DNA from: Dasania marina DSM 21967
Lineage (GTDB): Bacteria; Pseudomonadota; Gammaproteobacteria; Pseudomonadales; Dasaniaceae
Direction of reading: 5' to 3'
DNA length: 64,000 nt
Assembly (NCBI RefSeq): GCF_000373485.1
Contig: NZ_KB891575.1
Span: 928,169 to 992,168, forward strand
A program made the position numbers and the translations under genes. Every line of letters starts with the position of its first letter. Within the stretch, counting starts at the first letter, position 1. The notes under the pieces were generated by a model. That model did no database searches, had not been told where the DNA came from, and saw nothing but the letters and a program-made list of their open reading frames with translations. Below are positions 1 to 64,000 of this stretch, in pieces.

Positions 1-1
1 T

Positions 2-463
2 CTTGAGAAAGATCCCAATATAAAAGTTTGTTTGTTTGGTTTGGGCGATGAAAATCAAATATCTCGTATTGAATCTTGGATAGGAAGCAGTAATTCTATA
101 TATAATTTTGGATCCGTTTCTCCCGCAGATTTGAATTATATATATAGTTTGTTCGATGTAGGTGTGATTTCTTATTCTAAAGGAACTTCTGTTGCGATGC
201 CTGTTAAGTTTTTCGATTATATAGCTAATAAACTTTATGTTATTAATAATTGCCCCGGTGAGGTGTCAGAAATTCTTGAGCAAAACGGTATTGGCGCCAA
301 TTTTGATTTCAACTGGAAAGGATTGTATAATTTTATTTTGAAATTTAAGGGCGGAATTATAGAAGAGATGGACTTTTCGCATGATAAATATAAAGAAGAA
401 AGCCAATATGAAATATTTGTTGATTTTTTAGAAAAGGTTGCGTCTGAAAGATATGGATTCTAG
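2..463 (+). CDS. Glycosyltransferase, C-terminal part (5' end outside window)
   Basis: The frame is open from the left edge, so only the last ~153 codons are present. The visible part fits the C-terminal nucleotide-sugar-binding half of a GT-B glycosyltransferase (GT4-like). It has a VCLFGLGDE strand-turn, a VGVISYSKGTSVAMPVKFFDY segment typical of the donor-binding region, and an amphipathic tail. It probably adds a sugar to a lipid-linked surface-glycan intermediate at the inner membrane; donor and acceptor cannot be read from this part. The DNA is strongly AT-rich, like the next four genes. Its stop overlaps the start of the acetyltransferase gene, suggesting one polycistronic glycan operon. 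The family call is fairly safe, the exact function is not. Confidence 0.7.
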   Translation, partial: LEKDPNIKVCLFGLGDENQISRIESWIGSSNSIYNFGSVSPADLNYIYSLFDVGVISYSKGTSVAMPVKFFDYIANKLYVINNCPGEVSEILEQNGIGANFDFNWKGLYNFILKFKGGIIEEMDFSHDKYKEESQYEIFVDFLEKVASERYGF

Positions 464-1082
464 TCTGAGCTTAAAAACGGCCTCTATATCAATGCTGGAT
501 GATTTGAGTGATGCGCATTTACGTGTATTTACAAATAACTTTATGGCATTAATGGGGAGAAAGTTCTTAATTGATTACTATAGATTTGCTTTAGAGTCAG
601 AGTATTCCGAGGTTTTTTATATCAGAAATAATGAAATGTTTTCTTGGGCGGTTGTGTATTTTGATGCTGATGCTTTTTTGAAGGAGTACCGTAAATTACG
701 GTGGGCAATGATACTTAATGTAATAACTTCAATTTTGAAAAGTCCTAATATTATTACTAAGCTAACCCAGGCAATAAAGAAGACCTTAGGAGGAGATAAA
801 GCTGCGGCTTTGCCAAAGAGTCATTACTTCGAGGTCGCTATTGTTGGCTCCAGGGTCCAAGGGAGAGGAAATACTAAGTTGTTAATGCAAGCAATTATTA
901 AGCAGCGTTGGCGGGCTAGGTGTGATGGATATAGATTAGAAGTTGATGAGCTTAATTATAGTGCTATAGGGCTATATGAAAGCTTGGGCTTTGATATAGT
1001 GGGTACGTTAAAAAGGGGTGAGCGCTTGATGTACATAATGGAGTTAGATATTGGAAAAAATATATTACCATCATTTTCATAA
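453..1082 (+). CDS. GNAT-family N-acetyltransferase of the glycan cassette
   Basis: About 209 residues. The C-terminal half has GNAT features: VAIVGSRVQGRGNTKLLMQA matches motif A (the acetyl-CoA pyrophosphate loop, V-x-x-x-x-Q/R-x-x-G-x-G/A pattern), and LEVDELNYSAIGLYESLGF matches motif B. I prefer the ATG at 453, which overlaps the upstream gene by 11 bp; a TTG at 438 is also in frame. Because it sits next to a DegT-type sugar aminotransferase and a WbpM-type dehydratase, I infer that it N-acylates an amino-deoxy sugar nucleotide. That role is filled by WecD-type GNATs in Fuc4NAc synthesis and by left-handed beta-helix enzymes (PglD) in bacillosamine synthesis. The substrate is not proven. 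Confidence 0.72.
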   Translation: MDSSLSLKTASISMLDDLSDAHLRVFTNNFMALMGRKFLIDYYRFALESEYSEVFYIRNNEMFSWAVVYFDADAFLKEYRKLRWAMILNVITSILKSPNIITKLTQAIKKTLGGDKAAALPKSHYFEVAIVGSRVQGRGNTKLLMQAIIKQRWRARCDGYRLEVDELNYSAIGLYESLGFDIVGTLKRGERLMYIMELDIGKNILPSFS

Positions 1083-1716
1083 ATGTGCCGGTTCGTCAAT
1101 AGTTTCTTGGCTGACACGAGAATATGGTGTGCCTGGGGTTAATAGTAATGGTAATTTAATTGATAAATTTGGAGTGGCTTATCCGTTACACTTATATTCT
1201 GACTCTGAGTTAAACAGCTTTCTTCTGGAGTATTCGGAAGCTAATTGGTTGGCGTATGAGTGGGGGCTTCCCAGTCTTGGAATAATAAATCAGCATAGAT
1301 ATACTGCAACTGTTATAAGAGAGCCCAGAGAGCGATTGTTGTCAAATTATATTTATGACTACACTAATGGTTCTACCCGATTAAAGCTTTCAGAATACAT
1401 TAGAAATGTTTCTATTCCTTTTTGGTATCATGAGTTTTACCATTGTGAGGTTTTGCGTAATAGAGAAAAACAATTACCTTCGAATGATGTGAGCCAAGTT
1501 AAGCAGTATTTACTTGATTCATTCGACGAAATTTGGCTGTTAAAAGAAAATAAATTTTTTTTGGTGCGCGGGGAAGGTGTGTTGAAAGGCGCCTTGTCTA
1601 ATAATAAAAATAAGCGGCGCGTAAGATTTTATAAAAAACCATCAATAGATGTCAAATTGGATGATTACTGTGTAAAAGATACACAGTTATTCGAGTCATT
1701 ACTCTCTCTTTGTTAA
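1051..1716 (+). CDS. Sulfotransferase-like protein of the glycan cassette
   Basis: 221 residues. The N-terminus HHFHKCAGSSIVSWL matches the 5'-phosphosulfate-binding loop of PAPS-dependent carbohydrate sulfotransferases (H-x-P/H-K-x-A-G-S/T-S). ATVIREPRERLLSNYIYDY matches the 3'-phosphate-binding segment (R-x-P-x-x-R-x-x-S). If active, it moves sulfate from PAPS to a glycan. The start is unusual: a TAG lies in frame at 1045-1047 and no early in-frame ATG exists, so TTG at 1051 is the only reasonable start. It overlaps the acetyltransferase gene by 32 bp, implying translational coupling. Low GC like its neighbours. Family assignment rests on the two motifs; the acceptor is unknown. Confidence 0.68.
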   Translation: MEKIYYHHFHKCAGSSIVSWLTREYGVPGVNSNGNLIDKFGVAYPLHLYSDSELNSFLLEYSEANWLAYEWGLPSLGIINQHRYTATVIREPRERLLSNYIYDYTNGSTRLKLSEYIRNVSIPFWYHEFYHCEVLRNREKQLPSNDVSQVKQYLLDSFDEIWLLKENKFFLVRGEGVLKGALSNNKNKRRVRFYKKPSIDVKLDDYCVKDTQLFESLLSLC

Positions 1717-1785
1717 AATCTATCATGAAGATAATTAATTAGGGTTTTGAATGGATAATGTACAGGCAATGTGTGGAATAGTGCT

Positions 1786-2952
1786 ATGAATGCAGGTGAT
1801 TTTTTACCCTTCGCTTTACCTGATATTGGTGAAGATGAGATTAATGAAGTTGTAGATTCACTTAGATCAGGATGGGTTACTACAGGCCCAAAAGTTAAAA
1901 AGTTTGAAGAAGATTTTGAGGGGTTTCTTGGCGAAAGATCGATTCACGCAATAGCTGTTAATTCTGCCACATCGGGTTTGCATCTGGCTTTAGAAGCTTT
2001 GGGTGTTGGCCCGGGGGATGAGGTGATTGTTCCAACTTATACTTTTACTGCTTCTGCTGAAGTGGTTAGGTATCTAGGTGCTACTCCTGTTTTTGTCGAT
2101 GTGGACCCCAGTACATATAATTTAACAACTTCATTGTTTGAGGCGGCAATTACAGGTAAAACAAAAGCGGTTATACCTGTTCATTTTGCTGGATTGGCCT
2201 GTGACATGGATGGAATTATAAAAGTTGCAAAGAAACATTTTGTTAAGGTTGTTGAAGATGCGGCCCATGCCTTGCCGTCGATTTATAATGAACGGTTAGT
2301 AGGCACTTTGGATACTGATTTTACGGTATTCAGCTTTTATGCAAATAAGACTATGACCACTGGTGAGGGTGGTATGGTAGTTACATCAAATGACGAATTA
2401 GCTAAAAGATGTAAAGTGATGCGGTTGCATGGTATTAATAAAGATATATTTAATAGATATAGATCGAACGTGCCAAGTTGGTTTTATGAAGTAGTTGCGC
2501 CTGGCTATAAATATAACATGACAGATATTGCAGCCTCTATAGGAATCCACCAATTAAAAAGACTGGCAGGGTTTCAGAACAGAAGAGAATACATGGCGAG
2601 TAGATATAATAAAGAGCTAAAAGGCTTGCCAGTATTACTACCTGCTGAAGCTGAGGTTGGCTGTACCCATGCTTGGCATTTATATACATTAAGACTCTCT
2701 GAACAAGCCAGTATAACACGTGATAAATTCATACAGATGATGTTGGATAAAGGTATTGGCTGTTCAGTTCACTTTATTCCACTCCACTTACATCCCTATT
2801 GGCGTGATACATATAAACTTACTCCAGAAATGTTCCCTGCAGCTGAAAGAATATTTAAAAGCATTGTTTCTATACCTTTGTATACTAAAATGACGGATGC
2901 AGATCAAACAAGAGTTATTTCTACAATTAAAAGAATATTTTCAGATGCTTAA
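1786..2952 (+). CDS. DegT/DnrJ/EryC1/StrS-type nucleotide-sugar aminotransferase
   Basis: About 388 residues, normal for this PLP-dependent family, which transaminates 4-keto (or 3-keto) sugar nucleotides. Visible features: [17 protein letters not shown] (PLP phosphate-binding segment), [11 protein letters not shown] (PLP-pyridine Asp, with AHA as in PglE-like members) and [15 protein letters not shown], where Lys188 should form the Schiff base. The C-terminal [14 protein letters not shown] segment is also typical. I chose the ATG at 1786 because [14 protein letters not shown] is the usual family start; a GTG at 1771 would add five residues. With the WbpM-like dehydratase at 4.1 kb it would give a UDP-4-amino-4,6-dideoxy sugar of bacillosamine type. 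It overlaps the next gene by 8 bp. Confidence 0.88.
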
Positions 2953-3544
2953 AAGATTGTTTGATTTTATATGCTCAATTGTGGGTTTAACACTCTTATC
3001 GCCAATTTTATTAATCATAGCGCTGTGGGTTAAGTTAGACTCTCCAGGCCCTATTTTTTTTAAGCAGGAAAGGATTGGGCGATATGGTGTTAGGTTCAAT
3101 ATTTATAAGTTTCGTTCCATGATAATGTGTGCGGATAAAAAAGGCCTTTTAACAGTTGGTTCTGATCCAAGGATAACTAATTGTGGGAGATTTATTCGCA
3201 AGTTAAAAATTGATGAGCTGCCACAGTTGGTTAATGTACTGTTTGGGAGCATGAGTTTAGTCGGTCCGCGTCCTGAGGTGGAAGAGTATATTAATTTTTA
3301 CCCTGATGAGGTTAAAGCGATAATTTTATCCGTTCGCCCAGGAATTACAGATAAGGCATCTATTGAAATGATAGATGAGAATGAAATCTTAGCGGGTGAA
3401 AAAAACCCAAAAAAAACCTATGTTGATGTAATACTACCAATAAAACAGCAATATTATTTGGAATATGTTAAAAGGCATTCTTTGGCATATGACGTTGCTC
3501 TGATTTTTAAGACGTTAGCAAGAATTTTCTCAAGAAAGGCTTAA
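2945..3544 (+). CDS. Initiating sugar-phosphate transferase (PglC/ItrA type, bacterial sugar transferase family)
   Basis: 199 residues, the short monotopic form that lacks the extra transmembrane domain of WcaJ/WbaP. It starts with [14 protein letters not shown], a hydrophobic re-entrant helix (residues ~3-28). Then come [37 protein letters not shown] with the catalytic Asp-Glu pair, and MSLVGPRPE, all hallmarks of the polyprenyl-phosphate phosphoglycosyl transferase family. It should transfer a sugar-1-phosphate from a UDP-sugar to undecaprenyl phosphate and so start glycan assembly. The ATG at 2945 overlaps the aminotransferase stop, making coupled translation likely. Next to PglE- and PglF-type genes its donor is probably a UDP-diamino or amino-dideoxy sugar. 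Confidence 0.9.
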
Positions 3545-4114
3545 GGATAATCACTAAATTTCCAGCTTAAAGATAGGCACATACTGTTTTTATTAATGTA
3601 GCTCTATATTTAAGACGATTTAGTGCCATGCTCTTGATGGGGACGCTAATTTATGAATGAGGAAGAACTTCGCTTTGATCGTCGTGCTAGGCTTTGCCAA
3701 GTTTGGGTGTAGATGAAGCAAGGCTAGAGTCCTTATAAGATTAGCCTATTAAAATAAATCGAAGTCTCATATAAGGCTGTTTGAAGGCAATACTTGCTCA
3801 GTTCACGCCTCTTATTCTAGTGTTTATTTTAAATCTATTCATGAAGGTTTTATTTACGATGTGCCAGTAGAGGAGAGTCTTATTCGCGTTACGTTAGAGT
3901 ATGTTCGTTATATTTAAATGCTAAATCCTACTTCTTTGAGCTTTAGCTTGCAGTAGCCTTATAGTATTTAGTTTTAGATTTTTTTCGTGCAGCATATGAG
4001 GCGCATTTTGTGTTTTTGTCTCCTGTAGTGTATGCGGCTTGCACGTGTTAAGTGTGTTATCGTTGTTGGCTTAGAAACAGTTTTTCGCTAGGCGCTGGTT
4101 GCAGGGAGTTGATA
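3545..4114 (+). other. 570-bp gene-poor interval inside the glycan locus
   Basis: No credible intact gene is seen. Short open stretches exist, for example one that starts at the ATG at 3653 and stops after about 19 codons, and one of about 54 codons ending near 3917 that has no start or ribosome site. They are broken by stops in all frames and look like decayed coding sequence or AT-rich filler. The interval marks the change from the AT-rich cassette (1-3.5 kb) to sequence of more ordinary composition. The leader of the dehydratase gene, with a CAGGGAG ribosome site near 4102-4107, lies at its right end. Confidence 0.6.
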
Positions 4115-6055
4115 ATGATTAAAAAAATACTTAGCTTACCCCGTTATCAAAAACGGCTTATGTCAGTGTTGGCTGATCTAGTGTGCGTTCCCTTGGCTTT
4201 GTGGGGAGGAATAAGTATACGCCTTGAGGAATTTTACCGTATAGAAAGTCATTTGGTTATTTATAGCTTGGTGATTACTACGGCTGCGACTTTAGCGATT
4301 TTTGTTCGTATTGGCCTTTATCGCGCGGTGATTCGGCATTTGTCAAGTCATGCTCTTTTGATGATTGTGACGGGAGTCTCTCTCTCAGCATTGATATTTT
4401 CTGCATCTAATTTTTTATTAAAAGCACCTATCCCTAGATCTGCCCCATTTATTTATTGGGGATTAGCGATGATTTTTGTGGGTGGTTCTCGCTTGCTGGT
4501 GAGTGACTATGTGCGGCGCCTACAAAAATTACAAAAAGAGAAGGTCATTATTTATGGGGCCGGAACCTCGGGCTTACAGTTAGCCAATGCCCTATTCCAA
4601 GGTCAAGAATATCAGCCAATAGCTTATGTAGACAGCAATACAGCTTTACAGGGCAGTGTTTTGCAGGGGCTACGAGTCTATAGCCCCATCAAGTTAGAGC
4701 GTCTAATTAAAAAGCATGAAGTGAAAAAGTTGCTCTTGGCCACAGGCCTTGCCACCCGAGCCGAGCGTGCCGAAATTTTACGGTCGATAGAGCCCTTAGC
4801 GATACAGGTGCAAACCATACCGGATATGGCCGATGTGGTAAGTGGTAGGGCTAAAATTGAAGAGATTAAAGATATTGAACTCGAAGACTTATTAGGCCGC
4901 GATCCGGTAGCGCCCAATAATCAGCTGTTAGACAACATTATTAAAAATAAAGTGGTGATGGTAACGGGGGCTGGTGGATCTATCGGTTCCGAGTTATGCA
5001 GACAAATTATTGAGCATGAGCCTAAAGTATTGGTGCTATTTGAGCAGTCGGAGTTTAATTTATATGCCATCCACAATGAGCTTAATAATCTTGTGGGTAA
5101 TCGAGGCTTAGCAGTAGAGGTGAAACCCATTGTTGGCTCAGTGCAGCGTGAGCATAGGTTGCAAGTGATTATGAGTAGTTTTGGTGTACAAACGGTATAT
5201 CACGCCGCAGCTTATAAACATGTGCCCTTGGTTGAGCATAATGTGATTGAGGGTGTGCGTAACAATGTTTTCGGCACCTGGTATGCTGCTGAAGCCGCGG
5301 TTAAAGCCAAAGTTGAGACTTTTGTGCTGATTTCTACGGATAAAGCTGTGCGTCCCACCAATATTATGGGGGCTAGCAAGCGTATGGCTGAGTTGGTCTT
5401 GCAGGGTATGGCTGAGCGCCAAGCGGTAACGCGCTTCTCTATGGTGAGATTTGGTAATGTGCTGGGTTCGTCGGGTTCGGTAGTGCCACTATTCAGAGAG
5501 CAAATCAAAAATCATGGCCCCGTCACCGTCACGCATAAGGATATTATTCGTTATTTTATGACCATTCCTGAAGCCGCCCAGCTAGTGTTGCAGGCAGGCA
5601 CTATGGGTAAAGGGGGGGATGTCTTTGTCTTGGATATGGGCGAACAGGTTAAAATTGCTGACTTAGCTAAAAAAATGATTCGCTTAATGGGCTTAGAGCT
5701 CCGTAATGAAGCAAACCCTGAAGGGGATATTGAAATTGTTTATACCGGCCTGCGCCCCGGCGAAAAGCTGTTTGAAGAGCTTTTGATAGGTGATAACCCC
5801 CAAGGTACCGAGCATCCTCGAATTATGAAAGCGCAGGAATTATCGCTATCTTGGCCTGAGGTTGAGCTTATTCTTGATCAGTTAGACCATGGCTGTCATG
5901 CCTTTGATTGCGAAAAGGTACGTGCTATTTTAAAAGCTGCACCATTAGGCTTTGCCCCTAACAATGCTATTGATGATTTAGTATGGAATCAAATAAAGCC
6001 TGCTAGCGTGGCTAAGGTGGCTGCTGTGGCTGATATTGATTCGGCCCGTCAATAA
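4115..6055 (+). CDS. Membrane-anchored UDP-GlcNAc 4,6-dehydratase (WbpM/PglF/FlaA1 family)
   Basis: 646 residues, the long membrane form. About four hydrophobic segments fill the first ~140 residues. A Rossmann-like CoA/NAD-binding fold begins with VIIYGAGTSG (about residue 143). The catalytic short-chain dehydratase domain begins with VMVTGAGGSIGSE (about residue 280). STDKAVRPTN and GASKR match the active-site region in which WbpM-type enzymes replace the usual Tyr. It oxidises and dehydrates UDP-GlcNAc to the 4-keto-6-deoxy intermediate on the cytoplasmic face. The ATG at 4115 is preferred over an upstream GTG because CAGGGAG lies 7-8 bases before it. It probably supplies the substrate of the aminotransferase at 1786-2952. 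Confidence 0.93.
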   Translation: MIKKILSLPRYQKRLMSVLADLVCVPLALWGGISIRLEEFYRIESHLVIYSLVITTAATLAIFVRIGLYRAVIRHLSSHALLMIVTGVSLSALIFSASNFLLKAPIPRSAPFIYWGLAMIFVGGSRLLVSDYVRRLQKLQKEKVIIYGAGTSGLQLANALFQGQEYQPIAYVDSNTALQGSVLQGLRVYSPIKLERLIKKHEVKKLLLATGLATRAERAEILRSIEPLAIQVQTIPDMADVVSGRAKIEEIKDIELEDLLGRDPVAPNNQLLDNIIKNKVVMVTGAGGSIGSELCRQIIEHEPKVLVLFEQSEFNLYAIHNELNNLVGNRGLAVEVKPIVGSVQREHRLQVIMSSFGVQTVYHAAAYKHVPLVEHNVIEGVRNNVFGTWYAAEAAVKAKVETFVLISTDKAVRPTNIMGASKRMAELVLQGMAERQAVTRFSMVRFGNVLGSSGSVVPLFREQIKNHGPVTVTHKDIIRYFMTIPEAAQLVLQAGTMGKGGDVFVLDMGEQVKIADLAKKMIRLMGLELRNEANPEGDIEIVYTGLRPGEKLFEELLIGDNPQGTEHPRIMKAQELSLSWPEVELILDQLDHGCHAFDCEKVRAILKAAPLGFAPNNAIDDLVWNQIKPASVAKVAAVADIDSARQ

Positions 6056-6204
6056 ATATGAAAGGGGCTATGCAGGGCCCTAGTAGCACAGAACATTAGC
6101 CTTATGCTTTTTGCTAGTTGTATTTCTTCCCGAGTGCATTAGCCATTTCCTCTGGTTCACGTAATAATACCCGCCTGTAGACTATATTTAGAGATCCCCC
6201 ATAG

Positions 6205-7635
6205 ATGAAACTCACCATGCCACGTTTTGACCAAGCCCAAGTCCTCGTTGTGGGCGATGTAATGCTAGATCGCTATTGGCATGGTGGCACTAACCGTATA
6301 TCCCCGGAAGCGCCAGTGCCCGTTGTGAAAGTGTCACAAGTGGAAGACCGCCCTGGCGGCGCGGCTAATGTGGCTTTAAATATTGCGGCCTTGGGGGCAG
6401 GAGCCTCGCTCTCTGGCATAGTCGGTATGGATGATGAGGCTGAGGTGCTCGCCGCCCGCATGCAGGCGGCGCAGGTGCACTGTCATTTCCAGCAGGCCGA
6501 GAGTGGGCCTACTATTACCAAATTGCGTGTCATCAGTCGCCACCAACAATTACTGCGCATGGATTTTGAAGAGGCTTTTAGCGTTGCTGCGGCCGATGGC
6601 CTTAGCGAAAAGGCCAGAGCCATGCTGCCGGGCATGGGCGCCCTGATACTGTCGGATTATGACAAGGGGGCGCTGTTAGATCCGCAGCCTCTAATTCAAG
6701 CGGCTAAGGCCTTAAATATTCCCATATTGGTCGACCCCAAAGGTACCGATTTTAGTCGCTACCGTGGCGCCACGTTATTAACCCCCAATCTACCTGAGTT
6801 TGAAGCTATCGTCGGCCACTGTGCTAATGAGCAACAACTGGTGGCTAAGGGTGAGCAGCTGATGGCTGAGCACGACCTACAGGCCTTGCTGATTACTCGT
6901 GGTGAGCACGGCATGACCTTGCTGCGCCCCAGCGAGCCAGAGCTGCACCTGCCGGCCAGAGCTCGGGAAGTGTTTGATGTTACCGGTGCCGGCGACACGG
7001 TGATCTCGGTACTGGCCGCTTCTTTGGCGGCGGGCGAGCCCATGCCACAGGCGGTGGCCTTAGCCAACTTGGCGGCGGGTATAGTGGTCGGCAAACTGGG
7101 TACTGCGGTAATTAGCGCACCAGAGCTGCGCCGTGCCATTAACAGCGAACAGGGTTCAGAGCGCGGCATGTTAAGCCTAGAGCAGTTACAAATTGCCCTG
7201 CAAGATGCCCGCGCTCATGGCGAAAAAGTGGTGTTTACCAACGGTTGTTTCGATATTTTACATCCCGGCCATGCCGGCTATTTAGAACAGGCTAAAGAGC
7301 TGGGTGATCGCCTAGTGGTGGCGGTTAATGGCGACGCTTCCATCACCCGTTTAAAAGGCCCTGGCCGACCGATTAATCCGGTAGAGAGCCGCATGTCTTT
7401 GCTGTCTAAGTTGGAGTCGGTGGATTGGGTAATCCCCTTTGAAGACGACACCCCCGAAAAATTACTAGAAGTGCTTAAGCCCGACATACTCGCCAAGGGC
7501 GGCGACTACGATAAGGAAGGCGTAGTGGGCTGGGAAATAGTCGAAGCTTACGGCGGCGAAGTAAAAGTGTTGTCACTATTCGACAGTTGCTCCACCACCT
7601 CCATTGTTGAAAAAGTGCTAGAAAAAAACCGCTAG
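6205..7635 (+). CDS. hldE: Bifunctional D-glycero-beta-D-manno-heptose-7-phosphate kinase / heptose-1-phosphate adenylyltransferase
   Basis: 476 residues, the usual HldE (RfaE) length. Residues 1 to about 320 form a ribokinase-type kinase: GGAANVALN near the start, LTPNLPEFEAIVG, and the DVTGAGDT anion hole with its catalytic Asp. Residues ~340-476 form a cytidylyltransferase-like domain with FTNGCFDILHPGHAGYL (HxGH motif). The enzyme carries out two steps of ADP-heptose synthesis for the lipopolysaccharide inner core. It stands alone after the glycan locus, with a 149-bp spacer upstream. No strong ribosome site is seen before the ATG; an ATG at 6217 is an alternative. Composition is typical of the rest of the window. 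Confidence 0.97.
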   Translation: MKLTMPRFDQAQVLVVGDVMLDRYWHGGTNRISPEAPVPVVKVSQVEDRPGGAANVALNIAALGAGASLSGIVGMDDEAEVLAARMQAAQVHCHFQQAESGPTITKLRVISRHQQLLRMDFEEAFSVAAADGLSEKARAMLPGMGALILSDYDKGALLDPQPLIQAAKALNIPILVDPKGTDFSRYRGATLLTPNLPEFEAIVGHCANEQQLVAKGEQLMAEHDLQALLITRGEHGMTLLRPSEPELHLPARAREVFDVTGAGDTVISVLAASLAAGEPMPQAVALANLAAGIVVGKLGTAVISAPELRRAINSEQGSERGMLSLEQLQIALQDARAHGEKVVFTNGCFDILHPGHAGYLEQAKELGDRLVVAVNGDASITRLKGPGRPINPVESRMSLLSKLESVDWVIPFEDDTPEKLLEVLKPDILAKGGDYDKEGVVGWEIVEAYGGEVKVLSLFDSCSTTSIVEKVLEKNR

Positions 7636-7765
7636 TATTTTCCACCTAGCGTCACGACTAGCACTTGCTGCGACAACGTGACGCATTCACCACACCTGCC
7701 CTCACTGTTAGCATGGTTCCATAATGTAATCTTTTCGCACGATGATTTTTATGGAGCAACAATGT

Positions 7766-8794
7766 ATGTGGTCACGGGTTTTATTCGCCTCTCTTCTTAG
7801 CACAGCAGCAATAGCCGACGGTAGCTTTCGCGCTGATAGTCATGGCCCTATAGGCGTGATGGGTGAGCATACGCATAATGCGGGTGAGTGGATGCTGTCT
7901 TATCGCTATATGCAGATGGAGATGGATGGCAACCTCGACGGTAGTGATAGTGTTTCTACTACCGAGATACACCAGCAAGGCTATATGAACTCGCCCCAAA
8001 CAATGACCATGAAAATGCATATGCTAGGCGGCATGTACGCACCTACGGATGAACTCACGCTTATGCTAATGCTCCCCATCATTGCATACGACATGGATTT
8101 AAATATGCGTATGGGCATGATGAATATGGGCGGCGGCATGACGGTTGATACTCCCTTTAGTACCCACAGTGATGGCTTAGGTGATATAAAACTGGGCGCT
8201 TTGTTTAATTACCAAAAAACCGACAGCAGCGATTTAATTCTAAATTTTACGGTGAGCTTACCGACGGGCTCCATAGCTGAAAAAGATAACACCGCCATGA
8301 GCATGGGCAAGGATGTGCAGCTGCCTTACCCCATGCAATTGGGCTCGGGCACCTACGATATTATGCCGGGCATTACCTATACGGTTAAGCAGGCGCATTA
8401 TTCCTGGGGCGCGCAAACTAAAGCGACCATACGCCTGGGTGACAACGATAATGATTACACGCTAGGCGATCGCTATATGGCTACCGCTTGGTATGCCAGG
8501 CCGTTTGCTGAAAGCTTGAGTTGGTCTACTCGTGTGGCCTATGAGCACTGGGATAATATTGACGGTATAGACAGCGAACTTAACCCCATGATGCGCAGCA
8601 TGGTACCCACCGCAGACCCTAATTTGCGTGCCGGCGAACGGCTTGATGTGGCTGTGGGTATCAACTGGATAATGCCCGGCGAGCAAACGCATCGCTTAGC
8701 GCTGGAGGTGATTAAGCCGGTTTACCAGCATCTTGATGGCCCGCAAATGGAGGCGGATTATTCATTGGTATTGGGTTGGCAGTTAAGCCAATAA
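7766..8794 (+). CDS. Methionine-rich outer-membrane 'transporter'-like protein
   Basis: About 342 residues. The start at ATG 7766 is preferred because GGAG lies 9 bases before it and MWSRVLFASLLSTAAIADG then forms a signal peptide; ATGs at 7742 and 7751 are also in frame. The mature part resembles the beta-barrel family often annotated only as 'transporter' (MetA-pathway-of-phenol-degradation-like), with the HNAGEWMLSYRYMQMEMDGN opening. It is very rich in Met: MTMKMHM, LMLMLP, MRMGMMNMGGGM. Such clusters can bind Cu(I) or Ag(I), but no copper genes lie nearby, so a metal role is only inference. Alternating hydrophobic strands and a C-terminal LVLGWQLSQ fit a barrel. Substrate unknown. Confidence 0.7.
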   Translation: MWSRVLFASLLSTAAIADGSFRADSHGPIGVMGEHTHNAGEWMLSYRYMQMEMDGNLDGSDSVSTTEIHQQGYMNSPQTMTMKMHMLGGMYAPTDELTLMLMLPIIAYDMDLNMRMGMMNMGGGMTVDTPFSTHSDGLGDIKLGALFNYQKTDSSDLILNFTVSLPTGSIAEKDNTAMSMGKDVQLPYPMQLGSGTYDIMPGITYTVKQAHYSWGAQTKATIRLGDNDNDYTLGDRYMATAWYARPFAESLSWSTRVAYEHWDNIDGIDSELNPMMRSMVPTADPNLRAGERLDVAVGINWIMPGEQTHRLALEVIKPVYQHLDGPQMEADYSLVLGWQLSQ

Positions 8795-8805
8795 CTGAGC
8801 GCTGA

Positions 8806-9396
8806 TTAGAAAAACGTTTTGATAAAAATGCTGATATTGCTGCCGTTAATACGCTGGCCTTGCTGGCTACCGGTGTAACGTATATCGGTAAGCCTAACGC
8901 CCAGTGCACTGCTGTGAGCGTAGAGGTAATTATATTCTACGATTGTGCCAGTGGTGTCGTTAAAGCGCGCGGCCTCATCGGTAAGGCCATTATTGGTTTT
9001 AAAGCGGGGGTTGAGGTGGTGGCTAAAGCCTAGGCCAATGCGATGGGCACCCTGGCGGTAAAAGCTCAGCACATCGATGGTTTTATAGTCGAGGTTGGCG
9101 TCCCCTTGTTTGGCTTCGGCATTGTCAAAATGTACCGAGACTAGTGTTTCCAGAGTTAACGGCAACCGGGCTAAGGGCAGCGCAACGCCTGCGCCCAGCG
9201 AGGCCAAGCCACTCGTTTCAAAGCTATCATCGTAGCGGTTATAGAGGCTCTCTACTTTATCGGCACCGCCAAAAGATAAGCCATAGGCGGCCAGCCATTG
9301 TATTTCTGAGGCACTGTTGTCTTCGGTCTGTGCATAACTCTGGGCGCTGGGCAGTAGGCCGATGAGTAACAGTAAATAGGGGAGTGTTTTAAGCAT
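8806..9396 (-). CDS. Predicted outer-membrane beta-barrel protein of unknown function
   Basis: 196 residues. It starts with a clear signal peptide (MLKTLPYLLLLIGLLPSAQSYAQ), probably cleaved after the AQS/YAQ region. Afterwards aromatic and small residues alternate in strand-like stretches such as WLAAYGLSFGG, HRIGLGFSHHLN and ALGVRLTDIRYTG. It ends in Phe (SIFIKTFF), the C-terminal aromatic signature used by the Bam machine. It converges on the Met-rich barrel gene with only 11 bp between the stops. I do not recognise a named family; small barrels of this layout include PagL/OmpW-like and other uncharacterised proteins, but no motif decides. Confidence 0.6.
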   Translation of the reverse strand: MLKTLPYLLLLIGLLPSAQSYAQTEDNSASEIQWLAAYGLSFGGADKVESLYNRYDDSFETSGLASLGAGVALPLARLPLTLETLVSVHFDNAEAKQGDANLDYKTIDVLSFYRQGAHRIGLGFSHHLNPRFKTNNGLTDEAARFNDTTGTIVEYNYLYAHSSALGVRLTDIRYTGSQQGQRINGSNISIFIKTFF

Positions 9397-9540
9397 GGTT
9401 GCAGTATGAAATAGCCCATGCTGCTGTGGCCAACACTATTTACGCGGCCTGTTCTAGTTGCGGGCGAGCTGACGTTAAGGCTGTGAACTGGGCGCGGGTT
9501 TTGCTCGTAGAGGGTAGAACAAAACGTGCTAAGGCGCTGG

Positions 9541-9619
9541 CTAGTGACTAGGTGTTAATGGCTGGGAGGTGACATGGTGGTTGGCGAGTGGCTACTTAAC
9601 AGCTGAATAGTCGCTAGCG
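9541..9619. repeat. CTAG-heptad intergenic repeat, copy 1
   Basis: The intergenic space between the beta-barrel gene and ruvX holds CTAGTGACTAGG at 9541-9552 and TAGTCGCTAGCG at 9608-9619. The first 12-mer recurs exactly at 28281-28292, and the core AGTCGCTAG and its complement also recur there. No gene is seen in 9397-9619. In Pseudomonas pyrR and pyrB usually follow ruvX; they are absent here. Confidence 0.5.
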
Positions 9620-10048
9620 TTAGGGCTGATTAAACCAGCTCTCTAAAATTAGTTTGGCCGACCAGCTATCCACCCCCTGTTGTTTAAAATCCCGCGAACC
9701 GGTGTGCTCGATAATGTCGCCGCGGGCCTCAAAGCTAGACAGCCTTTCATCCATGGTCGTGACGTTAACGCCAAAGCGGCCGTTGAGGCGGCGAGCAAAC
9801 TTTTCGGCGCGGGTACACATCTCGGAGCGACTGCCATCCATATTTAAGGGCAGGCCTACCACACAGGTGTCGGGCTGCCACTCTTTGAGCAGCTGCTCTA
9901 TCTCCTGCCAGTTTGTGGGCACGCCATCGTTGGCTTTAATTTCAGCTAAGGGATTGGCGGTTTGGGTAAGGCTTTGCCCTACCGCCACGCCTATGGTTTT
10001 GAGGCCGTAATCAAAGGCGATAACGGTAATGGCTTTATGGGCATTCAT
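9620..10048 (-). CDS. ruvX: YqgF/RuvX family pre-16S rRNA nuclease / Holliday-junction resolvase-like protein
   Basis: 142 residues, the normal size. RNase H-like fold motifs are visible: AFDYGLKTIGVAVGQ near the N-terminus with the first catalytic Asp, VVGLPLNMDGSRSEM in the middle, and TMDERLSSFEA with the DER motif. In E. coli YqgF is needed to finish the 16S rRNA 5' end; a recombination role has also been proposed. Last gene of the gshB-tonB-algH-ruvX operon on the minus strand, three bases after the algH stop, so very likely co-translated. Identification is firm. Confidence 0.95.
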   Translation of the reverse strand: MNAHKAITVIAFDYGLKTIGVAVGQSLTQTANPLAEIKANDGVPTNWQEIEQLLKEWQPDTCVVGLPLNMDGSRSEMCTRAEKFARRLNGRFGVNVTTMDERLSSFEARGDIIEHTGSRDFKQQGVDSWSAKLILESWFNQP

Positions 10049-10051
10049 TAA

Positions 10052-10633
10052 TTAGGCGTGGCCGGCTTGTGGTGAAATCAGTGATAAGTCTATGCCCAGT
10101 TTGGCGGCGGCGGCGCTGGCACGTTTTTCTATAGGCGTGCGGAAGATAATATCGTTGTCAGCGGGGGTGGTGAGCCAGGCGTTTTCGGCGAGTTCGGCCT
10201 CTAATTGCCCGGCGCCCCAGCCAGCATAGCCCAAGGCTACTAAACTGTGCTCAGGGCCTCGGTCGTGGGCCATGTCATCGAGTATGTCCTGCGAAGTGGT
10301 GAGGTAGATGTTGTTGGCTAGGCTTTGGGTGCCCTGCCAAGTTTTGTCTTGATGATGTTCGTGTAGCACAAAACCACGCTCCGTTTGTACCGGGCCGCCG
10401 GCCAGAACGGCATCGGGTCTAGTCGCGCTGACGTCGTCTATCTCTAAGTGGGCGAAGATGTCGTCCAGGTTCAGCTGCAGCGGGTGATTAAGTACTATGC
10501 CCATCGCGCCCTGCTCGTTATGTTCACAGATATAGGTAATGGTATGGCCAAAGGCGCTGCCATTGAGGCTGGGCATGGCGATTAAAAAATGGCCAGTAAG
10601 GTTGCTGCTAGTAGTTTCGTTGTTCATAGCCAT
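10052..10633 (-). CDS. algH: YqgE/AlgH family protein
   Basis: 193 residues, the usual length for this family (UPF0301). Recognisable segments: GHFLIAMPSLNGSAFGHTI at the start, ITYICEHNEQGAMGIVLNHP, AGGPVQTERGFVLH, and LVALGYAGWGAGQLEAEL. In Pseudomonas aeruginosa algH mutants have altered alginate production, but the biochemical function remains poorly known. The gene lies between the tonB-like gene and ruvX in an operon conserved in gammaproteobacteria. The ATG at 10633 is used; MNN at 10627 is possible and neither has a good ribosome site. Confidence 0.95.
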   Translation of the reverse strand: MAMNNETTSSNLTGHFLIAMPSLNGSAFGHTITYICEHNEQGAMGIVLNHPLQLNLDDIFAHLEIDDVSATRPDAVLAGGPVQTERGFVLHEHHQDKTWQGTQSLANNIYLTTSQDILDDMAHDRGPEHSLVALGYAGWGAGQLEAELAENAWLTTPADNDIIFRTPIEKRASAAAAKLGIDLSLISPQAGHA

Positions 10634-10663
10634 AGTATGGGGGTGAATTGGCCAATCTCAAGT

Positions 10664-11569
10664 CTATTCGCTGCTGGAGGTGAGTTTGTTTTGATGGAAG
10701 CGCCAGGTGCGTATGATCTCTAACACATCCACTTTGCGCTGCATCTCGGCGGGGAAGGCCGGGTAGGGGGCGGCTAGGTGCACTATACGTATGGCGGCTT
10801 GATCGAGAATCTTATGGCCGGAAGAGGCTAGGATTTTGACATCAAATACGCTGCCATCGGGCATCAGTGACACCACTAAGCGCAGCTCACCAAATATTTG
10901 CTGTTGCTTGGCGGCGGCGGGGTAGTTTTGGTTGCCTATGGCTTCAATTTTCTCGCGCCAGTGGTGCAGGTAGAGGGCATCCTCGGACTGCTGGGTGGCT
11001 ACCGAAGTCAGCCTGCGTATACGCGGCCGTTTGGCGTAGGCCTGGCGTTGCATGTCGAGTTTGGCTTCTAGGCTGGAGATTTCCTGTTTACGTTGGGCTA
11101 CGGTCAGCTCATTGATTTGCTGCTCGCGGTTTTCCTGCTGTTCATCTTGGCTGACGCGCTGTAGCTGTTGATGGGTGGAACTGCTCTGAGTTACCAGTAC
11201 GGGGCTGGTTTTTTGTTGCGCGGCACTGTGGCTGGTCTGCTGCTGGGGGGCAATTTCACGGATGGTGTTGTCGTGAAACTGGGCCTTATCGCGGGTAGTG
11301 AGCATGGCGGCTTCTTTAAGCGTGCCGCTGCCTTGTTGATTGCTTTGCGCTAAAAAGTCCGCCTGCTTGGGTTTGGTTTGGCTGCGGTACTGGGAAAGGG
11401 TGATTTCCAGCTTAGTAGCCACGGCCTGTCGGGCTTCGGGGCTAAAGCTAATACCTAAAATAATAGCCGCATGTAGCGCCAGCGCTAGGCACAGGGCAAA
11501 ACCCAGGCGGTCGTTAGCCAAGTCGCCGGGGTTTTGTGGGGGTAGAGTCGCGGCCATGGTGACAGCCAT
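10664..11569 (-). CDS. TonB-family energy transducer
   Basis: 301 residues. A short cytoplasmic N-terminus is followed by one membrane helix (about residues 24-44, FALCLALALHAAIILGISF). A long Gln-rich, probably periplasmic linker with coiled-coil tendency follows (about 60-205). The C-terminal TonB domain covers about 210-295 and includes YPAAAKQQQIFGELRLVVSL and the closing LEIIRTWRF. It may couple the proton-motive force to an outer-membrane receptor; in P. aeruginosa the gene at this position (tonB3) is linked to twitching motility and pilus assembly rather than iron uptake. Its start directly abuts the gshB stop, so translation is coupled. The linker has no Pro-Lys or Glu-Pro repeats as in classical TonB. 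Confidence 0.88.
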   Translation of the reverse strand: MAVTMAATLPPQNPGDLANDRLGFALCLALALHAAIILGISFSPEARQAVATKLEITLSQYRSQTKPKQADFLAQSNQQGSGTLKEAAMLTTRDKAQFHDNTIREIAPQQQTSHSAAQQKTSPVLVTQSSSTHQQLQRVSQDEQQENREQQINELTVAQRKQEISSLEAKLDMQRQAYAKRPRIRRLTSVATQQSEDALYLHHWREKIEAIGNQNYPAAAKQQQIFGELRLVVSLMPDGSVFDVKILASSGHKILDQAAIRIVHLAAPYPAFPAEMQRKVDVLEIIRTWRFHQNKLTSSSE

Positions 11570-12523
11570 TTACGCTTGCGCTAGCAACTGTTGAATTTCA
11601 TCCATTAGCATAGCCGCAATATCCGTTTGGTAGGCGCTATCGATCTCGCGTAAGCAGGTGGGGCTGGTGACGTTAATTTCGGTGAGGTAGTCACCAATAA
11701 TATCCAAGCCTACCAATAACAGCCCACGCTCTTTGGCGATGGGGCCTACTTGTGCCGCTATCCAACGGTCGCGGTCGCTCAAGGGCTGGGCCCGGCCGGT
11801 GCCGCCGGCGGCTATGTTGCCGCGGGTTTCGCCCTGGGCGGGTATGCGTGCTAGGCAATAAGGTACCGGTTCACCGTTAATCAGCAGTACACGTTTGTCG
11901 CCATTGCTGATATCGGGGATAAACTGCTGGGCCATGATAGTACTTTGGCCGAAGTTAGTGAGGGTTTCTAGGATGACGCCTAAGTTGGGGTCATCAGCTT
12001 TTACTCTAAAAATGGACGCGCCGCCCATGCCGTCTAGAGGCTTAAAAATCACGTCCTGGTATTGCTGGTGAAAGGCGCGCAGGCGGGCGGGGTCACGGCT
12101 AACGACTAGCGGTGGGCAGCAATCGGGAAACTCGGTGGCAAACAGTTTCTCGTTGTGATCGCGTAAGCTTCGTGGCTTGTTAACCACCAGCGCGCCCTGA
12201 CGCTCGGCGGCTTCTAGGATGTAGGTGCTGTAGAGAAACTCGTTATCAAAAGGTGGGTCTTTGCGCATAAGGATGACATCGAGGTCGCCTAAGGCAATAT
12301 CTTGGCTAGCGCCCAGCTCATAGAAGTGCTCGGGGTCGCGAAAAACTTGCAGCGGCGCGGCGCTTGCCCGTGCCTCGCCCTTGCTGAGGTAGAGGTCTTG
12401 CTGGCGCATATAGCTAATCTGCCAGCCTCTGTCGCTGGCAGCCCATAACATGGCGATGGTGCTGTCTTTTTTGTAATGGATGCTAGCTATAGGGTCCATT
12501 ACCACGCCTAGGTGAATAGTCAT
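11570..12523 (-). CDS. gshB: Glutathione synthetase
   Basis: 317 residues, matching E. coli GshB. The N-terminus has VVMDPIASIHYKKDSTIAML, typical of the family. The ATP-grasp core follows: VNKPRSLRDHNEKL, FKPLDGMGGASIF (glycine-rich loop), and LTEINVTSPTCLREID near the C-terminus with metal and ATP ligands. It joins gamma-glutamylcysteine to glycine in the cytoplasm. First gene of a minus-strand operon with tonB-like, algH and ruvX, divergent from pilG across 285 bp. This layout is the same in Pseudomonas. Confidence 0.97.
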   Translation of the reverse strand: MTIHLGVVMDPIASIHYKKDSTIAMLWAASDRGWQISYMRQQDLYLSKGEARASAAPLQVFRDPEHFYELGASQDIALGDLDVILMRKDPPFDNEFLYSTYILEAAERQGALVVNKPRSLRDHNEKLFATEFPDCCPPLVVSRDPARLRAFHQQYQDVIFKPLDGMGGASIFRVKADDPNLGVILETLTNFGQSTIMAQQFIPDISNGDKRVLLINGEPVPYCLARIPAQGETRGNIAAGGTGRAQPLSDRDRWIAAQVGPIAKERGLLLVGLDIIGDYLTEINVTSPTCLREIDSAYQTDIAAMLMDEIQQLLAQA

Positions 12524-12750
12524 AGTGGGTCTGCTCTTTAATCGATGTGGTGGCTAAATTCTGTTAGTTGTTTCTCAGTTCCAGCTGGGCGATATTGCAT
12601 TGTGCTTCTATACTGGTAATTTGCTTTAAGTTACGTGGCTGTGCGGTACAAATCAAGGCTTGCTATAAAACAGCAAAAAATAGATTTTCCCTAGAATTAT
12701 CTGGGGTTTATGGATAAAAGCTTGAAACTGTGTTAAATATTAAAAAGTTT

Positions 12751-12759
12751 TGTGATAAT
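12751..12759 (+). promoter_or_regulatory. Possible extended -10 element for pilG
   Basis: TGTGATAAT (TGn plus GATAAT) lies 50 bp before the pilG ATG in the 285-bp divergent gshB/pilG spacer. The -35 region is poor, as expected if an extended -10 compensates. This is a pattern match only; the rest of the spacer is AT-rich, with no gene. Confidence 0.3.
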
Positions 12760-12808
12760 CCATAACTGCGCAGGTACAGCGAGTTAAAAAGATAAAAAGG
12801 TCGATGGT

Positions 12809-13195
12809 ATGGAAGTAAACTTTGAAGATTTAAAAATCATGGTCATCGATGATAGTAAAACCATTCGTCGTACGGCGGAAACCCTGCTAAAAAAAGTGGG
12901 TTGTGAAGTTATTACCGCTACCGATGGCTTTGATGCCTTGGCGAAAATTGCCGACAGCAAGCCCGATATCATCTTTGTCGATATTATGATGCCGCGTCTC
13001 GATGGTTACCAGACCTGCGCACTAATCAAAAACAACAGTGAATTTAAGTCTACACCCGTGATTATGTTGTCTAGTAAAGATGGCTTATTTGATAAGGCCA
13101 AGGGTCGTATAGTGGGCTCTGATCAATATCTCACCAAACCTTTCAGTAAAAATGAATTATTGGGCGCTATACAGGCCCATGTCAGCGAAGCGTAA
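12809..13195 (+). CDS. pilG: Pilus chemotaxis response regulator PilG (single receiver domain)
   Basis: 128 residues with one CheY-like receiver domain and no output domain. Acidic pocket D14-D15, phospho-acceptor Asp58 (FVDIMMPRLDGYQ), the conserved Ser/Thr in MLSSKD and Lys in YLTKPF are all present. In P. aeruginosa PilG is phosphorylated by ChpA and drives pilus extension and cAMP production. First gene of the pilGHIJK-chpABC cluster. It differs from the next gene by the longer N-terminus before the first beta strand. Confidence 0.96.
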   Translation: MEVNFEDLKIMVIDDSKTIRRTAETLLKKVGCEVITATDGFDALAKIADSKPDIIFVDIMMPRLDGYQTCALIKNNSEFKSTPVIMLSSKDGLFDKAKGRIVGSDQYLTKPFSKNELLGAIQAHVSEA

Positions 13196-13273
13196 ACACG
13201 TTTGGCAGTGATAATAATAAATAATGAAGGCTCTTAACTGGGCTCTGCATACAGTATCTAGAGGGAATGATTT

Positions 13274-13636
13274 ATGGCTCGAGTATTGATTGTTGATGAC
13301 TCGCCTACCGAAACACACAAAATGTCGACGATTCTTGATAAACATGGTCACCAGGTGCTTACTGCCGGTAGCGGTGAAGAGGGTGTGGCTACGGCCAAGG
13401 CTGAATTACCCGATGTTGTGCTTATGGATATCGTGATGCCAGGCTTAAATGGCTTTCAGGCCACTAGGCAGCTGAGCAAAAATGCCAGCACCAGCCATAT
13501 CCCTGTGATCATCGTGACCACCAAAGATCAGGAAACCGATAGGTTGTGGGGCCAGCGCCAAGGTGCCAAGGGTTACTTAACCAAGCCGGTTGATGATGCC
13601 GTGCTTATGAGCGCGATTAATGAAGTACTGGGCTAA
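13274..13636 (+). CDS. pilH: Pilus chemotaxis response regulator PilH (single receiver domain)
   Basis: 120 residues, a stand-alone receiver. The D8-D9 pair, phospho-acceptor Asp52 (VLMDIVMPGLNGFQ), Thr in IIVTTKDQE and Lys in YLTKPVD are intact; the TKDQETDRLWGQRQGAKGY region is characteristic of PilH. In P. aeruginosa PilH balances PilG, acting as a phosphate sink or retraction regulator. It lies 78 bp after pilG and 32 bp before pilI. Confidence 0.96.
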   Translation: MARVLIVDDSPTETHKMSTILDKHGHQVLTAGSGEEGVATAKAELPDVVLMDIVMPGLNGFQATRQLSKNASTSHIPVIIVTTKDQETDRLWGQRQGAKGYLTKPVDDAVLMSAINEVLG

Positions 13637-13668
13637 GCCATAGGTGCACATAACGACAGTGAGTTGCT

Positions 13669-14211
13669 ATGAGTAAACAACTACAAGCTTTTGCCACCTT
13701 GCAAGATATAGCCAGCCGCAGTTTGCAGTTGGCTAAAGGCCTGCCTGCGCAGGCCAATGTTGTACCGCTGTGGTCGGGTATAGGTTTTACCTTGGGGGGT
13801 TATCGGTTTGTGGCTCCTATGGGCGAAGTGTCTGAAATTTTAGTGCAGCCTCCCGCTACCCGTTTGCCGGGGGTTAAGCCTTGGGTGCGTGGTGTTTCCA
13901 ATGTGCGGGGTAAGTTACTACCGCTAATCGACTTAGAAGTTTTTTTTGGTGGTGCATTAAGCGGTGGTCGCAAAAATCATCGTGTGCTGTCTTTAGAGTT
14001 AGGTGAGCTGTATACCGGCCTGATAGTGAATGAGGTGCACGGTATGCAGCATTTCCCCGTTGATACCTTCAGTAATGAGTTGCCAGCTGGCGTTGAAGCT
14101 TTGGCACCTTTTTTGGCGGGCAGTTATCAACAGAACGGTGACACTTGGGTGGTGTTTAGCACCTTCAAGCTGGCACAGAACGCAGATTTTATGAATGCAG
14201 CGGCCAATTAA
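13669..14211 (+). CDS. pilI: CheW-like coupling protein PilI
   Basis: 180 residues. A CheW domain covers about residues 35-170: GIGFTLGGYRFVAPMGEVSEI, RLPGVKPWVRGVSNVRGKLLP with the conserved Arg-Gly turn, and LIVNEVHGMQHF. It should link the PilJ receptor to the ChpA kinase at the cell pole. The first ~35 residues before the domain are a short helical extension usual for PilI. Ordered between pilH and pilJ as in Pseudomonas. Confidence 0.95.
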   Translation: MSKQLQAFATLQDIASRSLQLAKGLPAQANVVPLWSGIGFTLGGYRFVAPMGEVSEILVQPPATRLPGVKPWVRGVSNVRGKLLPLIDLEVFFGGALSGGRKNHRVLSLELGELYTGLIVNEVHGMQHFPVDTFSNELPAGVEALAPFLAGSYQQNGDTWVVFSTFKLAQNADFMNAAAN

Positions 14212-14271
14212 TCTGGCGGCTTAATAATAAAATGTAATTAACGATCGGATATTGGGCTGGGAGTTCCGGGC

Positions 14272-16368
14272 ATGAATGCTAAAACAAAAGGTGCAGCTAA
14301 TAAGCTGTCGACGAATCGCACCATACTATTCTTTATAGTATTGCTGGCCGCAGGCTTGGTGGGGGCGGTTATTAATGCGTATATCGTATTGCGAGATGCG
14401 GGCCACGATGCACAATACTTAGAGATGACGGGCGAGTTGCGTATCTTGTCGCAGCAAATTGCCACCAGTTCGCGGCAAGCGACCGGCGGTGACCCAGAGG
14501 CCTTTAAGCAGCTGGATACGTCGCGTAGTAGCTTTAACGACACCTTGCGCACCTTGCTTAATGGTAAGGGCGACCTGCCCTCGCCACAGGCGATGTTAAC
14601 CGATGAGTTGTCGACGCTGGGTTCAACCTGGGCGCAGGTTAATACCTCGGCTGAAACCATTGTTAAAAACCGTGATCGCATACTGTTTTTGCATGACGTT
14701 GCCAGAACGCTCAACGAATCTATACCTGTGCTGCAGGAAGAATATAACAGCGTTGTAGAGATACTGACCGACAATAAAGCCCCAGCCGATCAAGTCGCGG
14801 TAGCGCAAAGGCAATCCTGGTTAGCAGAACGTATCGCCCGTAACGTTGATAAAATGCTGCAAGGTGGTGACGCTGCGAAAGTGGCAGCTGATCAATTTAA
14901 CCTTGATGCGAGTTTGTTTGGTAGCGTGTTGGACGGCATGTTGAAAGGCAACCGTGTGATGGGTATTAATCGGGTTACCGATGCCGAGGCTAAGGCCAGC
15001 TTAGAGGGCATTAGTGAGCTGTTTGAATTTGTAAGCGGCTCGGTAGACAAAATATTCCAAGCATCACCCGATTTGTTAAAGGCGCGTTTAGCGGCCGATA
15101 AAATCTTAGTTGACGCTCCCCTCATGATGGAGCAAACCAGTGAACTGGCATCGCGTATTAATACGTTAGAAGGTGAACGCACCGTTACTACCACCACCGC
15201 CCTGGTGTTTATCGGTATCACCATCTTTGCGGTATTTATGATAGGTATACAAAACTTTCGTAATACCCGTGCCCGCTTAAATGAAACTGCGGATACCAAT
15301 GAGCGTAACCAAACCGCGATTTTGCGTTTACTGGATGAGCTAGCCGACCTCGCGGACGGTGACTTAACCACCACTGCAACGGTATCGGAAGATTTCACCG
15401 GCGCCATCGCTGACTCGATTAACTTCACTATCGATCAGCTGCGTATATTGGTATCGCAAATAAACGACACCGCGGTAAAAGTATCGGTGGCGGCAGAGGA
15501 AACTCAGGGCACAGCCTTACACTTAGCCGAGGCTTCTGAGCACCAAGCACAAGAAATTGCCGGGGCGTCAGCTGCGGTAAACGAGATGGCGGTGACCATC
15601 GACCAAGTATCCTCAAACGCTGCCGAATCGGCTAGCGTTGCGGAGCGCTCGGTAACCATCGCAAACACCGGTGCTGAGGTGGTGCAAAACACCATACACG
15701 GCATGGATAACATTCGTGAACAGATTCAAGAAACGTCAAAACGTATCAAGCGATTGGGTGAATCATCGCAAGAGATTGGTGACATCGTATCGTTGATCAA
15801 CGACATTGCCGACCAAACTAACATTCTGGCACTTAACGCCGCGATACAGGCATCGATGGCGGGCGACGCCGGTAGGGGCTTCGCGGTTGTTGCGGATGAG
15901 GTACAGCGTCTTGCGGAACGTTCATCAGCGGCAACGAAACAGATAGAAGCGCTGGTAAAAACCATTCAGTCGGATACTAACGAAGCAGTAATCTCGATGG
16001 AACAAACCACTGCCGAGGTGGTACGTGGTGCGCGCTTAGCACAAGACGCGGGTACAGCACTGGAAGAAATCGAAACGGTATCGCAGGAATTGGCAGAATT
16101 GATACAAAACATCTCCAACGCTGCGCGCCAACAGGCATCATCAGCGGGCCACATATCCAATACGATGAATGTTATCCAAGAAATCACTTCACAAACTTCA
16201 TCAGGTACTACCGCTACAGCGCAATCTATCGGTAAATTGGCCGGCATGGCTAATGAACTGAAACAATCAGTAGCCGGTTTCAAACTGCCTGAAGAGGAAG
16301 ATGTATTGTTGGGAGATGATATGGCTGGCGATATCACCGAAATCGATGTGGACTTAGCGGAGGTTTAA
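14272..16368 (+). CDS. pilJ: Pilus methyl-accepting chemotaxis protein PilJ
   Basis: 698 residues. There is a membrane helix at about residues 15-38 and a large periplasmic region with two PilJ-type four-helix modules (about 40-305). A second membrane helix (about 310-328), HAMP and the long cytoplasmic coiled coil follow. The signalling tip near residues 515-545 reads [18 protein letters not shown], the PilJ-specific variant of the usual AIEAARAGE tip. It senses surface contact or phosphatidylethanolamine-type cues through pili in P. aeruginosa. A GGAG site precedes the ATG. Substrate in this organism unknown. Confidence 0.96.
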
Positions 16369-16417
16369 TAATTTTCAGTGTGCGTAGCAAGCAACAGTTC
16401 TGGCGATGTAACGGTTA

Positions 16418-17293
16418 ATGGCGTCGTGGGCTTTTGAGTCACCAGCGCCATTAAGCGATACGCAATATGCGCAGTGGCAGCAGTTATTAGAGCAGCGTAC
16501 CGGCATATGCTTTATGCAACACCGTTCTATTTTACAAGCGGGTTTGGTGTTGCGTATGCGGGAAATAGGTATTAGTGATTACGATGCCTATTTTCAGCAA
16601 GTCAGTGCCGTGCCGCAAGGGGCGATAGAGTGGTCCTTGTTGGTTGACCGCATCTCGGTAAAAGAAACCAGTTTTTTTAGAGATGCAGATGCGTTTAAAG
16701 CAGTTAAGCAGTTTTTATTAAAACGTTTAGATGCACAGCTAAGGCCACAGGATGACACTTTAGAAATATGGAGTGTGGGTTGTTCAACCGGTGAAGAAGC
16801 CTATTCACTCGCCATGGTTGCCAACGATATGGTTGATTACACCCGGGCCAAAGTTTTTATAGGGGTAACGGCAACCGACATTAGCTCAACGGCACTGCAT
16901 TATGCTAGGCGAGGTGCCTATGCGCCGCGTAAGTTAGAGCGCGTGCCGGTAGAAGCAAAGATAAAATACTTTTCAGAGCAGGGTGATAAACACTTTCACA
17001 TAGTCCCTGGCCTGAAACAAAAGCTATGTTTTACGCAAGGTAATATCCTAGAGCTAGCACAAGCGCCAGCGATAAAAATGGATATTATTTATTGCCAAAA
17101 CGTATTGATATATTTTCAGCGTAGGCGTCATAAACAGTTACTGGATATGTTTGCTGAGCGCTTGAAGCCCGGCGGTTTACTTGTCATGGGCGCAGGTGAG
17201 GTGACTAACTGGCGTCACCCGAATATGAAGAGGCTGGCCGATGAACATGTGCTGGCCTATATCCATGCTGATGAACATGTTACCGCTGATTGA
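16418..17293 (+). CDS. pilK: CheR-type chemoreceptor methyltransferase PilK
   Basis: 291 residues. The N-terminal CheR helical domain covers about residues 10-80. The SAM-binding domain begins with IWSVGCSTGEEAYSLAM (motif I). DRISVKETSFFRD is the NxTxFFR-like motif, here KETSFFR. IIYCQNVLIYF and GGLLVMGAGE are also CheR hallmarks. It should methylate glutamates of PilJ, opposing ChpB. It sits between pilJ and chpA, 25 bp before the chpA start. Confidence 0.95.
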   Translation: MASWAFESPAPLSDTQYAQWQQLLEQRTGICFMQHRSILQAGLVLRMREIGISDYDAYFQQVSAVPQGAIEWSLLVDRISVKETSFFRDADAFKAVKQFLLKRLDAQLRPQDDTLEIWSVGCSTGEEAYSLAMVANDMVDYTRAKVFIGVTATDISSTALHYARRGAYAPRKLERVPVEAKIKYFSEQGDKHFHIVPGLKQKLCFTQGNILELAQAPAIKMDIIYCQNVLIYFQRRRHKQLLDMFAERLKPGGLLVMGAGEVTNWRHPNMKRLADEHVLAYIHADEHVTAD

Positions 17294-17318
17294 ATTGATA
17301 AAAAAAGGGCCATAGAGA

Positions 17319-23276
<5,958 letters not shown>

Positions 23277-23288
23277 CGTATTAAGCCC

Positions 23289-24260
23289 GTGACAGTACAT
23301 GCTAGGCGGGTGGCACTAGTCACCGATAGTGAGCTTGGCCGGCAGGCGCTAATGGCCTTGTTGGGGGGGGCGCTAAACCCTTTGATAGTGACTATCGATG
23401 TGAGCCAGAGTAGCCAACCTTTAATAGATTATTTGGGGCAGCATCACGATAGCCAGCTGGATATGTGGGTATTGGATAGTAGTGCACAACACGACGAAAA
23501 TATCCTGCACATATTATGTGATGACAGTGACAAACCTATATTGGTGAATGATGAGCTGCCTACCGCGCAGGATGAGCAGCGCTATAAGCTGTGGCAAAAG
23601 CGCTTATTACAAAAAGTAGAAAGCCTGAGTTTAGAAAATGACGGCTTGCGCCGGCAGCGCTTAGGTACGGCTGAACAAGTTTGGGTATTGGCAGCTTCGC
23701 TAGGCGGCCCAGCAATGATCAAGCGTTTTTTAAGTGCTTTACCTCAGGGCTTACCCATAGCCTTTGTTTATGCGCAGCATATAGAGGCTAACTTTGACCA
23801 TTATTTATCGGGGGGCATGGGCGGCGAACAGGCCTACCCCTTACAACAAATAAGCACAGAGCATAGCCTAGTTGCAGGCGAAACCTTAGTGGTGCCGGCC
23901 GATGCGCAGTTGCGATTTTTGCCCTTTGGTCAGGTCATCAAAACCACCAAAGCCTGGCAGGGGCCTTATCAGCCGGCGATAGATCAAGTGGTGGCAGAGT
24001 TGGCCAAAGAATATAGGAAAAAACTAGGGGTGATCGTGTTTAGCGGCACCTGCAATGACGGCGAAATTGGCTGTCGGGTAGTCAAGGCTTGCGGTGGCCA
24101 AGTGTGGGCGCAAAGCCCAGCCAGTTGTGTCAGCGCCGCCATGCCTGAAGCTGCGATTAATACGGGTTGCGTCAGTTTTCAAGGCAGCCCAGAAGAACTG
24201 GCACTGCAGTTGGCCCAAATAATTAAACAGCCCGTTGCCCAGCAAGAGGTTATAGGATGA
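23289..24260 (+). CDS. chpB: CheB-type methylesterase ChpB
   Basis: 323 residues. The C-terminal methylesterase domain (about 135-315) keeps the catalytic triad: Ser in AASLGGPAM, His in YAQHIEANF and Asp in FSGTCNDGEIG. The N-terminal ~120 residues look like a receiver-type fold in length (RRVALVTDSELGRQALMALL, then WVLDSS). They lack the usual double acidic pocket and the T/S-K pattern, so phosphorylation control is doubtful, as reported for ChpB-type proteins. It would remove methyl groups from PilJ. Starts with GTG, 12 bp after chpA, and overlaps chpC by 4 bp (ATGA). Confidence 0.9.
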   Translation: MTVHARRVALVTDSELGRQALMALLGGALNPLIVTIDVSQSSQPLIDYLGQHHDSQLDMWVLDSSAQHDENILHILCDDSDKPILVNDELPTAQDEQRYKLWQKRLLQKVESLSLENDGLRRQRLGTAEQVWVLAASLGGPAMIKRFLSALPQGLPIAFVYAQHIEANFDHYLSGGMGGEQAYPLQQISTEHSLVAGETLVVPADAQLRFLPFGQVIKTTKAWQGPYQPAIDQVVAELAKEYRKKLGVIVFSGTCNDGEIGCRVVKACGGQVWAQSPASCVSAAMPEAAINTGCVSFQGSPEELALQLAQIIKQPVAQQEVIG

Positions 24261-24727
24261 GTGAACAAGCAGTAACAACGGTCAACGATGAGTTGGCCAC
24301 CTTATTAATCCCTATGAACGGCAAGCAGCTAGTTCTGCCCAATGTAACCGTAGCGGAAATTATCCCCTATATGGAACCAAGTACAGAGCACAGTGACTTA
24401 CCCACCTGGTTTTTAGGCAATATTAACTGGCGCGGTATAGAGGTGCCGGTGGTGTCCTTTGAGGCGATAAACGAAGAGCCCTTTGCCAGCCAAAGCGCCA
24501 ACCGCCGCATAGCGGTATTAAACACCCTGATCGACGATGCGCGGCTACCTTTCTGCGGCCTTATTACCGAAAGCGTACCGCGCTTAATGCGTATACAGCC
24601 CAGTGAGATTATCAACGAAGAGGTGGAAACCGGACCTGCTGAATTAGGCCATGTGCTGGTGAACGGCGAGCAGGCGGTTATTCCCAATGTAGATTACATA
24701 CAACAGCAAGTATTGGCGTTGTTGTAA
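24257..24727 (+). CDS. chpC: CheW-like coupling protein ChpC
   Basis: 156 residues, a single CheW-like domain: LLIPMNGKQLVLPNVTVAEII at the start, WFLGNINWRGIEVPVVSFE with the turn typical of CheW, and INEEVETGPAELGHVLVNGEQAVIPNVD at the end. In P. aeruginosa ChpC is a second coupling protein that may link other inputs to ChpA. It overlaps chpB by 4 bp and is the last gene of the cluster; strong hairpins follow. chpD and chpE are not present here. Confidence 0.9.
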   Translation: MSEQAVTTVNDELATLLIPMNGKQLVLPNVTVAEIIPYMEPSTEHSDLPTWFLGNINWRGIEVPVVSFEAINEEPFASQSANRRIAVLNTLIDDARLPFCGLITESVPRLMRIQPSEIINEEVETGPAELGHVLVNGEQAVIPNVDYIQQQVLALL

Positions 24728-24763
24728 TGCAGAGCGGGTAATACCGCGCTTTAGTACAGAGGG

Positions 24764-24788
24764 CCTCGCCAGCGTTACGCTGGCGAGG
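24764..24788 (+). repeat. 11-bp perfect inverted repeat downstream of chpC
   Basis: CCTCGCCAGCG, a TTA loop, then CGCTGGCGAGG: a very stable hairpin with no T-tract directly after it. It may stabilise the 3' end of the pil-chp transcript or act with the next hairpin. Confidence 0.7.
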
Positions 24789-24805
24789 CGACAAAGATCC
24801 CCCTT

Positions 24806-24831
24806 AAAAACCGAGCTAGGCTCGGTTTTTT
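24806..24831 (+). terminator. Intrinsic terminator of the pil-chp operon
   Basis: CCGAGC, TAG loop, GCTCGG, flanked by five A on the left and six T on the right. The shape is of a rho-independent terminator and, because of the A-tract, may act in both directions. Confidence 0.85.
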
Positions 24832-24894
24832 GCATTTTGCCCTGCAGTAAAAGCAGTTTAATCTCTACTTTGGTGCCAGGCCCTATCATAATAA

Positions 24895-24908
24895 TGAATG
24901 TTTGTTCA
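24895..24908. promoter_or_regulatory. Imperfect TGAATG palindrome (possible operator)
   Basis: TGAATGTTTGTTCA, an imperfect match to the perfect palindrome 90 bp downstream. The layout suits a dimeric repressor such as a TetR-family protein; none is encoded next to it. Confidence 0.4.
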
Positions 24909-24984
24909 TTTTAACTTATTGTTTTATATGTATAATTAAATATTTTTAGAAAAATTGTAGACAGGGGGTTTTACTGCATTATAA

Positions 24985-24998
24985 TGAATGATCATTCA
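24985..24998. promoter_or_regulatory. Perfect 14-bp palindrome TGAATGATCATTCA (possible operator)
   Basis: A perfect 14-bp palindrome 232 bp before the PuuB-like gene. It shares the TGAATG half-site with 24895-24908. The form is typical of TetR-family operators, but the regulator cannot be named from this window. Confidence 0.5.
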
Positions 24999-25230
24999 GT
25001 AGACAGCCCATTTATTTATGTGTTCATTGTGCCTAGATCATATCGCTGCCCGCTTACCTTCTGGCGCAGCTGGCCGTAACCCCCTTGCTCTATCTGCGGT
25101 GTGGGTGGTGATGTTTGCTACCTATTGGTAATACCCCCCTAGTATCTGAATAGCCCTGTTAAATTAATTTCCCCACCCTGCTGTTTGCCTATCCTATGGT
25201 GAGCGCAGGCTATGTTGTAGGAGTTTTACG

Positions 25231-26547
25231 ATGTCACGTTCCGTATTTAAAGATGCTAATGGCCAGCATGTTAATTCATATTATGCCGCTACCGTAGGTG
25301 AAGTGGCCGACTATCCCCGCCTGCAAGGCAATATTGAAGCCGAAGTGTGCATTATAGGCGGCGGCTTTGCTGGTATCTCAGCGGCTATAGAGTTGGCCGA
25401 GCAGGGTCACGATGTCGTCTTGCTGGAAGGCGTTAGAGTAGGTTGGGCGGCCTCGGGCCGTAACGGCGGCCAAATCATAGGCGGCTGGCGCGATAGCTAC
25501 GACGAGATGGAAGCTAAGTTTGGTTATGATACCGCCCAAACCTTTGCCGACATGAGCAATGAAGGTAAACAAATTATTTACGAAAGAGCCGAAAAATATA
25601 ACATCAATGCCGATATCAAAAAGGGTTACTTATTGGCGGCTATGTGTAAGTCGCATGTGAACTACATGCATGACTCTGTCGCCGAGGAGGAAAAGTGGGG
25701 CGGCGCCGAACACTTGAGTATTATTTCGCAGCAGGATGTAAAAAGTTATATCGATAGTGATAGCTATATAGGTGCGCTAGACAATCAAAGCAACGGTCAC
25801 CTACATCCCTTAAAATTGGCCGTGGGTGAAGCAAAAGCCGCAGCCGCTTTAGGTGTACGCATCTATGAGCACTCACCGGTGCTGGATGTGCAGGGCGGTG
25901 ATGAGCCTATAGTGACTACCGCGCACGGTCGGGTAAAAGCCAAGCAGGTCATCATGACCGCCAATTGCTATTTGGGTAAAGCTGCACCGAAATTACAGAA
26001 AAAAATAATGCCTGCTGGCACCTATATTATTGCCACAGAACCACTGTCGGCAGAGCGGGTACAAAAATTAATTCCACACGGCCAGGCGGTGTGCGATATG
26101 CGCCATATATTAGATTACTTCCGTTTAACCGCCGACAATCGTTTATTATTTGGCGGTAAAACTATTTACAGCGGTAAAGATCCCAAAGACATAGGCAAGG
26201 CCATGTTTAAAGATATGCTGAAAGTATTCCCTCAGTTAGCCGATGTGAAAGTTGACTATGCTTGGGGTGGCCATATAGATATAGCGGTTAACCGTATGCC
26301 GCACATGGGTGAATACGCAAACAATGTTTACTTTGTGCAGGGTTTCTCGGGTTTTGGTGTGGTTGCCACCCATATAGCGGGTCGCGTGCTGGCTGAAAAA
26401 GCGATGGGCAATACAGAGCGCTACGATATTTGGAATCAAATAAAACATCACACTTTCCCTGGCGGAACCTTGTTACGTAAGCCGGGGTATTTGTTGGGCT
26501 CTAGCTTTTTCTATTTAAGGGATATGATAGATAAAGCAAAAGGGTAG
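25231..26547 (+). CDS. FAD-dependent oxidoreductase, PuuB-like (gamma-glutamylputrescine oxidase family)
   Basis: 438 residues, DAO-type flavoprotein. The FAD ADP-binding motif is CIIGGGFAGISAAIELAEQG (about residues 37-56), followed by the VRVGWAASGRNGGQIIGGW segment typical of PuuB and related oxidases. The C-terminal AWGGHIDIAVNRMPHMGE and FVQGFSGFGVVATHIAGRV are also characteristic. The family oxidises gamma-glutamylputrescine or other secondary amines with release of H2O2. No other puu genes (puuA, puuC, puuD) are nearby, so the real substrate is open. The gene stands alone between two terminators. Confidence 0.82.
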   Translation: MSRSVFKDANGQHVNSYYAATVGEVADYPRLQGNIEAEVCIIGGGFAGISAAIELAEQGHDVVLLEGVRVGWAASGRNGGQIIGGWRDSYDEMEAKFGYDTAQTFADMSNEGKQIIYERAEKYNINADIKKGYLLAAMCKSHVNYMHDSVAEEEKWGGAEHLSIISQQDVKSYIDSDSYIGALDNQSNGHLHPLKLAVGEAKAAAALGVRIYEHSPVLDVQGGDEPIVTTAHGRVKAKQVIMTANCYLGKAAPKLQKKIMPAGTYIIATEPLSAERVQKLIPHGQAVCDMRHILDYFRLTADNRLLFGGKTIYSGKDPKDIGKAMFKDMLKVFPQLADVKVDYAWGGHIDIAVNRMPHMGEYANNVYFVQGFSGFGVVATHIAGRVLAEKAMGNTERYDIWNQIKHHTFPGGTLLRKPGYLLGSSFFYLRDMIDKAKG

Positions 26548-26552
26548 GGTTT

Positions 26553-26576
26553 TAGTTCCTAGTTCCTAGTTCCTAG
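26553..26576. repeat. TAGTTCC heptanucleotide tandem repeat (CTAG-heptad family, copy 2)
   Basis: Three perfect TAGTTCC units plus a fourth TAG, directly after the PuuB-like gene. The CTAG spacing of seven bases is the same as in the repeats near 9.5 and 28.2 kb. Confidence 0.7.
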
Positions 26577-26593
26577 ATGAAAAGCGTAAGAAG

Positions 26594-26621
26594 AAAGGCC
26601 TCTGTTGTTGAGGCCTTTTTT
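26594..26621 (+). terminator. Intrinsic terminator after the PuuB-like gene
   Basis: AAAGGCCTC, 7-base loop, GAGGCCTTT, then a T-run. Strong stem; the left A-tract may also serve the convergent rsmE end at 26644. Confidence 0.85.
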
Positions 26622-26643
26622 ATTCCAGAAAATAATTATTGGT

Positions 26644-27369
26644 TTATATATCGCCCCATAGCGATTGTAATAAGGTTAGCGCGACTAATGGGGCGGTTTC
26701 AGTGCGCAATACTCTTGGGCCTAGGCTTAGGGCGTTAAACCCCTGCGCCTCGGCCAGTTGAATTTCGCTATCGCTTAAACCGCCTTCGGGGCCTATTAAA
26801 ATGGCGGCGCTGCTGGGGCTGTCAGCGGGGTTGAGTTGTTGGCTGTTGCGGTGGTGCAGTACTAACTTTTTATCGGCCTGGGCGCTGTTTAACCAATCCT
26901 GCAGATTGCTGGGCTGGTGTAGCTGCGGCAATAGGTTGCGCTGGCATTGTTCGCAGGCGCTGATGATTATATTGTGCCAGTGGCTGTGTTTTTTATCGGC
27001 TCTATCGGCTTTCAATTTTAATTCGGTGCGATCGGTGTACAGTGGGGTAATTTCACTGGCGCCTAACTCGGTGGCTTTTTGCATTACCCAATCCATACGG
27101 TCGCCCTTAGACATGGCTATGCCTAAGTGTACCGATAAGGGCGATTGCCTATTGTCGCTGCGGTGCTCGCCTATAACAACGCTGACGGATTTTTTCGCAA
27201 TGCTAACTATGTTGGCATCAAACTCGCCGCCCTGATTATTAAATAATATTAGGGCAGCGTCAGTTTGCATGCGCAAGACTTTACTTAAATAGTGGCTGGC
27301 CTGCGCCTCTAGTTCAACAGATTGGCCGCTGGCCATATTGCTTAAGGTAAAGATTCTAGGGATACGCAT
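26644..27369 (-). CDS. rsmE: 16S rRNA m3U1498 methyltransferase
   Basis: 241 residues, usual size for RsmE. The SPOUT fold knot motifs AAILIGPEGGLSDSEI and LSLGPRVLRTETAPLVAL are clear, as is the mid-protein KATELGASEITPLYTDRTELK. It methylates U1498 of 16S rRNA in the assembled 30S subunit using SAM. It is the last gene of a minus-strand run with ahcY and metF, 15 bp after the metF stop, which places a SAM-consuming enzyme behind the SAM-recycling genes. Confidence 0.96.
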   Translation of the reverse strand: MRIPRIFTLSNMASGQSVELEAQASHYLSKVLRMQTDAALILFNNQGGEFDANIVSIAKKSVSVVIGEHRSDNRQSPLSVHLGIAMSKGDRMDWVMQKATELGASEITPLYTDRTELKLKADRADKKHSHWHNIIISACEQCQRNLLPQLHQPSNLQDWLNSAQADKKLVLHHRNSQQLNPADSPSSAAILIGPEGGLSDSEIQLAEAQGFNALSLGPRVLRTETAPLVALTLLQSLWGDI

Positions 27370-27384
27370 GGGCAGCCAGCCTGA

Positions 27385-28212
27385 TTAAGAAAGTTTTAAG
27401 TTTTGCCAAATAGCTTTATTGGGCTCTACCAAGTTCATGGTGTAAAAATGCAAGCCCGGTGCACCGCCAGCTAATAAGCGCTCACATAAACCGCTGACAA
27501 AGTCGGTGGTAAACGCTTTTAAACCTTCGGGGTCGTTTTCTAAACACTCTAATTTATAGCCCAACCAGCGTGGTATTTCAGCGCCACAGGTTTTTGAAAA
27601 GCGCGCTAGATTGTGGTGATTGATGATAGGCATGATGCCGGGGTATATGGGCTTGTCTATGCCTATCTTGGCGCATTTTTCCAAAAAGTGAAAATAGGCG
27701 TCGACATTAAAAAAGTATTGGGTAATAGCGCTGTTGGCACCGGCATCCAATTTCTCTTTTAAAAACTGTATGTCCTGCGCATAGTTGTCGGCATCAGGAT
27801 GTATTTCCGGGTAACAGCCCACTTCTATATTAAAATGGTCACCAGTATGCTCGCGTATAAAGGCAACCAATTCGCTGGCATATACTAAGCGCTGCGCGCC
27901 CAAGCCCGAAGGCATGTCGCCACGCAGGGCTACCATGCGGTTAACGCCGGCATCTTTATAACCATTGATGAGCTCAAGTATTTCTTCTTTGCTATCGCTG
28001 CCAAAAGACAAATGCGGGGCGGTGTCTATGCCTTCGCCTATCATTTCCAGCACGATGTCTTTGGTGTTGTCACGGGTGGAACCGCCAGCACCATAGGTGA
28101 CAGAAAAAAAGTCAGGATTGAGTTGGTTGAGCTCAGAGCGTACTAATTTAAGCTTTTCTTTGCCTGCATCGGTTTTGGCAGGGAAAAACTCAAAAGAAAA
28201 TCGTTTAGACAT
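27385..28212 (-). CDS. metF: 5,10-methylenetetrahydrofolate reductase
   Basis: 275 residues, close to the short bacterial MetF. TIM-barrel motifs: FSFEFFPAKTDAGKEKL with the catalytic Glu region, FFSVTYGAGGSTRD, MVALRGDMP, and ITQYFFNVDAYF. It reduces methylene-THF to methyl-THF with FAD, feeding methionine synthesis. It lies 111 bp after ahcY; that spacer holds CTAG heptad repeats, so it may also have its own promoter. Part of a SAM/methionine cycle operon. Confidence 0.97.
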   Translation of the reverse strand: MSKRFSFEFFPAKTDAGKEKLKLVRSELNQLNPDFFSVTYGAGGSTRDNTKDIVLEMIGEGIDTAPHLSFGSDSKEEILELINGYKDAGVNRMVALRGDMPSGLGAQRLVYASELVAFIREHTGDHFNIEVGCYPEIHPDADNYAQDIQFLKEKLDAGANSAITQYFFNVDAYFHFLEKCAKIGIDKPIYPGIMPIINHHNLARFSKTCGAEIPRWLGYKLECLENDPEGLKAFTTDFVSGLCERLLAGGAPGLHFYTMNLVEPNKAIWQNLKLS

Positions 28213-28220
28213 TGTGAAAG

Positions 28221-28304
28221 TCTCTAGTTAGTAGTCGCTAGTCCCTAGTGGAGCTAGCGATCATAATGTTTTTCTAGCGACTAGTGACTAGGTCACTAGC
28301 GACT
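28221..28304. repeat. CTAG-heptad intergenic repeats between ahcY and metF (copy 3)
   Basis: The spacer carries a run of CTAG tetramers about seven bases apart. An imperfect inverted repeat pairs AGTCGCTAGTCCCTAGTG (left) with the end of the right block, which reads CACTAGCGACT. CTAGTGACTAGG at 28281-28292 is identical to 9541-9552. A hairpin could form in the ahcY-metF mRNA. Confidence 0.6.
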
Positions 28305-28323
28305 GTTATAAATATTACTGGTA

Positions 28324-29688
28324 TTAATACTTATAAGTGTCAGTTTTGAACGGGCCGGTTACGGATACATTAATGTACTCGGCTTGTTCTTTGGTCAGTT
28401 TGGTGATGACACCACCAAAGCCGCTAACCATATGGGCTGCCACTTCTTCATCCAGTTTTTTAGGCAATACTTCTAGGGTGATTGCAGCTGGCTTTAAGTT
28501 GTCTTCTAGGTCGGCAAATTTGCGTTCATACAAATAAATTTGCGCCAGTACTTGGTTGGCAAAAGAGCCGTCCATAATACGAGAAGGGTGGCCGGTAGCA
28601 TTACCTAGATTTACCAAGCGACCTTCCGATAGTAAAATCAGGTAATCATTGCTGGCTTTGTCGCGGTAGACTTTATGTACCTGTGGTTTAACTTCATCCC
28701 ACTGCCAGTTTTTGCGCATATAGGCGGTGTCGATTTCATTGTCGAAGTGGCCGATGTTACATACGACTGTGCCGGATTTTAGCGATTGTAAAATAGCAGA
28801 ATCGCAAACATTAAAGTTGCCGGTAGTGGTCACAATCAAGTCGGTGTTGTTGAGCAGTGCTTTGTTGGTGTCGGCTACTTTACCGGTATTGATGCCGTCG
28901 TTATACGGTGAAACCACTTCAAAGCCATCCATACAGGCTTGCATAGCGCAGATAGGATCTATCTCTGCAACGCGTACTATCATGCCTTCTTGGTTTAGCG
29001 ACTGGGCAGAACCTTTACCCACATCGCCATAGCCTATTACGAGCGCTTTTTTGCCCGATAACAAATGGTCGGTGCCGCGCTTAATGGCATCGTTTAACGA
29101 ATGACGACAGCCGTATTTGTTGTCATTTTTCGATTTGGTTACCGAGTCGTTTACGTTAACCGCAGGGACTTTTAAAGTGCCTTTGTCTAACATCTCTTGT
29201 AAACGGTGTACGCCGGTGGTGGTTTCTTCGGTAATGCCGTGGATGTTATCTAGCATGCTGCCGTATTGATTGTGCAGCATTAAGGTTAAGTCGCCGCCAT
29301 CATCCAATATCATGTTGGCATCCCAAGGCTGGCCATCTTTTAAAATGGTTTGCTCTAAACACCACTCATACTCTTCTTCGGTTTCGCCTTTCCACGCAAA
29401 TACCGGTACACCAGCGGCGGCAATGGCTGCAGCAGCGTGATCTTGAGTAGAGAAAATATTACAAGAAGACCAGCGTACTTCAGCGCCCAAAGCCACTAAG
29501 GTTTCGATAAGCACACCAGTTTGTATGGTCATGTGTATGCAACCTAAAATCTTAGCGCCCGCTAAAGGTTGGCTGGCACTGTACTTGGCGCGCATAGCCA
29601 TTAAGGCAGGCATTTCGGTTTCGGCTATGTCTAATTCTTTACGGCCCCAATCGGCTAAAGAAATATCGGCTACTTTATAATCGCTCAT
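28324..29688 (-). CDS. ahcY: S-adenosylhomocysteine hydrolase
   Basis: 454 residues, typical for the bacterial enzyme. NAD-binding [13 protein letters not shown] lies in the middle. The substrate-binding [21 protein letters not shown] is near the N-terminus, and [20 protein letters not shown] with the catalytic Lys/Asp region follows. [11 protein letters not shown] and the closing [10 protein letters not shown] complete the signature. It splits SAH into adenosine and homocysteine, relieving product inhibition of methyltransferases. Between metK and metF in an operon led by a SahR-like regulator. No SAH riboswitch is seen in the 71-bp metK-ahcY spacer. Confidence 0.98.
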
Positions 29689-29759
29689 AATAAAATCCTA
29701 AAATTAAATGTTTTGTTTTGTCTTGCCGCTTAAAACTTGCAGCTTAATTCTTGATGCAC

Positions 29760-30971
29760 TTAAAGCGCCGCTTTCAGTGCATCAACTTTATCCGTTTTTT
29801 CCCAGCTAAAGGCGGTAAAGGTATCCGACTGTTGCTGACCGTTTTCGTCTTTCCAGGTATAGGTATGCTCAAAAGGCTCGCGGCCAAAGTGGCCGTAGGT
29901 AGCAGTGAGCTGATACATGGGGTGTTCTAAATCCAACATCTTGTTAATGCCGTAAGGGCGCAGGTCAAACACTTTGCGTATCGCTGCCGCTAATTGATCG
30001 TCAGTGGCTGTACCAGTGCCAAACGTGTTTACCGAAATAGAGGTGGGTTCAGCCACACCTATAGCATAAGACACTTGTAGCTCGCAGCGTTCGGCCAAGC
30101 CAGCAGCCACTACATTTTTAGCCACATAACGGCCAGCATAAGCGGCCGAGCGGTCAACTTTTGAGGGGTCTTTGCCCGAGAACGCACCGCCACCGTGACG
30201 AGCCATGCCGCCGTAGGTATCAACAATAATTTTGCGGCCGGTTAAGCCGCAGTCGCCCACGGGGCCGCCGATAATAAAAACGCCGGTAGGGTTGATGTGA
30301 TATTTAGTGTCGGCGTGCAGCCACTCGGCAGGCAGTACCGGCAAAATAATATTTTCTAATACCGCTTCGCGTAAATCGTCTAAACCAATTTCTGGGTCGT
30401 GCTGGGTTGATAACACCACCGCGTCTATGGCGACGGGCTTGCCGTTTTCATAACGTAAACTAACCTGCGATTTGGCGTCGGGGCGCAACCAAGGCAGTAT
30501 GCCTTCTTTGCGTAATTTCGCTTGGCGTTCAACTAAACGGTGTGAGTAGTAAACTGCGGCGGGCATTAGCGACTCAGTTTCGTTAGTTGCATAGCCAAAC
30601 ATTAAACCTTGATCACCAGCGCCTTGCTCTTCGGGGCTAGCACGGTCTACACCGACGTTGATGTCGCGTGACTGTTTACCTATAGCGTTTAACACCGCAC
30701 AGCTGGCGCCATCAAAGCCTACCGCCGAGCTGTTGTAGCCTATGCCGGTAATTACGTCGCGAATAATATCTTCTAAGTCCACATAGCAAGAGGTGCTAAC
30801 CTCACCGGCGACCACGGCCATGCCGGTTTTTACTAAAGTTTCTACCGCTACGCGAGCGTGCTTATCGCGCGCAATAATAGCGTCTAAAATAGCATCAGAA
30901 ATTTGATCGGCCATTTTATCGGGGTGGCCTTCTGAAACCGACTCAGAGGTAAATGTAGAATATTCTGCCAT
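29760..30971 (-). CDS. metK: S-adenosylmethionine synthetase
   Basis: 403 residues. Signatures: [18 protein letters not shown] near the start, [12 protein letters not shown] (ATP/Met-binding) and [19 protein letters not shown] (phosphate-binding P-loop-like). It makes SAM from methionine and ATP. The gene follows the ArsR-methyltransferase gene by 49 bp, so it is probably transcribed from the same SahR-type promoter. No SAM riboswitch could fit in that spacer. Confidence 0.98.
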
Positions 30972-31020
30972 GGTTAATTCCTTACAATACTGGGTAAAAC
31001 TACGTTAATAGGGGGCAGCC

Positions 31021-32025
31021 CTAGGGCTTAATAAATTCTCTAATTTGTACGCGAAAGCCATTGAGTTGCGTGAGGTACACACTCTGGCCTTCGATTAAGC
31101 CGGCGCTTTCGGCCCAGTTACTTAAATCTTCGGGTTCAAAACCCAACCACAAATCACCACAGGATTGCTGTGCCCACAATTGATCGTGACTGCACAGGTC
31201 GGTGATGAATAAACGGCCTTGGCTGTTCAACAGCTGCGCCAAGTCGCTATACATAGCGGCGGGTGAGGGCACGTGATGCAACACCATGTTCACCACTATG
31301 CTATCGACAGCAATATTCTTTAAGGCGGGGTGTTTGCTGTCGCCGTGGATAAATTCAATATTGTTTAAGGCTTGTTGTTGCGCAAAGGCTTGCGCTTTGC
31401 TCAGCATTTGCTCGGAGTTATCCAGCGCGTAAACGGTAGTAAAGTGTGGCGCTAGCTCCGCTAAAAAAGCGCCTTCGCCGGGGCCTACTTCTAAAACATT
31501 GCCGGCGCTGTTGCCATTGCTCAAGACCAGGCTGGCGGTATGGCTGCCGTATAATTCGTAGGCGGCAATTTGTTCTTGTTGCTTATTAAAGCTGTCAGCA
31601 TGGCGATTGAAAAAATCACGGGAGCGTTGCGCGCGGCTGTTTTGTATCGCTAGTAGGCGTTGTTCCACTTCGGGGCTAAGGCTGAGCTGATCGGCGGCGT
31701 TAAAAATGCTGCGCTGCAAGCTGTCTAGCTGGTGATCGCTGGCGTGCTGGGCGCGACGGTAAAAAATGGTATTGCCTTCGCGGCGGGTAATTAACAAGCC
31801 CGCAGTCGCTAATAGTTTTAAATGATGGCTAAGCCCTGATTGCTTGTAGTCCAGTATGGTGCACAGCTCTAACACCGCAAACGAGTCGCGGCTCAGTACC
31901 CGCAAAATATCCAGCCGCAGGTGATCGGCGCTGGCTTTGCACAGGGCCAGCAGGGTTTGCGCATAGGCTAGTGCTTGCTCTTGCGTGCTGCTGTGGTCAA
32001 CTAATGGGGCTGTTTGAGTGTTCAT
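31021..32025 (-). CDS. ArsR-family regulator fused to a SAM-dependent methyltransferase (SahR-like)
   Basis: 334 residues in two domains. Residues ~20-110 are a winged helix of ArsR type (LRLDILRVLSRDSFAVLELC, SGLSHHLKLLATAGL, REGNTIFYRR) without the Cys metal box of arsenic sensors. Residues ~170-330 are a class I methyltransferase with motif I NVLEVGPGEGAFLAELAP and a later VNMVLHHVPSPAAM. First gene of the regulator-metK-ahcY-metF run. Regulators of this kind (SahR) control the methionine/SAH cycle in Proteobacteria; sensing of SAH or SAM by the methyltransferase fold is inference here. No ribosome site is seen before the ATG. Confidence 0.85.
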   Translation of the reverse strand: MNTQTAPLVDHSSTQEQALAYAQTLLALCKASADHLRLDILRVLSRDSFAVLELCTILDYKQSGLSHHLKLLATAGLLITRREGNTIFYRRAQHASDHQLDSLQRSIFNAADQLSLSPEVEQRLLAIQNSRAQRSRDFFNRHADSFNKQQEQIAAYELYGSHTASLVLSNGNSAGNVLEVGPGEGAFLAELAPHFTTVYALDNSEQMLSKAQAFAQQQALNNIEFIHGDSKHPALKNIAVDSIVVNMVLHHVPSPAAMYSDLAQLLNSQGRLFITDLCSHDQLWAQQSCGDLWLGFEPEDLSNWAESAGLIEGQSVYLTQLNGFRVQIREFIKP

Positions 32026-32033
32026 AGGCGCGC

Positions 32034-32062
32034 AGTCTAACAGCTGTTTTTATCTATATCAA
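32034..32062 (-). promoter_or_regulatory. Predicted promoter of the SahR-like/metK/ahcY/metF operon
   Basis: Read on the minus strand, TTGATA and TAGACT are separated by exactly 17 bp. The -35 box overlaps the left arm (plus-strand order) of the inverted repeat at 32052-32079, so a bound repressor would block polymerase. A start site 6-8 bases after the -10 would fall within a few bases of the ATG, giving an almost leaderless mRNA. Confidence 0.5.
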
Positions 32063-32079
32063 AATATTTCGATATAGAT
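32052..32079. promoter_or_regulatory. Inverted-repeat operator, probably bound by the adjacent ArsR-type regulator
   Basis: ATCTATATC, 10-base AT-rich spacer, GATATAGAT: perfect 9-bp arms between the divergent regulator and tkt genes. Its place over the predicted -35 fits autoregulation. It lies 146 bp before the tkt ATG, so tkt could also be affected. Confidence 0.65.
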
Positions 32080-32224
32080 TTTTAGTGGGTTGCTGGTGCT
32101 AGACTAGGGAATTCGATTAAAAAGCACTATTTTTAGTCAGCAAATGCGCTCTGGGCATTGCTGTATAGTCGTGGGTGGGAGAAAATAGCCGGCTTTCAAA
32201 ATGACCTTCTTGGAGTTCCAATCA

Positions 32225-34228
32225 ATGCCGTCACGTAGCGAATTAGCTAACGCCATCCGCGCACTCAGTATGGATGCTGTGCAGCAAGCCAAATCCGGCC
32301 ATCCGGGAGCCCCTATGGGCATGGCTGATATAGCCGAAGTTCTGTGGAACGACTTCCTACAGCACAACCCTGCCAACCCAAACTGGCCTGATCGCGACCG
32401 CTTTGTGCTATCTAATGGCCATGGCTCCATGTTGATTTACTCGCTACTACACCTCAGCGGCTATGATCTCCCCATAGAAGAACTGAAAAATTTCCGCCAA
32501 TTACACTCCAAAACCCCGGGCCACCCCGAATACGGTTATGCCCCCGGTATAGAAACCACCACCGGCCCTCTGGGTCAGGGCCTTACCAATGCTGTGGGCA
32601 TGGCGGTTGCCGAGAAGGCGTTAGCGGCGCAATTTAATCGCCCCGGCCACAATGTGGTCGATCACCACACTTATGTGTTCTTAGGTGATGGCTGTTTGAT
32701 GGAGGGCATTTCTCACGAAGCCAGTTCATTAGCCGGTACTTTAGGCCTAGGCAAGCTGATTGCGTTTTATGACGACAACGGCATCTCTATAGATGGTGAA
32801 GTAGAAGGTTGGTTTACCGACGATACCCCCAAGCGCTTTGAAGCTTATGGCTGGCATGTAGTACCTGCGGTCAACGGCCACGACAGCACCGCGATTAAGA
32901 TGGCGATAGAAGAGGCCCACGCTTCTGATAAACCTACTTTGATTTGCTGCAAAACCATTATTGGTAAAGGCTCGCCGAATAAAGAAGGCAAAGAAGATTG
33001 CCACGGTGCGCCGCTAGGTGATGATGAAATTGCGCTAGTACGCGAGACCTTAGGCTGGACCCACGCGCCCTTTGAGATCCCCGCTGATATCTACCAGGGT
33101 TGGAACGGCAAAGAGCAAGGCCAAGCCCTAGAAAGTGATTGGGATAAGCGCTTCGAAGCCTATGCAGAAGCCCATCCTGAACTGGCCATAGAGCTAGCTA
33201 GGCGCCTCAGTGGCGACCTGCCTGAAGACTTTAGCGCCCAAGCCGATGCCTACATCAAACAATTACAGGCCGATGGCGCCACTATTGCCTCGCGCAAAGC
33301 TTCACAAAATACTCTTAATGCCTACGGCCCCTTGTTGCCTGAGCTATTAGGTGGCTCTGCCGATTTGGCGGGCTCTAACTTAACCCTGTGGAATGACTCT
33401 AAAGGCATCACTGCTGACGACGCCTCGGGTAACTACTTGTTTTACGGCGTGCGCGAGTTTGCCATGTCAGCGATGATGAACGGCATCGCCTTACACGGTG
33501 GTTTTATCCCCTACGGTGCAACCTTCCTGATGTTTATGGAATACGCTCGCAATGCCGTTCGCATGGCCTCGTTAATGAAGCTACGCAGCATTTTTGTCTA
33601 TACCCACGATTCTATAGGCTTGGGTGAAGATGGCCCTACCCACCAGCCGGTAGAGCAATTAACGGCCCTGCGCGCCACCCCGAATCTGGATACTTGGCGC
33701 CCCTGTGATGCGGTAGAGTCAGCGGTTAGCTGGAAGGCCGCGCTAGAGCGCCGCGATGGCCCCGCTGCTCTGGTTTTCTCCCGTCAAAACCTAGAGCACC
33801 AAACTCGTACTGATGAGCAAGTGGCGAATATTGCCAAAGGTGGTTACATCTTAAGTGATTGCGATGGCGAGCCCGATGCCATCTTGATTGCTACCGGCTC
33901 GGAAGTGGGCTTAGTGATGGCTGCCAAAGCTGCCTTGGCTAGTAAAGAGGCGGGTAAAAACATCCGCGTCGTTTCTATGCCTTCTACCTCAGTATTCGAC
34001 AGACAAGATGCCGCATACCGCGAAAGCGTATTACCTAGTAATGTCTTAGCCCGTGTGGCGGTGGAAGCTTTGCACCGTGATTTTTGGTACAAATACGTGG
34101 GCTTAGATGGCCGCATCGTAGGCATGGATAGTTTTGGCGAGTCAGCCCCTGCGGCTGACTTAATGAAGCACTTTGGTTTTACCGTTGAAAACGTTGTTGA
34201 AGCGATCAACGATTGTATAGCTGAGTAA
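32225..34228 (+). CDS. tkt: Transketolase
   Basis: 667 residues, the normal size. The start at ATG 32225 has GGAG 9 bases upstream; the in-frame ATG at 32201 has none. Motifs: [12 protein letters not shown] (substrate His), [18 protein letters not shown] with [11 protein letters not shown] (thiamine-diphosphate/Mg site), and [20 protein letters not shown] in the pyrimidine-binding domain. It moves two-carbon units in the non-oxidative pentose phosphate pathway. First of a tkt-epd-pgk-(fba) cluster that also supplies erythrose-4-phosphate to the next enzyme; only five bases separate it from epd. Confidence 0.98.
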
Positions 34229-34233
34229 ACACC

Positions 34234-35241
34234 ATGATACGCTTGGCAATTAATGGTTATGGCCGCGTAGGGCGCTGCGTATTGCGCGCCCTTTATGAGG
34301 GTGGCTACCGCGAGCATATGCAAGTGGTGGCCATTAATGAGCCGGCCGACCTGCCCACCATAGTGCACCTCACCAAATACGACAGCACCCACGGCCGCTT
34401 TAAGGCCGAAGTGAGTAGCAGTGACGGTGCGCTGCTGGTGAATGGCGATAGCATAGCGATTAGCCATCACCGATCCCTCAGCGACTTGCCCTGGCGGCAA
34501 CATCAGGTTGATTTGGTGTTGGAATGCAGCGGCCGCTTTGATAGCCAAGCCGATTTGCAGCAGCATTTGGCTCAGGGCGCGAAGCGGGTATTACTCTCTC
34601 AGCCCGGTGAGGCCGATATTAATGCCTTGGTGTATGGGGTCAATCATCAGCAGCTCAGTGTCAGCGACACTATAGCTTCGGCGGCTTCTTGCACCAGTAA
34701 CTGCATAGTGCCGGTCATCGATATTTTGCATCAGGCTTTCACCATAGAGTCTGGTGGCATTACCACCATACACTCGGTGATGAACGACCAGCCCGTGCTG
34801 GATGGCTATCACCATACCGACTTGCGCAAAACCCGCGCTTCCAGCCAGTCTATTATCCCTGTGGATACGGGCTTGGCTCAAGGCATCGATAGGTTGCTGC
34901 CCTGTGTTAGCGGCCGTTTTACTGCCAGAGCTTTGCGGGTACCTACTACCAATGTGTCGGCGATGGACTTATCGATTATCGTCAAACAGACTGCTACTAG
35001 TGCTGAGGTTAATGAGCGCTTACAAGCGGCGTCCGAGCAGCAACTCAAGGGCATAATAGGTATTAGCCATGAGCCGCTGGCCTCCTGTGACTTTAACCAC
35101 GATACCCGCTCGGGCGTGGTAGACGCAGCACAAACGCGGGTTAATGGCCGCTTGGTTAATGTGTTGGTGTGGTTTGATAACGAATGGGCCTATGCTAACC
35201 GCATGCTGGATATCAGCCAGTACTGGTATCAGCAGCAGTAA
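34234..35241 (+). CDS. epd: Erythrose-4-phosphate dehydrogenase / GAPDH-family protein
   Basis: 335 residues. NAD-binding INGYGRVGRCVLRALYE at the start. The catalytic Cys lies in ASCTSNCIVPV, which has Ser where most members have Thr (CTTNC). HSVMNDQPVLDGYHHTDLRK is the Epd form of the segment, distinct from GAPDH HAYTATQ. It oxidises erythrose-4-phosphate to 4-phosphoerythronate for pyridoxal phosphate synthesis; some epd-type enzymes keep GAPDH activity. Position directly after tkt and before pgk agrees with E. coli and Pseudomonas order. Confidence 0.93.
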   Translation: MIRLAINGYGRVGRCVLRALYEGGYREHMQVVAINEPADLPTIVHLTKYDSTHGRFKAEVSSSDGALLVNGDSIAISHHRSLSDLPWRQHQVDLVLECSGRFDSQADLQQHLAQGAKRVLLSQPGEADINALVYGVNHQQLSVSDTIASAASCTSNCIVPVIDILHQAFTIESGGITTIHSVMNDQPVLDGYHHTDLRKTRASSQSIIPVDTGLAQGIDRLLPCVSGRFTARALRVPTTNVSAMDLSIIVKQTATSAEVNERLQAASEQQLKGIIGISHEPLASCDFNHDTRSGVVDAAQTRVNGRLVNVLVWFDNEWAYANRMLDISQYWYQQQ

Positions 35242-35294
35242 AATAACGATATAGCCTTAATAATGATAACGGATAGCAGTCAAAGGAACTCTCA

Positions 35295-36452
35295 ATGAGC
35301 GTCATTAAAATGGCCGACCTGGCCTTAGCCGGCAAACGTGTATTAATCCGTGAAGATTTAAACGTGCCCATTAGCGCAGGCAAGGTCAACAGCGATGCCC
35401 GCATACGCGCCGCGTTACCCACCATTGAGTTAGCCCTGAAGGCAGGTGCTAAAGTTATCGTGATGTCACACCTAGGCCGTCCCACCGAAGGCCAGTATGA
35501 AAGCCAATATTCACTAGCACCCGTAGCCGAGCATTTGGGTGGCCTGCTAAACCGCAAGGTGCCGCTTATTAGCGATTGGCGCGCAGGCGTAGAGCTGGCC
35601 GATGGTGAGCTGGCCTTATTAGAAAACGTGCGCTTTAACGAGGGCGAAAAAGCCGACGACGAAGCGCTAGCCAAAGCCTATGCCAGCCTCTGCGATGTAT
35701 TTGTGATGGACGCCTTTGGCACCGCCCACCGCGCCCAAGCGTCTACCCACGGTGTGGCCAAATTTGCCCCGGTGGCCTGCGCTGGGCCTTTATTGGCTGG
35801 TGAGTTAGATGCCTTGGCCAAAGTTATGGCTAACCCTGCTAGGCCTTTAGTGGCGATAGTAGGCGGCTCAAAAGTTTCAACTAAGCTTAGCGTGTTAGAA
35901 ACTTTATCGGAGGTGGCCGATCAGTTAATCGTGGGTGGTGGCATAGCCAATACCTTCTTGGCGGCCAGCGGCAAGCCAGTGGGTAAGTCCTTGTGTGAGC
36001 ACGACTTAATCCCCGTAGCGCAAGCATTGATGGCCAAAACCACCATACCGGTACCTAGAGATGTAGTGACTAGCAAAGAGTGGGGCGGTGCCGCCGAGTT
36101 AAAAAATGCCGACGAGGTGCAAGCCGACGACAGTATTTTTGATATAGGCCCGCAAGCTTCAGCCGAAATAGCCGAGATCTTAAGCAAGGCCAAAACTATC
36201 TTATGGAATGGTCCGGTAGGGGTTTTTGAGTTTGACCAATTCGGCGCTGGCACCCAAGCTTTAAGCGAGGCCATAGCCAACAGTGAGGGCTTTTCGGTAG
36301 CCGGTGGTGGTGATACCTTAGCCGCCATAGACAAATACAATATCGCCGATAAAGTATCGTATATCTCTACCGGCGGCGGCGCGTTTTTAGAATATGTAGA
36401 AGGGAAGGTATTACCCGCGGTGGCTATGCTGGAGCAGCGGGCGAAAGGGTAA
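35295..36452 (+). CDS. pgk: Phosphoglycerate kinase
   Basis: 385 residues, short bacterial form. The N-domain has [12 protein letters not shown] (substrate-binding RxDxNVP), [10 protein letters not shown] and [15 protein letters not shown]. The C-domain has [26 protein letters not shown] and the phosphate loop [11 protein letters not shown] with [11 protein letters not shown]. It makes ATP from 1,3-bisphosphoglycerate. A good AAGGAA site precedes the ATG. Followed by a BIME-like repeat and then fba. Confidence 0.98.
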
Positions 36453-36518
36453 AAAGCTAGCTGTAAGTGGCAAGCTGCAAGGGGTAAGCAAAACATTGTG
36501 GTAGCTGGTGTGAATATG

Positions 36519-36588
36519 TGGATACCGAATCGAGTTCGGTATGACGAAAGAAAACTACACCGTCATACCGGCCTTGCGCCGGTATCCA
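36519..36588. repeat. Nested inverted repeat of two GGTAT stem-loops (BIME/REP-like)
   Basis: Two hairpins, ATACCGAA/TTCGGTAT (36522-36542) and ATACCGGC/GCCGGTAT (36565-36585), face each other around a 14-base spacer. They are framed by TGGATACCG...CGGTATCCA and CGGTATGACG...CGTCATACCG, so the whole 70 bp is also one inverted repeat. This is the layout of paired REP units. It lies in the 247-bp pgk-fba spacer, which has no gene. Confidence 0.75.
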
Positions 36589-36699
36589 TAGCCGTTAAAA
36601 GCTTAACGGCTTGAAAAACAAAATACAGCCGCGTTACGCATAGCGCTGCGATAAAGACAGAAATATTTAAAACTTAGGTCAATTATAAAGGAAACTATC

Positions 36700-37764
36700 A
36701 TGGCACTTATCAGCATGCGTCAAATGTTGGATCACGCCGCCGAGCACGGTTATGGCGTGCCTGCATTCAACGTTAATAACTTAGAGCAAACACGCGCCAT
36801 TATGGAAGCAGCCCGTGCTACCAACAGCCCCGTGATTATGCAGGCCTCTGCGGGTGCTCGTAAGTACGCCGGTGCGCCGTTTTTGCGTCACATGATATTG
36901 GCGGCCATAGAAGAGTTTCCTGAGATTCCGGTGGTTATGCATCAGGATCACGGCACCAGCCCAGCCATTTGTCAGCGTTCTATTCAATTAGGTTTTTCAT
37001 CAGTCATGATGGACGGCTCTTTAGAGGCCGATGGTAAAACCCCTGCTAGCTATCAATACAATGTTGATGTGACTAAGCAAACTGTGGCCATGGCTCACGC
37101 CTGTGGTGTGTCGGTAGAAGGTGAGTTAGGTTGCTTGGGTTCATTAGAAACCGGCGAAGCCGGTGAAGAAGATGGCGTCGGTGCCGTGGGTAAATTAAGC
37201 CACGATCAAATGCTTACTGATCCTGAAGAAGCTGCTGACTTTGTTAAGCAAACCAATGTTGATGCCTTGGCCATAGCCTGTGGTACCTCGCACGGGGCTT
37301 ACAAATTTACCCGACCACCTACTGGCGATATTTTAGATATAGCTCGTATCAAGGCCATACACGCGCGTATACCCAACACCCACTTGGTGATGCACGGTTC
37401 TTCCTCAGTGCCGCAAGACTGGTTGGCGATTATCAATGAATTTGGTGGTGCCATCCCCGAAACGTACGGTGTGCCGGTAGAGCAAATCTGCGAAGGCATT
37501 AAGCACGGTGTGCGTAAGGTGAATATAGATACCGATTTACGCTTGGCTTCTACTGGCGCGATACGTCGCTATATGGCGGAAAACCCTGCCGAGTTTGATC
37601 CCCGTAAATACCTACAGCAAACCATCAACGCCATGCGCGATATCGTGCAAGCGCGTTTTGAGGCCTTTGGTACAGCGGGTAACGCCAGCAAGATTAAGCC
37701 TGTGTCTTTAGAGGCTATGTTCCAGCGTTATGAAGCTGGCGAGTTAGATGCAAAAGTAAACTAA
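36700..37764 (+). CDS. fba: Class II fructose-1,6-bisphosphate aldolase
   Basis: 354 residues, the CbbA/Fba class IIB length. Zn ligands and the catalytic Asp are in [18 protein letters not shown]; other ligands lie in [16 protein letters not shown] and [30 protein letters not shown] near the end binds phosphate. It cleaves fructose-1,6-bisphosphate in glycolysis or builds it in gluconeogenesis. An AAAGGAAAC ribosome site precedes the ATG; a terminator follows. Confidence 0.97.
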
Positions 37765-37782
37765 GCGTAAAAATAGCGTAGT

Positions 37783-37809
37783 AAGGCGGCCTTAGTGCCG
37801 CCTTTTTTT
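37783..37809 (+). terminator. Intrinsic terminator after fba
   Basis: AAGGCGGC, 6-base loop, GCCGCCTT, then a T-run. It ends the tkt-epd-pgk-fba cluster and stands just before the convergent cyclic-di-GMP gene. Confidence 0.88.
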
Positions 37810-37831
37810 GTCTAGATAAAAGTGTATGGGG

Positions 37832-39601
37832 TTACAGTGGTACGCAGGCTTCGCCCTGCGGTCGGCGGCGGCGAGAAATAAAAATGCCACTGTCACTGCG
37901 CTTGGCCTGTTTTTTAGCTTCTCCTGCTAGGGCCGCGACATCGTGATGGGATTTACAATCGTGTATATCGGGTTGGGCTAGGCCTATGGCTAAAGTTAGC
38001 AGTCCGAAAAATTGTTTTTTGCCCTGCCTGTCAATCTGCCATAGCCCTTGTTTCTCTAGCACTTCTGGGCTGTAAAAGCGTTTCACCTGTTGCTCAAAGT
38101 CACGCTTAATGATTTCGCATTGCTGCAGCCAGTCGCTGCGTTCAAAGGTGGCAATAAAGTCGTCACCGCCTATATGGCCAATAAAATCATCGGCACTGAT
38201 AAGCATTTTTTTAAGTATATCGGACAGCAGCTGCAATACCTGGTCGCCCATGTTATAGCCATAATAATCATTAAAGGCTTTAAAATTGTTTAAATCAAAA
38301 TAGGCTATGGTGAAGGGGCTTTGTTGTTGTAGTAATTTATCCACATGTTCGTAGATGGGTACATTACCTGGCAGTTGGCTTAAAGGGTTGGCGTAACGGG
38401 CATAGCGAATTTGCTGCTCGGTAATTTTTTGTAGCAAGGTGCTGGTTTTGCCTATGCCGTAATAGGCGCTATTGTTGGTGATAATAAAATCTTGCTGCAG
38501 GTTGTCGCTTTGGCTGGTGGTGAGTTTACGGCTGACTTCTTCTAAAGAGGTGTTAAGGTCCACTATCACAGCTTGCTTACTCATAAAACTTAGCACTGAT
38601 TTGTGGCCGTAGAGTTCACGGCTGTAGCGGCCGGTCATTAACTCTAAAACAGCTTGGCGCTCGATCAGCCCCAGCGGGCTGTCGCCTTCGGTAACGGGTA
38701 AGCAGCGTAGGCCTTTGTTGCTGTGAAATAAATCTATGACGCGGTTGAGCGACCAGTTTTTATGTATGGCTGGGTAGCTTAGCGATAAGTCGGCTACGGT
38801 CTGCGATAGGCAGATAATGCTTTGATGATTGTTGATCGATAGCAGTTTGTCTTGTATGGAGTGAAAATTGGCGGGTATGGCTTTAGGCCTGCCCAAATAA
38901 TAACCTTGGCCAAATTGAATTTTTAAGGCGTGCACTACCGCTAGCTCTTCAGCGGTTTCTATGCCTTCGGCGATAACTTTGCAGTCCAGCTCCTTGGCTA
39001 TTTCTTGTATAGAGCGTACAAACTCGCGCTTTACAGGGTCTTCGTTGATGTTTTCTATAAAGTGCCTATCAATTTTGACATAGTCAGGGCGCAGCTCTGA
39101 CCAGGCTTTTAAGCCGGCGTAACCGGCGCCTAAGTCGTCTATGGCGACTTGAAAGCCTTTGTCGCGAAAGTGGTCAAAGGAGCGCTTTAATAAATCATAA
39201 TCATCTAAAGGGTATTGTTCGGAAAGTTCTATAACAATATTTTTAGCGGGTATACTATATTGTGACAATATCCAGTCGGTCATGCCGTGTTCATAGCCTG
39301 CCTCGGCTAAACTAATAGGGCTAACATTGATAAACAGCTTGCCATCAGCTTCATACTGGCTAAAGCGCTTACAAGCGGCATCGCGGCAGGCAAACTCCAG
39401 CTTGGAGAGGTTGCCCGATTTACTGGCGGTGTCGAATAGCTGCAGTGGGTTGTGCAAAGGGCTGTTAGCCGGGCCGCGGGTTAGCGCTTCATAGCCGTGT
39501 AGCTTGGCCTGACGCAGGTTGACTATGGGTTGAAACACGGCGGTTAATAAATTGTGCTTAATAATCTGTAACAGTTCGTCAGTATAAGCTATGGGCGACA
39601 T
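37832..39601 (-). CDS. EAL - CBS - GGDEF cyclic-di-GMP protein
   Basis: 589 residues with an unusual order. The N-terminal EAL domain covers about 15-245: GYEALTRGP as EAL signature, INVSPISL, IDDLGAGYAGL, KIDRHFIE and VIAEGIET, all consistent with active phosphodiesterase. A CBS-like pair at about 270-385 includes LRCLPVTEGDSPLGLIERQAVLELM. The C-terminal GGDEF-type domain (about 420-570) has FDLNNFKAFND and signature HIGGDDF instead of GG[DE]EF. It may therefore hydrolyse c-di-GMP, with the GGDDF domain active or acting as a GTP sensor. No membrane helix. Single gene, target unknown. Confidence 0.9.
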   Translation of the reverse strand: MSPIAYTDELLQIIKHNLLTAVFQPIVNLRQAKLHGYEALTRGPANSPLHNPLQLFDTASKSGNLSKLEFACRDAACKRFSQYEADGKLFINVSPISLAEAGYEHGMTDWILSQYSIPAKNIVIELSEQYPLDDYDLLKRSFDHFRDKGFQVAIDDLGAGYAGLKAWSELRPDYVKIDRHFIENINEDPVKREFVRSIQEIAKELDCKVIAEGIETAEELAVVHALKIQFGQGYYLGRPKAIPANFHSIQDKLLSINNHQSIICLSQTVADLSLSYPAIHKNWSLNRVIDLFHSNKGLRCLPVTEGDSPLGLIERQAVLELMTGRYSRELYGHKSVLSFMSKQAVIVDLNTSLEEVSRKLTTSQSDNLQQDFIITNNSAYYGIGKTSTLLQKITEQQIRYARYANPLSQLPGNVPIYEHVDKLLQQQSPFTIAYFDLNNFKAFNDYYGYNMGDQVLQLLSDILKKMLISADDFIGHIGGDDFIATFERSDWLQQCEIIKRDFEQQVKRFYSPEVLEKQGLWQIDRQGKKQFFGLLTLAIGLAQPDIHDCKSHHDVAALAGEAKKQAKRSDSGIFISRRRRPQGEACVPL

Positions 39602-39750
39602 ACATAAGTCCGAATGTAAAAGTCCTGGGTATCAGGGGCTGAATATAAAGTTTCGCGTTTTAATCATGCCGCTAAAGTGTAAAACAGAGATATGACAGAA
39701 AAGTTGCAGTTTCATGAATCGCCATCTACAGGCGCAGAGGTATTAAACCC

Positions 39751-40707
39751 TTGAGCGAAAATACGTTAAATATCGATGAGCTACGGTCGGCGGTTACTAA
39801 TTTTGATAGTTTGCAATCGTCGCAATACCCACAAATTATTACAGACTACTTTCGCTATTACGGCATAGACTTTGAAAGTCAGTTTAGCGGCTTGCAGCAT
39901 TTTTTTGGTGCTATAGATTGCGGCGCCTATCGTATCGCTAGCCATTACTTTTCCTTGGCCGGTAAGCCAGCAAGCAAGACTGTATTAATTGTGCATGGTT
40001 ATTATGATCATGTGGGCCTGTATAAGCACGCCATAGCGAATAGTTTGGCGCAGGGTTATAACGTGGTGGCTTTTGATTTACCCGGTCATGGCTTGTCCAG
40101 CGGCGAGCGCAGCTGCATAGTGCGCTTTGGTGAATACCAATTAGTGCTTAAAGCAATTATTGCCTACTTCGAAAAAATCAATATTCCCATCGCCGCGCTA
40201 ATAGGGCAAAGCACTGGCGCAGCGATAGTCATGCAATACTTATTAGAGCATCCGCAACAAAATAGGGCTGCGGTAATGTTGGCGCCTTTATTGAAAATAT
40301 ATCAATGGCGCAGTAGTCGTTTGCTATACCGAATAGTTAAAAACTTTATCAAACGATTGCCGCGTCGCTTTGCTAATAATAGCCACGATAAAAACTTTAT
40401 TTATTTTTTAAAATACCAAGATCCACTGCAAAGTAAGCACACCCATTTAGGTTGGGTGGGGGCCTTGATAGAATGGGTGGAAGAGTTTAAATATTTTAAG
40501 GCGACAAAGCACAAGGTGTTAATTGTTCAGGGGCTGGATGACGGTACGGTCGATTGGCGTATTAATATACCGGCAATTAATAAAAAATTACCTTGTGCCA
40601 AAATAGGGTATATAGAAGGCGCTGGACATCAATTGGTTAATGAGACCGAAGTCATGCGTCAGCAAGTTTTTATTTTAATTAATCAATACTTAAGCGAACA
40701 CAGTTAA
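39751..40707 (+). CDS. Alpha/beta hydrolase (monoacylglycerol-lipase-like)
   Basis: 318 residues. Oxyanion region VLIVHGYYDHVGLYKHAI, then FDLPGHGLSSGERS, nucleophile elbow ALIGQSTGAAIV (G-Q-S-T-G), acid in VQGLDDGTVDW and His in GAGHQLVNE. This resembles serine-aminopeptidase-S33-type lysophospholipase or monoacylglycerol lipases. The start is TTG at 39751; AGAGG lies 13 bases upstream and no early in-frame ATG exists. The next gene starts immediately at the stop codon, so the two are coupled. Substrate unknown. Confidence 0.82.
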   Translation: MSENTLNIDELRSAVTNFDSLQSSQYPQIITDYFRYYGIDFESQFSGLQHFFGAIDCGAYRIASHYFSLAGKPASKTVLIVHGYYDHVGLYKHAIANSLAQGYNVVAFDLPGHGLSSGERSCIVRFGEYQLVLKAIIAYFEKINIPIAALIGQSTGAAIVMQYLLEHPQQNRAAVMLAPLLKIYQWRSSRLLYRIVKNFIKRLPRRFANNSHDKNFIYFLKYQDPLQSKHTHLGWVGALIEWVEEFKYFKATKHKVLIVQGLDDGTVDWRINIPAINKKLPCAKIGYIEGAGHQLVNETEVMRQQVFILINQYLSEHS

Positions 40708-42093
40708 ATGTTAACAAATGATATATACCTGCAACTGCTGCAAATAGTAGGCGATAAAAAAATTACCCGCGATGCTGCAGAGCTCAGCTACTGGGGTAAA
40801 GATAGCACCCAGTTTAGCGCTAATGCCAGCGCCATTATCTTTCCGCAAAACATAGAGCAACTACAAGCCATAGTTCAGTTAGTTAATCGTGAGGGCGTAG
40901 CCTTAGTGCCCTCCGCTGGTCGCACCGGGTTATCGGGTGGGGCCGTAGCGATACAGGGCGAGGTAGTGGTGTCACTGCGCGATATGAATGCCATTAAGCA
41001 GTTCAATGCCATCGATCGTACAGTGGTGTGTGAGGCGGGGGTGATTACTGCCGATTTACAGGCCTTTGCCGAGCAGCAGGGCTTGTACTATCCAGTAGAT
41101 TTTGCTTCCAGTGGTTCCAGTTTAATAGGCGGTAATATCAGCACCAATGCCGGTGGTATAAAAGTTTTAAAATACGGTATGACGCGGCAGTGGGTAGCGG
41201 GCTTAAAAGTGGTTACCGGTGCCGGTGATATATTAGACATGAATAAAAGCCTGCTTAAAAATAATACCGGCTACGATATACAGCAATTGTTTATAGGCGC
41301 CGAAGGCACTTTGGGATTTGTGGCCGAGGCCACTATGCGCCTTACCCGCCCGCCTGAACATTTAACCGTGTTGTTATTGGCGGTGCCACATTTAACCGCG
41401 CTGTTGCAAGTGTTAGCGCATTTTCAAGTGGGTATGGAATTAACCGCCTTTGAGTTTTTTTCAGAGCAGGCCTTACAAAAGGTGACGGCGCAGCTAGGGC
41501 TGCAACGGCCCTGTAGTGAAGTCGGTGCTTATTACACACTAATAGAATTTGAAGCCAAGGATGATATGGTCATAGAGCGGGCCATGAGCTTGTTTGAGCA
41601 GTGCCTAGAGCAGGGCATAGCGCTAGACGGTGTGATCAGCCAAAACCAAGCTCAATATCAAAACCTGTGGCGTTTGCGCGAAGAAATAAGCTCGGTATTG
41701 GCCCAGTGGCAGCCCTTGAAACATGACTTGTCCGTGCCTCCCTCGCAGCAGGGCGAGTTTTTATTAGAGGTGGAAAAAATACTCAGCGAACTAGCGCCGC
41801 AATACCAAGTGATATGGTATGGCCATATAGGCGATGGTAATGTGCATTTAAATATACTCAAGCCCGATGAGTTAACCAAGGCCGAATTTGATCACAGCTG
41901 TAAAGCAATTAGCGTTGCCATCTTTGAGCGCCTAGCGACCTATAACGGCAGCGTCTCTGCAGAGCATGGCATAGGCTTGCTGAAAAAAGACTATTTACAC
42001 TATAGCCGTAGTGAATTAGAAATTGCGTTAATGAAAGGGATTAAGCAACAGCTAGACCCTAAAGGCTTAATGAATCCGGGTAAGATTTTTTAA
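40708..42093 (+). CDS. FAD-linked oxidase, D-2-hydroxyacid dehydrogenase / GlcD-like
   Basis: 461 residues. The FAD-binding PCMH domain (about 35-215) includes LVPSAGRTGLSGGAVAIQGEV and GGNISTNAGGIKVLKYGM. The C-terminal FAD-oxidase domain holds WYGHIGDGNVHLNIL (metal and substrate His) and SAEHGIGLLKKDYL. It belongs with D-lactate, glycolate (GlcD) and D-2-hydroxyglutarate dehydrogenases; no glcE/glcF partners lie nearby, so a single-subunit D-2-hydroxyglutarate or D-lactate dehydrogenase is more likely. It starts on the base after the hydrolase stop. Confidence 0.88.
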   Translation: MLTNDIYLQLLQIVGDKKITRDAAELSYWGKDSTQFSANASAIIFPQNIEQLQAIVQLVNREGVALVPSAGRTGLSGGAVAIQGEVVVSLRDMNAIKQFNAIDRTVVCEAGVITADLQAFAEQQGLYYPVDFASSGSSLIGGNISTNAGGIKVLKYGMTRQWVAGLKVVTGAGDILDMNKSLLKNNTGYDIQQLFIGAEGTLGFVAEATMRLTRPPEHLTVLLLAVPHLTALLQVLAHFQVGMELTAFEFFSEQALQKVTAQLGLQRPCSEVGAYYTLIEFEAKDDMVIERAMSLFEQCLEQGIALDGVISQNQAQYQNLWRLREEISSVLAQWQPLKHDLSVPPSQQGEFLLEVEKILSELAPQYQVIWYGHIGDGNVHLNILKPDELTKAEFDHSCKAISVAIFERLATYNGSVSAEHGIGLLKKDYLHYSRSELEIALMKGIKQQLDPKGLMNPGKIF

Positions 42094-42129
42094 ACAGCAT
42101 GAATGGTCGCAAGCGATAAGGAGATAAGC

Positions 42130-42510
42130 ATGGCTAAAAATCCGCTCTGTTGGTTTGAAATTTATGTCAATGATATGGCTAGGGCCAAGGCTTTTTATGA
42201 GGCGGTGCTAGCCGTAGAGCTAGAGACGCTAGGCGACCCTACTGATACATCCATAAGCATGCAGTCATTTCCATCGGATATGGAAGAGTATGGTGCTACC
42301 GGCGCACTGGTGAAAATGGATGGCGTTGTCGCCGGCGGCAATAGCACCTTGGTCTATTTCTCCTGTGATGACTGTGCCATTGAAGAGTCGCGGGTGATAG
42401 CTGCTGGTGGCAATATACAAAGGCCTAAGATGGCCATTGGTGAGTATGGATTTATTAGCTTAGTCATGGATACGGAGGGCAATATGCTTGGCCTGCACTC
42501 ATTAGCATAA
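42130..42510 (+). CDS. VOC (glyoxalase/bleomycin-resistance) family protein
   Basis: 126 residues using the ATG at 42130, which has AAGGAG six bases upstream; an ATG at 42103 would add nine residues. The betaalphabetabetabeta folds are visible: CWFEIYVNDMARAKAFYEAV at the start and GEYGFISLVMDTEGNMLGLH at the end, the usual VOC opening and closing. Such small proteins can be lyases, dioxygenases or binding proteins; the catalytic chemistry is not readable. It lies 36 bp after the GlcD-like gene, same strand. Confidence 0.85.
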   Translation: MAKNPLCWFEIYVNDMARAKAFYEAVLAVELETLGDPTDTSISMQSFPSDMEEYGATGALVKMDGVVAGGNSTLVYFSCDDCAIEESRVIAAGGNIQRPKMAIGEYGFISLVMDTEGNMLGLHSLA

Positions 42511-42573
42511 TGCGTGCTTTTTTATTTTAAATTGATAGTTTTTTTCGCCATCTATAGATGCAGGTAGTAATCA

Positions 42574-42927
42574 ATGAATGCAGTACAGCGACCGGTTAAT
42601 AAGCATAAAGCCTACCATGCCCATGTCTATTTTGATGAGCATAGCGTGACCTATGCTGCGGCGCTTTGCGCTGAGGGCGGCGAGCGCTTTGGCTTACAGA
42701 TAGGGCGCGTGCATGAAAAGCTGGTGGGGCCACACCCTAGGTGGAGCTGTCAGATTATTTTTGGCACTAGAGATTTTGATGCCTTGATTCCTTGGTTGGA
42801 TGAGCGGCGCAATGGCCTTAGCGTATTAGTACATGCTTTAACCGGCAATGATTTAAACGACCACACCCTTTATGCTTATTGGCTGGGGGATAGTGTTGAA
42901 CTTAACCTCGCTATGTTTGGTGGTTAG
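42574..42927 (+). CDS. DOPA 4,5-dioxygenase-like small protein
   Basis: 117 residues. KAYHAHVYFDE at the start and VGPHPRWSCQIIF with LSVLVHALTGNDLNDHTLYA match the DOPA-dioxygenase-like family, with His residues placed as possible metal ligands (AYHAH, GPHP, VHALTG, DH). In fungi and plants relatives open the DOPA ring; bacterial members are mostly uncharacterised. It stands as a short single gene after the VOC protein. Family assignment good, function in this organism unknown. Confidence 0.82.
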   Translation: MNAVQRPVNKHKAYHAHVYFDEHSVTYAAALCAEGGERFGLQIGRVHEKLVGPHPRWSCQIIFGTRDFDALIPWLDERRNGLSVLVHALTGNDLNDHTLYAYWLGDSVELNLAMFGG

Positions 42928-43010
42928 CATTCTAGTACTTCGCGTCTAGTTATAATGGGTTTAGCTTAACGCTAGATTGTTTTTTAGGCTGTCACTGAGT
43001 TAGGTTTTTT

Positions 43011-44072
43011 ATGCTGCTACTCACCACTTACATACTTATCGCTATATTTTTTTCCTTTGTCTGCTCTATTTTTGAGGCGGTGCTGCTTAGCGTCAATCGC
43101 GCGCATATCGCTATTATGAGAAGCCACGGCCAACAAGCGGCTGGTGACTTACTCAAGGAGTTAAAGGACGACATAGGCAAACCGTTGGCGGCTATTTTAT
43201 CACTCAATACTATCGCTCATACCGTAGGCGCAGTGGGTGCGGGCGCGCAAGCGACAGAAGTATTTGGTAGTGCCTATATAGGTTTGGCATCAGTGGTTTT
43301 GACTTTGTTGATATTGATTTTTTCGGAAATTATACCAAAAACACTAGGGGCAACTTACTGGCGGCAGTTAGCGCCTATTACGGCTCACTCGTTAAAATAT
43401 TTAATCCTCTTGCTATATCCCCTAGTGAAGTTGTCGGTAAAAATTACTGCCAATATTCCCAACGAACCCAGTCTAAATGGTTTTAGCCGCAAAGAGTTTG
43501 CAGCAATGGCGGAGATTAGCTCGCAGGATGGTCAGTTAGCCAAGCAAGAATCCAAGTTTGTAAAAAATTTAATGAAACTAAGGAGTACCCAGGTTAAAGA
43601 TGCCATGACCCCTAGAACTGTTGTTTTTTCCCTGCCGCAGCAACTCACCGTAGAAGCCTTTTTTCATAAGCACGATAAAGCGGTTTTTAGCCGCATCCCG
43701 GTTTTTGCTGATAGTCGTGAAGAAATAACTGGCTATGTATTTCGCAGTGATTTATTTCTGGCCCAGGCTAGGGGTAATGGCGATAGCCTGTTAGCCAATT
43801 ATAAACGCGACCTTCCCGCATTGTTGCCGACTATGTCGCTTAGCCATGTGTTAAACGAAATGCTTACGTTGCGGGTGCACCTGATGATGGTGGTTAATGA
43901 GTATGGGGGTGTTGAAGGTATTATCAGTTTAGAGGATGTGCTGGAGACTATGCTGGGCTTGGAAATTATTGACGAAAAAGATCAGGCCGTTGATATGCAA
44001 AAAGAAGCTCTCAAGCAATGGCGGCGTCGCGAATATCAGAAGAATTCGGATGATAGCGTGGAGGATAATTGA
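43011..44072 (+). CDS. CNNM/HlyC-CorC-type membrane protein with CBS pair
   Basis: 353 residues. The DUF21 membrane domain (about 1-180) has four hydrophobic segments and IFSEIIPKTLGATYW, the conserved signature. A CBS pair follows (about 195-330), with VKDAMTPRTVVFSLP opening and NEYGGVEGIISLEDVLETMLG closing. It lacks the C-terminal CorC transporter-associated domain, so it is a short form. Family members are linked to Mg2+ or Co2+ handling. Single gene, followed by a convergent small gene. Confidence 0.88.
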   Translation: MLLLTTYILIAIFFSFVCSIFEAVLLSVNRAHIAIMRSHGQQAAGDLLKELKDDIGKPLAAILSLNTIAHTVGAVGAGAQATEVFGSAYIGLASVVLTLLILIFSEIIPKTLGATYWRQLAPITAHSLKYLILLLYPLVKLSVKITANIPNEPSLNGFSRKEFAAMAEISSQDGQLAKQESKFVKNLMKLRSTQVKDAMTPRTVVFSLPQQLTVEAFFHKHDKAVFSRIPVFADSREEITGYVFRSDLFLAQARGNGDSLLANYKRDLPALLPTMSLSHVLNEMLTLRVHLMMVVNEYGGVEGIISLEDVLETMLGLEIIDEKDQAVDMQKEALKQWRRREYQKNSDDSVEDN

Positions 44073-44091
44073 GGGTGACGGTGTGGCTGGA

Positions 44092-44430
44092 TTAATGGCC
44101 TAAGAATTGATCGATTAACCCCGCTAGCTCTTCGTGTAAGTGACTTTCAAATTCATCTAGGCTTCCATTAAATAAACGCAAGTATCTTTCGGCCTGCTCA
44201 TGGCTAATGTTCTTATGGCTGAGTTGATATTGCATCTCAGGCATATTTTTATCCATCCTAGGGCTAAGCTGCCAATGCACAAAGTCGGAATCCAGTGAGG
44301 CCAGTGCCTGTTGGGCGAATTCACAAAAGGCGTCCACATGATCTATGCCTTCCGGGCCTAGGCAGCCTGGCTCTATACGGCTTAAAACAGTAAGTTTTTT
44401 CTCGGCGGGTAAGGGTAGGTTAATTGCCAT
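44092..44430 (-). CDS. Hypothetical small cytoplasmic protein
   Basis: 112 residues from the ATG at 44430 (MAINLPLPAEKKLTVLSRIE); an upstream in-frame start at 44463 is less likely. No signal peptide or membrane helix. Acidic, mostly helical, with a GCLGPEGIDHVDAFCEFAQQ segment carrying two Cys. I do not recognise the family. Codon use looks normal, and it lies between the CNNM-type gene and the FMN-reductase gene without an obvious operon. Confidence 0.6.
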   Translation of the reverse strand: MAINLPLPAEKKLTVLSRIEPGCLGPEGIDHVDAFCEFAQQALASLDSDFVHWQLSPRMDKNMPEMQYQLSHKNISHEQAERYLRLFNGSLDEFESHLHEELAGLIDQFLGH

Positions 44431-44552
44431 AGTGCGCGACTCTGTGTAGGGCGTTATTGTCAACTATAGCTGCGAATGCCGTTTTTTCATCTAGACTAGA
44501 ATGTTAGCAGCATAGCTGCAGCTAACGTGATAAAAAATATAACGGAGAGCGT

Positions 44553-45098
44553 ATGAATATCATCGGTATTAGCGGCAGCCTGCGACAGGCTTCATTCAAC
44601 AGCCTGCTGTTAAAGGCAGCGGCTGAGGTCGCTAAAAATCAGGGGGCTGTGTTCGAGATTTTTGACCTTTCAGAGCTGCCTTTATACAACAGTGATTTGG
44701 ATGGGGATGTTAAACCAGCAGCGGTAAGCCGTTTGTTAGCCGCGATTACGCAGGCAGACGGCATTTTTTTTGCCACTCCAGAATATAATTATAGTATCCC
44801 CGGGGTGTTAAAAAACGCTATAGACTGGGCCTCGCGCCCGGCCTATCAATCGGTGTTAGCGGGCAAGCCCAGCGGTATTGTGAGTGCGTCTATGAGCCCG
44901 CTGGGTGGCGCTAGGGCGCAGGTGCATTTACGTGATGTATTGGCAGGCACCTTAACGCCAGTACTGCTATCGCCCGATTATTTATTGCCGCTGGCGCAAC
45001 AGGCTTTTGATAGTAGCGGTGTGCTTTGTGATAGCAAGGCACAAGAGCGGCTTAGCCGTTATGTGGCTAGCTATATTGCTTGGGCCTCACAGCACTAA
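44553..45098 (+). CDS. NAD(P)H-dependent FMN reductase (ChrR/YieF-like)
   Basis: 181 residues, flavodoxin-like fold. The FMN phosphate loop is GISGSLRQASFNSLLL. TPEYNYSIPGVLKNAIDWAS and the GKPSGIVSASMSPLGGARAQ segment are characteristic of the ChrR/YieF quinone reductases. They reduce quinones, chromate or azo compounds using NAD(P)H and limit one-electron redox cycling. GGAG precedes the ATG. Single gene. Confidence 0.9.
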   Translation: MNIIGISGSLRQASFNSLLLKAAAEVAKNQGAVFEIFDLSELPLYNSDLDGDVKPAAVSRLLAAITQADGIFFATPEYNYSIPGVLKNAIDWASRPAYQSVLAGKPSGIVSASMSPLGGARAQVHLRDVLAGTLTPVLLSPDYLLPLAQQAFDSSGVLCDSKAQERLSRYVASYIAWASQH

Positions 45099-45107
45099 GG
45101 AACTGGT

Positions 45108-47381
45108 TTATTTCGCTTCGTATAAACGGCCTTTTTGCTGATTGATTAGCTTTAGTAGTTGCTCCGAGGGCTGCGGTTTAGCAAATAAATAACCTTGAAT
45201 ATAATCCACTTTCATCTCGCGCAGCATTTGCGCCTGTTCAGGGTTTTCTACGCCTTCGGCAACCACTGCAAAGTTGAGGGCGTGGGCTAGGTGCACCACT
45301 GAGCTGACTATGGCTTGGTCGGCAGGGTCCTGCGCAATATTGATAATAAAAGAGCGATCGATTTTGATGGTGTTGACCGGAAATTGTTTAAGATAGGCTA
45401 GTGAAGAATAGCCGGTACCAAAATCATCTATGGAAATATGGGCGCCCAATTCGCGGAGGGTTTGCAAGGTTGCGGAGGCCGTTGCGGGGTCACGCATAAT
45501 TTCGGTTTCGGTGACTTCAAAGCCCAGTTTAAAACGGGCCGGGTTGAGCTGTGCCCGGGCCATAATGTCATGGATAGTCTGCGCCAAATCGGCCTGCGCT
45601 AATTGCCGGCCCGATAAATTTACCGAGATGCCCAAGGGTCTATTTAATTGGCAGCGCTGTTGCCAACTGTTGGCTTCTTGGCAGGCTAGTTCCAGTATCC
45701 ACTCACCTAAAGGCACGATTAAGCCGGTTTCTTCCGCGATGGGGATAAACTCTATGGGTGAGAGTAAGCCGCGCTGGGGGTGTTGCCAGCGCACTAAGGC
45801 CTCGAGAAAGATAATGTCGCCACTGTGGCTTTCTATTATGGGTTGGAAGTGTAGGCAGAATTGTTGTTTGTCGTGTTCTAGGGCGTGGCGTATCTCGTTT
45901 TCCACCCGCAGTTGCGTGCTGACTTGTATTTGCATGCGCTCATCAAATAATTGATAGGCGCCACGGCCACTGCCTTTGGCTTCATACATGGCGATGTCGG
46001 CGGCACTGATAAGATTTTCGGCGCTGCTGTATTGGTCAGCCAAGGCTATGCCTACACTGGCGTTTAAAAAGATGCTATCACCTAGCAATTGCATGGGGGG
46101 CGCTAGTGTGTCCAGTATGCGCTGGGCAATAATCGCGGCGTCACGGTGGCTGTTGATATCGGGGCAGGCGATCACAAATTCGTCGCCGGCCAGTCTGGCA
46201 ACGGTGTCATTGGGGCGTACGGCTTGCTGTAGGCGCTTGGCGACTTCAATTAAAGCGCTATCACCTGCTTCATGGCCAAAGCTGTCGTTAATGCGTTTAA
46301 AGTGATCTAGGTCGACAAACAAGGCCGCCAAGCCCGAGCGCTGCTCTTTGCGTTGCCCTAGGTGTTGCTCCAACCTATCTAATAATAAAAGGCGGTTGGG
46401 CAGGCCGGTAAGGGCATCGTGTAATGCCTGGTGCTTGAGTTCGTCTTGCTGGCGTTTACGTGCGCTAATATCGCGGGCAAAGGCAAAAAAGCTCCATTCC
46501 TCATTCTCCTGTATAGACCAAAGGGTGATCTCTATGGGAAATTCATGGCCTTTGCAGTGCATGGCTGGCAGCTCTAGAGTTTGCCCCAGTACGCTGGCCT
46601 GGCCACTGATTAAGAAGCGCTGCATACCCTGTTGGTGGGCCTCCCTAAAGGCGGGGGGGACGATGAGTTCGGCTACTGTGCGCCCCAGCGCTTGCTCTGA
46701 GTTCCAGCCAAAGATGCGTTGTGCAGCATGGTTCCACGCGGTCACCGAGCCTAGGCTATCCATGGCAATAAAGGCATCGGCGGTGCTATTGAGTATATGG
46801 CGGTGACGTTGCTCGCTGTCGGCCAGCTGTTGTTGTGCTAGCTCGCGTTCAAACACGCGGCCCAGTTGCAGGCCTACATGGCTCATAACATCCAGCAGTG
46901 CGTGGTCGGGCTGATGCGCCCGCGAGGAATAAAACTCTAATACCGCGACGACTTTATCACCGGTTAATACGGGGAAGGCAAAGCAGGATTTGAGGCTGGT
47001 TTTGGCGATACTGTCTTGACGTATATAAGCAGGGTCCTGCTGCGCATTAATCATCCACTCAGGTTGGCCGTTGGCAAAGACGCGGCCGGGTATACCCTCG
47101 CCCTTGGCAAAGGGTCGTGCCTCACTGTCTTCGCGAAAGCGAAGTAAATTAGCTTGTTGGTGTTGCGCAATAATATGCCAGATATTGGCGGAGCGCAGAA
47201 TGTTGTCGGGGCCACTGATAAATACATGGCCTAAAGACCAGCCCGTTGCCTGACAAATAAACATCAGCGCTTTTTGTAAAGATTCTGTGGTGGAGTTGGC
47301 TTCATTAGCGGCTACAGCAATTTTTTCTAGCAGGCCTAGGTAGGTCTGCGAGGCGGCACTAGTTTCAGGGGGGTGTAGCAT
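45108..47381 (-). CDS. GAF - PAS - GGDEF - EAL cyclic-di-GMP protein
   Basis: About 757 residues from the ATG at 47381; an ATG at 47453 would add 24. GAF at about 15-170, then PAS with ILNSTADAFIAMDSLGS and DISARKRQQDELKHQALHDA leading into GGDEF. The signature is RLAGDEF (AGDEF, a variant often active). The EAL domain has FLEALVRWQHPQRGLL, ISVNLSGRQL, IDDFGTGYSSL, KIDRSFI and VVAEGVEN, all intact. It may both make and break c-di-GMP, tuned by PAS/GAF ligands. No membrane segment seen. Second such protein in the window. Confidence 0.92.
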   Translation of the reverse strand: MLHPPETSAASQTYLGLLEKIAVAANEANSTTESLQKALMFICQATGWSLGHVFISGPDNILRSANIWHIIAQHQQANLLRFREDSEARPFAKGEGIPGRVFANGQPEWMINAQQDPAYIRQDSIAKTSLKSCFAFPVLTGDKVVAVLEFYSSRAHQPDHALLDVMSHVGLQLGRVFERELAQQQLADSEQRHRHILNSTADAFIAMDSLGSVTAWNHAAQRIFGWNSEQALGRTVAELIVPPAFREAHQQGMQRFLISGQASVLGQTLELPAMHCKGHEFPIEITLWSIQENEEWSFFAFARDISARKRQQDELKHQALHDALTGLPNRLLLLDRLEQHLGQRKEQRSGLAALFVDLDHFKRINDSFGHEAGDSALIEVAKRLQQAVRPNDTVARLAGDEFVIACPDINSHRDAAIIAQRILDTLAPPMQLLGDSIFLNASVGIALADQYSSAENLISAADIAMYEAKGSGRGAYQLFDERMQIQVSTQLRVENEIRHALEHDKQQFCLHFQPIIESHSGDIIFLEALVRWQHPQRGLLSPIEFIPIAEETGLIVPLGEWILELACQEANSWQQRCQLNRPLGISVNLSGRQLAQADLAQTIHDIMARAQLNPARFKLGFEVTETEIMRDPATASATLQTLRELGAHISIDDFGTGYSSLAYLKQFPVNTIKIDRSFIINIAQDPADQAIVSSVVHLAHALNFAVVAEGVENPEQAQMLREMKVDYIQGYLFAKPQPSEQLLKLINQQKGRLYEAK

Positions 47382-47586
47382 AATTATTCTCTGCAGAGGG
47401 CTTATCAGTGGGTTTATGTTATACAAGGTATGCGCATAGTGCGGTAAAAACAAAAGCCCTAGTGTTAATCATGAGCCAGCAAGTTATCAGCTTTTTCTAT
47501 TCGATTAAAGGCGAAGAAAAACTAGGGTTATGTAACGTGGCTATTATCGATATCTGATACTATCGCTTGATTATTTTATAAATGAG

Positions 47587-48807
47587 TTGTCCCAATTGAA
47601 TAACGTAACGCCAAAACCTGCTTTGCCCCAAGCTGAGTTTGTTGCCTTAATGGCAATAATGACCTCGCTGGTTGCGCTTTCCATCGATTGTATGTTGCCG
47701 GCACTGCCCGAAATCGGCCGCGACTTGCAGGTGAGTGATGCCAACGATAATCAATTGATTATTTCCCTGTTGTTTTTAGGTATGGCGCTGGGGCAATTAT
47801 TTTTTGGCCCCTTATCCGACAGTCTAGGGCGTAAGCCTGCGGTGGCTATAGGTATGGCGGTGTTTGTGCTGGGTAGTTTGCTATCTATAGTCGCCACCGA
47901 TTTTTCTACGATGTTATTGGGTCGCATTTTACAAGGCATAGGCCTGGGGGCGCCGCGTACGGTATCCATCGCGTTGATTAGGGATATGTATCAAGGCCAG
48001 GCCATGGCGCGGGTGATGTCGTTTATTATGACGGTGTTTATTTTAGCGCCTATGGTTGCGCCTGCTGTAGGCCAGGCTATTTTGTTGTGGGCCGGTTGGC
48101 AGGCGATTTTTGTTGCCATACTGCTGCAGGGTTTGTTGGTGTTGCTGTGGTTTTACTGGCGCCAGCCAGAAACCTTGTTGCCTGCGCAGCGTGTGCCCTT
48201 TTCCTTACTGCATATAAAGCGTGCCATTATGGAGGTGTTACGTAACCCGGTGGCTTTGGGTTATACCCTGATGGCAGGGTTTGTGTTTGGCGCTTTTTTG
48301 GCGTACTTGGCCAGCACGCAGCAACTTTTTCAGCAGCAGTATAAGTTAGGCGCATGGTTTCCCGCGTTATTTGCGTTATTAGCGTTGGCCGTAGGCGGTG
48401 CATCTTTTACCAACGGCCGGCTGGTGATGCGTTTTGGCATGCAGTATATCTGTGCCCGTTCGCTGTGGCTGTTGACTGGGGTGTCGCTATTATTTTGTAT
48501 AGTCGTTTGGCAGTTTATGGGTCATCCACCGCTGTGGTTATTGGTGCTGTACTTTCTTATTAGCTTATTTTGTACAGGATTATTGTTTGGCAATATTAAC
48601 GCTTTGGCGATGGAGCCGCTGGGCCATATCGCTGGGGTAGGGGCTGCGGTAGTAGGGTCGTTATCGACCTTAATCTCTGTGCCTTTGGCGGTGTTTATAG
48701 GCGGTGCTTACCAAGGTAGCGTGCAGCCTTTGGTTATGGGTTTTGGCAGCTGTGCGGCTATTGCCCTATTGCTGATGCGCTGGACCGAAGCACGGCGAGT
48801 ATCGTAA
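47587..48807 (+). CDS. Bcr/CflA-type multidrug efflux transporter (MFS)
   Basis: 406 residues with about 12 membrane helices. Motif A, FFGPLSDSLGRKPAV, sits between helices 2 and 3. DCMLPALPEIGRDLQVSDAN in helix 1 and GAPRTVSIALIRDMYQGQAM after helix 4 are typical of the DHA1 Bcr/CflA group. It exports small amphiphilic compounds by proton antiport. The start is TTG at 47587 (or 47596); an ATG at 47582 is in another frame. It runs 14 bp before the CDF gene, which may be co-transcribed. Confidence 0.9.
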   Translation: MSQLNNVTPKPALPQAEFVALMAIMTSLVALSIDCMLPALPEIGRDLQVSDANDNQLIISLLFLGMALGQLFFGPLSDSLGRKPAVAIGMAVFVLGSLLSIVATDFSTMLLGRILQGIGLGAPRTVSIALIRDMYQGQAMARVMSFIMTVFILAPMVAPAVGQAILLWAGWQAIFVAILLQGLLVLLWFYWRQPETLLPAQRVPFSLLHIKRAIMEVLRNPVALGYTLMAGFVFGAFLAYLASTQQLFQQQYKLGAWFPALFALLALAVGGASFTNGRLVMRFGMQYICARSLWLLTGVSLLFCIVVWQFMGHPPLWLLVLYFLISLFCTGLLFGNINALAMEPLGHIAGVGAAVVGSLSTLISVPLAVFIGGAYQGSVQPLVMGFGSCAAIALLLMRWTEARRVS

Positions 48808-48821
48808 AAGGTATTTATTTT

Positions 48822-49733
48822 ATGCACGATAATAATTTACAAGACTGGCAGCACGAGCATACTTTTAATCAAGATAAGCGCCGGCCTGGTGAATCGAAAA
48901 CGCTAATCGTCATCGCCATTACCGCGGTAATGATGGTAGTAGAGATTAGCGCAGGGGTGCTTTATGGCTCTATGGCCTTGCTGGCCGATGGCCTGCACAT
49001 GGCTTCCCATACCGTGGCATTGGCCATTACTGCTTTTGCCTATATTTATGCGCGCCGCCATGCTCTTAACCCTGGTTTTAGCTTTGGCACCGGCAAGGTG
49101 AATGCGCTGGGCGGTTTTACTGGTGCCGTGCTGCTGGTGATTTTTTCCTTAATGATGGCGGTGGAAAGTGTTGAGCGTTTGCTTAACCCGGTGGCTATCG
49201 TATTCAACCAAGCCATAGCGGTTGCGGTGTTGGGTTTGCTGGTTAATGCGCTGTGTGCCTATGTGCTGGGGGTGCACAGTCATGGTGATCACCACCATAA
49301 CGGCCACGATCATAATCTGACCTCGGCCTACTTGCATGTATTGGCCGATGCACTTACCTCGGTGCTGGCGATAGTGGCATTGATAGCCGCTAAGTATTAT
49401 GGCTATGTGTGGATGGACCCGCTGATGGGGGTGGTAGGCGCAATACTTATCGCCCGTTGGTCCTATGGCCTGTTGCGGACTACCAGCGCGGTGTTGCTGG
49501 ATAAACAGGCCCCCAAACTGTTACGTGAAGAAATACGAACGGCGCTGGAAAGTGATGAGGACACGCGAGTTAGCGATTTGCATGTGTGGTCTATAGGGCC
49601 AGAGATTTATTCGGCCTTGATTACGGTAGTGGCGGATAAACCGGTGACGCCAGATGAATATAAATCACGGCTACCGCAAACTTTGGGCTTAGTGCATGTG
49701 ACGGTAGAAGTGCATCGCTGCCGTCATCACTAA
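48822..49733 (+). CDS. Cation diffusion facilitator, DmeF-like
   Basis: 303 residues. It opens with a His-containing cytoplasmic tail, QDWQHEHTFNQD, typical of DmeF. Six membrane helices follow, with LLADGLHMASHTVAL holding the transport-site Asp/His. The His-rich loop HSHGDHHHNGHDHN lies between helices 4 and 5, then HVLADALTSVLAIVAL and the cytoplasmic CTD with DLHVWSIGPEIYSALI. DmeF exports Co2+ (and other divalent metals) in Cupriavidus. No DmeR-type regulator is next to it. Confidence 0.88.
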   Translation: MHDNNLQDWQHEHTFNQDKRRPGESKTLIVIAITAVMMVVEISAGVLYGSMALLADGLHMASHTVALAITAFAYIYARRHALNPGFSFGTGKVNALGGFTGAVLLVIFSLMMAVESVERLLNPVAIVFNQAIAVAVLGLLVNALCAYVLGVHSHGDHHHNGHDHNLTSAYLHVLADALTSVLAIVALIAAKYYGYVWMDPLMGVVGAILIARWSYGLLRTTSAVLLDKQAPKLLREEIRTALESDEDTRVSDLHVWSIGPEIYSALITVVADKPVTPDEYKSRLPQTLGLVHVTVEVHRCRHH

Positions 49734-49748
49734 ATTGTTATTAATCCA

Positions 49749-50534
49749 TTAAACCGTTTGCTGTAGTGCCGTAATGCAAGCAGCGCTGTGGCTGTTGACT
49801 AAAAAGTGGCTAGCACCGGGTATACATTGTAGTTGGCTATTGGGTATGGCTTCGGCGATAAGTTGCGCGAGGGTGTGCAGTATAGGGTTAGATCGATCGC
49901 CGTAAATGAGCTGGGTTGTCATCGTTAGCTGTTGTAAATCTTGTAGCGTGTAAGCTAGGTTCATACATATATCCCAATGCCGTATATTCTCAGACGTCAT
50001 GGGGGTCATGGTATCTTTTATAAAATCTGGCAGGGCGGCATAGCTGTTTTGGCCACCCCAAAAATCGATGACCTGACCACAAGCATGGATTTGTTGTTCG
50101 GCAACCGCCTGCCTATACCCTGTTAAAAATTTATTGAGTGCTGTTATCTCAGGCTGCGTGTGTGCGGCTTGTTGTAATAGCCAGCCGGCAACCGGTTCAA
50201 ACAAGCTGAGCTTGCTTATATTGATGGTGTTTTCTAGTGCTAAGGCCAGCGCCACTACGCCGCCATAGGAGTGGCCCACTAGCTGCACAGGTTGATCGGT
50301 AAGCGTGTTTATAATTTGGCTAATGAGTGTGGTTTCTGTGCGTATGGTGGCCGGCGAGTGGTCAGCTATAGCCGGTGCATCACCGTGGCCGGGCAGTTTA
50401 ATACTAATGCAGTGATATTGTGGGCTGAGTTGCTCTACAAATTTTTTCCAGGCGGCATGGCTAGCGAACGAGCCATGTATAAAAACGATGGGCGGGCCTG
50501 AGCCTTGTTGCTCAAAATAAGGCTGTATATTCAT
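49749..50534 (-). CDS. Alpha/beta hydrolase
   Basis: 261 residues. Oxyanion segment IVFIHGSFASHAAWKKFVEQ, then IKLPGHGDAPAI, nucleophile elbow QLVGHSYGGVVALALA with the catalytic Ser, an acid near LIYGDRSNPI and His in GASHFLVNSH. The fold and motifs are clear; the substrate is not. It stands as a single gene on the minus strand, 15 bp from the convergent CDF gene. Confidence 0.85.
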   Translation of the reverse strand: MNIQPYFEQQGSGPPIVFIHGSFASHAAWKKFVEQLSPQYHCISIKLPGHGDAPAIADHSPATIRTETTLISQIINTLTDQPVQLVGHSYGGVVALALALENTINISKLSLFEPVAGWLLQQAAHTQPEITALNKFLTGYRQAVAEQQIHACGQVIDFWGGQNSYAALPDFIKDTMTPMTSENIRHWDICMNLAYTLQDLQQLTMTTQLIYGDRSNPILHTLAQLIAEAIPNSQLQCIPGASHFLVNSHSAACITALQQTV

Positions 50535-50610
50535 AGTGCGGTTACTTAGTTTATAGGCGGTAGCAATAACTATAGCCGCTGAGGAATCACTATAACAGCC
50601 TGCTTTGCGT

Positions 50611-51048
50611 TTAGCTGACGACAGTGATCTCGCACTGCAGTTGTGATTGTGAGGTCATAGAGTTTAGTACTAAGCAGCTTTGTTCGGCCTTATGTAATAG
50701 TTTTTCTGCTTTGTCTTTATCTTGCTCGTTACTAATAGTGAGTTTTACCTGGGTGTTGACCTGAATGAACTGCATGCCGCGTTCAACTTTATCGAGTATG
50801 CCTTCCGATTGGCAGTTGATCTGTTGCCACGATAGCTTTGAAGCGTTAGCGATGGCACGAAAGGATAAAATAAAACAACTGGCTACCGAGGCCATTAATA
50901 AATCTTCAGGCGACCACTGGTCACCAGGGCCACCAAAGTTTTTGGGCGGGGCGCAACTCAGTGCGGGTAAATTGTCGCCAGTAAGCTGTAAATTGTTCTG
51001 CTCTTCAGCGCTGGCAGTAACGGTGTAGTGATGCGGTAAAGCTTGCAT
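50611..51048 (-). CDS. OsmC/Ohr-family protein
   Basis: 145 residues from ATG 51048 (MQALPHHY); an ATG at 51060 is possible. GDQWSPEDLLMASVASCFILSF carries one conserved Cys, and LLHKAEQSCLVLNSM the second, so the peroxidatic pair of OsmC-type hydroperoxide reductases is present. NFGGPGDQWSPEDLL is closer to OsmC-like than to Ohr. Likely reduces organic peroxides in the cytoplasm. Single gene. Confidence 0.85.
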   Translation of the reverse strand: MQALPHHYTVTASAEEQNNLQLTGDNLPALSCAPPKNFGGPGDQWSPEDLLMASVASCFILSFRAIANASKLSWQQINCQSEGILDKVERGMQFIQVNTQVKLTISNEQDKDKAEKLLHKAEQSCLVLNSMTSQSQLQCEITVVS

Positions 51049-51120
51049 AGTCCATCTCATTAATAAAGGCGTGTCTATGCAGTGTAGTTGTTTGCTGTGA
51101 ATAGTTATTGATATAGCTCA

Positions 51121-51151
51121 AAGAGAGGTTTTATCCCTAAGCCTCTCTTTT
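51121..51151 (-). terminator. Hairpin downstream of the SpdH-like gene
   Basis: AAAGAGAGG ... CCTCTCTTT with a 13-base loop. In the minus direction the stem is followed by only three T, so it is a weak terminator; in the plus direction a T-rich tract follows. Confidence 0.45.
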
Positions 51152-51163
51152 GTTTTGTTGCCA

Positions 51164-53056
51164 CTAACTATTGAGCTGCTCGGCGACTGCCCTATGAGCG
51201 GCGTCGAACGCACCGTTGACATAGGCATAGGCGGAAGCGTCAGAATTGGCGATAGAAATGCGCCCCATTTGTGCGCGGCCTGCTATATGCGGGCCGTTAT
51301 CTCTGTTCCAACCGGCGGGATCAAATAACTCGTTGTATTCATAAGCGTACCCATGGGGCCAGCGATTGACAGTAATAGCGGCGATATCCTTAACGGGGTC
51401 AAAGCCGTGGGGTGATAATGCACCGTCTAATATGCTGAATAAATCCTTTTCAAAATCTGCAAACGGCAGTTGATACAGTTGTTGTCTACCTAAGCGGTGC
51501 TGCTCTCTACCACTTAAACCCTGATAGGGTTGGGTGGGCACCATGCTGCAATGCAATACGATGGGTTGGTCAGGATTTTGGGTGTACTGATAGCCGCCCA
51601 TGCTAACCGGAAAATCTAACTCCATGTTATGAAACAACTTGTTGTTGGGCACATAAAAACCGCTCTTGCCTGCCTTGGCAAAGGCGCGCCAGTTTCTAAT
51701 GGCCACATTAGCATATACCAGTGGCACTTTAGTGGCGTAGGCGATAGCTTCTTTTTGCGCAGCAGGTACTTCGGGGCAGATATGGGGAATAATATTATTG
51801 TAGCAAGCCATAATGCAGTGCTTGGCTTGCACTTTATACGTTTTGCCTTCACGCACATAGGTGATGTTAACCTGCTGCTGATTTTTGCTGTGCTGTACGT
51901 TAACGGCGGTGCTGTTTAAACGTATGCGCACTGGCGAGTTGCTGTTATCTAAGGTGCTGTAATCCATTTTATTGAGCACCAAGTCTTCCATAGTGTTGCC
52001 GGCCATACTGGCGGGAATTAACTTACGCACTAAGGCGCGAGCTACGCCGGCGTTGCCATCGGGGAAGTGATAAATATAAGGCTCGTCTTCGCCTTTATGG
52101 GTATTAATATCCTCATATTTTACCCCTAGTTTATCAGTGCCAGGCATACCCGTGCGTATCGCTTCCAGTGTCGATAGCGCATCCCAGCCTAGCCCCCATA
52201 AGCCTTTCATGCTGCCATTAAATATATTGATGGCCTCGTGGCTTAACTGTGCGTATTGGCTAAGAAAATCGTAATAGCTGAGCTTGCGCAAGTGCTCAAT
52301 TTTTTCTGTATAGCTCCACTCGGGTAGCTTGATCTTTTGGCTGCCATCCAAATAACGTAACAGGCTTTGTTTAGCGGTTGCTGATATGGGGTAGCTGCTA
52401 ATAGTCTCAGTTAATGAAACTAGCTTTTCACCATGCCAGCTAAACGGATTATCAGCCAAGAAATTTTTACCGTAGTGTTGCTCGCTAAAATATAGACCAT
52501 ATTTTAAGCCCCACTTCTTTTTGAAACCGCTGTCGTAATACTGATTAAAGCGTTGGGTATCTATGGCTAAATCTTTTAATAACTGCGAAGACGCTTTCGA
52601 AAACCCGCTAGGCGTATCTATGGACTGGCTACCGCCATAGCTAATTAATTGCTTGCCGTCGACAGTAAACTCATTGCGTTTGGCATGGCCGCCAAAGTCG
52701 TCGTGATTTTCTAGTATCAGTATGCGGCTATTGGCACCGGCTTGCTGTTGAAATAACAACGCGGCACTCAAGCCTGATAATCCCCCACCCACCACAACCA
52801 GATCGTAGTCGCTATCGGTTTGCTGGCTGGGTATGGGCCATTGCTTGCCCTGCCAAGCTACTGAATGCGCGACTTCAAAAGCGCCTTTATGAGTGCCGCG
52901 CAGGCCGGTGAGCTTGGGCGGATAATAAGGGCTGCTTGCCGCTTGCTTGCTGCTGGCAGCAAGGGCGCTTAAGGGCGAGGCTGCAGCGCTGGCGCCTAAG
53001 CTTAGGGCCGCGCCATTAAGAAAGTCACGGCGAGTAATGGTGGGTTTTTTTGACAT
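51164..53056 (-). CDS. Tat-exported FAD amine oxidase, spermidine-dehydrogenase-like
   Basis: 630 residues, close to P. aeruginosa SpdH. The N-terminus TRRDFLNGAALSLGASAAA is a twin-arginine signal, so it should be folded with FAD and exported to the periplasm. LVVVGGGLSGLSAALLFQQQ is the dinucleotide-binding motif, followed by FGGHAKRNEF. ENDs with ANSDASAYAYVNGAFDAAHR near the FAD-binding C-terminus. SpdH cleaves spermidine to 1,3-diaminopropane and 4-aminobutyraldehyde; here the substrate is inferred from family resemblance. It is preceded 23 bp upstream by a secreted cupin gene on the same strand, so the two are probably an operon. Confidence 0.82.
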   Translation of the reverse strand: MSKKPTITRRDFLNGAALSLGASAAASPLSALAASSKQAASSPYYPPKLTGLRGTHKGAFEVAHSVAWQGKQWPIPSQQTDSDYDLVVVGGGLSGLSAALLFQQQAGANSRILILENHDDFGGHAKRNEFTVDGKQLISYGGSQSIDTPSGFSKASSQLLKDLAIDTQRFNQYYDSGFKKKWGLKYGLYFSEQHYGKNFLADNPFSWHGEKLVSLTETISSYPISATAKQSLLRYLDGSQKIKLPEWSYTEKIEHLRKLSYYDFLSQYAQLSHEAINIFNGSMKGLWGLGWDALSTLEAIRTGMPGTDKLGVKYEDINTHKGEDEPYIYHFPDGNAGVARALVRKLIPASMAGNTMEDLVLNKMDYSTLDNSNSPVRIRLNSTAVNVQHSKNQQQVNITYVREGKTYKVQAKHCIMACYNNIIPHICPEVPAAQKEAIAYATKVPLVYANVAIRNWRAFAKAGKSGFYVPNNKLFHNMELDFPVSMGGYQYTQNPDQPIVLHCSMVPTQPYQGLSGREQHRLGRQQLYQLPFADFEKDLFSILDGALSPHGFDPVKDIAAITVNRWPHGYAYEYNELFDPAGWNRDNGPHIAGRAQMGRISIANSDASAYAYVNGAFDAAHRAVAEQLNS

Positions 53057-53079
53057 GGTCAGGTTCTCTTAATCCGTGT

Positions 53080-53544
53080 TTAATCCATGGGCTTATCGGG
53101 TGAATAGATAACATAGATTTTGGTATAACCTTGGGTATCCCAAATGCCTGTCCACTCTTTCGCTAGGGTGACGGCATCGCCGGCTTTAATTTCTGTCACT
53201 GTGCCGTCGCTAGAGGTGAGCGTTACGCCGCCTTCTAGAAAATACATGTATTCGTCTACGCCATAGGGCTCGGTAACTTCAAAGCGACCGGCCGGGGCCT
53301 TATACATACCGCTAACAAATTTTTTGTCGCTGCTCAGCAGTGAGACTACATCTAGCACTTGGGTGCCGTTATCGCGTTTTTCAATAATCATATCCGGGCG
53401 TTTAAAAATATCCCCTGCGATGTCTTGTTTGCTCATGACGGCGGGTTTAGACAGTTTAGCCTCGGCGGCACTGGCGTGTAGGGTGAATAGGCTGGTAATA
53501 GCCATGCTGCTTGCAATAAGAACGGCGTGTTTAAGAGTTGGCAT
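53080..53544 (-). CDS. Secreted cupin-domain protein
   Basis: 154 residues. The signal peptide ends in ASAAEA (about residue 28). The cupin core has FEVTEPYGVDEYMYFLEGGV (motif 1 like, with Tyr/Asp/Glu instead of the usual His pair) and AGDAVTLAKEWTGIWD (motif 2). This is the EutQ/DUF861-type of cupin. It sits upstream of the Tat-exported SpdH-like gene and both go to the periplasm, suggesting a joint role in amine use. No enzyme activity can be named. Confidence 0.78.
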   Translation of the reverse strand: MPTLKHAVLIASSMAITSLFTLHASAAEAKLSKPAVMSKQDIAGDIFKRPDMIIEKRDNGTQVLDVVSLLSSDKKFVSGMYKAPAGRFEVTEPYGVDEYMYFLEGGVTLTSSDGTVTEIKAGDAVTLAKEWTGIWDTQGYTKIYVIYSPDKPMD

Positions 53545-53676
53545 TATTATTTTCCTTAATCGATAAGTGTCTTTAGTTACAACTTATCTTTGTGTTTATC
53601 CCTATTATTGTCAATCGCACTAATGTCTGGGGGCAAAGACTTTTGTCATGCTATGTCAGCAAATGCCAGACATAAA

Positions 53677-53701
53677 AAAAGGAAGGCAATGCCTTCCTTT
53701 T
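53677..53701 (-). terminator. Terminator hairpin after the chemoreceptor gene
   Basis: On the minus strand AAAAGGAAGGCA pairs with TGCCTTCCTTTT and is followed by further T. A compact stem with a tiny loop, positioned 19 bp after the chemoreceptor stop. Confidence 0.75.
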
Positions 53702-53719
53702 GATTAATATGTTTATGTT

Positions 53720-55363
53720 TTATTGCGTTTTAAACTCGTTGACCAAGCTGGCTAAGCGGTTAGACACGTCTTTTAATTGTGAGCTGGCTTGGTCTATCTC
53801 TGCAACCGAGTGCTCTGAGCTTTTTGCAACATCAGAAATATTGACCACATTGTGGGATATCTCTTGTGATACCGTTTTTTGCTCATCGGTGGCGGCGGCG
53901 ATTTGGGTGTTCATTTCGTTAATCAGTTCTACCGCTTTAGCTATGGCGGTTAGTGATTGCCCTGCTTTTGCGGCGCGCTCCAGCGTGCGACTCATTTCTT
54001 CGGTGCCTTCCGACATGGACTTAACCGCTTCTTGGGCACCGCTTTGTAGCCGCTCTATCATTTTCTGAATTTCTTGGGTGGACTCGGCGGTGCGCTGTGC
54101 CAACGACCTCACTTCGTCAGCGACTACCGCAAAGCCACGACCTTGTTCGCCGGCTCTAGCGGCCTCTATGGCGGCGTTAAGTGCCAACAAGTTAGTCTGC
54201 TCGGCGATGCCGCGGATAACATCTAACACCGTGCCTATGGCGGAGCTGTCGGTTTCTACCCGGTTAATCACCTCGCTAGAGGCGTTGATGCGGTTGGCTA
54301 AGCTGTTAAGCGAGCTGGTAGCTTCTTCTAATACCGCAGTACCGTCTATGGTTTCGCGGTTAGCATCGTTGGCGGCGTTGGCGGCTAGTGAGGCGTTGCG
54401 GCTCACTTCTTCTATGGCGTGGGTCATTTGGGTGGTGGCAGTGGCGACTTGATCGGTTTCGCGGGTTTGTACTTTTACCCCTTCACGGGTGATTTCGGTG
54501 TTGTTAGACAGTGAGTTGGCAAATTCCTGAATTTGGAAACTGGTGTCACGCACGTCGGCCAAGATAGCGCTAAAGCGGTTGACCATGCGCTGGAAGGCGC
54601 TGGCGACTTCACCGATTTCGTCTTTCTGATCTATGGATATTTTGACAGTGAGGTCTTGGTCGGAGTCTACCTGTTGTATCAGCGCTCTTAGTTCATTAAG
54701 AGGTTTCGAAATAGAGCGGCCTACGGTGATACCTGAAGCGGTCATTAGCACCAAGGCAATCAGGCCTAAGGTAACGAGTAAGTTAAAGGAGTCATCATAT
54801 ATGCTTTGAGCGTTTTGGCGCTCTTGTTTGGCGATGTTTAATTGCAGCTCGATTAAGGCGGCAATTTCGGTGGCTATGGGGTCGGTGTATTCAAACAGAT
54901 CGCCGTTGTAGTCCGTGATCAGGGTGTCGCCGTATTCATCAAAGGCTAGGGTGGTGCCCATGCGGGCTAAGACTTCAGCCGCCGCTTCTATGGTGGTGTC
55001 TGCGGCACCAAATTTGGAGTTAGTGGACTCAACCAGTTTGCTCTCGGCCTCATTGAGGCGGCTGCGGGTGTAGCTGGCCCAGTTGGTCTTAATCATGGCC
55101 TGGCCGCGGCGCAGCTCTTTTAGCGCTTCGTCGGGGTTTTTGAGTCCGTTATCCGCTTTGTTGATGGCGTTAATAATATCGGTATAGCCATCCATAATGG
55201 ATTTAAGCTGGGTTAGGGGTACTACCCTATCGTCGTAGATGCGGCCCACACTATTATTTATGGTCGAGAAAGAGGAGAGTGAAGAGATGACCAATAGAAT
55301 AATGATGATGAGTGGTACACCTACCAAAGCGGCAAGACGTTGGCCCACACTAAGTCTATTCAT
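53720..55363 (-). CDS. Methyl-accepting chemotaxis protein
   Basis: About 547 residues from the ATG at 55363 (MNRLSVGQRLAALVG); an in-frame start at 55441 gives an unlikely longer N-terminus. A first membrane helix at ~10-32, a periplasmic four-helix-type sensor (about 35-185), a second helix (~190-210), HAMP, then the signalling domain with TNLLALNAAIEAARAGEQGR at the tip. It signals to CheA/CheW elsewhere in the genome. The ligand cannot be told. Single gene; its C-terminus has no NWETF-like pentapeptide. Confidence 0.92.
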   Translation of the reverse strand: MNRLSVGQRLAALVGVPLIIIILLVISSLSSFSTINNSVGRIYDDRVVPLTQLKSIMDGYTDIINAINKADNGLKNPDEALKELRRGQAMIKTNWASYTRSRLNEAESKLVESTNSKFGAADTTIEAAAEVLARMGTTLAFDEYGDTLITDYNGDLFEYTDPIATEIAALIELQLNIAKQERQNAQSIYDDSFNLLVTLGLIALVLMTASGITVGRSISKPLNELRALIQQVDSDQDLTVKISIDQKDEIGEVASAFQRMVNRFSAILADVRDTSFQIQEFANSLSNNTEITREGVKVQTRETDQVATATTQMTHAIEEVSRNASLAANAANDANRETIDGTAVLEEATSSLNSLANRINASSEVINRVETDSSAIGTVLDVIRGIAEQTNLLALNAAIEAARAGEQGRGFAVVADEVRSLAQRTAESTQEIQKMIERLQSGAQEAVKSMSEGTEEMSRTLERAAKAGQSLTAIAKAVELINEMNTQIAAATDEQKTVSQEISHNVVNISDVAKSSEHSVAEIDQASSQLKDVSNRLASLVNEFKTQ

Positions 55364-55493
55364 GATTAATACCCGTTTACTTGTAAAGCATGCGTAAATT
55401 ATTAAGCTATTCCGTGAAGGAATATGTCGGCCAATGATCAAAAGCCTTTAATGTTTAATTACTTATAGTAGTTTTCTGATCAAGTACGTGGGC

Positions 55494-56183
55494 TTAGTCT
55501 AAACGGTGTAGCTGCTTTACGCCATTTTGCGTGGCCAAAAACAATATGTCTGCAGGCCTTAGGGCAAATAAACCGTTAGTCACCACGCCGGTTATTTGGT
55601 TGATGGCGCTTTCTATGTGTAGGGCATCGGCAATGGCAAAGTTATACACATCGAGGATGATATTACCGTTGTCGGTGGTGACCCCTTGCCGGTAGACCGG
55701 GTCGCCGCCTAATTTAACCAGCTCGCGGGCGACATGGCTGCGCGCCATGGGAATAACTTCTACCGGTAAGGGGAAGCCGCCTAAGGTATCGACTAATTTG
55801 CTTTCGTCGGCTATACAGACAAATTCTTTGGCGCAGGCAGCGACAATTTTTTCGCGGGTGAGGGCGGCACCACCGCCTTTAATTAGCTGTAGTTGGTGAT
55901 TACTCTCATCGGCGCCGTCGATGTAAAAGCTAATTTCATCGACACTGTTTAAATCCAATACCGGTATGCCGTGCTGCTGTAAACGTTGGGCAGAGGCGTC
56001 TGAACTGGCCACGGTGGCGTTCACGTCGGCCTTAATCTCGGCTAAATAATCAATAAAGTAGTTGGCGGTTGAGCCCGTGCCTATGCCTATGACGGAGTGT
56101 TTATCGATATGGGGCTTTATATAATCCAATGCGGCCTTGGCTACCGCTTGTTTTAACTCGTCTTGGGTCATAGTTTGGGTCAT
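55494..56183 (-). CDS. rpiA: Ribose-5-phosphate isomerase A
   Basis: 229 residues. Active-site motifs [18 protein letters not shown] (phosphate loop), [21 protein letters not shown] and [16 protein letters not shown] with the catalytic Glu/Lys. It interconverts ribose-5-P and ribulose-5-P. Divergent from ilvA, as in E. coli relatives and Pseudomonas. Start at 56183 or 56171 (second Met); both are preceded by moderate sites. Confidence 0.97.
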
Positions 56184-56381
56184 AGGGGGCTCTGAGCTAA
56201 TGATGATAAAGTCTCAATTATAGAGAGCTGCGGCGCGAATGGAAAAGATATCTCGGCTTTAAGCGGTTTATTTCTGGGCGGCCAAGGCTAATCAGCGCTT
56301 TGTGCTGAATTATTTTGTGCAAGCGATTACTATGGCAGCCAATTATCATGATCACCATTTATTTCTGGGAGTTTGCTTGCC

Positions 56382-57905
56382 ATGCCGCAGCGCTATATCA
56401 AAAAAATACTCGAAGCCCGCGTTTACGATGTGGCGATAGAGACGCCTATTGATAAAGCCCCCAGTCTATCCAAGCGTTTTAATAATGAGATTTTGCTTAA
56501 GCGTGAAGACTTGCAGCCGGTATTCTCCTTTAAGATACGCGGCGCCTATAACAAAATGATGCACCTCACCGAGGAGGAGCTTAGCAAGGGCGTAGTAGCA
56601 GCCTCGGCGGGCAATCACGCTCAAGGCCTATCTATGGCCGCGTTAAAAATGGGGGTAAAGGCCACCATCGTCATGCCCAAAACCACGCCGCTCATTAAGG
56701 TAGATGCGGTGCGCAGCCGCGGTGCCAAGGTGGTGTTGCACGGCGATACCTTTGATGAGGCTTCTAAATACGCCTATCAACTGATGGAGCAAAAAGGCCT
56801 GGTGTTTGTACACCCCTATGACGACCCCGAGGTGATAGCTGGCCAGGGCACCATAGGCATGGAAATTTTGCGCCAGCATAACGGCCCCTTGGACGCGGTA
56901 TTTGTGCCGGTGGGCGGCGGCGGTTTATTGGCCGGCGTTTCGGCCTACATCAAATACCTGCGCCCCGATATAAAAGTGATAGGGGTGGAGCCAGAAGATG
57001 CCGCTTGCCTGAAACTGGCCCTGGAAAAAGGTCGCCGTGCCATTCTGCCGCAGGTAGGTATTTTTGCCGATGGCGTCGCCGTGGCGCAAATCGGTAAAGA
57101 GCCTTTTAGAATCATACGCAAAACGGTGGATGAGGTGATCACCGCCAGCACCGACGAAATCTGTGCAGCGATTAAAGATATTTTTGATGACACCCGCTCT
57201 ATTGCCGAGCCCGCCGGTGCTCTGGCCTTGGCCGGCTTGAAAAAATACATAGAGCGTACCGGTTGCGAGGGCAAAACCTTGTTGGCTATAGACAGCGGTG
57301 CCAATACCAACTTCGACCGTCTGCGTTATATCTCTGAGCGCACCGAAATTGGCGAGAAGCGCGAGGCCATACTGAGCGTGGTTATCCCTGAGCGTCCCGG
57401 TAGCTTTAAGCGTTTTTGCAGCGATCTGGGCAAACGCAATATTACCGAGTTTAACTACCGCTACGCCTCGCAAAAAGAGGCCAGCATTTTCGTGGGGGTA
57501 CAAACCTCGGGTCAGTCTAAGGACAGGCAGGCGTTGGTAGACGGCTTGGCCGAGAAGGGCTACCAGGTCACCGACTTAACCGATAATGAAATGGCAAAGC
57601 TGCATGTGCGCCATATGGTAGGCGGCCATGCGCCCTTTGCTGCGGGTGAGGAAGTGCTGTATCGCTTTGAGTTTCCCGAGCGCCCCGGTGCCTTGGATAA
57701 ATTCTTGGCCTGCTTGGGCAGCCGCTGGAATATCTCCATGTTTCACTACCGTAATCACGGCTCGGCCTATGGTCGGGTATTAGTGGGTATGCAGGTGCCC
57801 AAGGATCAGCGCAAGCAGTTGCAGCCCTTCTTCGATAAGCTGGGCTATCGCTATGCCGACGAGAGTGATAACTGCGTTTATCAGCAATTTCTCAGCGCTC
57901 AATAA
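56382..57905 (+). CDS. ilvA: Threonine ammonia-lyase (threonine deaminase), biosynthetic
   Basis: 507 residues, the long allosteric form. PLP Lys in PVFSFKIRGAYNKM, SAGNHAQGLSMAAL, and the glycine loop VPVGGGGLLAGVSA. Two ACT-like regulatory domains follow (about 330-505: AILSVVIPERPGSFKRF and YRFEFPERPGALDKFL). It deaminates threonine to 2-oxobutanoate for isoleucine synthesis and is normally inhibited by isoleucine. The ATG at 56382 is preceded by GGGAG at 10 bases; the TTG at 56373 is too near that site. An imperfect hairpin with T-run follows around 57920. Confidence 0.97.
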   Translation: MPQRYIKKILEARVYDVAIETPIDKAPSLSKRFNNEILLKREDLQPVFSFKIRGAYNKMMHLTEEELSKGVVAASAGNHAQGLSMAALKMGVKATIVMPKTTPLIKVDAVRSRGAKVVLHGDTFDEASKYAYQLMEQKGLVFVHPYDDPEVIAGQGTIGMEILRQHNGPLDAVFVPVGGGGLLAGVSAYIKYLRPDIKVIGVEPEDAACLKLALEKGRRAILPQVGIFADGVAVAQIGKEPFRIIRKTVDEVITASTDEICAAIKDIFDDTRSIAEPAGALALAGLKKYIERTGCEGKTLLAIDSGANTNFDRLRYISERTEIGEKREAILSVVIPERPGSFKRFCSDLGKRNITEFNYRYASQKEASIFVGVQTSGQSKDRQALVDGLAEKGYQVTDLTDNEMAKLHVRHMVGGHAPFAAGEEVLYRFEFPERPGALDKFLACLGSRWNISMFHYRNHGSAYGRVLVGMQVPKDQRKQLQPFFDKLGYRYADESDNCVYQQFLSAQ

Positions 57906-58313
57906 GGGGCTATTGGTCTCAAAAAAGGGGCTTTTGTGCCTTTTTTTGTGAAATAGTTACAAAAAGCCCTATAAAAACTGGCGTATTAGGCATTCCTCTG
58001 CCAATATTTTTGTCCCAGCCGCATCTGCTTTGCGAGTTGTTCGCTTTATGTTAGCTGGGGGCGTATAAAAAATAAAAACGATGCCCAAAGTTTTATCGAT
58101 TGCCCTACGTAGCATGTCTTCTCGATAGTCGTATCTTGTTAATCGTTATTGGCAATATGTCTAATTGCGCGCTGGCCTGTGATGTACTTAACAGCTTGGC
58201 CTATGAGTCGGTCACAGGAACGGGGATTGGCTTTGCGCTGCTGGAATTTATTCCTTAATGTGCAAGGAGCGGCTAATTGATATTAAGGCCCGAGACAGGG
58301 TTAGGAGATAGTA
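57906..58313. other. 408-bp spacer after ilvA, no larger gene
   Basis: The left end has a weak hairpin (AGGGGC ... GCC, T-run at about 57918-57952) that may end ilvA. The remainder shows no open frame with a ribosome site except the small ORF called next. Bases 58303-58307 are the AGGAG of that ORF. No tRNA or known RNA motif was recognised. Confidence 0.55.
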
Positions 58314-58406
58314 ATGTTATGTAAAGTTGATTCACTCACGATTTTGATGATCGTATTTAGCGTAGGTACCGTGTTAACGGGTACCTTGCAGATGTTTTTA
58401 GCGTAA
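58314..58406 (+). CDS. Possible 30-residue single-pass membrane protein
   Basis: MLCKVDSLTILMIVFSVGTV opens the frame, which then ends TLQMFLA. Residues ~8-29 are almost all hydrophobic or small, fitting one membrane helix. The ATG has a perfectly placed AGGAG (58303-58307) six bases upstream, which is better than many called genes here. No homologue can be named from memory. It lies between ilvA and the convergent fau gene, 11 bp before the fau stop. The coding status is moderate: a strong ribosome site and a helix-like composition, but short length. Confidence 0.5.
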   Translation: MLCKVDSLTILMIVFSVGTVLTGTLQMFLA

Positions 58407-58417
58407 GTAGTGCCGCG

Positions 58418-59014
58418 CTAAATAATAAATATCCCTTTATCGGTGGCCACCGCCGATAAAGGGATATCCCAACTCGCCAATTCTAGTTTTTCCACTTCCT
58501 GACAATGATGCGCCAAACCCAGTAGTTTAGGGCGTTTGTTGCTGGCCGGCTGTTGTAGCCAGGCAAAGGTTCTGTCGTAAAATCCCCCCCCCATACCGAG
58601 ACGGCCGCCGTCGTGGTCAAAGCCCACCAAGGGCATTAACACTAAGTCTAATTGCTCGGCGGGGTGAAACTCGGGGTGGAGGGGCTCGGGTATCGCGTAG
58701 CGATTGAGGGTGAGTTTATCGCCGGGGCGGTAGCGACTAAAGCGCAGGCTGTTACCCGGTTGTAGCACGGGCAAATAGCAGTGCTTACCGGCGGCAACGG
58801 CCTTTGCCAATAGGTACTGTGGGTCTATTTCGCCATCGTTGGCTAGGTATAGGGCGATATGTTGGGCGCGTTGGTAGTCGCCACTATCGCTGATCAGCTG
58901 GGCTAGCTGCTGGCTGGCTAGCTGCTGCTGCGGCTCGCTGAGGTCATTACGCAGGCTACGCAAGTGCTGTCGTAATTGTCGTTTGTGCTGTTCTAGTTGT
59001 TCTGGGCTGCTCAC
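58418..59014 (-). CDS. fau: 5-formyltetrahydrofolate cyclo-ligase
   Basis: 198 residues. An N-terminal helical segment with QLRQHLRSLRNDLS is followed by LALYLANDGEIDPQYLL, and by the ATP-binding signature DGGRLGMGGGFYDRTFAW near the C-terminus. It converts 5-formyl-THF to 5,10-methenyl-THF. It lies directly downstream of the 6S RNA gene on the same strand, the usual zapA-ssrS-fau (ygfA) arrangement, so part of its mRNA may come from 6S read-through. Confidence 0.95.
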   Translation of the reverse strand: MSSPEQLEQHKRQLRQHLRSLRNDLSEPQQQLASQQLAQLISDSGDYQRAQHIALYLANDGEIDPQYLLAKAVAAGKHCYLPVLQPGNSLRFSRYRPGDKLTLNRYAIPEPLHPEFHPAEQLDLVLMPLVGFDHDGGRLGMGGGFYDRTFAWLQQPASNKRPKLLGLAHHCQEVEKLELASWDIPLSAVATDKGIFII

Positions 59015-59082
59015 AGGGGTAAACCGGCCTTAGGTTGTTATTGTTTGTGCTGGGATGTTACTGCTATGAGGGGTGGGGTGAA

Positions 59083-59264
59083 AGGGCTCTCCCTGTCTAC
59101 CGCTGGCGGTCTGTCCCTTGAACCCAGCGGTTCAGGGTGGTGGTTTCTGCCTAGTATCGGGCTTTCCGTCAAGCGGACAGGCACGCCAACAAGGCGAGAA
59201 ACCTCCGGGTGTATAAGCATCGGCTCAGGGGTCTGAACTACCTGGCAAATAGACGAGAGAGCGA
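59083..59264 (-). ncRNA. ssrS: 6S RNA
   Basis: About 180 nt, in the conserved zapA-ssrS-fau context. The minus strand has CCCCTGAGCCGAT, the conserved 5' element, and GGGTTCAAGGG, the conserved 3' element of gammaproteobacterial 6S RNA. The ends close in a stem: GCTCTC...GTCTA (59250-59262) with TAGAC...GAGAGC (59085-59099). The middle arms can pair around a large open bubble, as needed to mimic an open promoter for the sigma-70 holoenzyme. Ends are set from the closing stem and promoter, to within a few bases. Confidence 0.93.
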
Positions 59265-59269
59265 GGCTA

Positions 59270-59275
59270 ATTATA
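59270..59275 (-). promoter_or_regulatory. -10 element of 6S RNA
   Basis: TATAAT on the minus strand, seven bases before the predicted 6S 5' end. The -35 would fall in the zapA stop region and is poor. Confidence 0.7.
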
Positions 59276-59301
59276 GAGGGTATTAGTTAGGGAAAGAAGC
59301 G

Positions 59302-59616
59302 TTAACCCATATCTAATTGGCGAAAGCGGTGCAGGGCTTCATCAATTTTGTTGCCCAGCTTGCTGATTTGATCGTTGTTGGCCTTGCCGTTAGCGCCGGT
59401 TTGCGGGCCGGTTTCCAGTAGTTCATGGCTGATATTGAGAGCGGCCATCACGGCTATGCGCTCTACCCCCAAGACTTTACCGGTCTTGCGTATGCCTACC
59501 ATTTTTTGATCTAAGTACGCGGCAGACTGCTGTAAGGCTTGCTCCTGCCCCTCGGGGCAAGCGATTTGGTAATCTTTGCCGAGGATTTTTACAGTCACGG
59601 TGCCGTTGCTACTCAT
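59302..59616 (-). CDS. zapA: Cell division protein ZapA
   Basis: 104 residues. VTVKILGKDYQIACPEGQEQAL at the start and AYLDQKMVGIRKTGKVLGVERIAVMAALNISHELL form the globular ZapA domain, then a short coiled-coil tail. It crosslinks FtsZ filaments at the division site. Between the TIGR02449 gene and 6S RNA, as in Pseudomonas. Confidence 0.95.
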   Translation of the reverse strand: MSSNGTVTVKILGKDYQIACPEGQEQALQQSAAYLDQKMVGIRKTGKVLGVERIAVMAALNISHELLETGPQTGANGKANNDQISKLGNKIDEALHRFRQLDMG

Positions 59617-59639
59617 GGAAAATACTCTTGCTGGTCGTA

Positions 59640-59849
59640 TTAAGATTCTTGTTCTATGGCTTTAAGCTTGGTGATCATGGCCTCAACGCGGTTGCGAGCC
59701 GTTTCAGTTTTTTCGATTAACTGTTCGCGCTCCTGCTGCCAGCCTATGGCCTCAGCTTTGAGTTTGCGGTTCTCGCTGTCTAGTTGGCCGCAAAACTCAA
59801 TCAAGCCTTCAATTTTCTTACTTAGCGCTTTCAAATTGTGATTGTCCAT
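59640..59849 (-). CDS. TIGR02449-family small coiled-coil protein
   Basis: 69 residues, almost entirely heptad-like coiled coil (LKALSKKIEGLIEFCGQLDS and following). This is the small protein found upstream of zapA in Pseudomonas-type genomes, reminiscent of ZapB in length and shape, and probably a division accessory; direct function not established. It lies 23 bp before zapA on the same strand. Confidence 0.85.
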   Translation of the reverse strand: MDNHNLKALSKKIEGLIEFCGQLDSENRKLKAEAIGWQQEREQLIEKTETARNRVEAMITKLKAIEQES

Positions 59850-60102
59850 TCGCCTAGTCTATTAAAGGTTTAGTCACCGCTTAATATAGTTGTGCAAAGC
59901 GGTGTGGTCAATGTAATAAATATCAATAATTTCAATAACCTGCCGATGGTTTTGAAAAATGTGCGCAAGTTTGCGTTTGCCACCAGCGAGCTAGCCTGCG
60001 CTAGGGGTGTCGATTTTGTGGGAGCAAGGCGCTAAGATGCCGCCATTACAGTGCGTAACTGTGTTTTATCCGCGTCTTTTTTATTACCACGTTGAGTTTT
60101 TT

Positions 60103-60762
60103 ATGTCTGAGCAAGCGACACCGCATTTTGATGATTTTGCCACGGTATTTTGGCGTTTAGGGTCTATGCTGCCCCCCAGCCAGTTGCAGGGTTATGTTAT
60201 GGGCCAGCTGGCGGTGGGTGCCGAGCTAACCGAGCAACAATGGTTGCAGCAGGCTTGGCAATTGATTGATAGTGTGGAGCCCGGTAGTAACGAGGATAAT
60301 CAGCTGTTGGCTGAGCTATTAGCCACTACCCAGGCCAACTTTGCCGAAGGTAGTTTAAATGCCCAATTATTACTGCCCGATGATGATATAGAGCTCAGCC
60401 AACGGGTGGAGTGCTTAGGGTTCTGGTGTCAGGGTTTTTTGACCGGTTTTGCTCTGGCGGGCAAGCAAAAAAAACAGGCTGCGGGTCAGCAGGCCTACTC
60501 TAGTGATGTTTCCGAGGCGCTTAGCGATATGGCGGCTATTGCCCAAGTGAGCCTAAGTGCGGACGACAGCAGCGAGCAAAGTGAGGCGGATTTTTTTGAC
60601 GTGATAGAGTATGTACGTTTAGCGGCTATGAATATTTACTTTGAATGCTTGCCCAAGCAAGAGTCAGCTGTTGCCAGCGCTGAGGCTGGCGATGATGACG
60701 CCGCAGTGCCTAGTACTGCGCAGTTATTTGCTAAAAAATCGACCAAGAAACAACTGCATTAA
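60103..60762 (+). CDS. ygfB: YgfB/YecA (UPF0149) family protein
   Basis: 219 residues from the ATG at 60103; an upstream in-frame start at 60007 would give a non-homologous tail. The all-helical YgfB domain shows GSMLPPSQLQGYVMGQLAVG near the start and ECLGFWCQGFLTGFALAGKQ in the middle. In P. aeruginosa YgfB regulates ampDh3 expression and beta-lactam resistance. It opens the ygfB-pepP-ubiH-ubiI operon, divergent from zapA. Confidence 0.93.
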   Translation: MSEQATPHFDDFATVFWRLGSMLPPSQLQGYVMGQLAVGAELTEQQWLQQAWQLIDSVEPGSNEDNQLLAELLATTQANFAEGSLNAQLLLPDDDIELSQRVECLGFWCQGFLTGFALAGKQKKQAAGQQAYSSDVSEALSDMAAIAQVSLSADDSSEQSEADFFDVIEYVRLAAMNIYFECLPKQESAVASAEAGDDDAAVPSTAQLFAKKSTKKQLH

Positions 60763-60780
60763 ACCAACGAAGTGGTAGTG

Positions 60781-62103
60781 ATGACAAGAATATCAAAACA
60801 GGAATTTGCTAGACGTCGTAAAAACTTAATGGCGCAAATGGAGCCCGATAGCATAGCGATAGTGCCCGCTGCCAAAGAGGTGATACGCAATCGCGACTGT
60901 GAATACCCTTTTCGCCAAGACAGTGATTTTTATTATTTAACCGGTTTTGCCGAGCCCGATGCGGTGTTGTTGCTAATACCTGGCCGCGAGTACGGTGAGA
61001 CTATCGTATTTTGCCGCGAACGCGATCCCAAAATGGAGTTGTGGCATGGTTATAGGTCTGGCCCCGAGGGCGTCTGTGCTGAATATGGTGCCGATGATGC
61101 TTTTCCCATTAGTGATATAGACGATATTTTGCCGGGCTTGCTGGAAGGTCGTGAGCGCGTGTATTACTCCATGGGTCGCAACCAAGACTTTGATAGAAAG
61201 GTAATGGGCTGGGTTAATATCATACGATCAAAAGTGCGTTCTGGCGCACACCCGCCGGGTGAGTTTTTAGATTTGGATCACCTGCTACACGATTTACGTT
61301 TATACAAAAGCGCCGCCGAGATACGCATTATGCGTAAGGCTGGCGAACTATCGGCGCAAGCCCATAAACGCGCCATGCAAATCTGCAAGCCGGGCATAAT
61401 GGAGTATCAGTTAGAGTCAGAGATACTGCATGAGTTTTCCCGCAACGGCGCCCGCTTTCCTGCTTACTCCACCATAGTGGGTGCCGGTAAAAATGGCTGT
61501 GTGCTGCATTACATAGACAACAACTGCAAAATCAAAGACGGTGATTTAATTTTAATTGATGCCGGTTGCGAGTTAGAGCATTACGCCGCCGATATCACCC
61601 GCACCTTTCCCGCCAATGGCAAATTTAGCAAAGAGCAAAAAGCACTGTATAACATCGTGCTAGAGGCGCAAGAGCAAGCTATAGCCACCATTAAACCGGG
61701 TAATCACTGGAACCAGTCTCATGATATTACCGTGCAGGTGATTACCAAGGGCCTGCTGGCGCTGGGCCTGCTTAAAGGTGAGCTGGATACGCTGATAGAA
61801 GAGGGCGCCTATAAAGATTTTTATATGCACCGTGCCGGCCACTGGTTGGGTATGGATGTGCATGATGTAGGCGATTATAAAGTGGCCGACGAGTGGCGAG
61901 TGCTAGAAGAAGGCATGGCCATGACGGTAGAGCCCGGCATTTATGTGGCCCCAAATAATATGCAGGTGGCTAAAAAATGGCGCGGCATAGGCATACGTAT
62001 AGAAGACGATATCGTTGTCACCAAGGGTGGCTGCGAAAATCTTACCGCAGCGGTACCTAAAACCGTCGCCGACATAGAGGCACTCATGGCCGAGGCGGGT
62101 TAA
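60781..62103 (+). CDS. pepP: Xaa-Pro aminopeptidase P
   Basis: 440 residues from the ATG at 60781; GTG at 60772 is also in frame. The N-terminal domain includes FRQDSDFYYLTGFAEPDAVL. The C-terminal pita-bread domain carries the two-metal site: LIDAGCELEHYAADITRTFP (two Asp), HRAGHWLGMDVHDVG (His), TVEPGIY and IRIEDDIVVT (two Glu). It cleaves N-terminal residues before proline. It overlaps ubiH by one base (TAATG). Confidence 0.96.
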   Translation: MTRISKQEFARRRKNLMAQMEPDSIAIVPAAKEVIRNRDCEYPFRQDSDFYYLTGFAEPDAVLLLIPGREYGETIVFCRERDPKMELWHGYRSGPEGVCAEYGADDAFPISDIDDILPGLLEGRERVYYSMGRNQDFDRKVMGWVNIIRSKVRSGAHPPGEFLDLDHLLHDLRLYKSAAEIRIMRKAGELSAQAHKRAMQICKPGIMEYQLESEILHEFSRNGARFPAYSTIVGAGKNGCVLHYIDNNCKIKDGDLILIDAGCELEHYAADITRTFPANGKFSKEQKALYNIVLEAQEQAIATIKPGNHWNQSHDITVQVITKGLLALGLLKGELDTLIEEGAYKDFYMHRAGHWLGMDVHDVGDYKVADEWRVLEEGMAMTVEPGIYVAPNNMQVAKKWRGIGIRIEDDIVVTKGGCENLTAAVPKTVADIEALMAEAG

Positions 62104-63398
62104 TGACAGGTGCTTGTGACTACGATGTAGTTATCGCTGGCGGCGGTATGGTGGGCAGCAGCTTGGCGCTGCTATTGCAGCGGCTAGTCAGCCCCGACGG
62201 CCAGACACTAAACGTGTTAGTGGTAGAAAGTGTTGCCCAGCCCTCAGCCACTATACAAAGCACCAGCCCTAGTTTTGATGGCCGCTCTACGGCGCTGTCT
62301 TACGGCAGCCGGGTGATCTATGAACAGCTGGGTTTGTGGTCGCGGTTAAGCGAGCACGCTACCGCCATCGAACATATACACGTTTCTGAGCGCGGCGCGT
62401 TTGCCTCGGCGTTATTACATGCTGAAGAAATGCACTGGCCCGCCTTGGGTTATGTGTTAGAGAACAGTGGCCTAGGTGAGGTGTTACTCAGCGCCTTAGC
62501 TAACAGTGCAGTAGAATTGGCTTGCCCAGCGACCATCACGCAAGCGCAACCGCAACAGGGCGGCATGCTGCTTACCCTGCAGGAAGATGAAAACCAGCGC
62601 CAAATTCGCACCCAGCTTTTAGTGGTAGCCGATGGTGCCGGCTCACAACTGCGTCAGCACTTGGGCATACAACACCGCAGCCACAATTATCAACAGTCGG
62701 CGGTAGTCGCTAACGTTAGCTTTGAAAAAGCCCACCAACATATCGCCTATGAACGTTTCACCGAGCAAGGTCCTATGGCCTTATTGCCCTTAGCCGATCA
62801 GCAGCGCGCAGCCTTGGTGTGGACCCAAACTGCCGAGCAGGCACAGCATTTATGTAGCTGTGAGCAGCCTGATTTTCTAAACCGTTTACAACAGCGTTTT
62901 GGTCACCGCTTGGGCCAGTTCACCGCCGTGGGTGAGCGACTGCAATATCCCTTACAGTTGATAACCAGCGAAGAGCAATTGCGCTCCCATGTGGTGGTGA
63001 TGGGTAACGCTGCTCATGCCCTGCACCCAGTCGCCGGGCAGGGTTTTAATTTAGCGCTGCGCGACTGTGCACGTTTAAGCGAGATAGTGTTAAGCGCAAA
63101 AGCGCAGCACCAAAACATAGGTGAACTCTCGATATTAAAACCTTATCAACAAGCACAGCAATTTGATCAGCAAAAAACCATCTTGTTTTCCGATCAAGTA
63201 GGCGCAATGTTTGCCCATGTCGCTAAGCCCTTAAGCCTGTTGCGCAATATAGGGTTAAGCGCTGTTGATATGCTGCCCAGTTTAAAGCACAGCTTTGTGC
63301 GCCATGCCGCCGGCCAACATTATGGCGCGGCCTTGGGTTTGTTGACTCACAATGATCAGCTTACTGGTGATCAGGCTATTGAGGTGGAGCATGGATAA
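62103..63398 (+). CDS. ubiH: 2-octaprenyl-6-methoxyphenol hydroxylase (ubiquinone biosynthesis)
   Basis: 431 residues, class A flavin hydroxylase. FAD motif VVIAGGGMVGSSLALLLQ, then GRSTALSYGSRVIYEQLGLW, VVADGAGSQLR (DG motif) and GNAAHALHPVAGQGFNLALRD (GD-type motif, here GN at the pyrophosphate-binding site, as in UbiH-like enzymes). It hydroxylates the ubiquinone ring at C1. In the pepP-ubiH-ubiI order of Pseudomonas. ATG overlaps the pepP stop by one base. Confidence 0.93.
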   Translation: MTGACDYDVVIAGGGMVGSSLALLLQRLVSPDGQTLNVLVVESVAQPSATIQSTSPSFDGRSTALSYGSRVIYEQLGLWSRLSEHATAIEHIHVSERGAFASALLHAEEMHWPALGYVLENSGLGEVLLSALANSAVELACPATITQAQPQQGGMLLTLQEDENQRQIRTQLLVVADGAGSQLRQHLGIQHRSHNYQQSAVVANVSFEKAHQHIAYERFTEQGPMALLPLADQQRAALVWTQTAEQAQHLCSCEQPDFLNRLQQRFGHRLGQFTAVGERLQYPLQLITSEEQLRSHVVVMGNAAHALHPVAGQGFNLALRDCARLSEIVLSAKAQHQNIGELSILKPYQQAQQFDQQKTILFSDQVGAMFAHVAKPLSLLRNIGLSAVDMLPSLKHSFVRHAAGQHYGAALGLLTHNDQLTGDQAIEVEHG

Positions 63399-64000
63399 TA
63401 CCCAGGCACAGGTTTTTGATGTGGTTATTGTTGGTGCCGGTTTGGCCGGAACCGCCTTGGCCTGCGTCTTAGCGCAGGGCGACCCGCAGCTGCGCATAGC
63501 CATGGTGGAAGCACAAACGCTATCCAGCGAGGCGCCCAGTTTAGACAATTCGGTGCAGGGCTTTGATGCCAGGGTCAGCGCATTAACCTTAGCTTCGCAA
63601 CAGTTGCTGGCGGACATAGGGCTGTGGCCCGAGATAGTTAGCCAGCGCGCAGCCGCCTACCAACATATGCGGGTATGGGATGCTGACGGTACCGGTGTGG
63701 TGGACTTTGCCGCCGCCGAGGTCAACCAAGCTTGCCTAGGTTATATTGTTGAAAATCGCATCACCCTAGCGGCTTTATTAAACCGGCTACAGAGCTTGGC
63801 CAATGTGTGTTTTTTTAATCCTGCGAAAGTGGCAGGCTTGAGTGAAAATAACGCAAACAAAACGCCATCACCGCGCTGCTTAGACTTGGCTGATGGTCAG
63901 CAATTAACTGCTCCTTTGATAGTTGCGGCCGATGGCGCCAACTCGTTGCTACGTCAACAAGCCGGTTTTGCCACTAGGGAGTGGGATTACCATCACCACG
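63391..64000 (+). CDS. ubiI: UbiI/VisC-type FAD hydroxylase, N-terminal part (runs off window)
   Basis: The frame is open from ATG 63391 to the right edge, about 203 codons. FAD motif VVIVGAGLAGTALACVLAQG, then DARVSALTLASQQLLADIGL, NRITLAALLNRLQ and the DG motif AADGANSLLRQQAG. It overlaps the end of ubiH by 8 bp. By position and motifs it should be the C5 hydroxylase of ubiquinone synthesis (UbiI) or the closely related UbiL/VisC form. The C-terminal half is outside the window. Confidence 0.85.
   Translation, partial: MDNTQAQVFDVVIVGAGLAGTALACVLAQGDPQLRIAMVEAQTLSSEAPSLDNSVQGFDARVSALTLASQQLLADIGLWPEIVSQRAAAYQHMRVWDADGTGVVDFAAAEVNQACLGYIVENRITLAALLNRLQSLANVCFFNPAKVAGLSENNANKTPSPRCLDLADGQQLTAPLIVAADGANSLLRQQAGFATREWDYHHH

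Follow-up and report, generated by a model that had tools for sequence, protein, structure and literature searches.

Between ilvA and the convergent fau gene of Dasania marina lies a micro-gene with a 30-aa product, MLCKVDSLTILMIVFSVGTVLTGTLQMFLA (ORF list; table 1). The preliminary description of the window (the whole 64-kb stretch of DNA analyzed here) had reported an AGGAG word six bases ahead of an ATG that opens a hydrophobic frame of 30 codons between these two genes, and inspection of the sequence together with the list of open reading frames (ORFs) bears this out exactly. The encoded peptide has a GRAVY of 1.60, with a mean hydropathy of 1.91 in its most hydrophobic 19-residue segment, and the stop codons of the micro-ORF and fau are 11 nt apart. 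Prodigal applies a minimum gene length of 90 nt, and the micro-ORF, at 93 nt, is just above it. Beyond the zapB-like gene, and oriented away, are a UPF0149 gene and an aminopeptidase P gene, and rpiA lies to the left of the locus (all by Pfam).

Table 1. Features of the micro-gene locus, in window coordinates
Feature	Coordinates	Strand	Evidence and remarks
ilvA	56373..57905	+	Pfam PALP and Thr_dehydrat_C; upstream neighbor of the micro-gene
Operator-like interrupted palindrome, TGTGA-N5-TTAACA-N18-TCACA	58178..58216	+	Family alignment
-35-like TTGCGC	58233..58238	+	Identified visually in the alignment; 17-nt spacer to the -10
-10-like TAATGT	58256..58261	+	Picked by eye; first T, A, and last T invariant in 8/8 family members
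Shine-Dalgarno (SD) AGGAG	58303..58307	+	6-nt spacer (ATAGTA) to the ATG; sequence inspection
Micro-protein gene	58314..58406	+	30 codons (ATG 58314-58316) plus TAA (58404-58406); predicted single transmembrane helix, N-in/C-out; homologues, selection, model
fau (5-formyltetrahydrofolate cyclo-ligase)	58418..59014	-	Pfam 5-FTHF_cyc-lig; convergent neighbor
18-bp hairpin	58429..58467		Spans the last fau codons; starts 22 nt past the micro-ORF stop
6S RNA (ssrS)	59084..59263	-	RF00013, 84.6 bits; context
zapA	59302..59616	-	Pfam; context
zapB-like	59640..59849	-	28.3 bits, under the Pfam cutoff of 31.5; context

On both strands of the window, the micro-ORF is the only ORF that combines an ATG start, an SD-like word no more than 14 bases upstream, a length of 25-60 codons, and a hydropathy that reaches 1.9 or more over 19 residues; 30 shuffled windows held a mean of 0.13 such ORFs, and shuffling of the intergenic region yielded one in 3 of 2,000 trials. 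These chance figures are partly fitted to the micro-ORF, because the hydropathy cutoff of 1.9 was set after a first run at 2.0 had missed it, and the evidence from relatives is far stronger.

Selection, Descent, and Spread of the Reading Frame

The micro-ORF is almost certainly a real gene, and codon comparisons among relatives show that its reading frame is under purifying selection. The window and Dasania sp. GY-MA-18 differ by 10 synonymous and 3 nonsynonymous changes in 29 codons (pS 0.47, pN 0.05), and the mean values are pS 0.66 and pN 0.28 for eight members from the same taxonomic family and pS 0.68 and pN 0.12 for 15 members flanked by a gene with an EVE domain, in which differences at the first, second, and third codon positions number 725, 120, and 1,584. 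The preliminary description regarded the ORF as a real single-pass micro-protein that frameshifts or in-frame stops in close relatives would call into question; its proposal is supported, as the eight aligned family members share the 30 codons and the stop position, with third-position-biased changes and no frameshift or internal stop. Of the features whose conservation it offered as a check, the stop is kept (8/8), whereas the ATG is replaced by GTG in two of the eight (L002, which is the Dasania relative, and L007); the identical SD word and spacing precede the GTG of the Dasania relative. Start codons over the 112 members of the wider set, as read, are ATG in 96, GTG in 13, and TTG in 3, and since these members were chosen from stop-free frames, their open frame is partly a matter of construction. 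Conservation along the intergenic alignment peaks at the ORF (0.69-0.78); it is 0.68-0.69 over 58180-58238, which takes in the operator-like element and the -35, 0.54 in the block holding most of the -10, and 0.14-0.44 onward to 58301. Mean identity is 45% for the micro-protein core and 45% for fau, and core distances track fau distances (Mantel r 0.56, p 0.001, 107 loci); the core is thus as conserved as its neighbor and diverges with it, which argues for vertical descent.

The 30-residue query matched 25 of 95 genomes at E ≤ 10, and several of the weaker matches are attributable to chance because they have neither the residue pattern of the family nor fau. Profiles reached further: one of 11 rows matched 243 of the 390 genomes of the order at E ≤ 1, and one of 61 rows matched 217 of the 390, in 97 of 142 genera, at E ≤ 0.05, leaving 173 genomes with no match to the 61-row profile at that threshold, at which so short a query has limited power. 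The named relatives are Dasania sp. GY-MA-18, one Spongiibacteraceae MAG, and two Oceanicoccus MAGs. Retention in close relatives, proposed as a check in the earlier account, is seen in nine of ten sampled genomes of the same taxonomic family (G000-G007 and G009) and fails in the tenth (G008), which gave zero matches in the single-sequence, 11-row, and 61-row profile searches; its ilvA and fau stand tail to tail, ~120 nt apart from stop to stop, and this gap contains no ORF with the family pattern, a case that demonstrates that the micro-gene can be lost.

Sampling of the class gave matches at E ≤ 0.01 in 43 of 369 genomes; 30 loci were fetched from this sample, and 11 of the 26 that lie outside the order keep fau on the opposite strand. 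A phylum sample of 299 genomes gave 20 matches at E ≤ 0.001, all of which fall within the same order and hence within Gammaproteobacteria. The micro-gene is single copy in its own genome, and a tblastn search with one 44-aa member found no match among plasmid records. A similar N-terminal [KRS]PD...G stretch was also observed in proteins of 114-157 aa from other Gammaproteobacteria (L161, L162, L166, L167, L168, and L170), which look exported, end in W (RHW, LRW, HRW, RRW, RRW, and VAW, respectively), and matched nothing in Pfam or NCBIfam at E ≤ 1; outer-membrane proteins often have a terminal aromatic residue.

Gene Order and the Control Region

A further 80 loci were fetched, hand-picked (and hence not random) down the E-value list to about E 0.006 with some skipped, and fau and the other neighbors were identified by phmmer. 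The synteny count excludes seven loci whose best profile score was below 17 bits (L016, L020, L022, L024, L025, L027, and L028), at none of which was fau found. After removal of duplicate proteins, 112 distinct members were kept, 110 of which have fau in the fetched DNA (L086 and L101 do not). In all 110, fau is convergent with the micro-gene: the median gap is 24 nt, 109 of the pairs lie within 255 nt or overlap, the largest gap is 895 nt (L088), and 28 frames overlap the end of fau, by 40 nt in L084. The window gene belongs to this fau-convergent family on both counts that define it, having D, F, G, and T/S in its helix and a site on the opposite strand 3' of fau.

The upstream neighbor, by comparison, varies by lineage among ilvA, EVE, and gcvR. 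Of the 68 members whose fetched DNA includes an ilvA frame, 67 have it upstream on the same strand; an EVE-domain gene (EVE by Pfam in L050) lies upstream on the opposite strand in all 20 EVE-flanked members, most of whose genomes appear to be Pseudomonas. Seven members have upstream, on the opposite strand, a gene that we take to be gcvR, with a long frame on the strand of the micro-gene intervening in five of the seven. At the loci examined, these neighbors (ilvA, fau, EVE, and gcvR) include no obvious membrane partner. Tandem pairs of family members were observed between ilvA and fau at L012/L026 (G012), L013 (G056), and L019 (G077); the short copy, which is GT-type in two of them and GA in L019, adjoins fau, and the longer, GV-type copy adjoins ilvA.

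Because the EVE gene points away, an upstream operon cannot supply the micro-gene in the 20 EVE-flanked members; this orientation and the conservation of the promoter-like pair within the family together suggest that the micro-gene has its own promoter. Less favorable to this suggestion are a consensus promoter scan of the region, which did not list the TTGCGC/TAATGT pair, the intervening same-strand frames at five gcvR-flanked loci, and the weakness of the fold after ilvA here (z -1.9). The interrupted palindrome ends 16 bases before the -35-like TTGCGC and spans 39 nt in seven of the eight family members (38 in L006), departing from the consensus as TGCGA in L004, TTATCA in L009, and TTAACG in L008. 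In the genome of the window, the element occurs once without mismatch and twice with 2 mismatches. Pairs of the form TGTGA-N3-40-TCACA occur upstream of 21 of the 112 members, where shuffles give a mean of 1.0, a count whose entries are not independent, as members are related, and some of whose pairs have other spacings. The palindrome folds as RNA no better than shuffles in six of the seven members folded (L008 being the exception, and L006 left out), and a DNA operator is therefore preferred over an RNA element. Expression of the micro-gene would probably be tuned by whatever binds this conserved TGTGA...TCACA element.

The hairpin downstream of the stop is strong, at -28.9 kcal/mol with a z of -7.8 for the + strand and -4.1 for the - strand; both converging transcripts may end there, and most of its sequence is retained in Dasania. 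An Rfam search of the intergenic region at a lax threshold returned one snoRNA and one microRNA model, both far under their gathering scores, and both were set aside. In the EVE-flanked group, we observed that, within the 34 nt that precede the start, the ribosome site GGGGG can occupy a small hairpin's loop (L050, L053, L055, L057, L064, L073, and L077), the stems of which vary on both sides together (ATTGCCT/AGGCAAT, TTCGCCT/AGGCGAA, and ATGCCT/AGGCAT); the other eight of the 15 have only 4-5-bp stems, and even for the seven, 1-17% of shuffles perform as well.

A Predicted Membrane Helix and Its Possible Roles

A single-sequence AlphaFold2 model of the micro-protein is a single helix (residues 2-29, mean pLDDT 88.9), and its length of 30 aa, with one hydrophobic stretch and one predicted helix, places it among single-helix proteins of less than ~50 aa; the positive-inside rule predicts an N-in/C-out topology. 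Residue D6 is invariant in 61 aligned members, and over 42 weighted clusters (100 distinct cores) F15 is conserved at 93%, G18 at 94%, and T or S at position 22 at 97%, the 100% value for D in this core set arising by construction, as the cores were anchored on D. In the cores, K or R and P usually precede D, the window protein having K-V-D. Steps of 3-4 residues separate F15, G18, and T22, as expected for one face of a helix; conservation has its strongest helical periodicity at 98 degrees, which is not significant (permutation p 0.16), so the data at most suggest a one-sided interface.

We hypothesize that the protein inserts as one helix, N-in/C-out, such that the charges of its N-terminus (K4, D6) lie on the cytosolic side, and that F15, G18, and T22 would pack against a larger inner-membrane protein or against the helix itself. 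The packing helix could then serve a larger complex in an accessory or regulatory capacity, in the manner of the subunits AcrZ, KdpF, or CydX. The C-terminal tail, which in other lineages ranges from none to about 30 residues, would project into the periplasm and would not be the conserved working part. That the family comprises vertically inherited, tiny inner-membrane proteins whose helix packs on a larger inner-membrane protein or on itself is an interpretation in which we place about even confidence.

Several other roles could be assigned to such a peptide. Its size and hydrophobicity, and its position adjoining fau, would fit a type I toxin, that is, a small hydrophobic peptide repressed by an antisense RNA, such as IbsC, which is presumably encoded beside fau (ygfA) in Escherichia coli in a similar orientation. 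Ibs-like toxins have a patchy, multicopy spread, whereas the micro-gene is single copy, occupies the same place over many genera, and has distances that track those of fau. Promoter-like sites listed for the region number two, both on the minus strand, against 1.4 expected by chance over both strands. Polar residues are also among the most conserved (D invariant in 61 members; T/S at 97%), which counts against a toxin because frame-shifted IbsC is reported to be still toxic (PMC7192591), and we consider a toxin highly improbable. The tail-to-tail position in 110/110 members and the overlapping ends in 28/110 mean that the two transcripts must meet or overlap, and these features, with the strong hairpin at 58429-58467, could indicate that the frame is incidental and that the conserved entity is an antisense or regulatory RNA over the 3' end of fau. 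This is very unlikely in view of a pN far under pS and of second-position changes being the rarest; the hairpin sequence, too, is not kept in the Oceanicoccus and Spongiibacteraceae MAG alignment rows.

In other Gammaproteobacteria there are longer proteins that resemble the family at the N-terminus, in which the helix is followed by A-x-A-like sites and a long C-terminal part, as would be expected if the hydrophobic part were a signal peptide from which a secreted or periplasmic tail is released. The window protein, however, stops right after the helix, 37 of the 112 members are only 29-33 aa in length and have little or nothing to release, and it is the helix that is kept while the tail differs between lineages; a secreted peptide is hence unlikely. 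A helix could also act with no fixed partner, altering the properties of the membrane, for which E. coli YohP provides a precedent: production of this 27-aa protein is reported to lower membrane fluidity and potential (PMC12719787). We judge that a bulk-membrane role would not seem to need D, F, G, and T/S to be kept throughout an order, and the Pfam model of YohP matches only one of 61 members (E 0.052), such that a partner-free role appears rather unlikely.

A broader proposal, which we regard as distinctly unlikely, is one in which the micro-gene is an unrecognised, deeply conserved part of the zapB-zapA-6S RNA-fau(-EVE) neighborhood, its mRNA running antisense into the fau 3' end so that transcription of the two genes is mutually exclusive, and its protein reporting on or adjusting a membrane complex. 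If this were true, a growth-phase switch of 6S RNA and folate would be linked to the membrane by mutually exclusive transcription and a protein together, and in EVE-bearing genomes the mRNA of the micro-gene would sit between fau and EVE. Irrespective of its role, the family is present in 97 of the 142 sampled genera of an order, within a well-studied neighborhood of 6S RNA, cell division, and folate genes, yet has no Pfam or NCBIfam model by these scans. Its few fixed residues make a search for a partner and point mutations directly possible in laboratory strains, and the family illustrates how a profile combined with gene order can recover 30-residue genes about which sequence searches by themselves are equivocal.

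Comparison with Known Families and Neighborhoods

Neither Pfam nor NCBIfam returned a family for the window protein at E values as high as 10, and the hits of the 61 members to the same collections are scattered, with at most four members per family; a match to the GspG pseudopilin (two members, lowest E 0.00018) was taken to reflect a shared hydrophobic N-terminus. Searches of PDB sequences gave a single match for the 61-row profile (E 6.5) and a single match for one longer member (E 5.4), the window protein matched one PHROGs entry weakly (phrog_23825, function not assigned, E 0.013), and PADLOC gave none. Among the matches listed in searches of open-licence literature (titles and the starts of abstracts), we found no description of the family under small proteins near fau or 6S RNA, P. 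aeruginosa small proteins, small membrane proteins, three sequence pieces of the family, or PA5228/PA5229. Public genomes may well list members as hypothetical proteins, and one may have been detected earlier among the 16 novel P. stutzeri small proteins in the supplement of PMC10433244.

The family resembles several characterized small membrane proteins in form and differs from each in sequence or setting. Accessory single-helix subunits of larger membrane complexes, such as AcrZ, KdpF, and CydX, are alike in their length, their one helix, and the absence of an enzymatic domain; however, no match to their Pfam or NCBIfam models was found (E up to 10 for the window protein and up to 0.1 for the 61 members), and the neighbors of the micro-gene at the loci examined are not acrAB, kdpABC, or cydAB. 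YohP is alike in size and in its single helix, but PF25659 and NCBIfam PRK14762 each match one of 61 members (E 0.052 and 0.057, respectively) and neither matches the window protein. The Ibs/Sib systems share a small hydrophobic peptide and the position beside fau in E. coli, and differ in that the micro-gene is single copy, conserves polar residues, descends vertically, and in the consensus scan shows no excess of antisense promoter-like sites.

The genomic setting has a published counterpart. The text of PMC7641849 describes a zapB-zapA-ssrS-(fau)-EVE neighborhood of beta- and gamma-proteobacteria, proposed to switch between proliferative modes, near which ygfB, pepP, rpiA, and ilvA are also named, and zapA-6S-ygfA synteny is noted for Alcanivorax (PMC9788540). 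The micro-gene shares this setting, yet the passages of PMC7641849 on the neighborhood mention no opposite-strand gene between fau and EVE, and its main text uses the words "small membrane" 0 times. The micro-gene and its relatives constitute a new family of a known kind of protein, the small single-pass membrane proteins, inside the published zapB-zapA-6S-fau neighborhood.
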